From NCBI RefSeq assembly GCF_014930455.1, contig NZ_JAAIYO010000003.1, positions 496,001 to 560,000 on the forward strand: a DNA stretch of 64,000 nucleotides, written 5' to 3'. The notes beneath the pieces were generated by a model, which did no database searches, had not been told where the DNA came from, and saw only the letters and a list, made by a program, of their open reading frames with translations. Positions 1 to 64,000 of this stretch are shown piece after piece (position 1 is the stretch's first letter; each line of letters opens with the position of its first letter). The DNA is from Corallococcus soli (GTDB taxonomy: Bacteria; Myxococcota; Myxococcia; Myxococcales; Myxococcaceae). Made by a program: the position numbers and the translations under genes.

Positions 1-515
1 ATGTTGGAGCCCAGCGTCCAGAACGCCGGCCACATGCCGTAGCCGGGGGGAATCTTGATGCTCGCGACGATCTTCCCGTAGCGCCCCTCCACCTTGCCCT
101 TGGTGTGCAGGCGGCCGGAGTAGAACGAACGGTGGTTGCCGGGGCAGCGCGGGTCCGTGGGGTTGTCGCCCGTGCGCTCGCCCGTGATGATCAGCTTGCC
201 GTTGCCCACCGTCACGTTCTGCGCGCGCGGGTACTCCAGCTCGCCCGTGCCGAAGTTGCAGTTGTTGGTGACGGGATCCCAGTTGCTCGTCAGCACCGTC
301 CACGCGCCCGTGTTCAGCGACGTGCCGGTGAAGTCGTCCTGCCAGGTCAGGTTCCAGCCCGCGCCCGGATCATAGGAGCGCTCGCCCTGCTGCGTCTGGC
401 CATAGCCGCTCTCCTCCACGGGGGCCCCGGAGGGCGCTTCCGGCTCGGGCGAACAGCCGGAGAGGGTGGCGAGGAAGCCTGCCGCGACGAGGCCAGCACG
501 AGTGGGGGAAGACAT
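1..515 (-). CDS. GH16 family endo-beta-glucanase, lipoprotein (3' end outside window)
   Basis: Only the first 171 codons are present; the gene runs off the left edge. The protein begins with a short signal peptide and lipobox-like TLSGC at about residue 22, so it is probably an exported lipoprotein. After a low-complexity linker comes the start of a GH16 (laminarinase/beta-1,3-glucanase) domain: WNLTWQDDFTGTSLNTGAW, then NCNFGTGELEYP and KGKVEGRYGKIVASIKIPPGYGMWPAFWTLG. The catalytic ExDxxE motif would follow immediately and lies outside. The family hydrolyses beta-1,3- or beta-1,3-1,4-glucans, which suits a predatory or saprophytic lifestyle. The ATG at 515 was chosen because the signal peptide starts there. 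Confidence 0.85.
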   Translation of the reverse strand, partial: MSSPTRAGLVAAGFLATLSGCSPEPEAPSGAPVEESGYGQTQQGERSYDPGAGWNLTWQDDFTGTSLNTGAWTVLTSNWDPVTNNCNFGTGELEYPRAQNVTVGNGKLIITGERTGDNPTDPRCPGNHRSFYSGRLHTKGKVEGRYGKIVASIKIPPGYGMWPAFWTLGSN

Positions 516-535
516 GGGTGCTCCGGGTTGAGGGA

Positions 536-549
536 GCAATCATGATTGC
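536..549. promoter_or_regulatory. Perfect 14-bp palindrome, candidate operator
   Basis: GCAATCATGATTGC is a perfect dyad, 20 bp upstream of the GH16 start codon and 95 bp upstream of the divergent iron-type transporter gene. A stretch richer in A and T (TTTTAA) follows it. It does not match the Fur consensus, so no regulator is assigned. Position and symmetry are seen; operator function is inferred. Confidence 0.4.
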
Positions 550-644
550 CTGTTTTAACGTGTCTTGCCAGGAAGACATGGATGCGGGGCGGTGGAGATG
601 CGTGGATGTGAAAGGGTGGTGGGTGCCGCATACTCGACGTCCGC

Positions 645-1691
645 ATGCGCATCCCCCTCCCGCTCCGGGGTCTTGGCTTCGCCCTCGTGACCCTCGTCCT
701 GGTCGCGTGTCGCATCGAATCCGCCGCGCCGTCGGGTGGGGCCGCCGTGTCGCAGGCCGCGACGCCCTCCGGTGAGGTGTGGGTCTACACGTCGATGTAC
801 CGGCACGTCCTGGACGCGCTGGAGCCGCTGCTCAAGGAGCGGCTGCCCGGCGTGCAGGTGCACTGGTACCAGGCGGGCAGCGAGAAGGTGTCCAGCCGCC
901 TGGAGGCGGAGCGGGCCGCGGGCGCGGTGCGCGCGGACGTGCTGATGACGTCGGATCCGTTCCTCTACGAACGGCTGGCGCGGGACGGGGCGTTCCTCCG
1001 GTACGCGTCCGTGAACGCGCTGCGCATCCCCCGCACGCTGCTGGACCTGGAGGCGAGGTACGCGGCGGTGCGGCTGTCCACGATGGTGCTGGTGCACCGG
1101 GCGGGGGCGGGCGAGGCGCCGAAGTCGTTCGCGGCGCTGGTGGATGGGAGCTGGAAGGGGAGGGTCGCCATTGGGGATCCGCTCACGTCGGGCACGGCGT
1201 TCACCTGGGCGGTGTTCATGCATGCGCGGCAGGGCGACGCGTACTTCGCGGGGCTGCGGGAGCGGGGCGCGGTGGTGGCGGGCGGCAACGCGGCCGTGCT
1301 CCAGAAGGTGGAGAGCGGCGAGGTGGACGCGGGCGTGCTGCTCCTGGAGAACGCGCTCGCGGCGAGGGCGAAGGGCAGCCCCGTCGAGGTGGTTTGGCCC
1401 GACGATGGCGCCGTCGTCATCCCCGGCCCGGTGGGGCTGTTCGCGACGACGCGCAACCCGGTGGCGGCGAAGGCGCTGGTGGACGTGCTGCTGTCCCCGG
1501 AAGGCCAGCGCATCATCGTGGAGAAAGGCGACATGCACGCGGTGGATCCGCGCCTGGGCGGACCTCGTGGCGAGCCCGGCGTGGAGGGCCTGCTGGGCCG
1601 TGCGCGAGCCTGGTCCCCGGCGCTGCTGGACCAGGGGCTGCGGCACGGGGGCGACATCAAGGAAGCCTTCAGCCGGGCGTTCGCGCGATGA
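645..1691 (+). CDS. Ferric iron-type ABC transporter substrate-binding lipoprotein
   Basis: This 348-aa protein has a signal peptide with lipobox LVAC (Cys22), so it is likely anchored on the periplasmic side. The body has the type 2 periplasmic binding fold of the FutA/AfuA/FbpA group: VWVYTSMYRHVLDALEPLL near residue 45, then GSEKVSSRLEAERAAGAVRADVLMTSDP, and late NPVAAKALVDVLLSPEGQRI. It would capture the substrate, most often Fe(3+) in this family, and deliver it to the permease. Its stop overlaps the permease start (ATGA), showing translational coupling. The exact substrate (iron, phosphonate or another) cannot be read from sequence. Confidence 0.88.
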   Translation: MRIPLPLRGLGFALVTLVLVACRIESAAPSGGAAVSQAATPSGEVWVYTSMYRHVLDALEPLLKERLPGVQVHWYQAGSEKVSSRLEAERAAGAVRADVLMTSDPFLYERLARDGAFLRYASVNALRIPRTLLDLEARYAAVRLSTMVLVHRAGAGEAPKSFAALVDGSWKGRVAIGDPLTSGTAFTWAVFMHARQGDAYFAGLRERGAVVAGGNAAVLQKVESGEVDAGVLLLENALAARAKGSPVEVVWPDDGAVVIPGPVGLFATTRNPVAAKALVDVLLSPEGQRIIVEKGDMHAVDPRLGGPRGEPGVEGLLGRARAWSPALLDQGLRHGGDIKEAFSRAFAR

Positions 1692-3355
1692 CGGGGCGTG
1701 GCTGGGGACGGTGGCTGGCGCTGGGCGCGTGGTCGGTGCCGCTGCTGCTCTTCGCGGTGCTGCCGGTCGCGGCGCTGCTGCGGGGCGTGGGCGCGGCGAC
1801 GGGGGGCATGGGGCAGGTGCTCGCGGGGGAGTCCGGGGCCCTGCTGAACACGCTGGCCAGCTCCCTGGGGGCGACGGCGTGGGCGCTGGGGCTGGGGGCG
1901 CCGCTGGCGCTCCTGCTGTTCCGCACCGACCTGCCCGGGCGGGGCGCGTTCACGGTGTTGTTCACGCTGCCCTCCGCCATTCCGGCGTTCATCTGGGGCA
2001 TGGGGTGGCTGTCGCTCGCGAGCCCGCGGGCCGGCTACCTCAACCGCCTGCTGGGCGCGGAGGTGTTCAACCTCTATGGGGTGGGAGGCATCGCGTTCGT
2101 GGAGGGGCTGTCGGGCCTGCCGCTGGTGCTGCTCGCCGGGGCGGCGGCGCTGCGACGCGTGGATCCGGCGCTGGAGGAGGCCGCCCGGGTGTGTGGCGCG
2201 TCTCCGCTTCGCGCGCTCATGAGCACCACGGTCCCCCTGGCGCTGCCGTCGCTGCTATCGGGCGCGGTGATGGTGTTCCTCATGGCCGCTTCCTCCTTTG
2301 GCGTGCCGTACCTGCTGGGCATTTCGGCGTCGCCCCCCACGCGGGTGCTCACCACGCGCATCTATGAACTGGTGCTGCTGGGCAGCGAGGAGGGGTTGCC
2401 GCGCGCATCCGTGCTCGCGTCGTTCCTGTTGCTGCTGACGCCGCTGGCGTTGGGCCTGACGTGGGTGCTGGGGCGGGCGGGGCGGGTGCGGTTGAGCGCG
2501 GGCAAGGGCGTGTCTCCTCGCGTGCTCGCGCTGGGGCCGTGGCGTCGGTGGGCGCTGGTCGGCGTGGGCGCGGTGGGGGGCGTGCTGGTGGTGCTGCCCC
2601 TGGCGGCCATCCTGCTGACGTCACTGCAACGCAGCTTCGGCGCGGCGCTGACGTGGGACGCCCTGACGCTGTCGCATTGGTCTGGCGTGCTGTGGGACGC
2701 GCGCACGCTGCGGGCCACGGGGCGCAGCGTGTTGCTCGCGGCGGGCGCGGGCGTGCTGGTGGTGGGACTGGGGCTCGCGGGCGCGCTCCTGCGACGGACG
2801 TTCCGACGCGGGGGCGCGGGCGTGGAGGCGATGGCGGTGTGGCCCTTCGCGGTGCCGGGCACGGTGCTGGCGCTCGCGTTGCTGGTGGCGTTCTCGCGCG
2901 ACTGGCGGCTGGTGGTGCTGGAGCGGGTGGCCTTCGTGCTGGCGCTCGCGCACACGCCCTGGCTGTTGCTAGTGGCCTACGTGGGCAAGTACCTGGCGCT
3001 GGGCGAACGCAACAGCTCCGAGGCGCTGGCGCAGGTGGACCCGTCGCTGGCGGAGGCGGCCCGGGTGGGGGGCGCCGGGCCCGTGCGGGCGTTCATGGAC
3101 GCGACGCTGCCGCTGCTCCGGCCGGCGCTCACGGTGGCGTTCGTGCTGGCGTTCCTCGCGTGCGCCACGGAGATCACCTTGTCGGTGTTGCTGGTGCCTG
3201 CGGGCTCCGAAGTCCTGGGGACGCTGTTGTTCGAGTTGCAGAGCTACGCGGATCCGGCCTCCGCGGCGGTGCTGGCGTGCGCGTTCGTGGCGCTGGTGGT
3301 GGCGGGACAGGCCGTGCTGGCGTGGACGCGGCGACGCGTGCCGGAGGTGCGGTGA
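1688..3355 (+). CDS. ABC transporter permease, fused double domain (FbpB/AfuB type)
   Basis: This is a 555-aa integral membrane protein with about twelve hydrophobic segments in two homologous halves. Each half carries an EAA loop that docks on the ATPase: EEAARVCGASPLRALMSTTV near residue 165 and AEAARVGGAGPVRAFMDATL near residue 460. The fused architecture is typical of FbpB/AfuB-type ferric permeases. The start overlaps the binding-protein stop, and its TGA overlaps the ATPase ATG by one base, so the three genes form one operon. The upstream part of this open frame (from 779) overlaps the binding-protein gene in another frame and is not part of the gene. Confidence 0.88.
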   Translation: MTGRGWGRWLALGAWSVPLLLFAVLPVAALLRGVGAATGGMGQVLAGESGALLNTLASSLGATAWALGLGAPLALLLFRTDLPGRGAFTVLFTLPSAIPAFIWGMGWLSLASPRAGYLNRLLGAEVFNLYGVGGIAFVEGLSGLPLVLLAGAAALRRVDPALEEAARVCGASPLRALMSTTVPLALPSLLSGAVMVFLMAASSFGVPYLLGISASPPTRVLTTRIYELVLLGSEEGLPRASVLASFLLLLTPLALGLTWVLGRAGRVRLSAGKGVSPRVLALGPWRRWALVGVGAVGGVLVVLPLAAILLTSLQRSFGAALTWDALTLSHWSGVLWDARTLRATGRSVLLAAGAGVLVVGLGLAGALLRRTFRRGGAGVEAMAVWPFAVPGTVLALALLVAFSRDWRLVVLERVAFVLALAHTPWLLLVAYVGKYLALGERNSSEALAQVDPSLAEAARVGGAGPVRAFMDATLPLLRPALTVAFVLAFLACATEITLSVLLVPAGSEVLGTLLFELQSYADPASAAVLACAFVALVVAGQAVLAWTRRRVPEVR

Positions 3356-4395
3356 TGGCGGCCATCGTCCTGGAGGGACTGGTCAAGGCGTACGGCGGGA
3401 CGCCCGTCGTGCGGGGCCTGAGCCTGGAGGTGGGGCAGGGCGAGCTGGTGTCGCTGCTGGGTCCCTCCGGTTGCGGGAAGACGACGACGCTTCGGATGCT
3501 CGCCGGTCTGGAGCATCCGGACTCGGGCACCATCCGCCTGGGCGATGACGTGGTGGCCGGCCCTGGGGTGCGCGTGCCTCCGGAGCGGCGCGGCCTGGGC
3601 ATGGTGTTCCAGAGCTACGCCGTCTGGCCGCATCGCAGCGTGGAGGCGAACGTCGCGTATCCGCTGGTGCTCCGGAAGGTGCCCCGGCACGAGGTGGCTT
3701 CCCGGGTCCGGGAGGCCCTGCGGTGGGTGCGGCTGGAGGCACTCGCGGCGCGGATGCCGCATGAGCTGTCGGGCGGACAGCTTCAACGCGTGGCGCTCGC
3801 GCGGGCGTTGGTGGCGGACCCCCGGGTGTTGCTGCTGGACGAGCCCCTGTCGAACCTGGACGCGGCGCTGCGCGAGGAGCTGCGCGCGGAGATCGCCGCG
3901 CTGCGCGCCCGCCTGGGCACGACGCTGGTGTTCGTCACGCATGATCAGGGCGAGGCGCTGGCGCTGTCGGACCGCATCGCCGTGATGAACCGGGGCGTCA
4001 TCGAACAGGTGGACACCCCGGAGCGGCTCTACCGCGACCCGGCGACCCCGTTCGTCGCGGGCTTCGTCGGCGGCGCGAACGTGCTGCGGGGCGAGGCCCG
4101 GGCGGGCACGTTCCACTGCGCGGGGGCGCAGCTTGCATTCGAGCTGCCGGCGGAGCTGCGCGGGCGCTCGGGGCCAGGGACGCTGGTGGTGCGGCCGGAG
4201 GAGCTGGAGTTGGGTGCGGCAGGAACGCCGCTGGTCCTCTCCGCGCGCCTGTTCCTGGGACACGCGGCGGAGTACCGCTTCCCCGTGGGGGATGCGTTCC
4301 TGCGCGTCATCGGGCCGGCGCTGGAGGGCGTGCGGGCCGGGCAGACGTTGAACGTGCGCCTGCGCAAAGCCACGGTGTTCGACGGCGTCGCTTGA
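3355..4395 (+). CDS. ABC transporter ATP-binding protein (ferric/sulfate/spermidine group)
   Basis: This 346-aa ATPase energises the importer. Walker A is GPSGCGKT (residues 36-43), the Q-loop lies in MVFQSYAVWPH, the signature is LSGGQ (138-142), Walker B is LLLDEP (159-164) and the switch His is in VFVTHDQGEAL. After about residue 235 a C-terminal TOBE-like region follows, as in FbpC, PotA and CysA. It is the last gene of the operon. The next gene converges on it with only three bases between stops. Confidence 0.9.
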   Translation: MAAIVLEGLVKAYGGTPVVRGLSLEVGQGELVSLLGPSGCGKTTTLRMLAGLEHPDSGTIRLGDDVVAGPGVRVPPERRGLGMVFQSYAVWPHRSVEANVAYPLVLRKVPRHEVASRVREALRWVRLEALAARMPHELSGGQLQRVALARALVADPRVLLLDEPLSNLDAALREELRAEIAALRARLGTTLVFVTHDQGEALALSDRIAVMNRGVIEQVDTPERLYRDPATPFVAGFVGGANVLRGEARAGTFHCAGAQLAFELPAELRGRSGPGTLVVRPEELELGAAGTPLVLSARLFLGHAAEYRFPVGDAFLRVIGPALEGVRAGQTLNVRLRKATVFDGVA

Positions 4396-4398
4396 GGC

Positions 4399-5010
4399 TC
4401 AGTACAGCGTCGTCTTCAGCCGTGCCGGCAGCTCCCGGTCGTATTCGTCTCCGTCGAAGGGGTCCTGGCTGATGGCGGCGAGCATCGCCCCGTTGCTGGG
4501 AAGCGCCGTGCGCGGGACGTGCCTTGCCGGGTTCCAGAGCTCGGAGCGGATCAGCGACCGGCTGCACTGGAAGAAGACCGACTCCACGGCGATGTGGAGC
4601 ACCGAGCGGGGCTGCTTCCCCTCGAAGGTGAACCGCTCCAGCATCGCCGGTTCAATGACGATGCTCGCCCGGCCGTTGACGCGCAGGGTCTCGTTGACGC
4701 CGGGGACCAGGAAGATCAGCGCGACCCTGGGGTCGGTCAGGATGTTCCGCAGCGAGTCGGCGCGGTTGTTGCCGCGGCGGTCGGGCAGCAGCAGCGTGTG
4801 CGCGTCCTCGATGACGATGAAGCCCGCCGGGTCACCCCGGGGGGAGACATCCAGCCCCTCCGGCCCGGAGGTGGCGAGCACCGCGAAGGGTGAGGCTTCG
4901 ATGAAGGGCCGATAAGCCGGATGAATGTGGTCCACCACCTTGAGGACCGAGGGCTTCGTGGGGAAGCCGTACAGCCGTTCGAGCGCCTCGACATCCGTCA
5001 CGGTCTTCAT
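4399..5010 (-). CDS. PPOX-type FMN flavoprotein, MSMEG_1061-like
   Basis: This 203-aa protein has the split-barrel pyridoxamine-5'-phosphate oxidase-like fold. Recognisable blocks are PFAVLATSGPEGLDVSPRGD, LLLPDRRGNNRADSLRNILTDPRVALIFLVPG and TLRVNGRASI, which fit FMN-binding proteins of the MSMEG_1061 group. Members are thought to be flavin-dependent reductases, but the substrate here is unknown. A strong ribosome site (GGGAGGAG, about 7 nt before the ATG) supports the start at 5010. The gene is divergent from the ECF41 module and shares its 118-bp control region, which suggests a redox-related partner. Confidence 0.8.
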   Translation of the reverse strand: MKTVTDVEALERLYGFPTKPSVLKVVDHIHPAYRPFIEASPFAVLATSGPEGLDVSPRGDPAGFIVIEDAHTLLLPDRRGNNRADSLRNILTDPRVALIFLVPGVNETLRVNGRASIVIEPAMLERFTFEGKQPRSVLHIAVESVFFQCSRSLIRSELWNPARHVPRTALPSNGAMLAAISQDPFDGDEYDRELPARLKTTLY

Positions 5011-5056
5011 CCGGGTGCTCCTCCCGAGGGGGACAAAATCACCATCGGAATGACCA

Positions 5057-5083
5057 TGTCACAGCCATCCCCCGTGATTCGTC
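5057..5083 (+). promoter_or_regulatory. ECF41 sigma factor target promoter
   Basis: TGTCACA at 5057-5063 and CGTC at 5080-5083 are separated by 16 bases. This matches the promoter consensus I recall for ECF41 sigma factors (TGTCACA, 16-nt spacer, CGTC). It lies 45 bp upstream of the AhpD-like gene, whose downstream neighbour encodes an ECF41 sigma factor, so the circuit is probably autoregulated. The match is seen; activity is inferred. Confidence 0.85.
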
Positions 5084-5128
5084 CTGGGGGTGGACAGGCA
5101 CTCTTCCTGTCCGGAAATGGAGCCGCAC

Positions 5129-5590
5129 ATGAAGGCCAGGATGAACCCGTTCGCCGCCGCGCCCGCGCTCATGAAGGAGATGCTCGACTTCTCCGGGAAG
5201 GTCCAGGGCAGCGGGCTGGAGTCGAACCTGTTGGAGTTGGTGAAGATCCGCGCCTCGCAGATCAACGGCTGCGCCTTCTGCATCCACATGCACACCCGCG
5301 ACGCCCGCGCGCATGGGGAGACCGAGGAGCGCATCTTCCTGCTGAACGCCTGGCGCGAGTCGCCCCTGTACACGGACCGTGAGCGGGCGGCCCTGGCCTG
5401 GACGGAGGCCCTGACGCTCGTCTCCCAGACGCACGCGCCGGATGCGGACTACACTGCGATGCGGGCGCATTTCAGCGAGGAGGAGAGCGTGAAGCTGACC
5501 CTGATGATCGGGGTGATCAACACCTGGAACCGGATCTCCGTCGGCTTCCAGTCCATCCATCCGGTGACCTCGCGCAGTGAAGCTGCCTGA
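5129..5590 (+). CDS. AhpD/carboxymuconolactone decarboxylase-family protein
   Basis: This 153-aa protein carries the AhpD core: LLELVKIRASQINGCAFC with CxxC (Cys48, Cys51) and His55 in IHMHTRDARAHG. This redox disulfide and proton-relay arrangement is used in alkylhydroperoxidases. Members linked to ECF41 sigma factors form the C class of the so-called COE proteins (carboxymuconolactone decarboxylase, oxidoreductase, epimerase). ATG 5129 was chosen because GGAG sits 6 nt upstream; in-frame ATGs at 5117 and 5090 are less well placed. It overlaps the sigma gene by 14 bases, so the two are co-transcribed, apparently from the ECF41 promoter just upstream. Confidence 0.88.
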   Translation: MKARMNPFAAAPALMKEMLDFSGKVQGSGLESNLLELVKIRASQINGCAFCIHMHTRDARAHGETEERIFLLNAWRESPLYTDRERAALAWTEALTLVSQTHAPDADYTAMRAHFSEEESVKLTLMIGVINTWNRISVGFQSIHPVTSRSEAA

Positions 5591-6455
5591 CGCGACCCCC
5601 GCGGACGCCTTCGACCCGCTCCGCCCCCGCCTGCTCCGCATCGCCTACCGGATGCTGGGCATCGTCGCGGAGGCGGAGGACGTGGTGCAGGAGGCGTATC
5701 TGCGCTGGCACCAGACGGACCGCGCCGCCGTGCGGGACGCCGAGGCCGTGCTCGTCCGCACGGTGACGCGCCTGTGCCTCGACGTGCTGAAGTCCGCCCG
5801 CGTCCAGCGCGAGCAGTACGTGGGGACCTGGCTTCCAGAGCCCATCGTCGAAACCGTGGAGGGCGACGACTTGACGCTGACCCTGATGATGGCCCTGGAG
5901 CGCCTGTCTCCCCTGGAGCGGGCCGCGTTCCTCCTGCATGACGTCTTCGGCATGGACTTCGACGAGGTGGCGAAGGCCATTGAGCGCGACCCCGCGGCCT
6001 GCCGCCAGCTCGCCAGCCGGGCGCGGACCCACGTGCGCGAGGCCCGCCCTCGCTTCCCCGTCTCCGAAGGTCAGGGGCGTGAGCTGGCTTCGGCGTTCTT
6101 CACCGCGTCGCGCAGCGGGGACGTGAACGCGCTCCAGGCGCTGCTCGCGAAGGATGTCGTCACGTATTCCGATGGTGGAGGCAAGACGAAGGCCGCGCTC
6201 AATCCCATCTATGGGGCGGAGAAGACCTTGCGTCTCTTCGACGGGCTGTTCCAGCGCTCGGGGTTGCGGTCGTCCAAGCTCGTTCACGAGGGTGCCATCG
6301 ACGGGTTGCCGGCGTTCGTCACCCTCGAAGCGGATGGCCTCTTGCAGACCACGGCGTTCGCCATCGAAGAGGGGCGCATCATCGCCATCTACGTCACGCG
6401 CAACCCGGACAAGCTGCACACCATCCGCCGGGCGGTGGGCGAGGACGTCACCTGA
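5577..6455 (+). CDS. ECF41-family RNA polymerase sigma factor (SigJ-like)
   Basis: The 292-aa protein has sigma region 2 (RLLRIAYRMLGIVAEAEDVVQEAYLRW, residues 19-44), sigma region 4 (LERLSPLERAAFLLHDVFGMDFDEVA, 108-132) and a SnoaL/NTF2-like C-terminal domain (from about 170). All three diagnostic ECF41 motifs are present: WLPEP (85-89) in the linker, DGGGK (199-203) and NPDKL (276-280). In this family the C-terminal domain replaces an anti-sigma factor and tunes activity internally. The start is GTG, inside the end of the AhpD gene. The likely target is the promoter at 5057-5083, so this is a compact self-regulating unit. Confidence 0.93.
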   Translation: MKLPDATPADAFDPLRPRLLRIAYRMLGIVAEAEDVVQEAYLRWHQTDRAAVRDAEAVLVRTVTRLCLDVLKSARVQREQYVGTWLPEPIVETVEGDDLTLTLMMALERLSPLERAAFLLHDVFGMDFDEVAKAIERDPAACRQLASRARTHVREARPRFPVSEGQGRELASAFFTASRSGDVNALQALLAKDVVTYSDGGGKTKAALNPIYGAEKTLRLFDGLFQRSGLRSSKLVHEGAIDGLPAFVTLEADGLLQTTAFAIEEGRIIAIYVTRNPDKLHTIRRAVGEDVT

Positions 6456-6588
6456 CGGAACCTAGCAGCCCCTCCGCGATGGTCCCGAGCGCACGCAGGT
6501 GAGCGCGCCGCGCTCGCGCTGGAGCCTCTGGCGCGCGGGCCGTTCGGGAAGATCGTGGTGGAGTCCCACGGAGGGGTAGGGTGGGGGC

Positions 6589-7563
6589 ATGTCGCGCCCC
6601 CCTGTTCCCCCGCGTCGTTTCCACTCCGAGCCGTTGGTCCTGGTGCTGCGTCACCTGGAGGCCGCGCTGGCGTCAGGGCCGGTGTCCCCGGTGTCCATCG
6701 AGGTGCCGGATCCGGACCTGGGCCTTGGGAAGTATCCGGGGGAGCGCGTCGGGCCGGAGGGCGGGCTCGTCCATCGGCCGCTTCGGAGCTGGTGCGACCT
6801 GGCGGAGGGATTGTCCTGCCGCCTGCGCACGCCGCGCGCGGTGGATGACACGCACGTCCTGCTCACGTTCGAGCCGCTGGGCGCGGAGGCCCCGTGGCAT
6901 GCGGGCGGTGGGGAGCGCTCGGAGGCGCCGCAGGAGCGCTATGGCGCGGAGTCCGACTTCGCGCGGGTGCGGAAGTTCGAGGACGCGGGCTTCCTGGTGC
7001 CGTGGCTACAAGCGGTGGAGCGGCTGCGTCTGCCTTCCGGCGCACGTGTGCTGGACCTGGGCGTCAACCGGGGGGATGAGCTGGCCGCGTTCGAGTCCGT
7101 CGGAGGCGTCCGCTTCGTGGGCGTGGACCACAGCGCGAGCGCAATCGACGCGGCCCGCAGGGCGTTCCCGGATGCGCGGCATGCGTTCGTGCAGGCGGAC
7201 CTGAACGCGCTCCCGGCGGCGCTCGGACGCTTCGACGCGGTGGTGTCCGTGGGCACGCTGCAAAGCCCCGGCGTGGATGACAGGGCCCTCCTGCGCAAGC
7301 TCGTGCAGGAGCACCTGGAGCCCCGGGCCTCACTGGTGCTGGGCTTCCCCAACTCCCGCTTCCGGGACGGCGAGGTCGTCTACGGCGCGCGCGTGCGCAA
7401 CCTGCGCGAGCCGGACCTGTCGCTGCTGGTGAAGGACCTGTCCTTCTACCGCCGCTACCTGCACCAGCACGGCTTCCGCACGTTCCTGGGCGGCAAGTAC
7501 GACCTGCTGCTCACGGCGGTGCGGGGACAGGCGTCGGACGAAGAAGCGCCGGATCAGGACTGA
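6589..7563 (+). CDS. Class I SAM-dependent methyltransferase, unknown substrate
   Basis: This 324-aa protein has a Rossmann methyltransferase domain in its second half: motif I VLDLGVNRGDELAAF (about 153-167), acidic motif II in FVGVDHSASAIDAARRAFPDA, and motif IV FDAVVSVGTLQ (about 214-224). The first 110 residues are an unassigned N-terminal region. The substrate cannot be told. It lies 133 bp after the ECF41 operon and converges with the YdeI remnant, whose stop it overlaps by ten bases. No clear operon partner. Confidence 0.75.
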   Translation: MSRPPVPPRRFHSEPLVLVLRHLEAALASGPVSPVSIEVPDPDLGLGKYPGERVGPEGGLVHRPLRSWCDLAEGLSCRLRTPRAVDDTHVLLTFEPLGAEAPWHAGGGERSEAPQERYGAESDFARVRKFEDAGFLVPWLQAVERLRLPSGARVLDLGVNRGDELAAFESVGGVRFVGVDHSASAIDAARRAFPDARHAFVQADLNALPAALGRFDAVVSVGTLQSPGVDDRALLRKLVQEHLEPRASLVLGFPNSRFRDGEVVYGARVRNLREPDLSLLVKDLSFYRRYLHQHGFRTFLGGKYDLLLTAVRGQASDEEAPDQD

Positions 7564-7758
7564 GCGCGCCGGGCGCGCAGCGTCTCCAGCGTCTGGGCCA
7601 CGCGGCGCTCGCGGGTCTCCTCGCGCTTCGCCTCGGTGATGGCCTGCGCGAATTCCTTCCGGTGCGTGAACGCGAGCCCGTCGAGCAGATCGCCCACCGG
7701 CCGCCAACGCCGTTGGCCTCTTCGAGCTTCGCGGTGAAGGTCTGCTTCTTCGCTGTCG
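7554..7758 (-). pseudogene. Remnant of a YdeI/OmpD-associated (DUF1905-type) protein gene
   Basis: Reading leftwards, a first fragment TTAKKQTFTAKLEEANG resembles the start of a DUF1905 domain. A change of frame near 7700 then gives DLLDGLAFTHRKEFAQAITE followed by AKREETRERRVAQTLETLRA, which resembles the C-terminal YdeI domain. The intact family is much longer, so most of the middle is missing and the two ends are out of frame. No start codon is seen (CTG precedes TTAKK). This looks like an internal deletion that left only gene ends, packed between two intact genes. Confidence 0.55.
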
Positions 7759-8277
7759 TCAGGGCGTGAGCCCTGGTGCCGGCGCGGCTGCCTGCGCCTT
7801 GCGCCTGGATGAGAGCTCCAAGGCCACGAGCGGGATGAGCACCAGGCTGAGCATCCAGCAGATGAACCCGATGGAGGGATACAGCAGCTCGGTGAACTGG
7901 ACGCCGCCCTCGTCCGCCGGCAGCGGGTGGACATACCAGGACAGGGACGACACCCCCACGACGGCGGCAATCGAACCAACCACGAGGGCACCGCGATCCG
8001 CGCCCAGCATCAGCAGGAAGAGCGCGATGGCGGACAGCGGGTTCGCGTACCAGCCAATGTTCAAGCCGAACACGCCCAGCCAGCCGGTCAGCAGCAGCTC
8101 GTAGCCAGCCAGGTCCCGCTCGTTGCTCCGGGAGATGCTCCCCACGGTGATCACCCTCATCGCGGGTGCCGCGCACGCGATGAGGAACAGGACGGACACT
8201 CCCGATGCGGCGAGGAAGCGCTCCTTCACGTACGGGATGACGGCGTTTGTCCGAGGGGGCGGATGCGAGGTGCTCAT
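7759..8277 (-). CDS. Small integral membrane protein, unknown function
   Basis: The 172-aa protein has about four hydrophobic segments (FLAASGVSVLFLIACAA, GYELLLTGWLGVFGLNIGWY, ALVVGSIAAVVGVSSLSWYV and SIGFICWMLSLVLIPLVALE) with short loops and no catalytic motif I recognise. Its stop abuts the YdeI remnant. The 217 bases upstream (8278-8494) show no convincing gene. Confidence 0.65.
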   Translation of the reverse strand: MSTSHPPPRTNAVIPYVKERFLAASGVSVLFLIACAAPAMRVITVGSISRSNERDLAGYELLLTGWLGVFGLNIGWYANPLSAIALFLLMLGADRGALVVGSIAAVVGVSSLSWYVHPLPADEGGVQFTELLYPSIGFICWMLSLVLIPLVALELSSRRKAQAAAPAPGLTP

Positions 8278-8494
8278 GAGGCGCCCATACTATCCGCGCC
8301 GGGAGAGGACGAAAGCCGTGAGGGGGATGACCATGAAGCTGCTCCGCCAGCCATGGAAACCCACGGATGGGTGTTGCAGGTGGGTGATGTTGGAGGCGTT
8401 CGGGTCCACCCACACGGGACGGTTTTCCGCACGTCATGGAGAGACGCTCGCACGAAGGGGCGTTCCCATCCGCGCGAGCGCTTCGGCGCGGAGG

Positions 8495-9286
8495 CTAGCC
8501 CGGCTTGACGAACCTCAGCGCGAACCGGTCGCTCGTGCCCCGGCGTTCGCCCGCGGCGCCTGGGCTGGAGTTCCAGTCGCGCGTGTCCTCCGGGTTGCGC
8601 CAGACGTCGGTCTCCTCCTGGAGCTTGAAGCCCGCCGCCTCGACCTCTTCGCGCACCACCTTCTCGTCGATGCGGTGCAGCGTCTTGGCGTCCGCGATGC
8701 CGGTGCCGGGCTTCGCGCTCGAATCCAGGATGACGTAGACGCCACCGGGCTTGAGCGCCTGGAACACCGCCGCGTTCATCTTCGCCGGGTCCGAGCCGAG
8801 CAGCGTGACGTCGTGGTAGATGATGTTGCTCACCACCACGTCCAGGTCATTCACCTCGGGCGGCAGCGGCGAGTCCAGCTCGCGGTCCACGCGCACCACG
8901 TTCTGGTTCACCGGACGCGCCAGCCGCTCCTGCCACGGCTTCTCCGCGAACTTCTCCAGCACGAACTTCGGGTTCACGCCGTACACCTTGCCCGTGGGCC
9001 CCACCGCGCGCGCCAGGAACTCCGTGGTGTAGCCGCCGCCCGCCATCAGCTCCGCGACCTTCATGCCGGGCCGCACGCCGGAGAATTCGATGAGGGCCGC
9101 GGGGTGTCGGCCCGCATCCAGCGCCCGGTCCGCCTCCGTGCGATCAGGGGCGTCCACCAGCGCCTGCGCCGACACGGGCGCGGGCTGGGAGTCGGGGGTC
9201 GAGGCAGGAGACGACGGGGTCGCGGACGTCGAGTGGGAACAACCCGCGAGGACGAGGAACGAGGCCGTCAGCAGTGCATTGCGCAT
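8495..9286 (-). CDS. Exported methyltransferase-fold lipoprotein
   Basis: The 263-aa protein starts with a signal peptide and lipobox VLAGC (Cys17), then a Ser/Thr/Pro linker. The body has a SAM-methyltransferase-like fold: GMKVAELMAGGGYTTEFLAR with a glycine-rich motif I, GPTGKVYGVNPKFV, LDVVVSNIIYHDV and LKPGGVYVILDSSA. It resembles predicted methyltransferases of the COG4798 kind. Location outside the cytoplasm is odd for a SAM enzyme and hints at another role or an unusual cofactor supply. ATG 9286 is preferred over an upstream start because the signal peptide begins there. Confidence 0.78.
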   Translation of the reverse strand: MRNALLTASFLVLAGCSHSTSATPSSPASTPDSQPAPVSAQALVDAPDRTEADRALDAGRHPAALIEFSGVRPGMKVAELMAGGGYTTEFLARAVGPTGKVYGVNPKFVLEKFAEKPWQERLARPVNQNVVRVDRELDSPLPPEVNDLDVVVSNIIYHDVTLLGSDPAKMNAAVFQALKPGGVYVILDSSAKPGTGIADAKTLHRIDEKVVREEVEAAGFKLQEETDVWRNPEDTRDWNSSPGAAGERRGTSDRFALRFVKPG

Positions 9287-9445
9287 GCGCGATCTATACG
9301 CCCCGGGCCTCCGCTTGCCTTCCAAAAGCAGGGCCGGCTGTCCGCTTGCGGGACGTGGGTGCCTTGAACGGACACGCATCCCATGGCGCCTCCACGCGCC
9401 GCCTGCCGCACGCTCCGGGGCTCATCCGGCCCCGGCGCGTCGGGC

Positions 9446-12400
9446 TCAGGACACCAGGTCGTGGGCGTGCACGGTCGCCTGGCGGGGCAGGTGGACGGTG
9501 AAGGTCGTGCCGGCCTCGGCGCTGGAGGTCGCGACCACGCGACCGCCGTGTGCTCTCACCACCTGCTCCACGATGTAGAGCCCCAGCCCCACGCTGCGGG
9601 ACGCCCGGTCCTCGTCGTGCTGGCCTCGCCGCATCGCCTGGAACAGCTTGGGCAGCATCTCCGGGGGAATGGGGCGGCCCCGGTTGTGGACCTCCAGCAG
9701 CAGGTCGTCCCCCTCCGCGCGCGTCGTCACCCGCACCGGCGCGTCCGGGTCGCCGTAGCGGAGGGCGTTGGTGACCAGGTTCTGCACCACCTGGCCCAGC
9801 CGCTCCCCGTCCCAGGTGCCGTGGCCGTCGCCCTGTTGCTCCAGCACCACCTGCCGCTCCGGGAACGCCACCTGGACCTCCTCCAGGGCCTGACGGGTGG
9901 CCTCGTGGAAGTCCATGGCGCGGCGGTGCACCGGCAGCCCTCCGCCCAGGCGGGCCTGGGTCACGTCCAGCAGGTCGCGGATGAGCCGGTTGGCGCGCTC
10001 GGCGCTGCTGATGATGCGGCCCGTGTTCTTGGTCGCGCGCTCGCCCAGATCGTCGCGCTGGAGCAGGGCGTGCGCTGACAGCAGGATGGCGTTGAGGGGG
10101 TTGCGCAGGTCGTGGCTGACGATGCCGATGAGCTGTTGCTCGAACTCCGCGCGCTGCCGCGCGTCCTCCTCGCGGCGGTGGCGTTCGGTGATGTCGCGGC
10201 TCACCGTGGCGATGCCCATGTCCTCGCCCGTGGTCGCGTCGCGCAGCATGAAGAAGTTGAAGTGCACGGGCACCGTGGCCCCGGTGCGGAAGTGACGGAA
10301 GCGGAACTCGCCGTCCCAGCGGCCTTGTTCCCGCAGCCTCGGGAGGATGACGTCGCGCACGTAGCGGCGGTCCTCTTCCTGGAAGTAGTCGAGCAGGCTC
10401 GTGCGCCGCACCTCCTCCATGCCCTGCAACCCCAGCAGCCGCTGCCCCGCTTCATTGACGAACACGGCCCTCCCGTCCGTCTCGCCAATCCCGATGAAGT
10501 CCGAGGACTGCTCCACCACGGCACTGAACTTCTCGCGCTCCTGCTCCGCGCGGCGCTGCCCCTTCCGCGCCCGCGCCGCCGCGAGGTTTCCCTCCACGCG
10601 CGCCAGCAGCTCGCGCGCCGAGAAGGGCTTCACCAGGTAGTCGGTGGCCCCCATGCGCAGGCCCTCCACGGTGGCCTCCTCGCCGGCCCGCGCCGACAGC
10701 AGGATGATGGGCACGTAGCGCGTGCGCGCGTCCTCGCGCAGCTGGCGCAGGAGCCCGAAGCCATCCAGCCCCGGCATCATCACGTCGCTCAGCACCAGGT
10801 CGGGCACCCGGCTTCGACAGGCCTCCAGCGCCTCCAGCCCGTTCGCCGCCAGCGTCAGCTCGAAGCGGTCCGCGAGCAGCGAGCGCACGTACGCGCGCAT
10901 GTCCGCGTTGTCATCCACGAACAGGACGTGACCCTCGATGCCTCGGGGCGCCGGTGACGGCCCCGCGTCGGGCGCCAGGAGCAGGGGAACGCTCGGTGCC
11001 TCCAGCCAGCCGGAGGCTTCCTCCAGGAACGCCGACATGGCCAGGCCCGGCGCGGTCCCCGGAGACGGCTGCGCACCCCGACCCGAATCCGGCTCCAGGT
11101 CGGACTCGGAGCGAGGCCCTGGAGCGGACACCGCGCCGGACGCCGTGCCGGGTTTCAGCGTGGGCTCGTGGGCCTTCTCCGATACCGGTCCCTCCGTCAC
11201 GCTTCGCCGGCTCGGTCCCGGTGCGGGCTCCGCCCGCGCGGGCAGCGTGACGGTGAAGGTGCTCCCCTGGCCGGGAACGCTCTCCACCTGGATGTCGCCC
11301 CCGTGCAGCTTCACCAGCTCCCGCACCAGCGACAGGCCGATGCCGCTGCCCTCGTAGCTGCGCCCCCGGGCCCCCTGCACCCGGTGGAAGCGCTCGAAGA
11401 TGCGCGGCAGCTCGTCCGCCGGGATGCCCGTGCCGGTGTCCGCCACGCTCAGCACCACCCGGGACTCCTGCGACCGGAGGCTCACGCGGATGCCGCCCGC
11501 GTGGGTGAACTTGAACGCGTTGGAGACGAGGTTGAGGACGACCTTTTCCCACTGCTCGGGATCCACCCAGACGGGCCGTGGAAGCGGGGGACAGTCCACC
11601 TCCAGCGACAGGCCCGCGCGCTCCAGGGTGGAGCGGAAGCCGCTGACCAGCCCCACCGTGAGCGCGGCGAGGTCCGTGGGCGCCGCCGCCGAGTGCATGC
11701 GGCCCGCTTCGATGCGGGAGAAGTCCAGCAGCGTGTTGACGAGCTTGAGCAGGCGCAGGCCGTTGCGGTGCACCGTCCGCTGGCGCTCCAACTGCCGGGG
11801 CCCCAGGGGCTCCACCGTGTCCTGGAGGCCGTCCTCCACCGGGCCCAACATCAGCGCCAGCGGCGTGCGGAACTCGTGGCTCACGTTGCTGAAGAAGTCC
11901 GTCTTCGCGCGGTCCAACGCGGACAGGGCCTCCGCGCGGCGGCGCTCCTCCTCGCGGGCCTGGGCGCCGGCGATGCCCGTCGTCACGCCTCGCGCCAGCA
12001 GCTCCAGGAAGCCCCGGTACTTCTCGTCGAGCGCGAGGCGGGCGCTCAGGCCCGTCACCAGGAAGCCCGCGGGCCGCGCATGCCCGACTCGCGGCAGGGG
12101 CTGGACCCAGGCGGAGGCGGCCCCTTCCGGCCAGGGGCCGGCCGCCACGGAGCCCGTGTTCGTGGGCAGCCGCTTCCACTCCACGGCGACGCTGGTGCTC
12201 GCGGCGGGGCCCAGGGGCCAGGGGGCCTCCGCGCCCGGGGTGTCCTCCAGGAGGGCGACGGTGGCGGGCGCCAGGCCGTCCACGTCCGCTGGCAGCCCGC
12301 ACGTCCCGGCCAGCCGCGCCGTGCCGGTCGCGTCGTCCACCAGGTAGAGCAGGGCGAAGGGCACGTCGTGCGCATCCGTGGCGATGACGCGGAGCGCTTC

Positions 12401-12955
12401 CTGGCAGGCCTCCTCGGAGGTGGCGCGCTCGGCGGTGGCCGCGCCCAGCGCGCGCAGGGTGTCGAGCCGGCGGGTGCCGATGACCTGCGCGGTGGTTTCG
12501 GTGAGCGCGGCGAAGATGCCGCCCACGCCGCCTGACTCATCGCGGATGGGCGAGTGGCTGTAGGTGAAGTAGCACTCCTCGACGAAGCCGTTGCGGTCCA
12601 GCGGCATCATCAAGTCTTCGACGTAGACGGCCTCGCCGGTGGACTGGATGCGCTCCCAGTCGGGGCCCAGCACGTGCCAGACCTCCGGCCAGGTGACGGC
12701 CGCCTCCTGGCCCAGGGCGGCGGGGTGCTTCGTCCTGCCGCAGATGGGGCGGTACGCGTCGTTGTAGAGCTGCACGTACTTCGGCCCCCACGCGACGTAG
12801 AGCGGGTAGCTGGCCGCCAGCACGATGCCCACGGACGTGCGCAGGGACTGGGGCCAGGACTCCACGGGGCCGAGGGCCGTGTTCGCCCAGTCCACCTGTC
12901 GCAGCAGGGCGCCACAAGCACCTCCGCCCCGCAGTACGTCGTCTACCGCACTCAT
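9446..12955 (-). CDS. Hybrid sensor histidine kinase with two kinase modules
   Basis: This 1169-aa cytoplasmic protein has, in order: a PAS-like sensor (about 20-155), a GAF-like region (165-330), a first HisKA with phospho-His in FSNVSHEFRTPL (His360), a HATPase (465-572, with DTGTGIP and GSGIGLSL), a Pro/Gly-rich linker, a response-regulator receiver (676-795, phospho-Asp in VLSDVMMPG, Asp724), a PAS domain (810-925), a second HisKA (IVSHDLRNPL, His948) and a second HATPase. No membrane segment is seen. The two kinase modules flanking a receiver suggest internal phosphorelay. The gene follows the broken sterol desaturase by 45 bases; the signal and output partner are unknown. Confidence 0.88.
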   Translation of the reverse strand: MSAVDDVLRGGGACGALLRQVDWANTALGPVESWPQSLRTSVGIVLAASYPLYVAWGPKYVQLYNDAYRPICGRTKHPAALGQEAAVTWPEVWHVLGPDWERIQSTGEAVYVEDLMMPLDRNGFVEECYFTYSHSPIRDESGGVGGIFAALTETTAQVIGTRRLDTLRALGAATAERATSEEACQEALRVIATDAHDVPFALLYLVDDATGTARLAGTCGLPADVDGLAPATVALLEDTPGAEAPWPLGPAASTSVAVEWKRLPTNTGSVAAGPWPEGAASAWVQPLPRVGHARPAGFLVTGLSARLALDEKYRGFLELLARGVTTGIAGAQAREEERRRAEALSALDRAKTDFFSNVSHEFRTPLALMLGPVEDGLQDTVEPLGPRQLERQRTVHRNGLRLLKLVNTLLDFSRIEAGRMHSAAAPTDLAALTVGLVSGFRSTLERAGLSLEVDCPPLPRPVWVDPEQWEKVVLNLVSNAFKFTHAGGIRVSLRSQESRVVLSVADTGTGIPADELPRIFERFHRVQGARGRSYEGSGIGLSLVRELVKLHGGDIQVESVPGQGSTFTVTLPARAEPAPGPSRRSVTEGPVSEKAHEPTLKPGTASGAVSAPGPRSESDLEPDSGRGAQPSPGTAPGLAMSAFLEEASGWLEAPSVPLLLAPDAGPSPAPRGIEGHVLFVDDNADMRAYVRSLLADRFELTLAANGLEALEACRSRVPDLVLSDVMMPGLDGFGLLRQLREDARTRYVPIILLSARAGEEATVEGLRMGATDYLVKPFSARELLARVEGNLAAARARKGQRRAEQEREKFSAVVEQSSDFIGIGETDGRAVFVNEAGQRLLGLQGMEEVRRTSLLDYFQEEDRRYVRDVILPRLREQGRWDGEFRFRHFRTGATVPVHFNFFMLRDATTGEDMGIATVSRDITERHRREEDARQRAEFEQQLIGIVSHDLRNPLNAILLSAHALLQRDDLGERATKNTGRIISSAERANRLIRDLLDVTQARLGGGLPVHRRAMDFHEATRQALEEVQVAFPERQVVLEQQGDGHGTWDGERLGQVVQNLVTNALRYGDPDAPVRVTTRAEGDDLLLEVHNRGRPIPPEMLPKLFQAMRRGQHDEDRASRSVGLGLYIVEQVVRAHGGRVVATSSAEAGTTFTVHLPRQATVHAHDLVS

Positions 12956-13000
12956 GCGCCTCCACGCCCCGGGCCCCCTTCCCTGGTGGAAGGCGGTTGG

Positions 13001-14132
13001 CTACCCGTAGGGCGTCTCTTCGTGCCGTTTGAACGGGTACGCGAGCTGCCCCAGGTAGGTCTCCGGGGGCTGGAACTTCGTGGTTCCGTACGCGGATGGC
13101 CAGTGCGCTGGCATGTGCGCGGTGCCGAAAAGTGCATCGATGAACGACAGGAAGACGGCGAAGTTCTTGTCGATGCCCTCCTCATCCGACGTGTGGTGCC
13201 AGTGGTGGAACTCCGGGGTCGCGAAGATCCACCGCAGGTAGGGCCAGCGGTGGGTGACGTTCGCGTGGATGTACACGGCGTGGAAGGAAACGAAGACCAG
13301 GTAGCCGTAGATGGCGGACGGGTGGAAGCCCAGGAGGAACACCGGCACGAAGCCCGCCAGCCGGTTGACGAGCACGTCCACCAGGTGCGAGCGGGAGCTG
13401 GCCAGCCAGTCCATGTGCAGGCTGGAGTGGTGGATGGCGTGGAAGTTCCACATCCACGGCACCGTATGGAAGGCCCGGTGCACCCAGTAGCTCACCAGGT
13501 CCACCACCAGCAGGATTTCGAAGAACTGGAGCCAGACCGGCTGGGCGGCCACGTGCTTCTGGAAGTCCATGCGCACCGCCCAGGACAGGAACACCTGGAC
13601 CGGGATGAGCACCGAGAAGGAGATGAGCTGCACGCCCACGTGGCTGACGAAGAAGTGCTTCAGGTCCGTCTGCCAGCCCGCGCGGAAGATGCGCTGCTCA
13701 TGCAGGCCCCACAGCCGCTCCATGGGGATGAAGATCAGCCCCAGCACCAGCAGGTCCAGGGCGAAGAAGTCCAGGCCCGCGCTCAGCGCGCGCGGCTGGT
13801 GCGTGAGGGGCTCCGCCTCTCCGCCCCCCAGCAGCATGGCCACCATCGCGAGCACCATGGCGATGCCCCCGTGCGCCTTGGAGCGCAGCGTCAGCACGCT
13901 GAAGGTGCCCTAGCACGAAGGTGAGGACGATGGACACCTGGAGGATTCCCCGGAAGAGGCCCAGGTGCTCCGAGTAGAAGGCGCGTCCGTCGTTGGACAC
14001 CAGCACGTGGGGGAACAGGAAGCAGAACTCGGCGAGCACGCACAACACGCCCAGCAGTCCGCCGGTCACACCGGCCCGCTTGCCCAGGTCGATGCGCAGG
14101 GCGGGGGCCAAAGGGAATTCCAAGGGAACCAT
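13001..14132 (-). pseudogene. Sterol desaturase/fatty acid hydroxylase family gene, frameshifted
   Basis: Two frames together encode one protein of about 376 residues. The N-terminal frame (from ATG 14132) gives a membrane region ending LVSIVLTFVLG-like; the other frame continues with TFSVLTLRSKAHG and runs to 13001. One extra base in the GGG at 13908-13910 accounts for the break. The second part has the di-iron His boxes of the family: HRAFH, HAIHH and HHWHH, with several membrane segments. Family members hydroxylate or desaturate lipids. It is either a true pseudogene or a one-base sequence error. Translation from ATG 13897 would still include all His boxes. Confidence 0.75.
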
Positions 14133-14225
14133 CCAGAAGGGAAGGTGAGACGGGGAAGGAATCTAGCGGGCTTCCTGACGCCCTTCGCCAGGACCCCGGC
14201 GGTTGGGACTTCCAACGAAAGCGGG

Positions 14226-16508
14226 TCAAGGCAATGGGCAGACGTCCGGAGCGGGAGGGCTGATCACCGCGCCCTGGAGCGGGGCGCACGGTTGGAGGCT
14301 GCGCAAGTGGATGCGGCCCGCCGCGCCGCCGCCGCCGCCACCGGCGCCGGAGCCAAGGAGCACGAGGGTGGTGCCATCCTGGCCCGTAGTGGGCGCGGTG
14401 ATCCCTGCACCCCCGTTTCCACCCGAACCTCCGTAGAAAGGCGTCCCGTCTCCTCCCGATGCGACGCTGTTCTCGGTTTCGGATCCATTCGTGCCCGCCG
14501 CGCCGTCATTGGTCGGTCCTCCCAGCACCAGTGGAGCCTCCGCGCCTTCGCCGCCACCGCCACCATTCGCGGTGAGGCGGGCGTTGCCAGTGAGGTTGAG
14601 CTGGAAGGCCTCCAGCACCACGAGGCCTCCACTGCCGCCGCCGCCGCCTCCCGATGCCGCTGACGGGCCTGAAGCCTGGGCTTTTCCACCCAGCCCCGCC
14701 GCTGCGCTCGCGGAGATGTGGGTCGCCACGGTCAGCGTTCTGGAGACGGAGATCTGGACGGCGCCTCCTCCGGCGCCCCCCATTCCACCCAGCACGCCGG
14801 ACATGCCGCCGCCAGCGCCTCCCGCGCAACCACCCAGGAGCGGAATGGGAGCGCTGACTCGGGCTCCTCCAGCAAGACCTTGCACCGCTCCACCAACCCC
14901 CGTGCCGCCAGCGGCCCCCGGGGTGCCGCCGCCCGCGCCTCCGCCGCCTCCGCCCCAGTTGTTGACGTAGCTTCCATTCGTGCCAGCGATGCCGGTACAC
15001 ACCTGTTGGCCGCCCGCGCCCGGCACCATCGTCCCGTTCTCGAAGCGTCCGCTGACGAGGATGGGATGGTTCAACGTCGCGTCCCCGAAGACGGCCAGGA
15101 TGACGGGGCGGGAGCCCACGATGCGCAGCGTCCCGCCCAACTCCAGGGTGCGCACCGGGATGAGCAAGGCGTTGGGAATGCCATCTCCCTGAGCGATGGG
15201 CAGGACCTGGAGTTGGGCCAGGTTCACGACGGCCTCCGCAGGGGTCCACGTCCCCAAGGTCCCATTGTCGGTGTCGAACACCACGTCCCCCGTGGTGATG
15301 AGGGTCCGGATGTCCGCCGCCTGGATCTCATTCGCGGGGAAGTTGCTCGTGGGATAGGGAAACGGCACGCATGCCCCGGTTGCATCGCATACGCGCGGGC
15401 GCCCACCGGGGGACTCGCCGCACAGCGTGTTGAGCTGTGCCGGGTCCGGTTCAAACTGGCAGTTGTTCTGCGCGACGCAGCCGCTGAACACCCGCTGGCA
15501 CACGGGCGCGCTGCACGCTTCGACGGTGCCGACGCAGGCACCCTGGCCATCGCAGGAGCTGGTCGCCGTGCAGGGATCGGCATCCGTACAGACCGTCATG
15601 GCGGGCTTGGGCTCATACCGGCACAGGCCGCTGGTCGAGTCGCAGGTGCCCGCCTCCGCCTGACAGACGGAGCTCATGTTGGGAGGGCACACCAGGGAAG
15701 GGCCGTCGCACTGGCTGTTGGCATTACAGCTTGCCGTGGGCACGCATTTGTCGCCGCTGTCGCAGGCCATGCCCACCGGGACGGGGCCCGGGACGCACTC
15801 ACCCGTGCTGGACTCGCACGACAGCCGGGGCGCGCAGAGGTTCGGTGACTGGTCGCACACGACGGGAACGCCACCTCCGCACTCCGCGGCCGCGCCCACG
15901 CCAATGCACCGCTTGTTCGTGGTGCACTTGTCTCCGCCCGTGCAGGTCTTCTCCGCGCAGTCCCTGTCCGCGCACGCCTTGAGGCCGTCGCAGTCGTAGT
16001 CCGTCGTTTCGTCGCACTGCTCCGCGGCGCCTGGGCGGACGTCCTTCCGGGAGTCATCGCAGTCGGAGGCTCCGGCCCAGGACAGGCCCACTGCCGAAGG
16101 CGAGCCGTCTTCGTCCGTGTCCACCGCCACCAGCTTCACCTCGAAGCGGGCGAACTCCCGGGGAGGAATCGCGATGGGGGCTTCGCTCGTGAACTGCTCG
16201 ACGGCGGGCCCGGCGCAGCGGGTGCCGTCGATGTTCGCGAACGAGGACACCGAGACGGTCAGCTCACGGTCCCATTCCGGCTTGCGGAGCACCGCGACGA
16301 GGACCGTCTTCGTGGCGTCGTTCTTGAACTGCCCCTGGACGATGTCCGTCGCGCCGCGAGGGCGCTGCGTGTCCTGGACCTCCACGCGCACGCACGCGGG
16401 CTTGTAGGAGCCGTACTCCACGGAGACGCGAAGCGCGCCGTCCTCGGGGGCCTTCTCGCCACAAGCGCCCAGCAACACCACGAATCCCAACAGGCAGAGC
16501 CGATACAT
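14226..16508 (-). CDS. Cys-rich/Gly-rich lipoprotein with MopE-like motif, paralog A
   Basis: This 760-aa protein has a lipobox signal (LLGAC, Cys16), an N-terminal domain (to about 130), a MopE-type putative metal-binding motif (about 130-175, DTDEDG..DCDDSRKDVRPGA..EQCDE..DYDCDG), a region of many paired cysteines (175-385), a beta-rich segment (385-500) and a long Gly-rich C-terminus with repeats like GNARLTANGGGGGEG. The layout suggests a rigid surface protein of the beta-helix kind. It is a tandem paralog of the next gene upstream, sharing all domains. The function is not known to me. The ATG at 16508 is preferred because the signal peptide follows directly, although a strong ribosome site lies before an out-of-frame ATG just upstream. 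Confidence 0.8.
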   Translation of the reverse strand: MYRLCLLGFVVLLGACGEKAPEDGALRVSVEYGSYKPACVRVEVQDTQRPRGATDIVQGQFKNDATKTVLVAVLRKPEWDRELTVSVSSFANIDGTRCAGPAVEQFTSEAPIAIPPREFARFEVKLVAVDTDEDGSPSAVGLSWAGASDCDDSRKDVRPGAAEQCDETTDYDCDGLKACADRDCAEKTCTGGDKCTTNKRCIGVGAAAECGGGVPVVCDQSPNLCAPRLSCESSTGECVPGPVPVGMACDSGDKCVPTASCNANSQCDGPSLVCPPNMSSVCQAEAGTCDSTSGLCRYEPKPAMTVCTDADPCTATSSCDGQGACVGTVEACSAPVCQRVFSGCVAQNNCQFEPDPAQLNTLCGESPGGRPRVCDATGACVPFPYPTSNFPANEIQAADIRTLITTGDVVFDTDNGTLGTWTPAEAVVNLAQLQVLPIAQGDGIPNALLIPVRTLELGGTLRIVGSRPVILAVFGDATLNHPILVSGRFENGTMVPGAGGQQVCTGIAGTNGSYVNNWGGGGGGAGGGTPGAAGGTGVGGAVQGLAGGARVSAPIPLLGGCAGGAGGGMSGVLGGMGGAGGGAVQISVSRTLTVATHISASAAAGLGGKAQASGPSAASGGGGGGSGGLVVLEAFQLNLTGNARLTANGGGGGEGAEAPLVLGGPTNDGAAGTNGSETENSVASGGDGTPFYGGSGGNGGAGITAPTTGQDGTTLVLLGSGAGGGGGGAAGRIHLRSLQPCAPLQGAVISPPAPDVCPLP

Positions 16509-16514
16509 GGCGTG

Positions 16515-16547
16515 GCACTGTATCCAACATGCCGCGCTCCTCCGAAT
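16515..16547 (-). promoter_or_regulatory. Conserved upstream element of paralog A
   Basis: Read on the minus strand: ATTCGG, 19 bases, then TACAGTGC, ending 6 bases before the start codon. The same two blocks at the same spacing precede paralog B (18921-18953), while the 19 bases between differ. It may be a promoter or a protein-binding site. The blocks are seen; function is inferred. Confidence 0.4.
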
Positions 16548-16670
16548 CCCGGGAGAAGAAGGGAAGGGCGGTGCCTTCTGTGGCGAGCGGGGTCCCCTGG
16601 ACCCCGCCCCTGTCGAGCGTGCTTCAGGGCGTGCGTCGATACCGGCGCCCTGGCTGCCACGCGCGGTGGC

Positions 16671-18914
16671 TCAAGGGGCCGGGCATCCGCCGGTGGGCGG
16701 CGGGCTGATCACGTAGCCTCCGGCCATCGTGCAGGACTGCATGCTCCGCAGATGGATGTAACCCACGGCGCCACCGCCACCGCCACCAGCACCCTCGAAG
16801 CCGCTCTTGGCGCCGCCCCTGCTTCCCGTCTGCGGCTGGGTGGTGCTTGCGCCTCCCGCGCCTCCGTCGCCAGCGCTTTCGCTATCGCTCTGTCCGCCAG
16901 GAGCAGGGGTGGCCCCGTCATCGGCGCCGTTCTGTCCTGCCACGCCGTTGTCGGCGTCACCACCCTTGGCCGTGCCGCCTTCACCGCCGCCGCCGCCGTT
17001 GGCGGTGAGGCGGGCACCGTTCGTCAGGGCAACCTGAAAGGCTTCCAGCACCACGCGACCTCCGCTGCCACCGCCGCCACCTCCAGCGGCTGAGCCAGAA
17101 CCGTTCGTGCTGGTGCTGCCACCACCACCGCCCCGGCCGCTGGCGGAGATGCGTTTCGAGACGGTCAGTGTGCGCGCGACCGAAAGCTGGAAGGCACCTC
17201 CACCCGCTCCGCCTTTGCCTGCGGCCGCCCCGCCGCCGCTGCCGCCATCGCCGCCCGCACAGCCCCCGATAAGGGGGACCGGCGCCTCGGTCCGGGCCAA
17301 TCCAGCGCCGCCAGCGTTGCCGCCGTCATTGTAGCCCTGACCTCCGTCCTTGCCTGCGGTGCCGTTACCCGCGCCTCCGCCGCCGCCGCCCTTGCGGTTG
17401 GCGAACTGCCCAGTCATCCCGATCGCGGAACCACAATTCTGGTTGGCGCCTGCGCCGGGCGTCGTAGTGCCGTTGACGAGGATGTGCTGATCGACGTTCG
17501 CATTCCCGAACACGGCCAGGATGACGGGCCTCGAACCCACGAGCGTCAGCGTTCCTGCCAGATCCAGCGTCGCCACCGGGATGAGGATTGCCTCGGGGAA
17601 ACCAGCCCCCTGGGTAATCGGCAGGTACTTGAGTTGGGCGACATTCGTCACGGAGGACGACGGCGCCCACGACAGGGCGTCTGAGTCGAAGGTCACGGCG
17701 CCGGTGGTTCGGAGCCCCTGGATGTCGGACGCGGAGATGGCGTTCGGATCGAAGTTGTAGGGCTTGTAGGGGAAGGGGCTGCACGCGCCGCTCGGCATGC
17801 ACACGCCCGGACTCCCATTGGGCGTGTTGGTGCACGGGGTGTTCAGCTTCGCGGGATCCGCTTCGTACCGGCAGTCCGCGCCGGAGGTGCAGGCCTGCGC
17901 GAGCCGGAAGCACTGCTCGGGGGGAGCGCAGGTCGTAGGCGTGCCTACGCACGCGCCATTCCCATCGCATTGATCGGGCATGGTGCACGTCAGCGCGTCA
18001 TCGCAGGAGGAGGCGGCCGGCAGCGGCTTGTAGTCGCACGCCCCCGTGGTGGCGATGCAGGTGCCCGCGCTTTCTCGACAGCTGGCGGTGCCCGGAGCGC
18101 ACTGGCGCGCGGTGCCCGCGCAGGCGCCGCCGCTGCATCGATCTCCGTCCGTGCAGAGGTTGCCGTCGTCGCACAGCACCCCTTCGGGGAAGGGGCCCGC
18201 TTCACACAGGCCCGTGGACGGCTGGCACGTCTGGGGCGCGCCGCAGAGGCCGCTCGGCTGGGCGCACTGGGTGGTGGTGTTCGGCAGGCAGTGGGCTTCC
18301 ACGCCATCCCCCTCGCAGTGGTCTCCCTGCGTGCAGGCATTGCCGTCGTCGCATGCCTTGGCGCGGCACGCCGACTCCTGGCAGCCCGTCAGGTTGTTGC
18401 AGTTGAAGTCCTCCGTCCCTGAGCACGTCTCAGTGGTAGCGCCCGGGTTGAACCTCGCATCGTCGTCCCTGCAGTCAGCAGGCTCCCCCCACATGGCTCC
18501 GACGAGGTAGCCGTCGCCGTCCGCGTCCTCCGCCTTGAGCCGGGTCTCCCACTCGGAGAACTGCTTGGGGGGCACAGCTACCGTCCCTCCGCTGCCATGC
18601 GTCTCCACGGCCGTGCCCCCGCATCGGTCTCCCTCGAGGGCGTTGAACGAGGACACCGTGACGGTCAGCTCACGGTCCCATTCAGCCCTGCGGAGCACCG
18701 CGACCCGAAGCTCCTTCTCGGCGCGTTCCTTGAACTGGCTGGAGGGGATGTCCGTCCCCTCCTTATGTCCCTGCGTGTCCTGGACCTCCACGCGCACGCA
18801 TGCGGGACGGTAGGTGCCGTACTTCACGGTGACGCGGAGCGCGCCCTCTTCAGGGGCCTTCTCGCGGCAGGCACTCAGCAGCAACACACATCCCAGCAGG
18901 CAGAGCCGATGCAT
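16671..18914 (-). CDS. Cys-rich/Gly-rich lipoprotein with MopE-like motif, paralog B
   Basis: This 747-aa protein has the same order as paralog A: lipobox LLSAC (Cys16), N-terminal domain with AVLRRAEWDRELTVTVSSF (A has AVLRKPEWDRELTVSVSSF), MopE-like motif (DADGDG..DCRDDDARFNPGA..ETCS..EDFNCN), paired-cysteine region, a segment with TLVGSRPVILAVFGNANVDQ, and a Gly-rich end closing with GYIHLRSMQSC. The two genes arose by tandem duplication and have diverged along their length. Both are on the minus strand, 162 bases apart, each with its own upstream element, so they are probably transcribed separately. No function is assigned. Confidence 0.8.
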   Translation of the reverse strand: MHRLCLLGCVLLLSACREKAPEEGALRVTVKYGTYRPACVRVEVQDTQGHKEGTDIPSSQFKERAEKELRVAVLRRAEWDRELTVTVSSFNALEGDRCGGTAVETHGSGGTVAVPPKQFSEWETRLKAEDADGDGYLVGAMWGEPADCRDDDARFNPGATTETCSGTEDFNCNNLTGCQESACRAKACDDGNACTQGDHCEGDGVEAHCLPNTTTQCAQPSGLCGAPQTCQPSTGLCEAGPFPEGVLCDDGNLCTDGDRCSGGACAGTARQCAPGTASCRESAGTCIATTGACDYKPLPAASSCDDALTCTMPDQCDGNGACVGTPTTCAPPEQCFRLAQACTSGADCRYEADPAKLNTPCTNTPNGSPGVCMPSGACSPFPYKPYNFDPNAISASDIQGLRTTGAVTFDSDALSWAPSSSVTNVAQLKYLPITQGAGFPEAILIPVATLDLAGTLTLVGSRPVILAVFGNANVDQHILVNGTTTPGAGANQNCGSAIGMTGQFANRKGGGGGGAGNGTAGKDGGQGYNDGGNAGGAGLARTEAPVPLIGGCAGGDGGSGGGAAAGKGGAGGGAFQLSVARTLTVSKRISASGRGGGGGSTSTNGSGSAAGGGGGGSGGRVVLEAFQVALTNGARLTANGGGGGEGGTAKGGDADNGVAGQNGADDGATPAPGGQSDSESAGDGGAGGASTTQPQTGSRGGAKSGFEGAGGGGGGAVGYIHLRSMQSCTMAGGYVISPPPTGGCPAP

Positions 18915-18920
18915 GGTCGT

Positions 18921-18953
18921 GCACTGTACTCAACCCTTCCCCTCGCACCGAAT
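18921..18953 (-). promoter_or_regulatory. Conserved upstream element of paralog B
   Basis: Read on the minus strand: ATTCGG, 19 bases, TACAGTGC, 6 bases before the start codon. It has the same blocks and spacing as the element before paralog A at 16515-16547. Confidence 0.4.
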
Positions 18954-19043
18954 GCCGCCGCGCAGGGTAGGGCGGCCCACCGCCGACGACGGGGAGCGGG
19001 GCCTCCTGGACCCCGGCTCCCTGTGTCCGACTTCCTACGTCCG

Positions 19044-21458
19044 TCAGCCCCGGAGGGCGACCACGGTCACGCCGTCGCCGCCCTCATGGCCTTCTCCGGG
19101 GCGGAACATGCGGATGTACGGCGACGCGGCCAGGTGGTCGCGGATGGTCTGCTTGAGCGCACCGGTGCCGTGGCCGTGGATGATCAACGCGGCCTCCTCG
19201 CCCCGGCGCATGCCCTGATCCAGGAACCGCTCCAGCTCCGACAGCGCGTCGTCGGCGCGCATGCCGCGCACGTCGCAGCGGAAGTTCGTGGCATCCACCT
19301 GCGCGGGCGCCGCGGAGGCCGCACGCTTGAGGGCCGCCTCCCCCTTCTGGCGATCCGGGAACTTCGTCTGCTGCGGCTTGCGGGTGCGCGAACCGGACAG
19401 CTCCGTCGTCGCCACCCGCATCTTCAGCGCGCCGCCCGCGGACACCACCGCCTGCCCGTCCGTCAGCTCCAGGATCTCCACGTCCCGGCCCAGGCCGGAG
19501 TGGTGCACCCACGCGCCCACCTTGAGGTTCGCGGGGCCCGGCGCCTCCACCTGGAACAGCTCCGCCTTGGCCGCCGCCGCGCGCTTCAGCGCTTCGTCCG
19601 CGCGCTGCTGCAACTGCATGCGCGCCTCGGAGAGCGACTTCTCGTTCTGCTCGCTGCGCAGCTTCGTCAGGAGGTCGCGCACCTCCTGGGCGGCGTGCTC
19701 GCTGGCCGTGTGCACGTCCTCGTTGAACTGCATCATCCGGCCCTTGCGCTCGCGCTCGAAGGCGACCTTCTGCTTCTCCAGGTCCGCCCGGAGCGCCTCG
19801 GCCTCCTTCGCGGCGATGCGCGCCTTCTCCAGCTCCTCGTAGAGCTTGCGCCGTTCGTCCTCGGCCGCCGCCAGCGCCTTGGTGAGCGGGCCGCCCGCGT
19901 TGAGCGACAGCTCCCGCGCGCGCTCGCACACCTTCGGGGGCAGGCCCACGCGCGCCGCCATGTCGATGGCGGAGGACTGGCCCGAGGCGCCCATCTGCAG
20001 CCGGTACGTGGGCGCCATCTTCTTGGAGTCGAAGCCCACGCGCGCGTTCAGGAAGCGCGGATCCATGTGCGCCAGCGCCTTGAGCTCCTCCAGGTGCGTG
20101 GTGACGAGCGCGTAGGCGCCCTTGCCCAGCAGCTCCTCCAGCACCGCGATGGCGATGGCCGCGCCCTCGCGCGGGTCGGTGTCCGCGGCGATCTCGTCGA
20201 TGAGCACCAGCGAGTCCTGGCCCACCTCCGTCAGGATGTCCCGCAGCAGCGTGACGTGGGCGCTGAACGTGGACAGGCCCTGCGTCAGGTCCTGCGCGTC
20301 ACCGACGGTGGAGTGCACGGAGCGGTACAGCGGCATCCGCGACCCTTCGCCCACCGGCACCGGCAGGCCCGCGCGCAGCATCAGCGCGCACAGCCCCACG
20401 CCCGTCAGCGTCACCGTCTTGCCGCCCGCGTTGGGGCCGGAGACCACCAGGGCCCGCGCGCCGCCCGTCAGCGCCACGTCGTTGGACACCACCTCCGTGC
20501 CCTTGAGCACGAGCCGCGGGTGGCGCAGGCCGCGCAGCTGCAACTCCGTGACGTCCACGAAGGTGGGCGTCGTGGCGTCCAGGTCCGCGGAGAGGATGGC
20601 GATGGCCTCCACCTCGTCCAGCTCCGCCACCGCCTCCAGGCCCTCCAGGATGCGCGTGGACTCGCGGCCCACCAGCTGACTCAGCTCCTGGAGCACCCGG
20701 CGCTCCTCCTCCGCCACCTCCGACTGCGCGATGGCCAGGTCGTTGCCCAGGCCCACCATCGCCTGCGGCTCCATGAAGAGCGTCTGGCCCGTCTGGCTGG
20801 CGTTGTGGACGATGCCGTCCACCTCCGAGCGGTAGTTGGACACCACCGGCACCACGTACCGCCCGTTGCGCAGCGTGTAGTAGTTCTCACGCAGCTTCGG
20901 GATGAAGGACTCGTCGTGGAGCAGCTCATCCAGCCGCGTCTTGATGCGCCGGTGCAGGCCGCGCGCCCGGTCGCGGGCTTCCTTGAGCTCCGGACTGGCG
21001 CGGTCGGAGATCTCACCGTCCGGTTCAAAACACTGGTCCAGCCGGCGCGCCATCGCCTCCAGGAAGGGCAGACGCCGTGAAATCTCCACCAGCCGGGGGA
21101 CCCGCTCCTTGCGCTCGTCCAGCGCCTCGCGCGTCCGGGCGAAGGCGAAGAGCAGCTGGGCCGCGTCGATGAGCTGGCGGGGCTCCAGGATGCCGCCCTT
21201 CTCCGCGTGGCCCACCGCGGTGCGCAGGTCCGTCACGCCACCCAGGGGCAGGGAGAACTGCTGCTGCGACAGGAAGCGGGCCTCCTCCACGAGGGCCAGC
21301 GCTTCGGTGACTTCCGCTTCGGAGTCGTGGAACGGGCGGGCGAGCACCCGCTCCCTTCCTGGCTCCGTGCGGCAGCGCTGCGTCAGCGCGCGGAGCACTT
21401 CCGAGTAACCAAGGTCTTCCAGCGTTCGTTGGGAGATCTGCACGGTCATGGGTTTCAT
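19044..21458 (-). CDS. mutS2: MutS2 family ATPase/endonuclease with Smr domain
   Basis: The 804-aa protein matches MutS2: N-terminal core (TLEDLGYSEVLRALTQRC), ABC-type ATPase with Walker A GPNAGGKT and Walker B SLVLIDEIAADTDPREGAA, a coiled-coil segment (LTKALAAAEDERRKLYEELE) and a C-terminal Smr nuclease-like domain with HGHGTGALK. MutS2 proteins act in recombination control and, in some bacteria, rescue of collided ribosomes. No mismatch-recognition domain I is present, as expected. ATG 21458 (or 21449, three codons later) fits homologous starts; longer versions would overlap the divergent TPR gene. It is divergent from that gene across 66 bases. Confidence 0.92.
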   Translation of the reverse strand: MKPMTVQISQRTLEDLGYSEVLRALTQRCRTEPGRERVLARPFHDSEAEVTEALALVEEARFLSQQQFSLPLGGVTDLRTAVGHAEKGGILEPRQLIDAAQLLFAFARTREALDERKERVPRLVEISRRLPFLEAMARRLDQCFEPDGEISDRASPELKEARDRARGLHRRIKTRLDELLHDESFIPKLRENYYTLRNGRYVVPVVSNYRSEVDGIVHNASQTGQTLFMEPQAMVGLGNDLAIAQSEVAEEERRVLQELSQLVGRESTRILEGLEAVAELDEVEAIAILSADLDATTPTFVDVTELQLRGLRHPRLVLKGTEVVSNDVALTGGARALVVSGPNAGGKTVTLTGVGLCALMLRAGLPVPVGEGSRMPLYRSVHSTVGDAQDLTQGLSTFSAHVTLLRDILTEVGQDSLVLIDEIAADTDPREGAAIAIAVLEELLGKGAYALVTTHLEELKALAHMDPRFLNARVGFDSKKMAPTYRLQMGASGQSSAIDMAARVGLPPKVCERARELSLNAGGPLTKALAAAEDERRKLYEELEKARIAAKEAEALRADLEKQKVAFERERKGRMMQFNEDVHTASEHAAQEVRDLLTKLRSEQNEKSLSEARMQLQQRADEALKRAAAAKAELFQVEAPGPANLKVGAWVHHSGLGRDVEILELTDGQAVVSAGGALKMRVATTELSGSRTRKPQQTKFPDRQKGEAALKRAASAAPAQVDATNFRCDVRGMRADDALSELERFLDQGMRRGEEAALIIHGHGTGALKQTIRDHLAASPYIRMFRPGEGHEGGDGVTVVALRG

Positions 21459-21524
21459 GCGCGGCCGGGTGTCCGTCAAGGGGAAGTGTTGAGGTGGCCC
21501 GCCTGGCTCTGCTATCTGCCGGGC

Positions 21525-22262
21525 ATGATGTGGGTTCTCGTGGCGGCGTTGCTGACGGGCGCCTCCGACGCACCGGCTCCCCCGGTCCTGACAGCTCCGG
21601 CGGCCCCGGCGGCGCCCAGCCCGCTGGCGGACGCCCTGGCCCTGGAGACGGCCGGGAACGACGCGGGGGCCCTGGCCGCCCTGGAGCGGCTGTCGGTCGC
21701 CCAGCCCCGCTGGGAGCTGCCCCGTCTGGAGGCCGCACGGCTGCTGCTCAAGGCGGGGAGCACCCCGGCGCTGGAGCGGGCCCAGGCGCACCTGGACGCG
21801 GCCCTGCGCGAGGCCCCGGAGAACCCCCGGGTCCACTTCCTCCGGGGCCAGCTCCTGGAGGAGCGCCGCGCCACCTTCGACGCCATCCGCGCCTATGAGA
21901 AGGCCGTGGGCCTGCGCCCATCCTATGACGATGCGCGCTTCCGGCTCGCGGGCCTCTGGGCCCAGGTCGGTGACTGGCTCAAGGCGGAGCTGCACTACCG
22001 GCCCCTGTCCAGGTCGCAGCCCGCGTGGGTGCAGGTGCGCCTGCAGCTGGCGGCGGTGCTGGAGAAGCAGGGGCGCACGCTGGACGCGGAGCGCGAGTTC
22101 CTGGCCGCGCGCGCCGCCCAGCCGACCAGCCCGGGCGTCCTTCGCACGCTGGCCGCCTTCTACGAGCGGACGGACAGGCCCCAGCTCGCCGCGAAGGTGA
22201 GGGCGCAGCTCGCGGCCCCCGAAAAGCGATCCATGCGGGTGCTCAAACCTTCGAAGCGCTGA
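21525..22262 (+). CDS. Exported TPR-repeat protein
   Basis: This 245-aa protein has a short hydrophobic N-terminus (MMWVLVAALLTGASDAPAPP), probably a signal peptide, followed by tetratricopeptide-like helical pairs: NPRVHFLRGQLLEERRATFDA, YEKAVGLRPSYDDARFRLAG and LQLAAVLEKQGRTLDAEREF. It likely mediates protein contacts in the periplasm. Two adjacent ATGs (21525, 21528) are possible starts. It lies 66 bp upstream of the cyclase gene on the same strand. Confidence 0.72.
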   Translation: MMWVLVAALLTGASDAPAPPVLTAPAAPAAPSPLADALALETAGNDAGALAALERLSVAQPRWELPRLEAARLLLKAGSTPALERAQAHLDAALREAPENPRVHFLRGQLLEERRATFDAIRAYEKAVGLRPSYDDARFRLAGLWAQVGDWLKAELHYRPLSRSQPAWVQVRLQLAAVLEKQGRTLDAEREFLAARAAQPTSPGVLRTLAAFYERTDRPQLAAKVRAQLAAPEKRSMRVLKPSKR

Positions 22263-22291
22263 CACGCTTCAAACGGGTCCGGCCGTGGCGA

Positions 22292-22319
22292 TTGCTTCGC
22301 GCGACGCGCTGCATACACT
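22292..22319 (+). promoter_or_regulatory. Possible sigma-70-type promoter for the cyclase gene
   Basis: TTGCTT (22292-22297) and TACACT (22314-22319) are 16 bases apart. A start site about 7 bases on would leave almost no leader before TTG 22329, and no ribosome site is visible there, so the mRNA may be nearly leaderless. Both hexamers deviate from consensus. Confidence 0.25.
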
Positions 22320-22328
22320 GCCCCCGCC

Positions 22329-23756
22329 TTGAAGACCGCCAACCTCGCCATCGTCTTCACCGACATCAAGGGCTTCACCGAACGCACCAGTCGTCAGACG
22401 CTGGAAGAGAACCAGCGGCTGCTCCAGGTGCATGAGGCGTTGCTCGCCCCGCTGTTCAGGGCGTTCGGTGGACGCATCATCAAAACCATTGGCGACGCGT
22501 TCCTCGTCACCTTCGAATCCCCGACCCAGGCCGTCCTGAGCGGCATCGCCATCCAGGACCAGCTCTGGCACCACAACCGCCTTCTCCCGGAGGAGGATCA
22601 GCTCCACGTCCGCGTCGCCGTCAACGTGGGCGAGGTGCGGGTGGAGGCCAATGACATCTTCGGCGAGCCGGTGAACATCGCCGCCCGGGTGGAGGGCATC
22701 ACCGACGCGGACGAGGTCTTCTTCACGGAGGCCGTCTACCTGGCCATGAACAAGGCGGAGGTGCCGTCGCAGGAGGTGGGCGCCTTCGAGCTGAAGGGCA
22801 TCCCCGGGAAGATCCGCGTCTTCCGCGTGCCCCGCGCGCCCTACCGGGTGGAGGCGCCGTCGCCGGGCCTGGTGGTGTCGGAGGCGGAGGCGACGTCGAT
22901 GCCGCCGTTCGGCAACCTGGCCCTGTCGCGCGTGTCCGAGGAGGGCATGGACCTGAGCGCCCTGGGGCAGCGCGCGGCGGTGGGCGCGGCGCAGCTGGGG
23001 CAGGGCGCGGCGCAGCTGGGCCAGCGTGCCGCGGGCGGCGCGGTGGTGCTGGGGCAGAAGGCGGCCAGCGGCGCGGTGGTGCTGGGACAGAGGGCGGCCA
23101 GCGGCGCGGTGGTGCTCAGCCAACGCGCCGCGGAGGGCGCGGTGGTGGTGGGCCAGAGGGCGACGGTGCTGGGACAGCAGGCGCATTCCGCGGGCAGCGC
23201 CCTCTGGGGGCGGATGCTGGAGGCGCGGGCCCGGATGACGCCGGAGCAGCGCAAGAAGGGGCTGCTCGTGGCCGCGGCGGCGGGCGTGCTGCTCGTGGGC
23301 GCCGGAGGGTTCTTGTGGGTGGACAGCGCCCCCATGCGCTCCATCCGCGCGGTGGAGGGCACGGCGGGGATGGAGAAGACCCGGCGCTCCAACGAGGCGC
23401 AGAAGTACATCGACGCGGAGAAGGATCCGGGCCGGCGCCTGTACCTGGCGGGGAGGCTTTCGGAGGCGCAGGGCAACGTGTCGGGCGCGCTGGGGGACTA
23501 CGGCCAGGCCGCGAAGAAGGGGGACGACGACGCCGTGTCGCGGATCGTCTCCCTGCTGGAACATGAGAACTGCTGGACGCGGGTCGCCGCCGTGCGGACG
23601 GCGGCGGAGTTGAAGCTGGAGGACGCGCGCGGCACGCTGGAGTCCCTGGCGGAGAACGGCGGGGAGGATGATGGCCGCTCCGGCGGTTTCCTGCGCTCCA
23701 ACTGCGATTCGAAGAAGGCCGCTGAAGGCGCGCTCAAGCGCCTGGACGCCAACTGA
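22329..23756 (+). CDS. Class III adenylate/guanylate cyclase, membrane-anchored, with 11-residue repeats
   Basis: The 475-aa protein begins at once with a class III cyclase domain: FTDIKGFT (metal Asp12), IIKTIGDAFLV (Asp56, with Lys52 for the base) and DIFGEPVNIAARVE (Asn116, Arg120), so the catalytic set looks complete. A linker (about 212-285) is built of 11-residue repeats of the form LGQRAASGAVV. A single membrane segment follows (about 311-330), then a C-terminal domain with TPR/Sel1-like helices (GRRLYLAGRLSEAQGNVSGALGDYGQAA). It would make cAMP or cGMP in the cytoplasm, with the C-terminus across the membrane. TTG 22329 is the only plausible start before the domain. Confidence 0.82.
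   Translation: MKTANLAIVFTDIKGFTERTSRQTLEENQRLLQVHEALLAPLFRAFGGRIIKTIGDAFLVTFESPTQAVLSGIAIQDQLWHHNRLLPEEDQLHVRVAVNVGEVRVEANDIFGEPVNIAARVEGITDADEVFFTEAVYLAMNKAEVPSQEVGAFELKGIPGKIRVFRVPRAPYRVEAPSPGLVVSEAEATSMPPFGNLALSRVSEEGMDLSALGQRAAVGAAQLGQGAAQLGQRAAGGAVVLGQKAASGAVVLGQRAASGAVVLSQRAAEGAVVVGQRATVLGQQAHSAGSALWGRMLEARARMTPEQRKKGLLVAAAAGVLLVGAGGFLWVDSAPMRSIRAVEGTAGMEKTRRSNEAQKYIDAEKDPGRRLYLAGRLSEAQGNVSGALGDYGQAAKKGDDDAVSRIVSLLEHENCWTRVAAVRTAAELKLEDARGTLESLAENGGEDDGRSGGFLRSNCDSKKAAEGALKRLDAN
22962..23183 (+). repeat. In-frame tandem repeats encoding 11-residue units
   Basis: The stretch encodes about eight units, most 11 residues (LGQRAAVGAAQ, LGQRAAGGAVV, LGQKAASGAVV, LGQRAASGAVV, LSQRAAEGAVV) with 7-residue variants (LGQGAAQ, VGQRATV). 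The spacing puts hydrophobic and Gln/Arg residues on fixed faces of a helix, as in other 11-mer repeat proteins. Confidence 0.75.
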
Positions 23757-23804
23757 CCTCCCGCGACCACGCGCTTGAGCGTGCGACGGGACGAGGCGAC
23801 AACC

Positions 23805-24995
23805 GTGACGAAGGTGAAGACGGGACTGGATGTGTGGGCCGCGCAGGGCTTCTCCGCGCTCAAGGGCAAGCGGGTGGGCGCCATCGTCAACCCCACCAGC
23901 GTGGACTCGCGCTTCCGCCACCTGGCGGACCTGTTGGTCGGCGCGGAGGGCGTGACGCTGGCGGCGCTCTTCGGCCCGGAGCACGGCATCCGGGGTGAGG
24001 CCCAGTACATGGTGGCCGTGGATCAGGCGCATGACCGGCGCACCGGCGTGCCCGTGTACAGCCTCTATGGCTCCACCTTCGAGTCGCTCTCGCCGCGTCC
24101 CGAGTGGCTGAAGGGCCTGGACGCGCTGGTGTTCGACATCCAGGACGTGGGCAGCCGCTACTACACCTACGTCTACACCATGGCGCTGGCGATGAAGGCC
24201 GCGGCCCAGGCGCGCGTGCCCTTCTACGTGCTGGACAGACCCAACCCGCTGGACGGGGTGACGCTGGAAGGCAACCTCGTGGGGGACCGCTTCCGCTCCT
24301 TCGTGGGCCTGTACGCGCTGCCCAACCGCCACGGCATGACGGCGGGGGAATTGGCGCGGCTGTTCAATTCGCAGGAGGGCTTCGGCTGCGAGCTCACGGT
24401 GGTGCGGTGCGAGGGCTGGACGCGCGACATGCACTGGAGCGACACCGGGCTGCCGTTCCTGCCGCCGTCGCCCAACATGCCCACCGCGGACACGGCGCTG
24501 GTGTACCCGGGCATGTGCCTGGGGGAGGGCACCAACGTGTCGGAGGGGCGGGGCACCTGCCGCCCGTTCGAGCAGTTCGGCGCGCCGTGGGTGGACACCG
24601 ACGCGCTGCTCGCGCGCCTGGACAAGGAGCGCCTGCCGGGCGTGGCCTTCCGGCCGGTGGGCTTCACCCCCACCTTCGACAAGTACCGGGGCGAGTCGTG
24701 CAACGGGGCCTTCATCCACGTCACGGATCGGCACGCCTTCCAGCCGCTGCGCACGGGCATCGCCATCTTCCAGGCGCTGCACGACATTGGCCCCGGCCAC
24801 TTCGACTGGCGGGCGGACGCGTACGAGTTCGTGGAGGACGTGCCCGCGTTCGACCTCCTGTGCGGCACCGACCAGGTGCGTCGCGGCATCGAGCAGGGGT
24901 GGAGCCTGGACCGGATGCTGGAGGGCTTCGCCCTGCAGACGGAGGCCTTCCGGAAGCACCGCGAGCCCGCCCTGCTGTACGCTGTGGGGCGGTGA
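23805..24995 (+). CDS. namZ: DUF1343/NamZ-like exo-beta-N-acetylmuramidase
   Basis: This 396-aa protein matches the DUF1343 (NamZ, GH171) family: GKRVGAIVNPTSVD, LFGPEHGIRG, FDIQDVGSRYYTYVYTMA, DRPNPLDG and YPGMCLGEGTNVSEGRGTCRPFE. NamZ removes terminal MurNAc from peptidoglycan fragments during cell-wall recycling. No signal peptide is evident, so it may act in the cytoplasm. GTG 23805 has GAGG 8 bases upstream; TTG 23775 is an alternative with no ribosome site. It overlaps no neighbour; the phosphoesterase-like gene begins seven bases after its stop, so the two are probably co-transcribed. Confidence 0.85.
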   Translation: MTKVKTGLDVWAAQGFSALKGKRVGAIVNPTSVDSRFRHLADLLVGAEGVTLAALFGPEHGIRGEAQYMVAVDQAHDRRTGVPVYSLYGSTFESLSPRPEWLKGLDALVFDIQDVGSRYYTYVYTMALAMKAAAQARVPFYVLDRPNPLDGVTLEGNLVGDRFRSFVGLYALPNRHGMTAGELARLFNSQEGFGCELTVVRCEGWTRDMHWSDTGLPFLPPSPNMPTADTALVYPGMCLGEGTNVSEGRGTCRPFEQFGAPWVDTDALLARLDKERLPGVAFRPVGFTPTFDKYRGESCNGAFIHVTDRHAFQPLRTGIAIFQALHDIGPGHFDWRADAYEFVEDVPAFDLLCGTDQVRRGIEQGWSLDRMLEGFALQTEAFRKHREPALLYAVGR

Positions 24996-25002
24996 GCTCC
25001 CC

Positions 25003-25677
25003 GTGATTGGCGTCTTCTCCGATACGCATGGCGACCTGGGCGCCTTCGACGCGGCCTATGAGCTGCTGCGGGCCAAGGGCGCCCGGCGCTTCCTCTTCGT
25101 GGGCGCGCGCTACACGGACCTGGATGAGTGGGTGCTGTGGCGCCGCCAGAAGAGCCGGGGCGGGCGCGAGTACTCCGACGCGGACTTCCTGGCGGACGTG
25201 TCGCAGTGGCTGGTGGCGCCCCAGGAGGGCAAGCCGCGCACGCCCGCGTATGGCGAGGCGCCCGCGGACGTGGCGTCAGAGGACGACCGGCGGCTGGTGA
25301 TGGAGCGCTTCGTGCGCGTGCCGGAGCGCGAGTCGCTGGCCTACCGGGATCCGGCCGTGGCCAACAAGGCCATGGACCTGGTGGGTGACACGCTCTGCTG
25401 CGTGGTGCACGACAAGAATGACCTGGTGCGCGACGACCTGCTCAACGCCCAGGTGTTCATCCACGGCAGGGAGGCGGAGCCCAAGGTGGTGCAGATTGGC
25501 CCGCGCTACTTCGTGACGCCGGGCCGACTGGTGGGCGCGGCGGAGCAGACGTGCGGCCTCTTGGAGAAGGCGGAGCGCAACCTGAGCTTCTCCGCCTTCC
25601 GGTTGGACGGGCACCAGGTGCTGCCACCCCAGGTGCTCCAGGTCGATTCGCGTGGGACGAAGCTCACCGTCAAATAA
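25003..25677 (+). CDS. Metallophosphoesterase-like protein with altered metal site
   Basis: This 224-aa protein opens with the calcineurin-like motif FSDTHGD (Asp7, His9). The later family motifs are only partly recognisable: the usual GD is seen as FVGARYTDLDEW, GNHD appears as HDKND, and GHTH appears as FIHGREAEPKV. The fold is probably kept, but normal two-metal catalysis is doubtful. The GTG start at 25003 aligns the first motif at the N-terminus. It sits between namZ and nadD with short gaps (7 and 10 bases), suggesting an operon linked to cell-wall or cofactor salvage. Confidence 0.65.
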   Translation: MIGVFSDTHGDLGAFDAAYELLRAKGARRFLFVGARYTDLDEWVLWRRQKSRGGREYSDADFLADVSQWLVAPQEGKPRTPAYGEAPADVASEDDRRLVMERFVRVPERESLAYRDPAVANKAMDLVGDTLCCVVHDKNDLVRDDLLNAQVFIHGREAEPKVVQIGPRYFVTPGRLVGAAEQTCGLLEKAERNLSFSAFRLDGHQVLPPQVLQVDSRGTKLTVK

Positions 25678-25687
25678 GAGGCCCGCC

Positions 25688-26260
25688 GTGAAGGTCGCGC
25701 TGCTCGGAGGCTCGTTCAACCCGCCGCACGTGGGCCACCTGATGGCGGCCACCTACGTGCATGCGACGCAGGGCGTGGATGCCGTCTGGCTGATGCCCAC
25801 GTTCCACCATCCGTTCGGCAAGCAGCTGGAGTCCTTCGAGCACCGCGCGCGCATGTGTGACGCGCTCTGCCGGGAGACCTCCGGCTGGCTCCAGACGAGC
25901 CTCGTCGAGCGCGAGGTGGGCGGGAGCGGGCGCACGGTGGACACGCTGGCCTTCCTGGTGGAGCGCCACCCGGACACCCGCTTCTCGCTCATCATCGGCA
26001 GCGACATCCTGCGCGACCTGCCGCACTGGAAGGACTTCGACCGCATCCAGCGGATGGCGCGCGTGCTGGTGCTCTACCGCGCGGGCTACCCGGCCCCCGA
26101 CACGGTGGGTCCACCGCTGGCGGAGGTGTCCTCCACCCAGGTGCGCGAGCAGCTGGCGCGGGGCCTGGAGCCGTCGGAGCTGGTGCCGGAGGGCGTGCTC
26201 GCGGTGGCGCGCGAGGCGGGCCTGTTCGGGCTGACCGTCCCGCGCGTCCGGGCGGACTGA
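25688..26260 (+). CDS. nadD: Nicotinate-nucleotide adenylyltransferase
   Basis: The 190-aa protein shows the nucleotidyltransferase motif GGSFNPPHVGHL (residues 7-18), then PTFHHPFGKQLESFEHRARMC and a C-terminal SSTQVREQLARG in place of the ISSTxIR motif. It transfers AMP from ATP to nicotinate mononucleotide, a step in NAD synthesis. GTG 25688 has AGAGG 6 bases upstream. It is the last gene of the namZ-side operon, and its stop abuts that of the convergent lipoprotein gene. Confidence 0.9.
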   Translation: MKVALLGGSFNPPHVGHLMAATYVHATQGVDAVWLMPTFHHPFGKQLESFEHRARMCDALCRETSGWLQTSLVEREVGGSGRTVDTLAFLVERHPDTRFSLIIGSDILRDLPHWKDFDRIQRMARVLVLYRAGYPAPDTVGPPLAEVSSTQVREQLARGLEPSELVPEGVLAVAREAGLFGLTVPRVRAD

Positions 26261-29200
26261 CTAGAAGGTCGCGCCGACGAGGTGCAGGTCGCCCAGGCGG
26301 TCATCGAAGCGGCGCGCGTACTGGTAGAAGACGGAGAGGGCGTACGCCTGCCCCAGGGTGAACCGCAGCGTCGCGGAGCCGCCCACCGCCCCGTGGTTGT
26401 TCCGGTTGTCCGTGCGCGCCAGGGTGCCGAAGCCCTCCAGCTCGAACTGGCTGACGAAGAGCGACGGCAGCAGCCACAGCGTGGAGGCCCAGCCGTAGTC
26501 CACGATGACGCGGTAGCGGTAGCGCGCATTGGCGATGAGCACGTTGCGCGCGCGGAAGGTGCGGTCCTCGTAGCCGCGCAGGTACTCGCTGAAGGCGAGC
26601 CCCGGCTGGAGCTGCAGCGGCAGGCCGCCGTCATCCGTGGTGTCGCGGCTGGTGTAGAAGGCCTGCCCCGGGAGGATGCCACCCACCTCCAGCAGCTCGT
26701 CGGGCGCGCCGGGCAGGGCGCGGCCCACGGCGGAGAGCTGGAGGTTGTCCTTGCCGGTGAAGGGCAGGCCGCCCAGGTAGCCCTCCACGCCCAGCCGCAC
26801 GTCCCCCATGGTGGAGTCGCGGGAGAAGGCCTTCGGGTAGAGGCCACCGCTGAGCGACAGCCCCAGGCCGCGCTGCGTGCCGCCGTAGGACGTGCCCTCG
26901 CCGGCGAAGTAGGACGCGGAGACCTCCGGGCCGATGATGCGGGTGACGATTTCGGGGCGGCGATCCGTGGCGTCGAAGCGGCGGTCCAGCGCGAGCACGC
27001 CGAAGGTCACCGGTGTCGTCCAGAACGTGCGTGAAGCGAAGACCGTCGCCTGGAGGTCGGTGCGGTCGGTGTCGCGGATGCGGGACGCGGACACCTGGAG
27101 GTAGACGGGCGCCAGCTGCGCGTTGCCGTACGCGAACGACACGCTGGGCTGCTCCACCTTCGTGTCGTACGTGAGCAGCAGCGAGTACGCGTGGAAGCCC
27201 AGCCGGTCCTGTCCCGCCAGCGCCAACCCGGCCGCGAGGTACGGGTCCTCGCCGTCGATGTCGTTGGGCACGGTGTAGAAGTACGGCACGCGGTAGTTCG
27301 GGACGAAGAAGCCCTCCAGCGTGGAGTAGGGCTTGTCCGACAGCACGTCCACGTCGCGGCCCACGATGGCCGGCGGCACCACGGGCCCGTCCAGGTCGCT
27401 GTCGGGGTCGGACGTCAGCGGCGGCGGTGCCATGGGCGCGTCGCTCCCGGGCGTTGTGGAGGGCACCTGCGTGAGCGCTTCCGGCGAGGCCGGAGCGGCG
27501 GGGTCCGTGGCCCCGCCCGGGAAGCTGACGAAGCCGGAGGCCTCCTCCGTGGGCTTCGGGGGCGTCGCATCCACGGAGGGGGTGTCCGTCGCGGGAGGCG
27601 GAGCGTCAGGGCCCTGGGGGGCCGCGCCCGTGGCGGAAGCGACCGTGCCTGCCGGAGCGGACGCCGTGCGCAGCTCGGCCAGGGCCTCGGACAGGGGCGC
27701 GCTGTCCACGGTGAAGTTCGTGCCGTCGCGGTTGAGGAAGACGACCGAGTCCTCGCCCTCGGGCGCCACGTCGAGCGTCAGGTGGGGCGCGTCCGTGACG
27801 CGCGCGATGCGCCGGGTGGACACCGTCATCACGTGGACCTGGAGCCGGCCCTCGTGCTCGCGCAGGAAGGTGAGGTGATCCGCGTCCAGCCATCGGGGCG
27901 AATAGTTGAAGAGCCCGTCGCGCGTGAGCCAGCGCAGGGAGCCGTCCGGCTCGCGCAGCACCAGGTCCCAGCCTTGCGGTCCGGACAGGGGGAACACCAG
28001 GCGCCGGCCCTCCGGAGACGTCGCGGGCGGGCCCAGGGCCGAGTGGGGCTGGAAGTCCGTCAGCCGCTCCCGCTGGCCCGATTCCAGGTCCAGGCGCACG
28101 AGGTTCGCCGCGTCGCCGCGCACCTCCACGAACACGTAGCTCCGGCCGTCCTCGCTGATGTCGCCGCCCATGCCCTCCAGCCCATCCCAGAGCTTCACCA
28201 CGTCGCCCGTGCGCGCATCGACGCGCCACAGCTTCGCCGTGTAGCTGCCCAGCGCGTCCACGTCCGCGCCGACCAGGTACAGCCAGGCGCCGTCGCGGCT
28301 GAACGTCATGCCGCTGGCGAGCGACGGGCTGGCCAGCACCCACCTGCGCCCCGGCAGCAGCTGCACCAGCGCCCGGCTGAAGCGCTCGCGGCCGTCGCGC
28401 TCGCGCACGGTGAGGTGGGTGATGTCTTCCCGGCCCACGCTCAGGAGCGCGGAGCTGCCATCCTTCGGGTTCGCGGCGAGCCGGGAGAAGTAGCCCGCGT
28501 CCGGCACGCGCACCTGCTGGGTGGCGGGGCGCTCGCGCACCTGGAGGTTCTGCTGGAGGCTCTGCTCGTACTCGCTGAACAGCGAGCCGATGTCCTTGCC
28601 ATACACACGCTTGAACCGCAGCGTCACGGCGATGGGCGGGATGAGGGAGCTGCCCTGCTCCTCCACCAGCTTCCACAGGCGCTTCTCGCCATACGTCCGG
28701 GCCAGGTACTCCACGAAGTGCATCCCGCTCAGGTAGTTGCCGCCGAACGGATCCAACGCGCGGTGCTCCGGGGACAGGTAGCCCGCGTTGAGCTCCCCGC
28801 GCCGGGCCTGCACCACGCCCTCCCACCAGCCGCGCCACACCGGGCTGTGGGGACGGCCGGTGTCCTTTCCCAGGCGCCCCTCGTAGTAGGTGGCCAGTCC
28901 CTCCAGGAACCAGGACTCGGTGAAGATGTTGGGCTGGAAGAGGCCACCGCTCAGGGTGTTGAGCACGTTCCAGAGGCCGCCCACCTGCTGCATCTGCACG
29001 TAGTGGACGGCTTCGTGACACGCCACGTCGCCAATCTCCGTCTCGCCCAGCCCCAGCAGGTTGAACTGCTCCAGCGTCATGTGCTGCGGCAGCACCATCT
29101 GCTGCGGCGTGCTGGCGAACTCCGACTGGACGTACGCGTTGTTGAAGTCCGCGCTCGTCAGGTAGACGAGGACCCGCTTGCGCTCCGCCTGGCTCCAGGT

Positions 29201-29443
29201 GTCGGTGCGCAGGCGGTCCACGCAGCCCTCCATGCGGGCGGCGATGCGCAGGGCCGTCGGGCGCAGGTGGGCCGGGTAGTACAGCTCCATCGACCGCGTG
29301 GTCAGCTTCTGCATGTCGTCCCGGGCGAACGACGCCTGGACGTTCTGCGGGAAACGGGGTGCGACGAAAGCACACCCTGACGTCAGCAGCAGGAGGCAGG
29401 CGAGAAGGGCGGGCTGGCGGGCAGACCCGCTGGAAGCTGACAT
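26261..29443 (-). CDS. Gluzincin-type peptidase lipoprotein with beta-propeller and outer-membrane barrel
   Basis: This 1060-aa protein has a lipobox signal (LLTSGC, Cys24). A peptidase MA-like domain carries HEAVHYVQ (His143, Glu144, His147) with a downstream WFLEGLA (Glu181) as third zinc ligand. From about 300 to 620 come TolB/WD40-like repeats (SRLAANPKDGSSALLSVG, GMTFSRDGAWLYLVGAD, ATSPEGRRLVF). A Pro/Thr linker (about 630-720) leads to a C-terminal region of alternating beta strands ending in an aromatic residue (HLVGATF), typical of an outer-membrane barrel. It may be a protease tethered at the cell surface. ATG 29443 was chosen for the signal peptide; 29452 and 29464 are alternatives. 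Confidence 0.75.
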   Translation of the reverse strand: MSASSGSARQPALLACLLLLTSGCAFVAPRFPQNVQASFARDDMQKLTTRSMELYYPAHLRPTALRIAARMEGCVDRLRTDTWSQAERKRVLVYLTSADFNNAYVQSEFASTPQQMVLPQHMTLEQFNLLGLGETEIGDVACHEAVHYVQMQQVGGLWNVLNTLSGGLFQPNIFTESWFLEGLATYYEGRLGKDTGRPHSPVWRGWWEGVVQARRGELNAGYLSPEHRALDPFGGNYLSGMHFVEYLARTYGEKRLWKLVEEQGSSLIPPIAVTLRFKRVYGKDIGSLFSEYEQSLQQNLQVRERPATQQVRVPDAGYFSRLAANPKDGSSALLSVGREDITHLTVRERDGRERFSRALVQLLPGRRWVLASPSLASGMTFSRDGAWLYLVGADVDALGSYTAKLWRVDARTGDVVKLWDGLEGMGGDISEDGRSYVFVEVRGDAANLVRLDLESGQRERLTDFQPHSALGPPATSPEGRRLVFPLSGPQGWDLVLREPDGSLRWLTRDGLFNYSPRWLDADHLTFLREHEGRLQVHVMTVSTRRIARVTDAPHLTLDVAPEGEDSVVFLNRDGTNFTVDSAPLSEALAELRTASAPAGTVASATGAAPQGPDAPPPATDTPSVDATPPKPTEEASGFVSFPGGATDPAAPASPEALTQVPSTTPGSDAPMAPPPLTSDPDSDLDGPVVPPAIVGRDVDVLSDKPYSTLEGFFVPNYRVPYFYTVPNDIDGEDPYLAAGLALAGQDRLGFHAYSLLLTYDTKVEQPSVSFAYGNAQLAPVYLQVSASRIRDTDRTDLQATVFASRTFWTTPVTFGVLALDRRFDATDRRPEIVTRIIGPEVSASYFAGEGTSYGGTQRGLGLSLSGGLYPKAFSRDSTMGDVRLGVEGYLGGLPFTGKDNLQLSAVGRALPGAPDELLEVGGILPGQAFYTSRDTTDDGGLPLQLQPGLAFSEYLRGYEDRTFRARNVLIANARYRYRVIVDYGWASTLWLLPSLFVSQFELEGFGTLARTDNRNNHGAVGGSATLRFTLGQAYALSVFYQYARRFDDRLGDLHLVGATF

Positions 29444-29458
29444 GACGGGCATCCTAGC

Positions 29459-29475
29459 GGCCACAAATCGTGGCC
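29459..29475. promoter_or_regulatory. Inverted repeat in the divergent promoter region
   Basis: GGCCAC, 5 bases (AAATC), GTGGCC. It lies 15 bp upstream of the peptidase lipoprotein start and about 57 bp upstream of the divergent 440-aa gene. It could be an operator; no regulator is identified. Confidence 0.25.
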
Positions 29476-29531
29476 ACGAACGCGTTTTTCACGGTAAGGG
29501 ATCGCGTCGCTTCTCTCACAGGAACCCTCTC

Positions 29532-30854
29532 ATGTCCGAACCCGCCGAGCCGCAGGCGCTCCCCGTTCCGCAGCATGTCCACAATGCGCAGCTCCAGCTC
29601 ACCGCGGCGCTGGAGAAGGCCGACGGCAAGCCGGTCGACCTGGTGAAGGTGCCTTGGGCGGACGTGGAGAAGACGGTCCTCCAGCTGCTGGGCGGCAAGT
29701 TCGACCCGAACCGGCCGGAGCACCAGGCCGCGGCGCTGGGCCTCGCGGGCGGCTTCGCGCTGCGCCTCATCTCCGAGCACCAGGCCTTCTGGTTCCCCAA
29801 CCGCGACTCCCCCGAGGGCGCGTCGCTGGGCTTCCCCCAGGCCATCATCATGCTGTCGCCGTTCGGCGCGGTGATGGACGCGATGTCGCAGGGCAAGTTG
29901 ACGCGCCTGGACGACCTGGCCAGCGACATCCGCCGCTCGCTGGGGCAGGCGCGCTTTGGCACCAACCCCGCGCAGGCCCTGGGCGGTCAGCCGCAGCAGC
30001 TGGCGCCCACGGACTACCAGCGCCTGTTCGACCCGGGCTTCCTCCAGTTCATCGTGGTGGACTCGGCCAAGGCGAAGCAGACGCTGGAGACGACCACGGA
30101 CGTGCTGGCGCGCGACGTGCGTGACGCGCTGGGCCGCACCCAGCCGCCGCTGCCGCCCGAGGCGCGCCAGCAGTTCGAGGGGCAGATCGTCACGTCGCTC
30201 CAGCGGATGGAGGTGGGCAAGACGCTGGCGGATCAGGCCGAGCGCGCCCCCCGGCTCGCGGAGCTGATGACGCACCTGGTGGCCACGGTGGGTGGCACGG
30301 GCTCCGCGCCGGAGGAGTTCTGGCACGACGTGGTGCTGCCGCTGCTCTTCATCGGCACGCCCGCGAGCTTCCCGCCGCTGGATGAGGAGGAGCTGGCGGC
30401 GTTCAAGCAGGGCGCGGATCCGCTGGCGCTCTTCGTGGACGTGGTGCCGCACGCGCACCGGGCGCCGGACGAGGGCCTGCTGGGCGCGTTCGAGATGTCG
30501 GAGATCGGCCTCGTGCACCCGGCCTTCCAGAAGGTCGGCGCGCTGCGCCTCATCCGCATCAACCCGGACCGGCTGAAGCCGCTGCTGGACAAGTACGATC
30601 CGAACGCGACGATGGACGCGGTGCAGCGCTTCACGGCGCACGTGTCCACGGCCGCGGGTCAGCCGGCCGCCGAGTCCCCGCAGGGCAAGGAGATGCTCCA
30701 GGCGGCGCTCACGCTGCTGGCGGACCTGAAGCGCTCCGTGTCGGTGCCGGGCGACGTCTGCCTGCGCCGCCTCACGGAGGCCGAAGCCGCGTCCGAGCAG
30801 GCCCTGGCCGTCGTGCGCCGCGCCCTCCAGGGCTCGCGCATCATCCTCACGTAG
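29532..30854 (+). CDS. Protein of unknown function, 440 aa
   Basis: This is a soluble, mostly helical protein with no signal peptide, membrane segment or catalytic motif that I recognise. Features seen are a long acidic-to-neutral helical composition, GQPQQLAPTDYQRLFDPGFLQ in the middle, and RLIRINPDRLKPLLDKYDPN near the C-terminus. AGGAA lies before the ATG at 29532. It is divergent from the peptidase lipoprotein and is followed by a strong hairpin, so it is likely a single-gene unit. Confidence 0.7.
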   Translation: MSEPAEPQALPVPQHVHNAQLQLTAALEKADGKPVDLVKVPWADVEKTVLQLLGGKFDPNRPEHQAAALGLAGGFALRLISEHQAFWFPNRDSPEGASLGFPQAIIMLSPFGAVMDAMSQGKLTRLDDLASDIRRSLGQARFGTNPAQALGGQPQQLAPTDYQRLFDPGFLQFIVVDSAKAKQTLETTTDVLARDVRDALGRTQPPLPPEARQQFEGQIVTSLQRMEVGKTLADQAERAPRLAELMTHLVATVGGTGSAPEEFWHDVVLPLLFIGTPASFPPLDEEELAAFKQGADPLALFVDVVPHAHRAPDEGLLGAFEMSEIGLVHPAFQKVGALRLIRINPDRLKPLLDKYDPNATMDAVQRFTAHVSTAAGQPAAESPQGKEMLQAALTLLADLKRSVSVPGDVCLRRLTEAEAASEQALAVVRRALQGSRIILT

Positions 30855-30908
30855 TCCCCGTGGGGAAGGCCGGCCTGGGGAACACGCCCGGGCCGGCGGG
30901 ACGCAGCG

Positions 30909-30932
30909 CGACTCCTGGAGACCCAGGAGTCG
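30909..30932. terminator. Bidirectional hairpin terminator between convergent genes
   Basis: CGACTCCTGG, loop AGAC, CCAGGAGTCG: a perfect 10-bp stem, between the stop of the 440-aa gene (30854) and the stop of the small lipoprotein gene (30945). No T-run follows, as is common in GC-rich genomes. Confidence 0.65.
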
Positions 30933-30944
30933 TTCACCGAGTGA

Positions 30945-31196
30945 CTAGTAGCAGGTCCACTTGTTGAAGGGCGGGTACTGGCAGTCGCACTCGAGCTGGG
31001 TGCCATCGGGCCAGGTGCAGTACGTGTAGGTGTCCGGGCGGCAGAACTTGCCGATGACGGTCTCACACGAGCCGGCGAGCTCCGAGGACTGCTGCTGGGG
31101 CTGCGAGACCTCCTCGGAGCCTTCCGGAATCGGGCCTCCACAGCCCAAGCCGAAGATGGAAACGACCGACGCAAACGCGAGTGCGCGCAGGACCAT
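30945..31196 (-). CDS. Small cysteine-rich lipoprotein
   Basis: The 83-aa precursor has lipobox GLGC (Cys19), a short linker with PQQQSSE and a compact C-terminal part with six cysteines (SCETVIGKFC, YTYC, ECDC, KWTC), enough for three disulfides. It is probably exported and held at the membrane. A clear ribosome site (AAGGAG, 5 nt before ATG) supports the start. Function unknown; it stands alone behind the convergent hairpin. Confidence 0.7.
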   Translation of the reverse strand: MVLRALAFASVVSIFGLGCGGPIPEGSEEVSQPQQQSSELAGSCETVIGKFCRPDTYTYCTWPDGTQLECDCQYPPFNKWTCY

Positions 31197-31313
31197 GAAG
31201 ACTCCTTCACCGTGGTGATGTTCGAGGGAACCGCGGGTGGAACAGTAGTCACGGTTTCCCGTTTGTTCCAGGGAAGGTGCCCCCCCGGAAACGCGGCACC
31301 CGGAGCGCCCGCG

Positions 31314-32191
31314 TCAGGGCTTCGTGAGCACGGCTTCCAGCGCGCCGCGCTGTTCCGGACGCAGGCGGTCCGAGGCCAGCCGCAGCGCCCGTCGTGAGAG
31401 CCGCCCGTAGAGCGGGGCGATGTCCTCTGGCAGCGCCGCGAGGTGCGCCGCGACGACGCCCGCATCCCCCCGGACGATGGGGCCCGTGAGCCCGCCGGAG
31501 AGTCCGCGCGCCTCCACGCCCCGCAGCGCCGAACGCATCAACGGCAGCAGGGCCTTCAGCGCCGCTTCGGGTTCGATGCCCGCCGCACCCAACGCGCCCA
31601 CGGCCGCGTCGGCCAGGGCCACCAGTCCGCCAGCGCTCAGCACCGCGCCCGCGTGGTAGGCGGCCCGGTGCGCCTCCGGCACGTCGATCACCGCGAAGCC
31701 CACGTCCTCCGCCATGCGCTGGAGCAGTGCGCGGAGGGCAGGGGAGCGCGTGCTGATGGCGGCCGTGTGGCCCACCAGCGCGTCGCGCGCGGAGGACACG
31801 GCGCAGAGCGGATGGAACGAGCCCACCGTCCGGCCCCGCTGCGTCTTCAACGCGGAGAGCGGCAGGGCGCCCGCGGTGTGCACCAGCGCCACCGCGCGAG
31901 GCAGCTCCTTCGACAGGGCCTGTGACACCGTGGGCACGGCCGCGTCCGGGACGCAGAGCACGCAGACGCGCGCCTTCTTCAAGTCGCCAGGGGTCGCAGG
32001 CTTCAACCCCAGGGCCCGGGTGCGCGCGCGGCCCGCATCGTCGCGCGAGTACACGCGCACGGGCCAGCGCTTCGCTTGAAGCGCCAGCGCGAGCGCGCCT
32101 CCCAGGCGCCCCGCACCGACGATGACGACCGGGACGCGCTTCGCCTTCGGGGGGCGTCCCGCGCGAGTCGGAGCGGAGGAGCCCGCTCCAT
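31314..32191 (-). CDS. Rossmann-like and DUF2520 domain protein, apparent frameshift near start
   Basis: The main frame encodes a Rossmann-type N-terminus (VPVVIVGAGRLGGALALALQ) and a DUF2520 region (GSFHPLCAVSSARD, then AAYHAGAVLSAGGLVALADA). However, this frame has no ATG, GTG or TTG before the Rossmann motif; the first is GTG 32060, which would delete it. An ATG at 32191 in another frame (MERAPPLRLARDAP) would join it if the run of six G at 32149-32154 had one more base. So the gene is either truly frameshifted or carries a sequence error. Relatives are putative oxidoreductases of the ProC/6PGDH-like type. It follows clpA by 36 bases. Confidence 0.7.
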
Positions 32192-32227
32192 CACCCGCGC
32201 GTCCCTGCCGGACTCGCCGCCGCGTCG

Positions 32228-34804
32228 TCAGGCGGCGTCCCGGGCGAACTGGAGCTGTCCTGCCTGCACCGCGACGCGCACGCGGTCTCCCGCGCCGAAC
32301 TCACCCGCGAGGATGCGCTCCGCCAGCGGACCTTCCACCAGCCGCTGCACCACCTGGCGCATCGGCCGCGCGCCGAGCTGCGGATCGAAGCCTCCCGACT
32401 TGAGCAGGTGCCCCACCACGTCCGCGCCCGCCGTGTAGACGATGCCGCGCTCCGTCGCGAGCCGCTTGCTGCTCTCCGCCAGGATGAGCGTGGCGATCTT
32501 CGCCACCTCCAGCTCCACCAGCGGGCGGAACGGCATCCGCTCATCGATGCGGTTCCACAGCTCCGGGGGCAGGGCCTTGCGCGCGGTATCCGACGCCAGG
32601 TCCAGCGCGTTCCCCGCCGCCGCGTCCGCCGCGCCGAAGCCCACCGCGCGGCCCGTGCGCGAGAACGCATCCGCGCCCAGGTTCGTGGTCATCACGATGA
32701 CCGTGTTCGAGAAGTCGATGTGGCGGCCCTTGCCGTCCGTCAGGCGGCCCTCCTCCAGCACCTGGAGGAGCAGCATCTGCACCTCGCGGTGCGCCTTCTC
32801 GATCTCGTCCAGCACCACCACCGACGACGGCCGACGGCGCACCGGCTCCGTGAGCTGCCCGCCCTCGCCGAAGCCCACGTAGCCCGCGGGCGAACCGATG
32901 AGGCGCGACACGCCGTGGGACTCGGACATCTCACTCATGTCCAGGCGCACCAGCGCGTCCCGGTTGCCGAACAGCACCTCCGCCAGCGCCCGCGCCATCT
33001 CCGTCTTGCCCACGCCCGTGGGGCCCAGGAAGAGGAAGCTGCCCATGGGGCGGCGCGACGCGAAGCCCGCGTAGTTGCGTCGGATGACCCGCGCGATGCG
33101 GCCAATGGCCTCGCCGTGGCCGATCACGCGCTGCGCCAGGTCATCCTCCAGCCGCAGCAGCCGCGCGGAGTCGTTCATCAGCAGCCGCTCTTCCGGCACG
33201 CCCGCCAGCTTCGCCACCACCCGCGCCACGTCCGCCGCCTCCACCCGGTGCTTGCCCTCGCGGTGGCAGCGGCTGCCCGCCAAGTCCACCACGCTGATGG
33301 CCTTGTCCGGCATGAACCGGTCCGTCACGTAGCGGCTGGCCAGCGACGCGGCGGCCTCCAGCGCGTCCGGCAGGTAGCGCAGGCCGTGGTGCTCCTCGTA
33401 GCGCCCGATGATGCCCTTGAGGATCTCCACCGTCTCCGGCACCGACGGCTCGTTCACCGTCACCGACGTGAAGCGCCGCTCCAGCGCCGGGTCCGCCGCG
33501 ATGAACTTGCGGTACTCGTCGTGCGTCGTCGCGCCGATGCAGGGGAACTCGCCGCGCGCCATCGCCGTCTTCAGCTCGTTGGCCGCGTCCTGCGGGCCGT
33601 CGCCCGTGGAGCCCGCGCCCACCAGCGTGTGGATCTCGTCGATGAACACCACCACGCGCCCCTCGGCCCGCCGCACCTCTTCCTTCAGGGCGTTGAGCTT
33701 CTCGGAGAACGAGCCGCGAAGCTGCGTGCCCGCCACCAGCGTGGCCATGTCCAGCTCGACGAGGATCTTCTCCGCCAGCGTGCCGCGCAGGCCCAGCAGG
33801 CGCTGCGCCACGCCCTCCACCACCGCCGTCTTGCCCACGCCGGGCTCGCCCAGCAGACAGGGGTTGTTCGTGCGGCGCTTGCCCAGGATGTCGATGACCT
33901 CCTCGACCTCCCGCGCGCGGCCCACCACCGGGTCCAGCTTCCCCTCACGCGCCGCCTGGCTCAGGTTGCGGCCCAGGGAGGTGAGCATGGGGAACGCCTT
34001 CGCATCCAGCGTCAGCCCTCCGCCCTTCGCCTGCGCGGGGGCGGGCGGCGTCGGACGCGCGACGGGGGCCATGGGCGCGGACGGCGGCGCGGGCGGCGTC
34101 GCCCGGGCGACCGGCGCCGCGGGGGCGGGCGGCGCCATGCGCGGCATCGGCGGGATGGCCGGCTCGGGCGGGGCCGCCTGCGACGCGTCGTCCTCGTCCA
34201 CGTCGATGAGGTCTCGCGGCGACAGCGCGGGCGTCATCCGGGCGGCCGGCGGCGGCACCGTGACGGGCGGCGTCATCACCGGGGCCGGGCGCGGCACGCT
34301 CAGGGCCAGGGTGGAGAAGGGCAGGGGGGAGGGCGGCGCACCTACCGGGCGGCTCACCGGCGCGCGCGTGGTCACCGCCTGGCCGTAGCCCGGCTGGAGC
34401 CGGCGCGGAACGCCGCCGCTCGTGGAGTAGGACAGCGCCGTGTTCGACAGCGAGATGAGGTCGATGCCCGTTCGCGCGAGCAGGTCCGACGCGGCGCAGC
34501 GCTTGCGGATGATGGCGATGAGCAGGTGCAGGCAGTCCGCCTCCCCGGAGCGCGAGTTGCTGGCCAGCTCGCGCGCGCGCGCCGTCAGCTCGTTCACGAC
34601 GCTGCCCGCTTCCGCCGGCGCCTCCGTGATGAGCTGCAGCAGCGCGTCCTCGTCCACTCCCTTCTCCTTCAGGAGGAGCTGGGCGCGGTTCTCCACCGTG
34701 AAGAGCGCAAGCAGCACATGGGCCGACGTGGGCTTCTGGGCGACGCTGCGAGCGATGTCATGCGCCTCATGAAGAACCTGGGCGAGATCCGTGCTGTCGA
34801 CCAT
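32228..34804 (-). CDS. ClpA/ClpC-type AAA+ ATPase with long Pro/Ala linker
   Basis: The 858-aa protein has an N-terminal Clp repeat domain (1-130), an unusual Pro/Ala-rich linker (about 150-262), a first AAA+ module (Walker A GEPGVGKT 319-326, Walker B VVFIDEIH 385-392) and a second (Walker A GPTGVGKT 594-601, Walker B VVVLDEIEKAH). The ClpB-type middle coiled coil is absent, so this is an unfoldase of the ClpA/C kind. VGF (721-723) lies where ClpP-binding loops (IGF/LGF) occur, so it may feed ClpP. The linker is longer than in ordinary ClpA or ClpC. It is divergent from the efflux operon across 218 bases. Confidence 0.87.
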   Translation of the reverse strand: MVDSTDLAQVLHEAHDIARSVAQKPTSAHVLLALFTVENRAQLLLKEKGVDEDALLQLITEAPAEAGSVVNELTARARELASNSRSGEADCLHLLIAIIRKRCAASDLLARTGIDLISLSNTALSYSTSGGVPRRLQPGYGQAVTTRAPVSRPVGAPPSPLPFSTLALSVPRPAPVMTPPVTVPPPAARMTPALSPRDLIDVDEDDASQAAPPEPAIPPMPRMAPPAPAAPVARATPPAPPSAPMAPVARPTPPAPAQAKGGGLTLDAKAFPMLTSLGRNLSQAAREGKLDPVVGRAREVEEVIDILGKRRTNNPCLLGEPGVGKTAVVEGVAQRLLGLRGTLAEKILVELDMATLVAGTQLRGSFSEKLNALKEEVRRAEGRVVVFIDEIHTLVGAGSTGDGPQDAANELKTAMARGEFPCIGATTHDEYRKFIAADPALERRFTSVTVNEPSVPETVEILKGIIGRYEEHHGLRYLPDALEAAASLASRYVTDRFMPDKAISVVDLAGSRCHREGKHRVEAADVARVVAKLAGVPEERLLMNDSARLLRLEDDLAQRVIGHGEAIGRIARVIRRNYAGFASRRPMGSFLFLGPTGVGKTEMARALAEVLFGNRDALVRLDMSEMSESHGVSRLIGSPAGYVGFGEGGQLTEPVRRRPSSVVVLDEIEKAHREVQMLLLQVLEEGRLTDGKGRHIDFSNTVIVMTTNLGADAFSRTGRAVGFGAADAAAGNALDLASDTARKALPPELWNRIDERMPFRPLVELEVAKIATLILAESSKRLATERGIVYTAGADVVGHLLKSGGFDPQLGARPMRQVVQRLVEGPLAERILAGEFGAGDRVRVAVQAGQLQFARDAA

Positions 34805-35022
34805 TCATGCTCCGGCAAGCGTGCAGCCGAGCGGAATACACCGTCCGGGCCCCCGCCGCAAAATTTAGGCTACAGACCGCTACAGGATGGATGCAAGGCG
34901 CGCTAAAAGCTGGGCTCGCCGCCGGAATTCGATTGGCTGCCTGCCCGTTTCCCGAGTCAATTCAAGGGGACCGGGCAATCACTCCGGGGGGGCTGCGTAA
35001 TCCGCCCAGAGAACCCATCCCT

Positions 35023-35721
35023 ATGACCTCCCTTGTTCAACCGGCGCGCGTCTTCGTGGACCCCCTCGACGGCACGCGCTCCGCCGTCGAGGCCCGCCGC
35101 TGGCTGTGGCCCCTCATCATCCTCGCCCTGTGCGTCGCTGCCTCCGGCACCGCGTACGCCCTGCGCTGGGACGCGACCGCCTCCGTGGTGGGCGCCCTCC
35201 CGACGGACGTCGGCGCGCCCACCGTGTCCGAGTCCGACATCGCCGAGCAGATCCAGACCGCGTCGCGCAAGGCGCTGGTGGGCGGCATCGCCAAGGGCCT
35301 GCTCGCGATGCCCCTGTCCGTGCTGATGCTGGCGTGCGTCCTGTGGGTGTGCGCCTGGCTCTTCAGCCGGCCCGCGTCCTTCGGGCAGTTGATGGCGGCC
35401 GCCGCGGTGGCCCTGCTGCCCATCGCGCTCTACCACCTCATCTACGCGGTATGCGCGAGCCTCCAGTATTCGCTCACGGACCTGCGCGCCGCCCGGCTCG
35501 TGCCCTCCAACCTCGCCCTGCTGAGCGGCCTGTCTCCGAAGATGGAGCGGGTGCTGCGCGGGGTGGACTTCTTCAACCTGTGGAGCGTGGGCCTGCTGGG
35601 CGTGGGCTTCTCCACCGCCACCGGGATGCGCCTGGGCCGGTCGCTGCTGCTCGCGCTGGTGCTCTACGTCATGTACGCCGGCATCTTCTTCATCGGACTT
35701 CCCGCAGGCGGTGGAAAGTGA
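35023..35721 (+). CDS. Yip1-domain-like membrane protein
   Basis: The 232-aa protein has about five membrane segments: WLWPLIILALCVAASGTAYA, GLLAMPLSVLMLACVLWVCAW, LMAAAAVALLPIALYHLIYA, and two at the C-terminus (FNLWSVGLLGVGFSTATG, LLLALVLYVMYAGIFFIGL). The arrangement, with a soluble loop after the first segment, resembles bacterial Yip1/YIP family proteins. Its role is unknown. Its TGA overlaps the GTG of the TolC gene, so it is the first gene of the efflux operon and may assist assembly. Confidence 0.65.
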   Translation: MTSLVQPARVFVDPLDGTRSAVEARRWLWPLIILALCVAASGTAYALRWDATASVVGALPTDVGAPTVSESDIAEQIQTASRKALVGGIAKGLLAMPLSVLMLACVLWVCAWLFSRPASFGQLMAAAAVALLPIALYHLIYAVCASLQYSLTDLRAARLVPSNLALLSGLSPKMERVLRGVDFFNLWSVGLLGVGFSTATGMRLGRSLLLALVLYVMYAGIFFIGLPAGGGK

Positions 35722-37043
35722 ACGCCCTCCTCGTCGTCACCGCGCTGCTCACCGCCACGCCCATCACGCTGGAGGAGACGCGCGCCCTGGGCCGCAAGAA
35801 CACCCAGGCCCTGCAGGCCGTGCTGGATGTGACCGTGGCGCAGGAGGACCAGCGCGCGGCGCGCTCCGGCCTGCTGCCCCAGGTCCAGTTCGGCGCCGGT
35901 CCCAGCCTCGTCTACCTGGGCCGGCGCCGGCAGGTCACCACCATCCCCATCTCCGAAACGGAGGTCATCACGCGCGAGGTGGAGAGCAGCTCCAACACCG
36001 CCGACAGCTACAACGCGTACCTGTCCCTGTCGCAGGTCATCTACAACCGCGCCCTCTGGAAGCAACTGGAGCAGGCGGGCGTCAACGTGGACGCGACGAA
36101 GAACCTGGCCCTGGAGGAGGCGGACACCTCCGAGCTGGAGGCCATCCGCCGCTTCTTCGCGCTCTTCCTGTCGCAGGCCACGCTGGACGTGCTTCAGGCC
36201 ACCGTGACGCGCAGCGAGGAGCAGGTGGAGCGCTCGCGCGCGCTCTTCCTGGCGGGCCGCGTGGGCAAGACGGAGGAGATCTCCGCGGAGGTCAACCTGG
36301 GCAACGACCGCATCAACGTCGTGCAGCGGCAGATGCAACTGGTGGCGGACCAGGCGCAGCTGGCCGTGTGGCTGGCCCGTCCCGGGACCGAGATCCTCCA
36401 GGCCGTGGACCCCGGGGTGTTCCAGCAGGAGCCCGCGCCCGCGCCTGCCCTGGACGACGCCCTCAAGCAGGCCCGGCAGCACCGCGCCCTGCTGCGTGCG
36501 CTCGTCCAGCGCGTGCGCGTGGCGGAGCTCCAGCGCGCCATCGTGCAGGGGGACTACATCCCGCGGGTGGGCCTGGGCGCCCGGTATGATCACACCAGCC
36601 AGGATCTGGGCCCGTTCTTCAGCGAGGCCCGCCTGGGCAACGTCTTCAATGGCGGCATCACCCTGACGTGGGACCTGTTCAACGGCTTCCTCACCGACGC
36701 CCAGTCCGCTCGGGCCCAGGCCAACATTCGCAAGGCGGAGCTGACGCTGTCCCAGACGGGGCGGGAGCTGGAGGCGGAGGTGCGCCGGGCGCACCAGGCG
36801 CTGGAGGGGCAGCTCGCCTCCTCGAAGCTCGCGACCACCAACCGGGTGGCCGCCGCGCAGGGGTTGGAGCTGGCCGAGGAGCGCTTCAAGGCCGGGGCCG
36901 GCTCCACGCTGGACGTTCGTGACGCGCAGCTGAAGCTGACGCAGGCGGAGCTGGTCTTGCTCCAGAGCCGCATCGATGTCGAAATCGCCCGCTATGCCCT
37001 GTTCCGGGCCACGGGCACGCTGAACCCGGGAGACTCACAATGA
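35718..37043 (+). CDS. TolC-family outer-membrane efflux protein
   Basis: The 441-aa protein begins with a signal-like stretch (MNALLVVTALLTATPITLEE) and has the two TolC repeats: long helices rich in Ala/Gln/Leu with strands such as QVQFGAGPSLVYLG and GGITLTWDLFNGFLTDAQSARAQ, and late EERFKAGAGSTLDVRDAQLKLTQAE, a hallmark of the family. It forms the outer-membrane channel of the pump. The GTG start overlaps the previous stop, and its stop overlaps the adaptor ATG. Confidence 0.88.
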   Translation: MNALLVVTALLTATPITLEETRALGRKNTQALQAVLDVTVAQEDQRAARSGLLPQVQFGAGPSLVYLGRRRQVTTIPISETEVITREVESSSNTADSYNAYLSLSQVIYNRALWKQLEQAGVNVDATKNLALEEADTSELEAIRRFFALFLSQATLDVLQATVTRSEEQVERSRALFLAGRVGKTEEISAEVNLGNDRINVVQRQMQLVADQAQLAVWLARPGTEILQAVDPGVFQQEPAPAPALDDALKQARQHRALLRALVQRVRVAELQRAIVQGDYIPRVGLGARYDHTSQDLGPFFSEARLGNVFNGGITLTWDLFNGFLTDAQSARAQANIRKAELTLSQTGRELEAEVRRAHQALEGQLASSKLATTNRVAAAQGLELAEERFKAGAGSTLDVRDAQLKLTQAELVLLQSRIDVEIARYALFRATGTLNPGDSQ

Positions 37044-38305
37044 CGTGGTGGAAGGCGGCAATCGCCGGCGTGCTGATGCTCGGCGCGGCGGCCATCACCG
37101 TGGGCGGTCTGCGTGACCGGCCGCCCCCGACGCAGGAAGTCCAGGTGGCGAAGGCCCGCAAGGGCACCATCACCCGCACCATCACGGGCGCGGGCAAGGT
37201 GCAGGCGGCCACCACGGTGAAGATCTCCTCCAACCTGTCCGGGGACCTGGTGGCCCTGCAGGTGAAGGACGGCGACCCCGTCACCAAGGGGCAGGTGCTG
37301 GGGCGCATCGACAAGCGCTTCTACGAGGCGGCCGTGAAGCAGGCCCAGGCGTCCAGGGACGCGGCCCGCTCGGAGGTCCAGGTGGCGGAGGTGGAGGTCG
37401 CGCGGCAGAGCGCGGAGCTCGCCCGCGTGAAGGGGCTCGCGGACAAGGGGCTCGCCGCCGCTTCGGAGGTGGAGGTGACCAAGGCGCTGGTGGACACCGC
37501 CCAGGCGCGCCTGACCGCCGCCCGGCAGCGCGTGGCCCAGAACAGCGCCGTGCTGGACCAGGCCGCCACGGACCTGTCGCGCACCACGCTCCTGTCGCCC
37601 ATCGACGGCAACGTCATTGAGCTGTCGCGCGAAGTGGGTGAGCGCGTGCGCGGCTCCGACTTCTCCGAGGACGTGGTGATGACCATCGCCGCGCTCAACC
37701 AGATGGAGGTCAAGTTCGAGGTGGGTGAACACGAGGTGGTGCACCTGAAGTACGGCCAGCCCGCGGAGGTGACGCTGGACGCGCTGGAGGGCCAGTCCTT
37801 CACCGGCACCGTGGTGGAGATCGCCCAGAAGGCGCTCATCAAGAACGCGGGCACGGAGGCGGAGGTGACCAGCTTCCCCATCACCGTCGCCCTGGACGCG
37901 CGGCCTCCCGGCGTGCTGCCCGGCATGAGCGCCGAGGCGCGCATCAGCGCGGAGACGCACCAGGACGCGGTGCTGGTGCCCATCCAGGCCGTCACGGTGC
38001 GCTCCGAGCGCTCGCTGCCGGATTACCAGCCGCCGGTGGAGGGGGCCGCCCTCACCGCGAAGCGCCGCACGGAGACCCTGGCCAAGGTCGTCTTCGTGGT
38101 GGACGGGGAGAACAAGGCCCAGGTGCGCCGCGTGCGCACCGGCATCGCCTCCGACACGGAGCTGGAGGTCCTGGAGGGGCTCCAGGTGGGGGACCGCGTG
38201 GTGGAGGGCCCCTACCGCACGCTGTCCAAGGAGCTGGCGAACGGGGACGCGGTGCGCGAACCGGAAGTGCCCGCGGGCGACGGGAAGGGCGGGCGCAAGT
38301 CGTGA
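37040..38305 (+). CDS. Periplasmic adaptor of a MacA/HlyD-type efflux pump
   Basis: This 421-aa membrane-fusion protein has an N-terminal anchor ([18 protein letters not shown]), a first lipoyl half ([39 protein letters not shown]), a helical hairpin ([20 protein letters not shown]) and the second lipoyl half ([20 protein letters not shown]), then beta-barrel and membrane-proximal domains. It links the permease to TolC. ATG overlaps the TolC stop (ATGA); its stop overlaps the ATPase GTG. Confidence 0.88.
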
Positions 38306-39063
38306 CGACCCCTTCGGCTCCGGATAGCGGCCCCCTCATCCTGGTGGAGGCGCTCACGCGCGCCTTCTTCGTGGGTGGCGAGGAGGTGCGCGCGCTGCGT
38401 GGCGTGACCTTCGGCATCAACCGGGGCGAATGGGTGGCCATCATCGGCCAGTCGGGCTCTGGCAAGAGCACGCTGATGAACGTGCTGGGCTGCCTGGATA
38501 CGCCCACGAGCGGCCGCTACATGCTCAACGGCAAGGACGTGTCGCGCATGGACGACGACGACCTGGCCGTCATCCGCAACGTGGAGATCGGCTTCATCTT
38601 CCAGACGTTCCAGCTGCTTCCCCGGGAGACGGCGCTCGCCAACGTGGAGCTGCCGCTGGTGTACCGGGGCATGCCCGCGAAGGAGCGGCGCGAGCGGGCG
38701 AAGGCGGCGCTGGACAAGGTGCAGCTCACGCACCGCATGCACCACCGGCCCAACGAGCTGTCGGGCGGTCAGCGCCAGCGCGTCGCCATCGCGCGGGCCC
38801 TGGTGTCGGAGCCCTCCATGCTCCTGGCGGACGAGCCCACGGGCAACCTGGACTCGGCCACCGGCGAGGAGATCGTCAAGCTCTTCGAGCAGCTCCACCA
38901 GGCGGGCCACACGCTGGTGCTCGTCACGCATGAACCCAAGCTGGCGGCGCGCTGTCCCCGGGCCATCCGCCTGAGCGACGGTGAGATCATCGCGGACGGG
39001 CCCGGCCCGGAGGTGGCGCTGGGCGGCACCGGCGTGCTGCCGCCACAGGTGGGCCACGCATGA
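38302..39063 (+). CDS. MacB/LolD-type ABC ATPase
   Basis: The 253-aa ATPase has Walker [10 protein letters not shown]-loop [10 protein letters not shown], signature [15 protein letters not shown] and Walker [13 protein letters not shown], followed by [10 protein letters not shown]. The DEPTGNLDS form is typical of the MacB/LolD/FtsE group that drives mechanotransmission across the envelope rather than import. Here it is separate from the permeases, whereas E. coli MacB fuses ATPase and permease. GTG start overlaps the adaptor stop. Confidence 0.9.
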
Positions 39064-40298
39064 AGTTCAGTCATCGCTTCCGGGTGGACGTGCTGGAGGG
39101 GGCCCGCATCGCGGTGTTCTCCCTGCGCGCCAACCGGATGCGGACGGTGCTCACGACGCTGGGCATCGGCATTGGCGTGGCGACGCTCCTGGCCATCGTC
39201 GGCATCATCCAGGGGCTCAACACGTCGTTCGACAAGCAGCTGGCCACCCTGGGCGCGAACACCATCTACGTCTCCAAGTTCCCCTGGATGATCAAGGGCA
39301 ACTGGTGGGTGTTCCGCAACCGCAAGAACCTCACGCTGGAGCAGGTGGCGCAGGTGCGCCAGCAGGCGGACTTCATCACCGCCATCTCTCCGGCGGTGCT
39401 GCGCACGTCGGACGTGGCGCATGGCGCGATGCAGGTCTCCAACGTGCGCGTCAACGGCGTGTGGAGCGACTACCTCACCATCGGCAACTACGAGGTGGTG
39501 TCCGGCCGCTTCCTCACCCGCGCGGACGAAGAGGTGAACCGGCCGGTGACGGTGCTGGGCGCGGAGGTGGCGGCCACGCTCTTTCCCAGCGTCAGCCCGC
39601 TGGGGCAGACGGTGCGCATCGACGGGAAGCCCTTCCAGGTGGTGGGCACGCTGGGGCGCAAGGGCAAGGTCGTGTCGGAGAACATGGACCTGGCCGTGTA
39701 CATGCCCTTCAAGACCTTCAACTCCAGCTTCGGCAAGGGTCGGCCCATGCAGATCGCCATCGCGGTGGCGGACGCCGGGCGGATCCACCAGGCGGAGGAC
39801 CAGCTCGTCGGCATCCTGCGGCGCGTGCGCTCGACGCCGCCGGGCGTGCCGGACGACTTCTCCATCAACCGGCCGGACACGCTCGCGGCCACCTATGAGC
39901 AGCTCACCGGGGCGCTCTACGCGGTGGCCACCGGCGTGGGGCTCATCACGCTGCTGGTGGGCGGCATCGGCATCATGAACATCATGCTGGTGTCGGTGCG
40001 CGAGCGGACGCGGGAGATTGGCGTCCGGCGGGCGCTGGGCGCGCGGCAGCGCACCATCGTCATCCAGTTCCTGATGGAGGCCTCCAGCGTGTCCGCGGTG
40101 GGGGGCCTGCTGGGCACGACGGTGGGGCTGGGGACGGCGAAGCTCGTGTCGCTGGTGACACCGCTGGCGGCGGACGTGCGGCCGAGCACGGTGCTGGGCG
40201 GGGTGGCGTTCGCGGCGCTGGTGGGCCTGCTGTTCGGCATCTGGCCGGCGGCCCGGGCCGCGCGGCTGGACCCCGTGGAAGCGCTCCGCTACGAATAG
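39060..40298 (+). CDS. MacB-type ABC permease, first of two
   Basis: The 412-aa protein has one N-terminal membrane segment ([24 protein letters not shown]), a large periplasmic MacB_PCD domain (about 60-290) and three C-terminal segments with the FtsX-type EAA-like helix ([26 protein letters not shown]). It would couple ATP hydrolysis to motion in the periplasmic domain. ATG overlaps the ATPase stop. A second, different permease follows three bases later, so they may form a heterodimer. Confidence 0.9.
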
Positions 40299-40301
40299 GC
40301 G

Positions 40302-41531
40302 ATGCGCGCGTTCCTGGACAACCTGCGGCTGGCGCTGGGCACGTTCCTGGGCAACCCGCTGCGCTCGCTCTTGACGCTGCTGGGCATCGTCATCGGCGTG
40401 GCCACGGTCATCACGATGATGGCGCTCATCGAAGGGCTGCGCGAACAGGTGAACAAGAACCTGGGCAGCCTGGGCGCGCACACCTTCGAAGTGACGAAGT
40501 GGCCCACGGGCTTCGGCCGCATCAACTGGGCGAAGTACGCCAAGCGCAAGGACCTCTACGGCGAGGACGTGAAGGCCATCCTGGAGGCGTGTCCCTCCGT
40601 GGGCGCCGCCACGCCCATGGACATGGAGTGGGGCAAGAAGCTGGCGACGGCCTTCCGGGAGACGCACCCGTCGGTGAGGATCCTGGGCACGGAGCCCACG
40701 TACCTGGCGACCAGCGGGGTGGCGGTCACCAACGGCCGCTTCTTCAACGAGACGGAGTCGCTGGACGGCCGCCCGGTGATGGTCATTGGCGTGGACGTGG
40801 CGGACGCGCTGTTCCCGGGCACGGATCCGGTGGGCTCCGACGTGCGGTTGAAGGGCCGGCCCTTCCGCGTCATCGGCGTGTTGCAGAAGCGCGGCAGCGT
40901 CATGGGCATGGCCAGCCAGGACAACCAGGTGGCCATCCCGATGCGGGCCTTCCAGCAGCTCTACGGAAAGCACCGCTCGGTGGAGATCGCCGTCCAGGCG
41001 CGCGACGGCAGCCTGTTCCAGAAGGCGCAGGACGAGGTGGTGAACCTGCTGCGCCGCCGCCGTGAGCTGACGCCGCAGGAGGCCAACGACTTCGAGGTGC
41101 ACACCAACGAGTCGATGACGGCCTCCTTCAACGAGCTCTCCCAGGTCATCGCGCTGGCGGGCGTGGGCGTGTGCCTGCTGTCGCTGGTGGTGGGCGGCAT
41201 CGGCATCCTGAACATCATGCTGATGTCGGTGACGGAGCGGACGCGGGAGATTGGCATCCGCAAGGCGCTGGGCGCGCGCCGCCGCCGCATCCTGGGCCAG
41301 TTCGCCACGGAGGCGGTGCTGCTGTCGCTCTTCGGCGGGCTGCTGGGCGTGGGGCTGGGCTTCGGGTTCGTGTTCCTGGGCAAGTGGGTGCTGCTGTTCC
41401 CCATGAGCGTGCCCGCCTGGGCCGTGGCGCTGTCGCTGGGGATGAGCTGCGGGGTGGGGCTGCTGTTCGGCATCTACCCGGCCTCCCGCGCGGCGAAGCT
41501 GGACCCGGTGGAGGCGATGCGCACGGAGTAG
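40302..41531 (+). CDS. MacB-type ABC permease, second of two
   Basis: The 409-aa protein has the same design as its neighbour: N-terminal segment (RSLLTLLGIVIGVATVITMMALIEG), MacB_PCD periplasmic domain, and FtsX-like C-terminus (LMSVTERTREIGIRKALGARRRRIL). It is clearly related to but distinct from the first permease. It is the last gene of the six-gene operon; a hairpin lies 38-65 bp after its stop. Substrate unknown: pumps of this group export macrolides, peptides or lipoprotein-type cargo. Confidence 0.9.
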   Translation: MRAFLDNLRLALGTFLGNPLRSLLTLLGIVIGVATVITMMALIEGLREQVNKNLGSLGAHTFEVTKWPTGFGRINWAKYAKRKDLYGEDVKAILEACPSVGAATPMDMEWGKKLATAFRETHPSVRILGTEPTYLATSGVAVTNGRFFNETESLDGRPVMVIGVDVADALFPGTDPVGSDVRLKGRPFRVIGVLQKRGSVMGMASQDNQVAIPMRAFQQLYGKHRSVEIAVQARDGSLFQKAQDEVVNLLRRRRELTPQEANDFEVHTNESMTASFNELSQVIALAGVGVCLLSLVVGGIGILNIMLMSVTERTREIGIRKALGARRRRILGQFATEAVLLSLFGGLLGVGLGFGFVFLGKWVLLFPMSVPAWAVALSLGMSCGVGLLFGIYPASRAAKLDPVEAMRTE

Positions 41532-41568
41532 GGCGTGAGGGGAGGCCGTCACGAGCGCGATGGCGGTG

Positions 41569-41596
41569 CCCGCGCAAGATCGGTAGCGTGCGCGGG
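41569..41596 (+). terminator. Hairpin after the efflux operon
   Basis: CCCGCGCA, 12-base loop, TGCGCGGG: an 8-bp perfect stem shortly after the second permease and 25 bp before the acetyltransferase gene. It may end the operon or attenuate into the next gene. Confidence 0.4.
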
Positions 41597-41620
41597 TCCC
41601 TTGCGCACGGGTGAACCCCC

Positions 41621-42196
41621 ATGACCACGTCCTCCTCCCCGCTGTCGTCGCCCGAGGCCCCCGAGCCGTACCGTCTGCGGTTGATCACGCGCGACGACGC
41701 GGATGAAATGGTCGCGATGTACGGCGAGCCGGAGACCGCTCGGAGCCTCAACTTGGAGGTGCCGCTGCGTCCCGAGATCATCCGCGAGAAGCTGGCGGTG
41801 GACCTGGAGGCGATGCGCCGGGGCGAGGCCATCCGCTGGGTGCTGTTCTCCCGGGAGGATGAGAAGCCCCTGGGCTTCCTGTCGCTCTTCAACTGGAACG
41901 TGAAGGCCCGGCGCGCGGAGGTGGGCTACATGGTGGCGCGCAAGGTGTGGGGACAGGGCGTGATGAAGACGCTGTTGCCCGTGATGGTGCGCTTCGGCTT
42001 CGAGCAGATGGGACTGCACCGGATGGAAGCCCTGGTGTCGGTGCGGAATCCTGCCTCGCTGCGGGTGCTGACGCGCGCGGGGTTCCGCCAGGAAGGTGTG
42101 CTGCGGAGCTACCAGCCCACGCCAGGCGGGGGATTCGTCGACATGCACATGTTGTCGCTGCTGGAGGATGAGTGGCGAGCGGCCCTCGCGACGTAG
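41621..42196 (+). CDS. GNAT acetyltransferase, RimJ/RimL-like
   Basis: The 191-aa protein has the GNAT layout: PYRLRLITRDDADEMVAMYG at the start, WVLFSREDEKPLGFLSLFNW, the acetyl-CoA-binding region around RRAEVGYMVARKVWGQGVMK, and the RimJ-type tail HRMEALVSVRNPASLRVLTRAGF. Such enzymes acetylate protein N-termini or small amines. The exact substrate is unknown. It follows the efflux operon but is separated from it by a hairpin. Confidence 0.85.
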   Translation: MTTSSSPLSSPEAPEPYRLRLITRDDADEMVAMYGEPETARSLNLEVPLRPEIIREKLAVDLEAMRRGEAIRWVLFSREDEKPLGFLSLFNWNVKARRAEVGYMVARKVWGQGVMKTLLPVMVRFGFEQMGLHRMEALVSVRNPASLRVLTRAGFRQEGVLRSYQPTPGGGFVDMHMLSLLEDEWRAALAT

Positions 42197-42220
42197 GGCG
42201 CACGCGGCTTCATGCGCGCG

Positions 42221-44053
42221 TCACGGCAGCTCGCGCGCGAACTGCTCACGGTAGCGGGTCTTGAGCAGGCCCAGGTGCTTCGTCCCCCGGTACTCACGGG
42301 CGAGCAGATGCCAGGCTTCGGTGCGCGTGGGCTCCAGCGCGATGACGCGCTCCAGGTGAGTCCGCGCGCGGGTGTGCGCCCGCGTGTTCGTCGCCAGCAC
42401 GCCGAGCATCAGGTGGGCCTGCACGGCGTCCTCCCGCGCGGCGAGCACGCGCTCGCAGGCGCTGCGCGCGGGGACCAGCCGCCCCTGGAGCAGGTGGAGC
42501 TCGCACTGCACCAGCGCGACGGAAGGGCTCCGCGGAAACGCCTGGGCGAGCGCGGTGATGCGAGCGCTCGCGGTCCTGGACGAGCCCGTGTGCAGCAGGG
42601 ACTCGATGTCGAAGACCTCGCGCACGAGGGCCCCTTCCCGTGAGGGGTCCACCCGGTGCGCGGAGTCCGCGGGCTGCGGGGGGCCGGCGCCCGCGTCTGA
42701 GCGCTCCGGCAGCGCCACCTGGCGCCGAACCCGGAGGGCCTGTTCGAGCACCGTGGCCGAAGCGGCGAGCCCGGGCGCCCGGGCCGCGGCCTCTTCCGCC
42801 CACGTCACGCAGCGGGCGCGCAGGAAGAGTCCCGCCAGGTCCGCCCACAGCGAGGGCTCTGCATCGGCCTGGGCCTCCAGGTTCCGCCGGGCCGCCAGCA
42901 GGCTGTCCTGCGCCGTGTCGAACCGGCCCGCATGCAGGTGGAGCAGCGCGACGTTCATGCGCAGCGAGGGCTCGTCGGGGAACCGCGCGATGGCCCGCTC
43001 ACAGCGCTCTTGCGTGGAGGGCGAGGCCGGCGTGAGGTGCACGGCGAGGTAGCACGCGAGCAGTTGCACGCGTTCATCGTGGGGGTGTCCCTGGGCCAGT
43101 GGCTCCAGGGCCTCGGCGGCCAGCTCCGCGCGCCCCGCCTTCTCCAGCGCGATGACCTCCGCGAGGCGCTGGCGCTCCGGTGGCGTCAACGCCCTGGGCG
43201 CGCCCTCGGGCCCCAGCACCGCGTGGGCCCCGCGGACCCGCTCGGTCCACGCGAGGAGGAAGTCACGCTCCGGCCCGTCCCATGCCGGCCCCACCATGCC
43301 CGCCAACACCGCTTTCAGCTCGTGCGCCCACCTTCGCTGGGCCTCCAGCTCCACCCGGGCCCGTGGCAGCGACCGCAAGCCCGCCGCGAGCAACGCCGTG
43401 GTCCGGGCGTCGAAGCCCGACCGGGCCGCGTCGTACTTCGGCGACATCCACCCGGGCGGCTCGCGCACGTGCAGCGCGCCCAGCGTGTGCGCCCACTCAT
43501 GCAGCAGGGCGGAGACCTCCAGGTGCTGGCGCGCCTCCACCGGGACGGTGGCGTTGATGCCCCGCAGCACGCAGTGCCGTCCCAGCACCCGCGCGAAGCC
43601 CAGCTCGTGCTGTGACTCGCTGAAGACCGACGGCGCGGACACCAGCCCGACAACGAGGTCCACGTCCTCGCCCGCATCCAACGCCTCCAGCGCTCCGACG
43701 ACCGGCTCCAGGGAACCCTCGGACCCGCGCCGGTCCCAGGCCCGCGCCGACTCCAGCGCGAACGTCACCCGCAGCGGTCCCTGCACCGCCTCGCTCGCGC
43801 GCAGGAGCCGGTCCTTGAAGGCCCGCTCCCAGTGGGGAACCTGCGCCCGGTGCTCCGCGTCCGCGTACACGCGGACCCGCAGCGTGCGCGAAGCAAGGGC
43901 AGGGGAGGAGGAGCCGTCCGCTGCGTCGGGGCCCCGTGCACGCGGGGCCTCACGCGAGGGCTCCACGGACGCGCAGTGCAGGCTGAGCAGCCCCAGGACG
44001 ACCAAGGCGAAGTGCCGGAGCCCGCGCGGCGTCCGCTGGGACCCGGAGTTCAT
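42221..44053 (-). CDS. Metzincin-type metalloprotease lipoprotein with C-terminal TPRs
   Basis: The 610-aa protein has a signal peptide with LSLHC (Cys27) as likely lipid anchor. The N-terminal half contains the full metzincin zinc motif HEWAHTLGALH (185-195), followed eight residues later by a Met-turn-like WMSPKY (Met203), so the active site looks complete. The C-terminal half (about 300-600) is built of tetratricopeptide-type helices (ELHLLQGRLVPARSACERVL and AHLMLGVLATNTRAHTRART). The combination suggests an extracytoplasmic protease with a protein-binding arm. ATG 44053 starts the signal peptide; an upstream in-frame start is less likely. Confidence 0.75.
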   Translation of the reverse strand: MNSGSQRTPRGLRHFALVVLGLLSLHCASVEPSREAPRARGPDAADGSSSPALASRTLRVRVYADAEHRAQVPHWERAFKDRLLRASEAVQGPLRVTFALESARAWDRRGSEGSLEPVVGALEALDAGEDVDLVVGLVSAPSVFSESQHELGFARVLGRHCVLRGINATVPVEARQHLEVSALLHEWAHTLGALHVREPPGWMSPKYDAARSGFDARTTALLAAGLRSLPRARVELEAQRRWAHELKAVLAGMVGPAWDGPERDFLLAWTERVRGAHAVLGPEGAPRALTPPERQRLAEVIALEKAGRAELAAEALEPLAQGHPHDERVQLLACYLAVHLTPASPSTQERCERAIARFPDEPSLRMNVALLHLHAGRFDTAQDSLLAARRNLEAQADAEPSLWADLAGLFLRARCVTWAEEAAARAPGLAASATVLEQALRVRRQVALPERSDAGAGPPQPADSAHRVDPSREGALVREVFDIESLLHTGSSRTASARITALAQAFPRSPSVALVQCELHLLQGRLVPARSACERVLAAREDAVQAHLMLGVLATNTRAHTRARTHLERVIALEPTRTEAWHLLAREYRGTKHLGLLKTRYREQFARELP

Positions 44054-44158
44054 GGGTTGGGGCTTTTGTGAATCAGGGAGGATCCGGCCCCAACCCGTCA
44101 GGGGAGGCGGTGGGCCCATGGAGCCTTCACCGCCATCACCCGGGGGGTTGGGTCAACT

Positions 44159-44572
44159 TCAGGCCGCGGCGTCCTCTTCCTTCGAGGGCTCCACCGCGTT
44201 GACGATCCAGTCAATCGCCTTGTGCTCCCAGTCCGGATCCTTCGACGCGTCGATGTAGCGCTCCCACTCGTACACGCCGCTCTGCTTCGACATGCGCACC
44301 ATCATCAGGCGCGCCACGGTGCTGTCGAGCACCACCGAAGAGCGCACCATGCCGTTCTGCTTCAGCCAGACCATGGCCTGCTTGATGACGTCCTGGGTTT
44401 CAGGCGGATTCGCGCGCTGGCTGCGGATGTCCACCATCAGCCCGAATGGCCGGCCCTTCTTCACCGCCACCTTCGTGCGCAGGTCGTTGAACCAGGCCGT
44501 GATTTCGGGAAGCAGGATGTAGCCAGGTGCATTGATCCTGAAGCCGTACTCCGTCCGCAGATTCTCGATCAT
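44159..44572 (-). CDS. Small protein of unknown function (STAS/SpoIIAA-like?)
   Basis: The 137-aa protein has no signal peptide. It begins MIENLRTEYGFRINAPGYIL and contains FGLMVDIRSQRANPPETQDVIKQAMVWLKQNGMVRSSVVLDSTVARLMM, an alternating strand-helix pattern that resembles small SpoIIAA/STAS-like folds; this is a weak guess. ATG 44572 was chosen because an upstream extension is unlike a protein, and structured DNA lies there. Upstream are a 13-bp direct repeat and two inverted repeats. Confidence 0.6.
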   Translation of the reverse strand: MIENLRTEYGFRINAPGYILLPEITAWFNDLRTKVAVKKGRPFGLMVDIRSQRANPPETQDVIKQAMVWLKQNGMVRSSVVLDSTVARLMMVRMSKQSGVYEWERYIDASKDPDWEHKAIDWIVNAVEPSKEEDAAA

Positions 44573-44965
44573 GACAACCCCCACGTTGGATTCGTCGGAC
44601 GCGTGCGCCCCTCTGTAATAGCCAGGGCGCGTGCGCCCCTGGAGCCTAGCGCAACCTGATGCGTTCGTGGATCCAGACGCGGCACACTTCCGTACGCGCG
44701 CGCGAAACCCGTTCTCCAAGTGAAGACAGGAAGACGTTTGGCCCTGGACAGCACAATCTGTCCTGAAGTGTGAGAATCCAGCCTCAGCCGAACTTTCCAT
44801 GAGAAATTACTTCCCACTGCCCAACTGCTCGGCTAGAAGGCAGCTGCATCTTTGCAGCAAGCCCGCAAGACTGTGCGTGCACCGGGGGTTTCCCCGACTC
44901 GGTGACAGCGACTCGAAGTGGAATTTTGAGTCGGTTGGGACCCGGGGCCTTGGAGAAGCCTTTCG
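44573..44965. other. 393-bp intergenic region with repeats between divergent genes
   Basis: No gene is seen. It holds a 13-bp direct repeat CGCGTGCGCCCCT (44601-44613 and 44629-44641, 28-bp period), the second copy inside a near-perfect hairpin (44623-44643); an inverted repeat GGACAG/CTGTCC (44746-44763); a hairpin GCTGCA/TGCAGC (44843-44858); and two copies of CGACTCG (44895 and 44909) with an inverted GAGTCG (44928-44933). It is probably a divergent control region with a leader for the TPP-enzyme gene. Confidence 0.5.
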
Positions 44966-46882
44966 ATGTCGACCTCCTCGCTTGCTGAGCTGCAGATCAC
45001 CGCGTCGTCCGCGTCGCGGTCGGAGCTGCCCCTCAACGTGCTCCGTCACGACACGCCGGCGCCGGAGGCGATGGACGGGCTGCAGGCGCGCCACGGCGAC
45101 CCCATCCCGATGTACGGGGAGGCGAACGCGCGCGGCTTCAAGACGGTGGAGGACCTGACGGTCGCGGACTGCGTCCTCGCGCACCTGGAGGCCGAGCAGG
45201 TGGAGGCCGTGTTCGGCATCCCTGGCGGCAACCTCGCGCCCTTTCAGCAGGCGCTGCGCAAGCACGGCTCCATGCGCTTCATCATCGCGTCGCACGAAGG
45301 CGGCGCGGCGTTCATGGCGGACGGCTACGCGCGCGCCACGGGCAAGCTGGGCGTGTGCATGGTGACGGCGGGTCCGGGCGCGACCAACGCGATGACGGGC
45401 GTGGCGTCCGCGCACCTGGACGGCGTGCCCCTGCTCACCATCAGCGGCAACGTGTCCACGGAGCGCGTGGGCCTGTTCGCGATGCAGGAGAGCAACAGCA
45501 CGCACGGCGTGAACACGGTGGAGATGTTCCGCCAGGCCTGCGCCAGCTCCGCGGCCGTCGTGGACGCGCAGAGCCTGCCGCGCCTGCTGCAGCGGGCGAT
45601 GCGCACCTCGCAGGGCCTGCCCGGCGGCGCCACGCACCTGAGCATCCCCACCAACGTCGCCCGCCAGCCCATCCAGCGCGCGACGGTGCCCACCACGCGT
45701 GGGGCCTTCCGCGCGCGTCCGGCCGCCGCCCCCTTCGAGGACCTGCGCGCCGCCTTCTCCATGCTGCGCACCGCGCGCCGCCCGTTGATCCTCCTGGGCG
45801 CCGGCGCCCGCGCGGCCATGGAGGAGCACGGCGACGCGTTCAACGCGTTCGTCACCCAGCACGGCATCCCGGTGACGAGCAGCCTGCGCGGCAAGGGGCT
45901 GTTCTCCGAGCGCGAGCCCCTGTGCCTGGGCGTGGTGGGGCTGGGCGGCAGCAAGCGCGTGGAGGCGTACCTGCGCGACGGCGTGGACGTGCTCCTGGTG
46001 CTGGGCAGCCGCCTGGGTGAGTGGGCCAGCCGCAGCTTCCACAAGTACTTCCAGTCCATCCACCACGTCATCCAGGTGGACGTGGAGGCGGCGAACATCG
46101 GCCAGCTGCTGCCGGTGCGGCTGCCCATCGTGGCGGACGCGGGGTCGGTGGTGACGGGCCTGGCGGAGCTGGGGCAGATGATTGGCCCGTCCAGCGGCGC
46201 GCGGGTGCAGGAGCGCTGGGCGCAGGTGATGGCGCTCCATGAGCCCGCGCCCGCCGTGTGCGCGCCCCAGGCGAAGGGCATGGTGAAGCCGCAGCAGCTG
46301 CTGGCGGAGCTTGATCGGCACCTCAGCCCGGAGATGGACCTCTACATCGACATCGGCAACTGCACGGGCTGGACGTCGCACCTGCTCCATGTGTCTCCCC
46401 CCGCGCGCATCTTCTACCCCACGGGTCTGACGTCCATGGGCTGGTCCTGCGGCGCCGTCGTGGGCGGCAAGATTGGCCGGCCGGAGCGCGCCGCGGTGGC
46501 CGTCGTCGGTGACGGCGCGTTCCTGATGAACGGCGTGGAGCTGCTCACGGCGTCGCGCTACCGCGTGGGCACGGTGACCATCGTGCTCAACGACAACGCG
46601 CTGGGCATGGTGAACCACGCCGAGCACATGCAGGACACGGCGTACCCGCTGGAGGACGAGTTCTACGGCCTGGGCAACCCGGACCTGGAGCGCTTCTCGG
46701 AGTCGCTGGGCGCGAAGGTCTACACGGTGGACGGGCCCGGTCAGCTGGACGCGCTGCTGCCGGAAGTGCTGCGCCGCGCGGACGCGTCGGGTCAGCCGCA
46801 GGTCATTGTCGCGCACATCGACTACCGCGAGGTGCCGCCGTACGGCGACCGCTTCGCCGCGGTGGCGTCCGACGGGAAGTAG
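44966..46882 (+). CDS. Acetolactate synthase-like TPP-dependent enzyme
   Basis: The 638-aa protein has the three TPP-enzyme domains after an extra N-terminal 60 residues. The cofactor-activating Glu is in SHEGGAAFMADGYARATGKL (Glu111); the PP domain has GDGAFLMNGVEL (515-517 start) and LNDNALGM (542-544) for Mg-TPP. It is related to acetolactate synthase large subunits, but no small-subunit gene is nearby. Its partner six bases downstream is a KAS III-like protein, so it may condense a 2-oxo acid with an acyl or aldehyde acceptor rather than make branched-chain amino acids. A ribosome site GGAGAAG precedes the ATG. Confidence 0.82.
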   Translation: MSTSSLAELQITASSASRSELPLNVLRHDTPAPEAMDGLQARHGDPIPMYGEANARGFKTVEDLTVADCVLAHLEAEQVEAVFGIPGGNLAPFQQALRKHGSMRFIIASHEGGAAFMADGYARATGKLGVCMVTAGPGATNAMTGVASAHLDGVPLLTISGNVSTERVGLFAMQESNSTHGVNTVEMFRQACASSAAVVDAQSLPRLLQRAMRTSQGLPGGATHLSIPTNVARQPIQRATVPTTRGAFRARPAAAPFEDLRAAFSMLRTARRPLILLGAGARAAMEEHGDAFNAFVTQHGIPVTSSLRGKGLFSEREPLCLGVVGLGGSKRVEAYLRDGVDVLLVLGSRLGEWASRSFHKYFQSIHHVIQVDVEAANIGQLLPVRLPIVADAGSVVTGLAELGQMIGPSSGARVQERWAQVMALHEPAPAVCAPQAKGMVKPQQLLAELDRHLSPEMDLYIDIGNCTGWTSHLLHVSPPARIFYPTGLTSMGWSCGAVVGGKIGRPERAAVAVVGDGAFLMNGVELLTASRYRVGTVTIVLNDNALGMVNHAEHMQDTAYPLEDEFYGLGNPDLERFSESLGAKVYTVDGPGQLDALLPEVLRRADASGQPQVIVAHIDYREVPPYGDRFAAVASDGK

Positions 46883-46888
46883 CAGCGC

Positions 46889-47866
46889 ATGACGTCCGCT
46901 TCGTTCGCGCTCCTGGGCGCGGGGGCCGCGCTGCCCGCCCGGGTGCGCGGCAACGACGAGCCGCTCTTCGAGCCGCTGCGCCGCGCCGCCGCGGAAGGGG
47001 GCGGCGAGGTCGCGCTCTTCTACGGCAACCGCGAGCGCCGCGTGCTCGGGCCCGACGAGTCGCTGGCATCGCTCACCGCGAAGGCGGGCGCGGCCGCGCT
47101 CCAGGTCGCGGGGCTGAAGGCCTCCGACGTGGACCGGCTCTACGGCTACGTGTCCGTGTCGGAGTTCATCACGCCCAACGCGCTCTACGCCGTGCACCAG
47201 GAGCTGGGGCTGGGGCAGGGGGCGCTGGTGGTGCCGGTGCAGGCGGACTTCGTCAACTTCCTCATGGGCGTGGTGCTCGCGTGGGAGGCGCTGCGCGCGG
47301 GCTCCATCCGGTACGCGCTGGTGGCGGTGGGCGCGGCCTGGACGCGCAACATGGACTACACGCAGGGCCACGCCATCGGCATCGGGGATGGCGCCGGGGC
47401 CGCGGTGGTGGGTGCCTCGGAGCCCGGAGGCGGGCTCACGCTGGTGGACTGGGCGGCGGACACCTTCAGCGACGAATACGGCGCGATGACGATGGGCGCG
47501 CGGCCGGAGTCGGGGCTCGGCTACCCCACCTACGGCCTGGCGCCCACGGGCGGCATCAAGGCGTTCCTGTCGTCGGGGATGAACGGTCCTCCCCGGCTGG
47601 TGGAGCGACTGCTGGCGAAGCACGGCGTGTCACGCGACGACGTGACGCTCATCTCGCATCAGGCCACGCGCAAGCTGATGGACCACTGGGCCCAGGCCAT
47701 CCGTCCGCGCGAGTACGTGGACACCTTCGAGGACTTCGGGAACATGGTGCACGCGTCCATCCCGGTGACGCTGGCGCGGTTCCACCACCGGCTGCGCACG
47801 AAGTACCTGGTGATGGTGGGCCTGGGCATTGGCGCGCACCAGATGGCCGTGCTGGTGCGCGTCTGA
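46889..47866 (+). CDS. KAS III-like protein lacking the catalytic cysteine
   Basis: The 325-aa protein aligns with FabH-type 3-oxoacyl-ACP synthase III along its length: SGAVKYALVV-like AGSIRYALVA, IGIGDGAGAAVVGAS, LISHQATRKL (His257) and EDFGNMVHASIPVTLA (Asn285). But the nucleophile region, AACAGF in FabH, reads VQADFVNF here, so the catalytic Cys is Phe121 with Asp120 beside it. Acyl-enzyme formation should be impossible, unlike decarboxylation or binding, for which His and Asn remain. It is surely co-transcribed with the TPP enzyme. A partner role in acyl transfer or substrate binding is likely; the product is unknown. Confidence 0.8.
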   Translation: MTSASFALLGAGAALPARVRGNDEPLFEPLRRAAAEGGGEVALFYGNRERRVLGPDESLASLTAKAGAAALQVAGLKASDVDRLYGYVSVSEFITPNALYAVHQELGLGQGALVVPVQADFVNFLMGVVLAWEALRAGSIRYALVAVGAAWTRNMDYTQGHAIGIGDGAGAAVVGASEPGGGLTLVDWAADTFSDEYGAMTMGARPESGLGYPTYGLAPTGGIKAFLSSGMNGPPRLVERLLAKHGVSRDDVTLISHQATRKLMDHWAQAIRPREYVDTFEDFGNMVHASIPVTLARFHHRLRTKYLVMVGLGIGAHQMAVLVRV

Positions 47867-47876
47867 GGCGTGGGCG

Positions 47877-48698
47877 CTACTGGTCGTCGCAGGGCGTGCC
47901 CAGCCGGATGCCCGTGTAGACGCCCAGCTCGTTGTAGATGAGCGGCAGGTTCTGCTCCACGGGCACGTTGCGCAGGGTGACCTCCTTGCGCGGGTTTTCA
48001 ATCCACACGGGCGTCTGGGCGCGGTCGATGACGAGCCGCAGCTGGCCCTTCTTCGTGGTGAAGATCTCCCCCTCCGAGTCCGCCACCACGTTGGTCATCT
48101 TCTGCGGCTTCAGGTCGCCGCGCGGTCCGATGAACACCCGGAAGTTGCGTGACTCCTCGGCGGTGAAGCCCTTGTCCACGTAGTAGTACGTGCCGTTCGA
48201 GTCGCGCAGCAGCGCGTGCGGGACGTACTTCTGCGGGTTGGGCGAGTACGTGGCCTTGCGCAGCAGCTCGCGCGCCGCCGTGCCGGGCAGCAGCTCCAGG
48301 GGCACCTTGCGCTCGCCGCAGCGCAGCGAACAGGTGCGCTCCTTGGTGTCCAGGGACACTTCGGAATGCACGCGCAGGTCCATGCCCTGGTAGTCGGCGG
48401 TTCCCTTGCGGTTGAAGAAGCGCGGATCCATGAACAGGGTGCCGGGCAGGAAGCCGGGGGGGCGGGGCACCACCACCAGCTGCTTGCCGTCGCCGTAGAA
48501 GAGCTGCTCCTCCAGGTCTTCCGTCTCCTCGCGGGGCACGGCGACGACGTAGTGGCCCTTGCCGTCGGTGCAGACGGAGGTGGCTTCCAGGAGCATGCGC
48601 TGCCCCAGGTTCTCCGCCTTGCCCCACGGCGGTTCGACGGCGACGGAGGTGCTCGAAGCGAGGAGCACCGCGACGGTGAGGACGCGTTGGATGATCAT
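47877..48698 (-). CDS. Exported protein of unknown function, 273 aa
   Basis: The N-terminus MIIQRVLTVAVLLASSTSVA is a signal peptide. The mature part is beta-rich with CSLRCGERKVPLELL (a CxxxC pair), KYVPHALLRDSNGTYYYVDKGF and GPRGDLKPQKMTNVVADSEG; no known domain is recognised. It converges with the KAS III-like gene (10 bases between stops) and lies 17 bases after another exported protein gene, both downstream of a Ser/Thr kinase gene. Confidence 0.65.
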   Translation of the reverse strand: MIIQRVLTVAVLLASSTSVAVEPPWGKAENLGQRMLLEATSVCTDGKGHYVVAVPREETEDLEEQLFYGDGKQLVVVPRPPGFLPGTLFMDPRFFNRKGTADYQGMDLRVHSEVSLDTKERTCSLRCGERKVPLELLPGTAARELLRKATYSPNPQKYVPHALLRDSNGTYYYVDKGFTAEESRNFRVFIGPRGDLKPQKMTNVVADSEGEIFTTKKGQLRLVIDRAQTPVWIENPRKEVTLRNVPVEQNLPLIYNELGVYTGIRLGTPCDDQ

Positions 48699-48715
48699 GG
48701 TGTGCGGGCGTGGGG

Positions 48716-49531
48716 CTAGAGGTTCTTCTTGAAGTAACGGGTGGCGGTCTTCTCCTGGCTGGAGGCCTCCGTGTTCGTGGTCCACACGAAGCGGTCTCCT
48801 TGCAGGGCCGGTTCCAGGCCAGCGCCGAAGCGGCAGTCCATCCGCTGGAGGCGGGCCTTCACCGTGCGGCGGGCTTCCTCGGACGTGGCGCACATGGCCT
48901 TCAGCGCGCTGAGCGGGAAGGCGCAGTAGCGGGTGATGTTCGCGTCCTTGAGCAGGGGCTCCGTGACGGTGGCCCAGTCGATGGTGCCCGCCACGGTCGT
49001 GGCGCAGGCGGTGTTCATCTGCTGGAGGGCTTCGGCGTAGCTGGTGTTGTGGACGGCCTCCTCGGCCTTGCGGTCGAAGGCCATCAGCTTCGCGAGCTGG
49101 CCGCTCTGGGTCTGCTGCTGGTGCTGCGCGTAGACCTCCTCCGGCTTGAGCTTCTGGGAGCGCGCCTCGTCGTACTGGACGGTGACTCCGTTGCCGGGGC
49201 CGCCGGGGAAGTGCAGCTCCGCGCGCGGCCCCACCAGGGTGAGCGGCGAGTAGTTCCGGCCGTGCCACTGGGTGGTGTAGCTCAGCCGGGACGTGCCGAC
49301 GCTGCTCCAGTCCTTGAGGGTGTACGGCAGCACCAGGCCGTCCAGCACGGAGCCGGTGCCCTGGATGCGCACGAGGAACTTCTTCTGCTCGCGGGGCGTG
49401 AGCGGCACGACGGCCACCAGTTCCCCCTGCGGACCCACGAACACCTTGCCGGCCTCCACGGGCGCCGCGGCCCGGGCGGGCAGGGTGCCCAGGACAGCGC
49501 AAAGCACGGCCACTGCGACGACGATTCTCAC
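48716..49531 (-). CDS. Exported protein of unknown function, 271 aa
   Basis: The protein begins MRIVVAVAVLCAVLGTLPARA, a signal peptide cut after ARA. The mature part has KVFVGPQGELVAVVPLTPRE and a helical C-terminal half with several Cys (MNTACATTV, CAFPLSALKAMC, MDCRFG). No family is recognised. GTG 49531 was chosen over ATG 49549 because GGAGG lies 6 bases before it. It is part of a three-gene run with the kinase and the 273-aa exported protein. Confidence 0.65.
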   Translation of the reverse strand: MRIVVAVAVLCAVLGTLPARAAAPVEAGKVFVGPQGELVAVVPLTPREQKKFLVRIQGTGSVLDGLVLPYTLKDWSSVGTSRLSYTTQWHGRNYSPLTLVGPRAELHFPGGPGNGVTVQYDEARSQKLKPEEVYAQHQQQTQSGQLAKLMAFDRKAEEAVHNTSYAEALQQMNTACATTVAGTIDWATVTEPLLKDANITRYCAFPLSALKAMCATSEEARRTVKARLQRMDCRFGAGLEPALQGDRFVWTTNTEASSQEKTATRYFKKNL

Positions 49532-49593
49532 GCGATTCCTCCCCCTCATCCCGCGCGAACACCGTGGTGTCCTGACGCACGGGCGGGTCCAGC

Positions 49594-51810
<2,217 letters not shown>

Positions 51811-51997
51811 GGATGGGGCGTGTCCTGATGACAGAGGGGTGCGAACGCACCCGCGAAACGGGCCATCACGCTAGCACGCCCCATCCGCCAGGGCGCGAGC
51901 CCTCCACTCCCGGACACCCCCCGGACAGTCGAACGCCCGGACCCTCGCGAGAGGACCCGGGCGCCTGAAGTCGATGAAGCCGTGCTCAACCAGCAAA

Positions 51998-52020
51998 GGC
52001 GTGGGCCTGCTGCCCACGCC
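51998..52020 (-). terminator. Terminator hairpin of the DEAD-box helicase gene
   Basis: On the minus strand: GGCGTGGGC, 5-base loop, GCCCACGCC, then TTT. A perfect 9-bp stem 23 bases after the helicase stop at 52044, followed by a short T-run. Confidence 0.65.
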
Positions 52021-52043
52021 CTACCCGGGAAGAGGGGAGGGGC

Positions 52044-53510
52044 TCAGCCCCACTTGGAGAACTGCCGCCGGGGCGGAGGCGTGCTGGCCCCCGCGGCCGG
52101 AGGAGGTGCCCCGGCCCCGGCCGGACGGCTCGCCTGCGCACGGACCTGACCGCCGCCGCGCGACGCCTGGGCGCCCGCGCCGCTGGACGGACGCTGACCG
52201 CCGCCACCGCCACGGCCCTGACCGCCACCGCGTCCACCACCACGTCCGCCGCCGCCGCCACCGCCGCCGTTGCCGCCGCGGCGCTGACCACCATTGCCCC
52301 GGCCACCACCGCGCCCACCGGCGAGGGGCGGACGGTCGTCCTCCACCAGGTCGCCCGGGAGCGTCGCGGGGAGCAGCGAACGGAAGCTGGCGTCCGCCAC
52401 CACCGGCACGCTGCGGCGGATGGTGCGCTCGATGTCGCGCAGGTACTCGCGCTCCTCGGAGTCGCAGAACGACACGGCCTGGCCGCTGGCGCCCGCGCGG
52501 CCGGTGCGGCCGATGCGGTGCACGTACTGCTCCGGCACGTTGGGCAGGTCGTAGTTGAAGACGTGCGACAGCCCGTCGATGTCGATGCCGCGCGCCGCGA
52601 TGTCCGTGGCCACCAGCACGCGCAGCGTGCCCGCGCGGAACTCGTCCAGCGCGCGCTCACGGGCGTTCTGGCTCTTGTTGCCGTGGATGGCGTCGGCGCG
52701 CACGCCCGCCTGCGTGAGCTGCTTGGCCACGCGGTTGGCGCCGTGCTTCGTGCGCGTGAACACCAGCGCGCGCGGGATGACCTTCGCGTCCTGGAGCAGG
52801 TGCGTGAGCAGCGCGCGCTTCTCCTCGCGCTTCACGAAGTACACCTGCTGGCTCACCGTCTCCGCGGTGGTGGACGCGGGCGACACCTCCACCCGCACCG
52901 GATCCCTCAGGATGTTGCGCGCCAGGTCCATGATGTCCGGCGGCAGCGTCGCGCTGAAGAACAGCGTCTGGCGCTCCTTCGGCAGGACCTTGATGACGCG
53001 CCGGACGTCGTGGATGAAGCCCATGTCCAGCATGCGGTCCGCCTCGTCGAGCACGAACACCTCGAGCGCGCGCAGCGTGACGTGGCCCTGATCAATCAGG
53101 TCCAACAAGCGTCCCGGCGTCGCCACCAGGATGTCCACGCCCTGGCGCAGCGCCTGGACCTGCGGCGTCTGGCCCACGCCGCCGAACACCACCGCGTGGC
53201 GCAGGGGCAGGTTCTTGCCGTAGGTCCCGAAGCTCTCACTGACCTGGCTGGCCAGCTCACGCGTGGGCGTCAGCACCAGGCAGCGCACCGGACGCGCGCC
53301 GCCCGAGGGGGCCTTCGCGGACAGCCGCTGGAGGATGGGCAGCGCGAACGCCGCCGTCTTGCCCGTGCCCGTCTGGGCCACGCCCAGGACGTCCTTGCCC
53401 GCCAGGGCGTGCGGAATCGCCTTCACCTGGATGGGCGTCGGCGTGGTGTAGCCCTCGGCCTTCACGGCCTTGAGGAGTGAGTCAGTCAACTGCAGTTCGT
53501 CAAACGTCAT
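52044..53510 (-). CDS. DEAD-box RNA helicase, RhlE-like
   Basis: The 488-aa protein has the Q motif ([13 protein letters not shown]), Walker [34 protein letters not shown] (in [14 protein letters not shown]), then [20 protein letters not shown] and [10 protein letters not shown]. It unwinds RNA using ATP. The last ~100 residues form a Gly/Arg-rich tail ([16 protein letters not shown]) for RNA contact, followed by a Pro/Ala-rich end. ATG 53510 starts directly before the Q-motif domain; a longer frame upstream reads through intergenic sequence and is rejected. RhlE-type helicases act in ribosome assembly and cold adaptation. Confidence 0.9.
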
Positions 53511-53883
53511 GGAATCCCGCAATGATGGGTTGGCGCGCTTCCCCCTCAGGCGGGGGGCCGACCGCGCAGCGCGCCCTCCCGCGAAATTACGGGGGCGCCT
53601 GGCGGTGCGCGGTCGGGCCGCGAAGCGGCCCGAAGCACCTGGAAGTTTCCAGGAACCCGTGGGCCCCCCGGGAGGATTCCCGGTACGGCACACGGTCTGG
53701 CCACACTGCCTGCAACGGGGGGCAATGTCCCGGGAAATCCATCCGCCCGGCCGGCCCGCCCCTGTGGAGATTTCGGACAGGGCTGCATGTCCGCTGTCCG
53801 TCACATCCCCAACCCCCCAGTCCAGGCGGCGGAGGCCCTCTCCCTCGCCCGCCCTCCCAAAGGGCTGGAATCCTTTGGACAGC

Positions 53884-53909
53884 AACCATCTGCCCTGGGG
53901 CAGGTGGTT
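53884..53909. promoter_or_regulatory. Palindrome upstream of sigma-54 site, candidate activator site
   Basis: AACCATCTGCCC, 2 bases, GGGCAGGTGGTT: a 12-bp dyad with one mismatch, centred about 73 bases before the predicted transcription start. This is where enhancer-binding activators usually sit. Confidence 0.45.
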
Positions 53910-53918
53910 GGATTGATT

Positions 53919-53929
53919 GGGAAATTCCC
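53919..53929. promoter_or_regulatory. Short palindrome near the sigma-54 promoter
   Basis: GGGAAATTCCC, a perfect 11-bp palindrome, about 46 bases before the predicted start. It might be a second activator or integration-host-type site; function is inferred from position only. Confidence 0.3.
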
Positions 53930-53943
53930 CGCCCCCTGCCGCC

Positions 53944-53959
53944 TGGCATGGCCGTTGCT
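53944..53959 (+). promoter_or_regulatory. Sigma-54-type promoter of the glucan operon
   Basis: TGGCAT (53944-53949), 5 bases, TTGCT (53955-53959): a near-perfect match to TGGCAC-N5-TTGC, with GG and GC spaced by 10 bases. The predicted start is about 53970. That lies after ATG 53965 and so argues for the TTG start at 54016. An enhancer-binding protein would be needed to activate it. Confidence 0.65.
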
Positions 53960-54015
53960 AGCCTATGCCGCGTCGCGCCGTAGAGGCGTGGACGGTGGCC
54001 CAGGAGGAGCGGGAT

Positions 54016-55554
54016 TTGACGCGGTGGCGGCGACAGATGGTGGGGATGACCTGGGGTGTGGGGCTGTGCGCGGCGACGCTGGCGTGTGCCCAGCCGAAGC
54101 CGGCGACGTCGTCCATGGCGGCCCGGGGTTCGGGGTTCTCCATGGAGACGGTGAAGGAGAAGGCCCGGGCGCTGGCCGCGAAGCCGTACCAGGAGCCGCC
54201 CGTGGGCGTGCCGCCATCCTTCGAGAAGCTCACCTACGATCAGTACCGGGACATCCGCTTCCGCGACGCCAGCTCCCTGTGGCGTGACGCGGGCGTGCCC
54301 TTCCGGGCGCAGTTCTTCCACCCGGGCTTCTATTACACGCGTCCGGTGGTGGTGAACGAGGTGTCCGGCGGCAAGTCGCGCCCGGTGCCCTTCTCCACGG
54401 ATCACTTCACGTACGGCCCGCTGGTGGGCACGCCGCCCGCGGGCAAGGTGAACGGCTTCGCGGGCTTCCGCCTCAACGCGCCGCTCAACACGAAGGGCTA
54501 CTACGACGAGCTGGTGGCCTTCCTGGGGGCCAGCTACTTCCGCGCGCTGGGGCGGGGCAACGTGTACGGGCTGTCCGCGCGCGGGCTCGCCATCGACACG
54601 GCGTTGTCGGGGCCCGAGGAGTTCCCCACGTTCCGCGAGTTCTGGCTGGAGAGGCCGGCGGAGGGCGCGGACCAGGTGGTGGTGCACGCGCTGCTCGACA
54701 GCACCAGCGTCACGGGGGCCTACCGCTTCGCCATCCGCCCGGGTGAGCAGACGGTGATGGACGTGACGGTGACGCTGTTCGCGCGCAAGCAGGTGCGGCA
54801 GCTGGGGCTGGCGCCGCTGACCAGCATGTACCTCTTCGGGGAGAACGACCGGGGCGACTTCGACGACTTCCGCCCGGAGGTGCACGACTCCGACGGCCTC
54901 TCCGTGTGGATGAAGAACGGCGAGAAGCTGTGGCGGCCGTTGAAGAACCCGAAGCACACCCAGGTGAGCAGCTTCCATGCGGACGGGCTGGCGGGCTTCG
55001 GCCTGCTGCAGCGCGACCAGGCCTTCGCCAGCTACGAGGACCTGGAGGCGCGCTCCGAGCGCCGGCCCGGGGCCTGGGTGCAGCCGGTGGGCGACTGGGG
55101 CAAGGGGTCCGTGCGGCTGGTGGAGCTGCCCACCCGCGAGGAGATCCACGACAACATCGTGGCCTTCTGGGTGCCGGATGCACCGTTGGCGGCGGGTGCA
55201 CAGCTTGGGTTCTCGTATCGCCTGTCCTGGGGCTTCGCGCCGGAGGGCGTGAAGCCGACGGGGTCGGTCGTCGCGGCGACGCGTGTCGCGGCGGGCAGCA
55301 AGCCGGGGGCGCGTCGCTTCGTCCTCGATTTCACCCAGAGCATCGGGGATGGCACGGGCCCGGTGGAGGCGGTCGTCACCGCTTCCCGTGGGCAGGTGCT
55401 GCACCCTCGCGCGGAAGTGCACGCCGTCACCGGCGGCTACCGCGCGGCCTTCGAGCTGATGCCCGACGGAGCAGGCCCCGTCGAGCTCCGCTGCTTCCTG
55501 AAACGCGGTTCCGAGACCCTCACCGAGACCTGGAGCTACCTGTGGATTCCGTGA
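54016..55554 (+). CDS. opgG: Osmoregulated periplasmic glucan biosynthesis protein OpgG/OpgD
   Basis: The 512-aa protein has the OpgG (MdoG) domain: YDQYRDIRFRDASSLWRDAG, FYYTRPVVVNEVSGGK, FLGASYFRALGRGNVYGLSARGLAI, and a C-terminal beta domain (AVVTASRGQVLHPRAEVH). OpgG acts in the periplasm on branching or release of beta-glucans. A signal peptide is seen (RWRRQ then MVGMTWGVGLCAATLACA). TTG 54016 was chosen: AGGAGG lies 8 bases upstream, and the predicted transcript starts after ATG 53965. Arg pair RRQ might make a weak Tat signal. Its stop overlaps the next gene by four bases. Confidence 0.88.
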   Translation: MTRWRRQMVGMTWGVGLCAATLACAQPKPATSSMAARGSGFSMETVKEKARALAAKPYQEPPVGVPPSFEKLTYDQYRDIRFRDASSLWRDAGVPFRAQFFHPGFYYTRPVVVNEVSGGKSRPVPFSTDHFTYGPLVGTPPAGKVNGFAGFRLNAPLNTKGYYDELVAFLGASYFRALGRGNVYGLSARGLAIDTALSGPEEFPTFREFWLERPAEGADQVVVHALLDSTSVTGAYRFAIRPGEQTVMDVTVTLFARKQVRQLGLAPLTSMYLFGENDRGDFDDFRPEVHDSDGLSVWMKNGEKLWRPLKNPKHTQVSSFHADGLAGFGLLQRDQAFASYEDLEARSERRPGAWVQPVGDWGKGSVRLVELPTREEIHDNIVAFWVPDAPLAAGAQLGFSYRLSWGFAPEGVKPTGSVVAATRVAAGSKPGARRFVLDFTQSIGDGTGPVEAVVTASRGQVLHPRAEVHAVTGGYRAAFELMPDGAGPVELRCFLKRGSETLTETWSYLWIP

Positions 55555-56054
55555 CCACGCACCCCTTCCTCTCCTTCGCCCCGGCGATGCCCCAGGCCCG
55601 CGCGGACACCCGCGACGCGCTGGTGGGCTTCTTCCAGGACTTCGGCTTCACGGGCCGTGGAGACCTGGAGCGCCTGGCGAGCTGGGTGCTGGGCGTCCGC
55701 GAACTGTCGCTGTCTCCGGAGGCCGCGCTGGCGCTCGCGCGCTGGCGGGTGGAGGGGTGGCTGGCGGAGGTGCTCGGGCCGTCGCACGTCGGGCCGTCGC
55801 TGCTGGTGCGCGGCCGGGCCGCGTTCGTCCTGGTGGGCGGCGCGCGCTGGGGCGCGGACGTGCTGATGCGCGAGCCGCGCGCGCTGCCGGAGGCGTGGCG
55901 CCGGGCGGTGTGTGAGGCAGTGCCCATGGCGGCCCCGTCCGAAATGCCCTGCCAGATGCGCGAGCAGGTGCTCGTGCTCAATCCCTTCATGGACATGGTG
56001 CGCCGCTGGCTGCGTCCGGCCAGCCGCCAGGCGGACGTTTCGCCCTCGCGCTAG
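55551..56054 (+). CDS. Unknown protein between opgG and opgH, 167 aa
   Basis: The protein has no signal peptide or membrane segment. It begins MTTHPFLSFAPAMPQARADT and has a central helical stretch (LERLASWVLGVRELSLSPEA), then RGRAAFVLVGGARWGADVLM and a C-terminus MREQVLVLNPFMDMVRRWLRP. I do not recognise a family. GTG 55551 overlaps the opgG stop (GTGA), and opgH follows 54 bases later, so it is locked in the glucan operon and likely works with OpgG/OpgH, perhaps as a cytoplasmic regulator. Confidence 0.65.
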   Translation: MTTHPFLSFAPAMPQARADTRDALVGFFQDFGFTGRGDLERLASWVLGVRELSLSPEAALALARWRVEGWLAEVLGPSHVGPSLLVRGRAAFVLVGGARWGADVLMREPRALPEAWRRAVCEAVPMAAPSEMPCQMREQVLVLNPFMDMVRRWLRPASRQADVSPSR

Positions 56055-56108
56055 GCGCGCCTTCCACCTCGCGTCGCCTCCTGACGCCCGAAGCCCGGAG
56101 CACCCCGC

Positions 56109-58133
56109 ATGAACGCCGAACCGTACTCGCCGGCCATGGCCCGCCCTCGCCGCGTGATGGTGCTGGGGCTGGCGGCCCTGACCACCGGGTTCGCCTCCGT
56201 GGAGATGCACCGGCTGCTGAGCGCCCGGGGCACCACGGTGCCGGAGGGCTTCGTGCTGATGCTGTTCACGCTGTGCTTCGCGTGGATCGCCCTGTCGTTC
56301 TGGGGCGGCGTCGCGGGCTTCGTGCAGCTCGTGTCCAACCGCCGCGTGCCGGGCCTGCGCTGGCCCACGGAGGAGGAGGCCGCCGGGCCGCTCACGCGCC
56401 GCACCGCGGTGGTGATGCCGGTGCACAACGAGGATCCGGCGTCGGTGTTCGCGCACGTGCAGGCCACGTACGAGTCCATCGCGGCCACCGGGCACCTGGA
56501 CGCGTTCGACTTCTACGTGCTCAGCGACTCCACGCGCGCGGAGGCGTGGGTGGCGGAGGAGCTGGCGTGGTCGGAGCTGTGCCGCCGCGTGGGCGGGCAG
56601 GGCCGCATCTTTTACCGGCGCCGCTTCGACAACACCGGCAAGAAGGCCGGCAACCTGGCCGAGTTCTGTGAGCGCTGGGGCCGGCGCTACGACTTCCTGC
56701 TGGTGCTGGACGCCGACAGCCTGATGGCGGGCGACAGCGTGGTGAACATGGCCCGGCTGATGGAATTGAACCCGGGCGCGGGCATCCTCCAGGTGCCGCC
56801 GCAGAACGTGGGCCGCTCCACGCTGTTCGCGCGCCTGCAGCAGTTCGCGGGCCGCATCTACGGCCCCATCGTGGCGGCGGGCGCGGCGGCGTGGCAGCTG
56901 GGGGACTCCAACTACTGGGGCCACAACGCCATCCTGCGCATGGCGCCCTTCATCGAGCACTGCGGCCTGCCGGTGCTCCCCGGCCAGCAGCCCTTCGGTG
57001 GCCACATCCTCAGCCACGACTTCGTGGAGGCGGCGCTGATGCGTCGCGCGGGCTACACGGTGTGGCTGGTGCCGGAGCTGGGGGGCAGCTACGAGCAGCC
57101 GCCCCCGGACCTGCTCGCGTACGCGCAGCGCGACCGCCGCTGGTGCCAGGGCAACCTCCAGCACCTGGGCCTCGTGCTGGCGGGCGGCCTTCACCCGATG
57201 AGCCGGGCGCATTTCCTGATGGGCGTCATGTCCTACGTGGCGTCGCCCCTGTGGCTCATCTTCCTGGTGTCGGGCCTGTTCGCCGCGCTGCACGAGTGGT
57301 TCTTCTCTCCGACCACGCTCATGGACTTCCAGTCCACGCTGCCCGGTGGGGACGCGTTCGACACGGCGGGCGCGCTGCGGCTGATGGTCCTGTCGCTGGC
57401 GATGCTGTGGATCCCCCGCCTGATGGGCCTGGGGCTGGTGCTGGCCGACCGCGCGGAGGCGGCGCGGATGGGCGGCCGCTTCAAGCTGACGCTGAGCGTC
57501 CTGCTGGAGGGCGGGGTGTCCACGCTGATGGCGCCGGTGATGATGCTCTTCCAGTCGCACTTCGTGTTCGGCACGCTGCTGGGCTACCGGGTGTCGTGGT
57601 CCAGCCAGCAGCGCGAGGACACCGACCTGCCGTGGTCGGAGGCGCTGCGCCGGCACAAGTGGCACATGGCGGTGGGCGCGGTGCTGGCGGCGCTGACGGT
57701 CGCGGTGGCGCCGGGGATGCTGGCGTGGCTGTCGCCCGTCATCCTGGGGTTGTGGCTGGCCCCGGCCATCTCCGTCTTCACGGCGCGCGCGTCGCTGGGC
57801 CTGTGGGCGCAGCGCCGGGGCTTGTTCCTCATTCCGGAGGAGGTGACGCCGCCCGCCGTGCTGGTGCGCGCGCAGGAGCTGTCGGAGGAGGGGCTGGAGC
57901 CGGTGGACGACGCGTTGGACCACGTGCTCACGGATCCCCGCGCGCACGCGCTGCACCTGGCCCTGCTGGAGGCCCACCCGACGGCGGGGGTGCCCGGGGC
58001 GCTCGCCTCCGCGCGGCGCAAGCTGCTGGCGGGCGCGGTGGAGCCCCTGTCCCCCCAGGAGAAGTCCGCGGTGCTGCTCGACGCGCGCACATTGTCGGAG
58101 CTGCGCGGACGTCGGCTCGGCGTCCGGGCGTGA
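56109..58133 (+). CDS. opgH: Periplasmic glucan glucosyltransferase OpgH (MdoH)
   Basis: The 674-aa membrane protein has N-terminal membrane segments, a GT2 glycosyltransferase domain (AVVMPVHNEDPASVFAHV, LLVLDADSLMAGDSV with the DxD, and QRDRRWCQGN, the Q/RxxRW motif) and four or more C-terminal segments. It makes the beta-1,2-linked glucan backbone from UDP-glucose. It is shorter than the E. coli enzyme (about 850 aa), with reduced N- and C-terminal tails. ATG 56109 lies 54 bases after the small unknown gene. Confidence 0.9.
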   Translation: MNAEPYSPAMARPRRVMVLGLAALTTGFASVEMHRLLSARGTTVPEGFVLMLFTLCFAWIALSFWGGVAGFVQLVSNRRVPGLRWPTEEEAAGPLTRRTAVVMPVHNEDPASVFAHVQATYESIAATGHLDAFDFYVLSDSTRAEAWVAEELAWSELCRRVGGQGRIFYRRRFDNTGKKAGNLAEFCERWGRRYDFLLVLDADSLMAGDSVVNMARLMELNPGAGILQVPPQNVGRSTLFARLQQFAGRIYGPIVAAGAAAWQLGDSNYWGHNAILRMAPFIEHCGLPVLPGQQPFGGHILSHDFVEAALMRRAGYTVWLVPELGGSYEQPPPDLLAYAQRDRRWCQGNLQHLGLVLAGGLHPMSRAHFLMGVMSYVASPLWLIFLVSGLFAALHEWFFSPTTLMDFQSTLPGGDAFDTAGALRLMVLSLAMLWIPRLMGLGLVLADRAEAARMGGRFKLTLSVLLEGGVSTLMAPVMMLFQSHFVFGTLLGYRVSWSSQQREDTDLPWSEALRRHKWHMAVGAVLAALTVAVAPGMLAWLSPVILGLWLAPAISVFTARASLGLWAQRRGLFLIPEEVTPPAVLVRAQELSEEGLEPVDDALDHVLTDPRAHALHLALLEAHPTAGVPGALASARRKLLAGAVEPLSPQEKSAVLLDARTLSELRGRRLGVRA

Positions 58134-58209
58134 CGCGGGGCCGCTGGCGGCCGACCCAGGGCGTCCTCGTGGTTGCGCACGGGCCCCCGTCGCCCTAAAC
58201 GCAGGGTCC

Positions 58210-59835
58210 ATGAACCGGACTTCTTGCGCTGCAGTGCTCGCGTTGTTCGTCGCCTCCGGGGCCTTCGCCGCCGATGCTCCCTTGTCGCAGGGGGACCGGT
58301 GGTGGAAGCACATCGAGGTCCTCTCCAGTGACGCGATGGAGGGGCGCGACACGGGCAGCAAGGGCTACGAGACCGCCGCGGGCTACGTGTCCAAGGAGCT
58401 GGCCGCGCTGGGGGTGAAGCCGCTGTTGAAGACGGGCTTCCTCCAGCCCATGACGCTGCGGTCGCGCCGGATCGTGGAGGCGAAGTCCCGCATCGCGCTC
58501 GTGCGCGGCGGCCAGACGCTCCCCCTGGTGCAGGGCGAGGACGTCATGCTGTCCGCGCGGCAGGGTGACACCGGCACGGTGGACGCGCCCCTGGTGTTCG
58601 TGGGGTACGGCCTGTCCATCCCGGAGAAGGGCCACGATGACTTCGCGGGCCTGGACCTCAAGGGCAAGGTGGTGGTGCTGCTCCAGGGGGGGCCCGCGAA
58701 CATCCCGGGGCCCATCAAGTCCCACTTCTCCTCGTGGACGGAGCGCGTGGAGGTGCTCAAGCGCGCCGGGGCCGTGGGGGTCGTCGTGTTGCAGAACCCC
58801 AAGCTGCTGGAGCTTCCGTGGGAGCGGACGGTGGCCGCCAGCCGCAACCCCACGGTGATCTTCACGGACCCCTCGCTCAATGACGCTGGCGGCCTGAAGG
58901 TGGGCGCGGTCGTGAACGTGGCGCGGTCCCAGAAGTGGTTCGAGGGCGCGCCGCACACCTTCGAGGAGCTGCTGGCGCTGGCCCATGCGGACCAACCGCT
59001 GCCGAAGTTCGAGCTGCCCTCGCGACTGAAGGTGAAGCTCACCATCGAGTCCAAGCCGCTCAAGTCGATGAACGTGGTGGGCGTCATGCCCGGCTCCGAC
59101 AAGGTGCTCGCGAAGGAGTACGTGGTGCTCAGCGCGCACCTGGACCACGTGGGCATCGGCGATGCTGTGAAGGGCGACCGCATCTACAACGGCGCCATGG
59201 ACAACGCGTCCGGCGTGGCGGCGCTGCTGGAGGTGGCGCGGGCGCTGCGCGAGCAGAAGGAGAAGCCGAAGCGCTCGGTGCTGTTCGTGCTGGTGACGGG
59301 CGAGGAGAAGGGCCTGCTCGGCTCGAAGTACTTCGTGTCCCGGCCCCCCGTGCCCGTGTCGTCCATGGTGGCGGACTTCAACCTGGACATGTTCATGCCC
59401 CACTGGCCGTTCACCGCCGTGGTGGCGCACGGCAAGGATGAGTCCACGCTCTCCGCGCCGCTCGCGGAGGTGGCCGCGCGGCAGGGCGTGCGGGTGCTCG
59501 CGGATCCGGAGCCGGACCGCAACCTGTTCGTGCGCAGCGACCAGTACTCGTTCATCCGCGAGGGCGTGCCCGCGCTGTTCTTCAAGTTCGGCTACACGCC
59601 AGATTCCAGCGAGCACAAGCTGTTCAAGCAGTGGCTCGCCGAGCACTACCACGCGCCTTCGGACGACGTGGCCCAGCAGCCCGTGGACCGCGAAGGCGCC
59701 GCGCGCTTCATCACGTTCCTGACCGCGATGACGAACGCGGTGGCGGATGCGCCCGACCGCCCGCGGTGGAACGACGACAGCTTCTTCCTGCGCTTCGCGA
59801 AGCCGGTGACGACGGTGCCCGCCGCGAAGCCGTAG
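58210..59835 (+). CDS. M28-family zinc peptidase, exported
   Basis: The 541-aa protein has a signal peptide (MNRTSCAAVLALFVASGAFA), a PA-type insert (YGLSIPEKGHDDFAGLDLKG to about 230) and an M28 aminopeptidase domain with LSAHLDHVGIG, GAMDNASGVAALLE, TGEEKGLLGS and a late HYHAPSDD, giving the co-catalytic zinc ligands. It would cleave N-terminal residues of peptides outside the cytoplasm. It is 76 bases after opgH on the same strand but with a gap that could hold its own promoter. Its substrate is unknown. Confidence 0.85.
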   Translation: MNRTSCAAVLALFVASGAFAADAPLSQGDRWWKHIEVLSSDAMEGRDTGSKGYETAAGYVSKELAALGVKPLLKTGFLQPMTLRSRRIVEAKSRIALVRGGQTLPLVQGEDVMLSARQGDTGTVDAPLVFVGYGLSIPEKGHDDFAGLDLKGKVVVLLQGGPANIPGPIKSHFSSWTERVEVLKRAGAVGVVVLQNPKLLELPWERTVAASRNPTVIFTDPSLNDAGGLKVGAVVNVARSQKWFEGAPHTFEELLALAHADQPLPKFELPSRLKVKLTIESKPLKSMNVVGVMPGSDKVLAKEYVVLSAHLDHVGIGDAVKGDRIYNGAMDNASGVAALLEVARALREQKEKPKRSVLFVLVTGEEKGLLGSKYFVSRPPVPVSSMVADFNLDMFMPHWPFTAVVAHGKDESTLSAPLAEVAARQGVRVLADPEPDRNLFVRSDQYSFIREGVPALFFKFGYTPDSSEHKLFKQWLAEHYHAPSDDVAQQPVDREGAARFITFLTAMTNAVADAPDRPRWNDDSFFLRFAKPVTTVPAAKP

Positions 59836-59891
59836 GGCAGGGGACGCCGGGGCGCCGAGGGGTGCGTGGGTCTGGCTTGGGGCCCGGCGCT

Positions 59892-62800
59892 TCAGACGCC
59901 CTGGCGTGATTCGGCGACGCCGGGGCGGCCTTCCAGGAAGCGCAGCGCGCCTCGGATGTCCGACGAGGCCGTCTCGCGCGGGGCCCCGCGGGCCGCCTCC
60001 ATGCGACGGCGGGCCGCGCTCCGGGCCTCATGGCCTTCGCGGCTGTCGGGAGGGGCGGCGCTGGCCTCGGCCAGGTCCAGCGCGGCGCGCAGCAGGTTCA
60101 CGAGCTGGCGCAGGCTGGGGTCCTCGCTCAACTCGGGGGCGGCCTCCAGCTCCGCGAAGCCTTCGCGGGCGGCTCGCAGCTCGCCAGAGGCGGCCTCCAG
60201 CGCGGCGAGGTGCGCGATGAAGCGCAGGGACTGCCAGCGGGACGCGCGGCCCAGGATGGCCACCGCCTCCCCCAGCGCCGCACGGGCCTGCTTCCAGTCA
60301 CCCCTCGCGAGCCAGGCGCGCCCCAGCTCACCCAGGGCCGTGCCCTCCATCAGCCGCTGTCCCATGATCCGCGAGGTGCGCACCGCGGACTCCAGGTGCT
60401 CGCACGCGTCCGCGATGCCGCCCGCGTCCAGCAGGTAGCAGCCCAGGTTGATGCGGGCCAGGGCCTCTCCGATGCGGTCCTCCACGCCGGAGGCCCGGGC
60501 CAGGGCTTCGCCCAGCAGCATCACCGCTTCGCCGCCGTCACCCGCTTCGCCCATGGCGACCGCGCAGTTGGTGAGGAAGCCCACCTCGAACGTCACGTCG
60601 CCCACCTCGCGGAACAACGCGAGCGACGCGCGCAGGTGCGGGATGGCCGCCTCCGGGCCGCGCCGCACCTGTTCGACGAGGCCCAAGTTCCCCACCGCGT
60701 ACGCTTCCAGCCAGCGGTCGCCTTCGGACGGGAGGGCCTGCGCGGCGCTCATCAGCGTCCATGCGGTGGCCACGTCCCCGGCGTGGCGGGCGACGATGGA
60801 CAGGTCCACGAGCACGCGCTTCTGCGCCGCCGCATCGCCCAGCGCGTGGAAGCGGGCGCGCACCTCCTCCAGGGCCCGGCGCGCCGCTTCCGGCTGGCCC
60901 GCGTCCAGGTACGCACGCCCCAGCACGGCCAGGGCCTCCGCGCGCTTCCGGGGTGCCACCGGCAAGGGGGCCGACGCCTCCAGCGCCCGCTCCAGCCGCT
61001 CCAGCAGCAGACCCACCGGCCCGCGCGTGCGCGCATCCGGCTCCAGCGCCACCAGCGTCTCCAGCGCGCGGCCCAGCGACTCCGCGGTCGCCGGCCGCAC
61101 CGCCATCGCGTTGTCGCACGCGGCCAGCAGGTTCTCGCGCTCCAGGGCCAGCCGGCGCAGCGCCGTGGCCCCGCCCGTGCGCTGGACGCGCTCCCGCAGC
61201 CAGCCGGTGAGCTGGAGGTAGGTGTCCGCGTGCCGCGCTTCGCAGGCCGCCTCCTCACCGCGCTCGCGCAGGCGCAGGGCCGCGTACTCGCGGATGCTCT
61301 CGTACAGGCCCAGGCGCAGGAAGCCTCCGGGCGCGCCGACTTCGCGCGCGCACAGCAGCGAGCGGGAGCGCAGCGAGTGCAGCACCTCCAGCACGTCCGG
61401 CGAGCCCTCCGGCAACACGAGCACCGCTTCGGCCGCCTCCAGCGTGAAGCCGCCCCGGAACACCGAGCACTGCGCGAGCGCCGCGCATTCGGCCGGCTCC
61501 AGCAGGTTCCAGGACCAGTCGATGGCGCCCCGCAGCGTCGCCTGCCGCGCGGGCGCGTCCCGGCGGCCGGCCCGCAGGAGCTCGAAGCGCTTCGACAGCC
61601 GCTCCAGCAGCTGCTCCACGCCCAGCACGCTCACGCGCGCGGCGGCCAGCTCGATGGCGAGCGCGATGCCGTCCAGCTGCCGCACGATCTCCGCGACGCG
61701 CGGGGCCTGCGCGTCGGTGAGGGTGAAGTCCCCGCGAGCCTCGTGCGCCCGCTGCACGAACAGGCGCACCGCGTCCGAGCGCAGGATGACCTCCCGGTGC
61801 GTCTCCTCGGGGTCTGGCAGGCTCAGCGGCGCCAGGTCCAGCACGCGCTCCCCGGGAAGCCGCAGCGCTTCGCGCGTGGTGACGAGGAAGCGCGCGCGGG
61901 GCGCCAGCACCCGCCACCGCCCGAGCGTCTCCGGGACGTGCCGCACCACCTGCTCCACGTTGTCCAGGATGACCAGCACGTCGCCGCAGCCATCCAGCGC
62001 CCGGCCCAGCCGCTCCGACGGCGTGCTGCCATCCCCGTCCGCCGCCAGGGGCACACCCAGCGCCCGGCCCACCGCGTGGCAGAGGTCCCCCGCAGTCAGG
62101 GCCTCCTCCAGGTCGCACCGCCAGACGCCGCCTTCCCAGCCGCCCGCGTCCGACTCCAGCGAGCCGAAGTGCGTGGCCAGCCGCGTCTTCCCCATGCCAC
62201 CGGGTCCCAGGATGCTGATGAGCCGCGCGCCTTCGCGCACCCACTGGCGCAGCGTGTCCAGCTCCTCGCCACGACCCACCAGATCCTGCCGCGACGCGGG
62301 CACGTTGCCGGGCCTTTCCCGGGGCGCTCGCAGCGCCCCGAAGCGTCGGTGCGCCAGGGACGCGGGCAGCACCTCCACCAAGGTGACGCTGTCACCCACA
62401 CCGCGCAGGCGGAAGGCACCCAGCGTGCGCGACGCGGGCACGCCCATCGCGGCCAGCTCCGGCGCGACGCGAGCCCACGCCGCGCCGCTCAGCAGCACCT
62501 GGCCGCCGTGGCCCGCGTCCGCCACGCGCGCCGCGATGTTCACCGGAGGCCCCAGGTAGTCCAGCCGGTGGGTGGACGGGTCCATGCGGTAGTCCGGTTC
62601 GCCCACGTGCACCCCCATGCGCACGCGCAGCCCCCGGTGTGTCAGCCCTTCCGGTGCGTGCTCCTCCGCCGCGTCCGGCTCCGCCAGGAGGGCCGTGGGC
62701 CAGCCCACGTGCAGGAGCGCCTCCTGCGCGCGCAGGCACCAGTGCACCGCCTCCACCGGGGACGCGAAGGCGACCATGAAGGCGTCGCCCTGCGACTTCA

Positions 62801-63038
62801 CCTCGTAGCCGCCCGTGCCCAGCAGCAGCGCGCGCAGCACGCCGTCGTGCAGCTCCAGCGCGTCGCGCATGCTCGCGCCACAGCGCTCCCACAACCGCGT
62901 GGACCCCTGGATGTCGGTGAAGACGAGCGCCACCGAGCCGGTGGGAGGGAGGTGTGCCCGGGGCGGTTCGTCACGGGCGAAAGGCGCTTCATCGGCCGTG
63001 GGCTCGACGACCGTGAATCTTCGGAAGGCCTCGCCCAT
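59892..63038 (-). CDS. Class III cyclase fused to NB-ARC-type ATPase and TPR domain
   Basis: The 1048-aa protein begins with a cyclase domain (SVALVFTDIQGSTRLWE, YEVKSQGDAFMVAF and LDYLGPPVNIAARVADAGHG, keeping metal and catalytic residues). A short linker leads to a STAND ATPase with Walker A GPGGMGKT and Walker B DVLVILDNVEQ (about 265-530). The last half is TPR-like helices. Such proteins act as signal switches coupling nucleotide state to partner binding. No DNA-binding domain is seen. ATG 63038 was chosen; the upstream extension looks non-coding. Confidence 0.85.
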   Translation of the reverse strand: MGEAFRRFTVVEPTADEAPFARDEPPRAHLPPTGSVALVFTDIQGSTRLWERCGASMRDALELHDGVLRALLLGTGGYEVKSQGDAFMVAFASPVEAVHWCLRAQEALLHVGWPTALLAEPDAAEEHAPEGLTHRGLRVRMGVHVGEPDYRMDPSTHRLDYLGPPVNIAARVADAGHGGQVLLSGAAWARVAPELAAMGVPASRTLGAFRLRGVGDSVTLVEVLPASLAHRRFGALRAPRERPGNVPASRQDLVGRGEELDTLRQWVREGARLISILGPGGMGKTRLATHFGSLESDAGGWEGGVWRCDLEEALTAGDLCHAVGRALGVPLAADGDGSTPSERLGRALDGCGDVLVILDNVEQVVRHVPETLGRWRVLAPRARFLVTTREALRLPGERVLDLAPLSLPDPEETHREVILRSDAVRLFVQRAHEARGDFTLTDAQAPRVAEIVRQLDGIALAIELAAARVSVLGVEQLLERLSKRFELLRAGRRDAPARQATLRGAIDWSWNLLEPAECAALAQCSVFRGGFTLEAAEAVLVLPEGSPDVLEVLHSLRSRSLLCAREVGAPGGFLRLGLYESIREYAALRLRERGEEAACEARHADTYLQLTGWLRERVQRTGGATALRRLALERENLLAACDNAMAVRPATAESLGRALETLVALEPDARTRGPVGLLLERLERALEASAPLPVAPRKRAEALAVLGRAYLDAGQPEAARRALEEVRARFHALGDAAAQKRVLVDLSIVARHAGDVATAWTLMSAAQALPSEGDRWLEAYAVGNLGLVEQVRRGPEAAIPHLRASLALFREVGDVTFEVGFLTNCAVAMGEAGDGGEAVMLLGEALARASGVEDRIGEALARINLGCYLLDAGGIADACEHLESAVRTSRIMGQRLMEGTALGELGRAWLARGDWKQARAALGEAVAILGRASRWQSLRFIAHLAALEAASGELRAAREGFAELEAAPELSEDPSLRQLVNLLRAALDLAEASAAPPDSREGHEARSAARRRMEAARGAPRETASSDIRGALRFLEGRPGVAESRQGV

Positions 63039-63420
63039 GCTGCCGCTCTCCCCGATGCCGGAAACCCCACCTGCTCCCACCCCGGTACCGCCTTGCTGCC
63101 CGCGAGGGTGACGCCCGTGACGCCAGCCCCGCATATGGAAAGCAGTACGAGGCGGAACGGCAACGTGCACCTGTCGGGCAGGTCGGTCCGCCGCTAGTGA
63201 GCACTTGTGATCGCGCGGCGCGCGCATCCATCAATGGACGACAGCCGTATGGTCCCGCGGGGCCTCTCGCCTTCGTCGTCCGGGCCCGGTCGCCTGCTGC
63301 ATTCCCGGGGTCCGCCGGGCCCCATTCCAAGGGGGACGGGGGGCCGTGTTAGGACTGCGGCTCGTCCCGGGTTCGCGATGTGACACCGCGCGGTCCGAGG
63401 CACACCCTCCGGAAGGACTC
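63039..63420. other. 382-bp intergenic region between divergent genes
   Basis: No gene is supported. It has a few GC-rich inverted repeats (for example around 63315 to 63332) and a direct repeat of GTGACGCC (near 63109-63125). No promoter match is convincing. Confidence 0.4.
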
Positions 63421-64000
63421 ATGCGTTCGACTTCGGCACTGGCGTTGATGATGGCTTCCCTCGCGTTTGGCTCGCTGACGGCTTGCGGTGACGACAAGAA
63501 GGACGTCGACAACGTGGACGCGGGCACGAACGGGGGCTCGGATGCGGGCACGGGCAATGCGGCCAACGGCAAGTGCCCGGCCTCCGCCTACATCTGCGAG
63601 AACTTCGACAACGGGCTGAACGGCTGGAAGTACCCGGACGATGAGCACAACGCGACCATCACCATCGACGCGACGCGCACCCGCTCCGGCAGCGGCGCGC
63701 TGCACGTGGTGACGGAGGCGGGCCACGACGAGCGGACGGGCACGGAGGCCGATCCCCAGGCCATCGCGCACCTGCGCAAGGACATCCCCACCTTCGGAAC
63801 GAAGCTCTTCGCGCGCGCGTACGTGTACCTGAACCGGGCGTCCCCCAAGGACGTGATGGGGACGTACTTCATCCTCTTCTCGCCCAGCGAGAAGGCCTTC
63901 GGCGGCATCGAGCTGCAGCAGATGAACAGCGGCGGCTTCGCGCTGGATGATTGGAGCGGCATCCTGGGCACGGGCTGGAACCTCCAGGAGGATCTGACGG
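63421..64000 (+). CDS. Lipoprotein, possibly lectin/lyase-like (cut by window end)
   Basis: The 193 codons in view encode a signal peptide with lipobox SLTAC (Cys22), a Gly/Asp-rich linker (VDAGTNGGSDAGTGNAANG) and then a globular start: CENFDNGLNGWKYPDDEHN, TRSGSGALHVVTEAG, KLFARAYVYLNRASPKDVMG. The jelly-roll-like pattern resembles carbohydrate-binding or polysaccharide-lyase lipoproteins, but the family is not certain. GGAAGG precedes the ATG. The 3' part is outside the window. Confidence 0.7.
   Translation, partial: MRSTSALALMMASLAFGSLTACGDDKKDVDNVDAGTNGGSDAGTGNAANGKCPASAYICENFDNGLNGWKYPDDEHNATITIDATRTRSGSGALHVVTEAGHDERTGTEADPQAIAHLRKDIPTFGTKLFARAYVYLNRASPKDVMGTYFILFSPSEKAFGGIELQQMNSGGFALDDWSGILGTGWNLQEDLT

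Follow-up and report, generated by a model that had tools for sequence, protein, structure and literature searches.

Does the stretch of Corallococcus soli DNA analysed here, a window of 64,000 nt, hold a self-contained ECF41 circuit, with a sigma factor and its CMD partner read from one promoter, and do the divergent PPOX-type flavoprotein gene and a redox signal belong to that circuit? We consider the locus very probably to be an ECF41 signalling module that has its own promoter, one CMD-sigma transcript and a sigma factor held in check by its own extension, with the PPOX gene separate from it.

Layout and gene products of the locus

The window comes from a genome of 9.44 Mb in 68 contigs. 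The gene for an FMN-dependent PPOX-type flavoprotein (203 aa; 4399–5010, minus strand) starts at 5010, and the gap between it and the ATG of the CMD gene at 5129 is 118 nt (5011–5128), in agreement with the 118-bp divergent region described in the original prediction. The predicted ECF41 promoter within this gap (5057–5083, plus strand) is an exact string, with TGTCACA as -35 (5057–5063), a 16-nt spacer and CGTC as -10 (5080–5083); 45 nt (5084–5128) separate CGTC from the ATG, so both the letters and the placement 45 bp upstream of the gene pair hold. The gene for the CMD/AhpD-core protein (153 aa; 5129–5590, plus strand; stop codon 5588–5590) is followed by that for the SigJ-type ECF41 sigma factor (292 aa; 5577–6455, plus strand), whose GTG start at 5577 makes the two genes overlap by 14 nt. 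An ABC transporter and a solute-binding protein are encoded upstream of PPOX and a methyltransferase downstream of the sigma gene; no anti-sigma gene was found among the flanking genes put to Pfam (PPOX and methyltransferase).

The sigma factor scores 385.5 bits against the SigJ model NF007214 (cut-off 271), falls just short of the cut-off for TIGR02957 (SigX4; 312.8 vs 323.25) and contains Pfam domains PF04542 and PF08281. Its domain order is sigma-2, WLPEP linker, sigma-4 and a SnoaL-like C-terminal extension (about residue 160 to 292) carrying DGGGK and NPDKL, although the SnoaL_2 (PF12680) match in this extension is weak (22.8 vs a Pfam cut-off of 27; E = 0.00014). The best solved relative is Mycobacterium tuberculosis SigJ (PDB 5xe7; E = 2.9e-45, residues 10–280). 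All three motifs put forward as ECF41 hallmarks are in the sigma frame: in a hand-picked alignment of 20 sequences (the window protein plus 19 relatives, G007, with its gene broken across contigs, being excluded), WLPEP (linker; 5829–5843) and NPDKL (6402–6416) are present in every protein and DGGGK (6171–6185) in 18, with DGGGR in the other two. The WLPEP linker is given as a feature of ECF41 factors by Wecke et al. (PMC3426412); DGGGK and NPDKL, names that come from the original prediction, have no occurrence in the available text of that paper.

The partner protein matches PF02627 (78.6 bits, cut-off 23) and TIGR00778 (AhpD core; 64.1, cut-off 27.8), and resembles PDB 2gmy (Atu0492) over its full length (residues 1–153; E = 1.1e-49). 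It falls far below the cut-off of TIGR00777, the model for AhpD proper (19.8 vs 191.95), so the AhpD/CMD partner originally named is a CMD protein with an AhpD core domain, AhpD-like rather than AhpD itself. Its CxxC is CAFC, encoded at 5270–5281.

By analogy with studied ECF41 systems, we infer promoter use, autoregulation and inhibition by the extension as follows. RNA polymerase carrying the ECF41 factor would read TGTCACA-N16-CGTC and make a single transcript, CMD first and sigma second, with its start predicted at a G shortly 3′ of CGTC (about 5086–5092). The 14-nt overlap, the presence of a promoter only before CMD and the match to the commonest known arrangement (>COE> >ECF>) argue for one autoregulated transcript, in line with the autoregulation from a single promoter that had been proposed; the overlap would also couple translation of the two genes. 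The SnoaL-like extension, rather than a separate anti-sigma factor, would restrain the sigma factor via the WLPEP linker region; inhibition of ECF41-type factors by such an extension through contact with the linker is described in PMC8999054. A signal, probably a small molecule, would alter the conformation of the sigma factor and release it, and the released factor would increase the amounts of both itself and the CxxC-type CMD enzyme, whose gene is predicted to come first in the operon and to be its output. PPOX would be a neighbour transcribed from a promoter other than this one and retained on other grounds.

The promoter motif: background and conservation

The bare string is unremarkable in 64 kb, because 15 of 100 window shuffles contain at least one TGTCACA-N14–18-CGTC; the window has one match on its two strands, against a shuffle mean of 0.19. 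In the whole genome, the exact N16 motif has two matches and the reversed-pattern control one, while N15–18 gives five against three in the control. The genome scan that had been suggested for the bipartite motif recovers the match at the operon, but with two N16 matches against one in the control the string alone is not distinctive.

These counts, both the shuffles and the genome-wide N16 comparison, leave some room for the motif being a chance string, with the operon read from an ordinary promoter. Position and conservation tell strongly against this: the ECF41 promoter is found at the ECF41-CMD operon in all 16 sampled genomes of the genus, and a match on the right strand of the 118-nt gap would be expected by chance on the order of 1 in 100,000 (our own arithmetic, from the control rate of 1 in about 18.9 million strand-bases). 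In addition, a scan of 4300–6700 returned no sigma-70 site. We regard a chance string as barely credible. Position and conservation of the promoter exceed chance, and the exact promoter match of the original prediction stands as a bipartite motif kept at the operon throughout the 16 genomes; like the genes themselves, these features are observed directly.

Genus-wide, there are 79 exact N15–17 matches and 25 for the control pattern. From a reading of their coordinates, 20 of the 79 are at ECF41-CMD operons or at a CMD copy, one of these 20 preceding a CMD copy without a sigma gene. The remaining 59, away from ECF41-CMD loci, exceed the control total of 25, so that either further targets exist or the control underestimates the background; at none of the five of these sites that were inspected did a gene follow in the direction of the motif. 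Several of the 59 off-operon strings recur between species.

The other exact matches in the genome of the window (contigs C13, N16; C11, N17; C1, N18) were considered as further targets and rejected. The C13 match faces a convergent thioredoxin gene, running into its 3′ end, and a rough ORF call found no plainly served gene start at the C11 and C1 matches. The C11 and C13 strings are absent among the 79 genus matches.

Among 110 loci encoding ECF41 relatives, not all independent because several are repeats (L093 is the window, L013 is apparently L098/G002, and L057 shares both its motifs with L114), 41 have an exact N15–18 motif on the coding strand no more than 900 nt upstream, compared with one for the reversed control. 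The spacer is N16 at 30 of these sites, N17 at 10 and N18 at one. Most of the 69 loci with no exact motif in this interval and strand encode distant actinobacterial factors; orphan ECF41 cases are also reported by Wecke et al. (PMC3426412). The motif is present in Archangium, Myxococcus vastator and alphaproteobacteria such as Microvirga and Roseomonas.

An alignment of 25 promoter rows covers the genus, Archangium, Myxococcus vastator and two other genera of the family; two rows, the second CMD copies L103b and L105b, lack a promoter. All rows with a promoter keep CATGTCACA, and all of these but L109 keep TCGTCCTGGGG. A TCGTC block is kept alongside CATGTCACA, and outside the genus little else is conserved upstream. 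Tandem CMD genes precede the sigma factor at four loci, with an N17 promoter at each CMD gene in L100 and L101 and at the first only in L103 and L105.

The divergent PPOX gene and the proposed redox signal

The PPOX protein belongs with TIGR04025 (MSMEG_1061 family; 262.1 bits, cut-off 170), and its gene adjoins the ECF41 operon, in divergent orientation, in 13 of the 16 genus genomes. In the other three (G002, G005 and G015) PPOX is missing at the operon and a 57–59% identical PPOX is found on another contig. The PPOX tree agrees with the trees of the flanking genes. A response of PPOX to the same sigma factor, raised in the original prediction, found no backing in the 12 PPOX/CMD gaps compared (G007 left out): none contains a PPOX-facing ECF41 motif, the best candidates having 3–4 mismatches of 11. 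On sequence grounds, control of PPOX by the ECF41 factor is not indicated.

PPOX might nevertheless be part of the circuit if the ECF41 polymerase reads both ways, or if ECF41 binding shuts PPOX off, its promoter having to overlap the ECF41 -35 in so short a gap; in the shut-off version the two enzymes would be made in turn. The divergent position kept in 13 genomes fits such a role, and on the PPOX strand the -35 reads TGTGACA, in which GTGACA fits TTGACA at five of six positions, with a TATAAT-like hexamer (4–5 of 6) 16–17 nt on in several relatives; Pyridox_oxidase is also among the ECF41-linked oxidoreductases of Wecke et al. (PMC3426412). However, no PPOX-facing ECF41 motif is found in any of the 12 gaps, the best -10 in the window matches at only three of six positions, the sigma-70 scan of 4300–6700 is empty, and the three genomes lacking PPOX at the operon retain the ECF41 promoter. 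Outside the genus, no PPOX relatives were found beside the fetched loci (window PPOX as query, E up to 1e-8, flanks of about 3 kb or less). The PPOX-less loci keep the same -35 letters because ECF41 needs them. We consider participation of PPOX in the circuit unlikely. A -35 shared with PPOX on the other strand (TGTGACA) was rejected as a candidate in its own right, given the 3/6 match of the window -10, and survives only within this alternative. With PPOX read separately, as we prefer, a functional tie by another route is possible because linkage is kept in 13 of 16 genomes.

In five of the 12 gaps (L099, L101, L102, L104 and L107), an inverted repeat with perfect arms of 7–10 bp abuts the -35 on the side of the PPOX start (e.g. 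ATGGGCATTT/AAATGCCCAT, TGGTCATTT/AAATGACCA and TGGCCATT/AATGGCCA). The letters vary between species while pairing is maintained, and at most 4 of 2000 shuffles gave an equally good repeat; the window's own gap has no inverted repeat of at least 5 bp. Could these be operators, or leader hairpins?

The redox signal that had been predicted is not borne out. In the window sigma factor and its 19 relatives cysteines occur only at positions 67 and 142, and the C-terminal extension is free of cysteine in all 20 proteins; redox sensing through extension cysteines was rejected on this basis. The redox idea rests on the partner enzymes, and in the published account of Wecke et al. (PMC3426412) the CMD partner had no effect on promoter activation or signalling.

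A second ECF41 operon and comparison with known modules

The same genome carries a second ECF41-CMD operon on contig C2 (L131:6591–8050), with the promoter TGTCACA-N17-CGTC. The description of the window's circuit as self-contained holds in that it has its own promoter and CMD-sigma pair, but must be qualified by this second operon, which makes cross-talk conceivable. The two sigma factors are 78% identical, with 92% identity in sigma-2, 88% in the linker, 87% in sigma-4 and 63% in the remaining C-terminal part; a C-terminal domain that has diverged while the DNA-binding parts stayed alike suggests that the two respond to different signals.

In the tree, the C2 sigma factor falls in the genus's other clade, beside G006 (97/85). 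Likeness of the C2 DNA to two loci of that clade is limited to about 1.46 kb, a segment that takes in the promoter, the CMD and sigma genes and the opening codons of a broken PPOX; about 3.8 kb from the operon there is an integrase-core fragment. From its sequence, the C2 operon may be a cassette that arrived by horizontal transfer or by transposition. Two flanking genes and PPOX give trees that divide the genus identically (100/100 each), so the two operon types are most simply vertical orthologues of the two clades, and only the C2 copy would be out of place relative to the clades. An idea drawn from synteny, that window-type and other-type operons displaced each other at one locus while PPOX moved, was rejected.

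In all rows compared, the spacer tracks the sigma clade, N16 with the window type and N17 with the other, a link that may reflect a single change, since types and clades follow the species tree. N17 is also found outside the group, in L018 (Nitrospirillum) and L052 (a Myxococcales MAG). A similar operon with an N17 promoter is present in another genus of the family (G030, contig C23, L148:7861–9195), where the sigma gene matches in two pieces in different frames. Contig C478 of G015 (L177:4386–5053) has an N16 promoter and a CMD copy with only a C-terminal sigma remnant; this copy is a naturally occurring output unit that has lost its sigma factor.

Whether the two factors share promoters, either one driving both the N16 and the N17 operon, bears directly on the idea of separate circuits. 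Identities of 92% in sigma-2 and 87% in sigma-4 speak for sharing, as does the spacer of 16 ± 1 allowed according to Wecke et al. (PMC3426412); against it, spacer length follows the sigma clade in every row, a weak argument given the few evolutionary changes at most that this represents. We put sharing at slightly under an even chance. A much bolder reading would have two insulated ECF41 circuits, a native N16 and an acquired N17, with near-identical DNA-binding halves and different sensory domains, separated by one spacer base and by changes in the linker region (Q77/Q80 in the window factor, R77/E80 in the C2 factor). This seems to us rather improbable; if true, a whole sensor-promoter-enzyme cassette could be added to a genome without cross-wiring. 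In either case, the coexisting N16 and N17 operons provide a natural test of how close autoregulated sigma factors avoid cross-talk.

For the window's operon we retain the reading of a single autoregulated ECF41 module, and it belongs to a known kind, since gene order, promoter and predicted one-operon autoregulation equal those of Wecke et al. 2012 (PMC3426412). In Bacillus licheniformis and Rhodobacter sphaeroides, those authors mapped the ECF41 promoter and showed that it responds to ECF41. They also count 107 cases in which CMD precedes sigma in the same direction, the promoter lying ahead of the COE gene in 97 of them (Table 4), and they detected the COE-sigma operon as the sole target. 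Searches of open-licence papers brought up no experimental ECF41 study in any myxobacterium, and the window contributes a clear-cut myxobacterial example whose conservation is strong and whose promoter is compact.

Among individual proteins, M. tuberculosis SigJ (PDB 5xe7) shares the NF007214 model with the window sigma factor and resembles it along its full length (residues 10–280), and Atu0492 (PDB 2gmy), the full-length match to the window CMD, was deposited as a hypothetical protein and offers no function to transfer. The modules of R. sphaeroides (RSP_0606 - ecf41) and B. licheniformis (ydfG - ecf41) likewise have a C-terminal extension, a CxxC CMD partner and a TGTCACA -35 (PMC3426412), and R. 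sphaeroides further resembles the window in its CGTC -10 and in a CMD-sigma pair with overlapping genes. The window's module, known here from sequence, differs from both in its organism, its divergent PPOX gene and the second ECF41-CMD operon in the same genome. In its own layout the operon is a textbook ECF41 circuit, of a kind already described in 2012.
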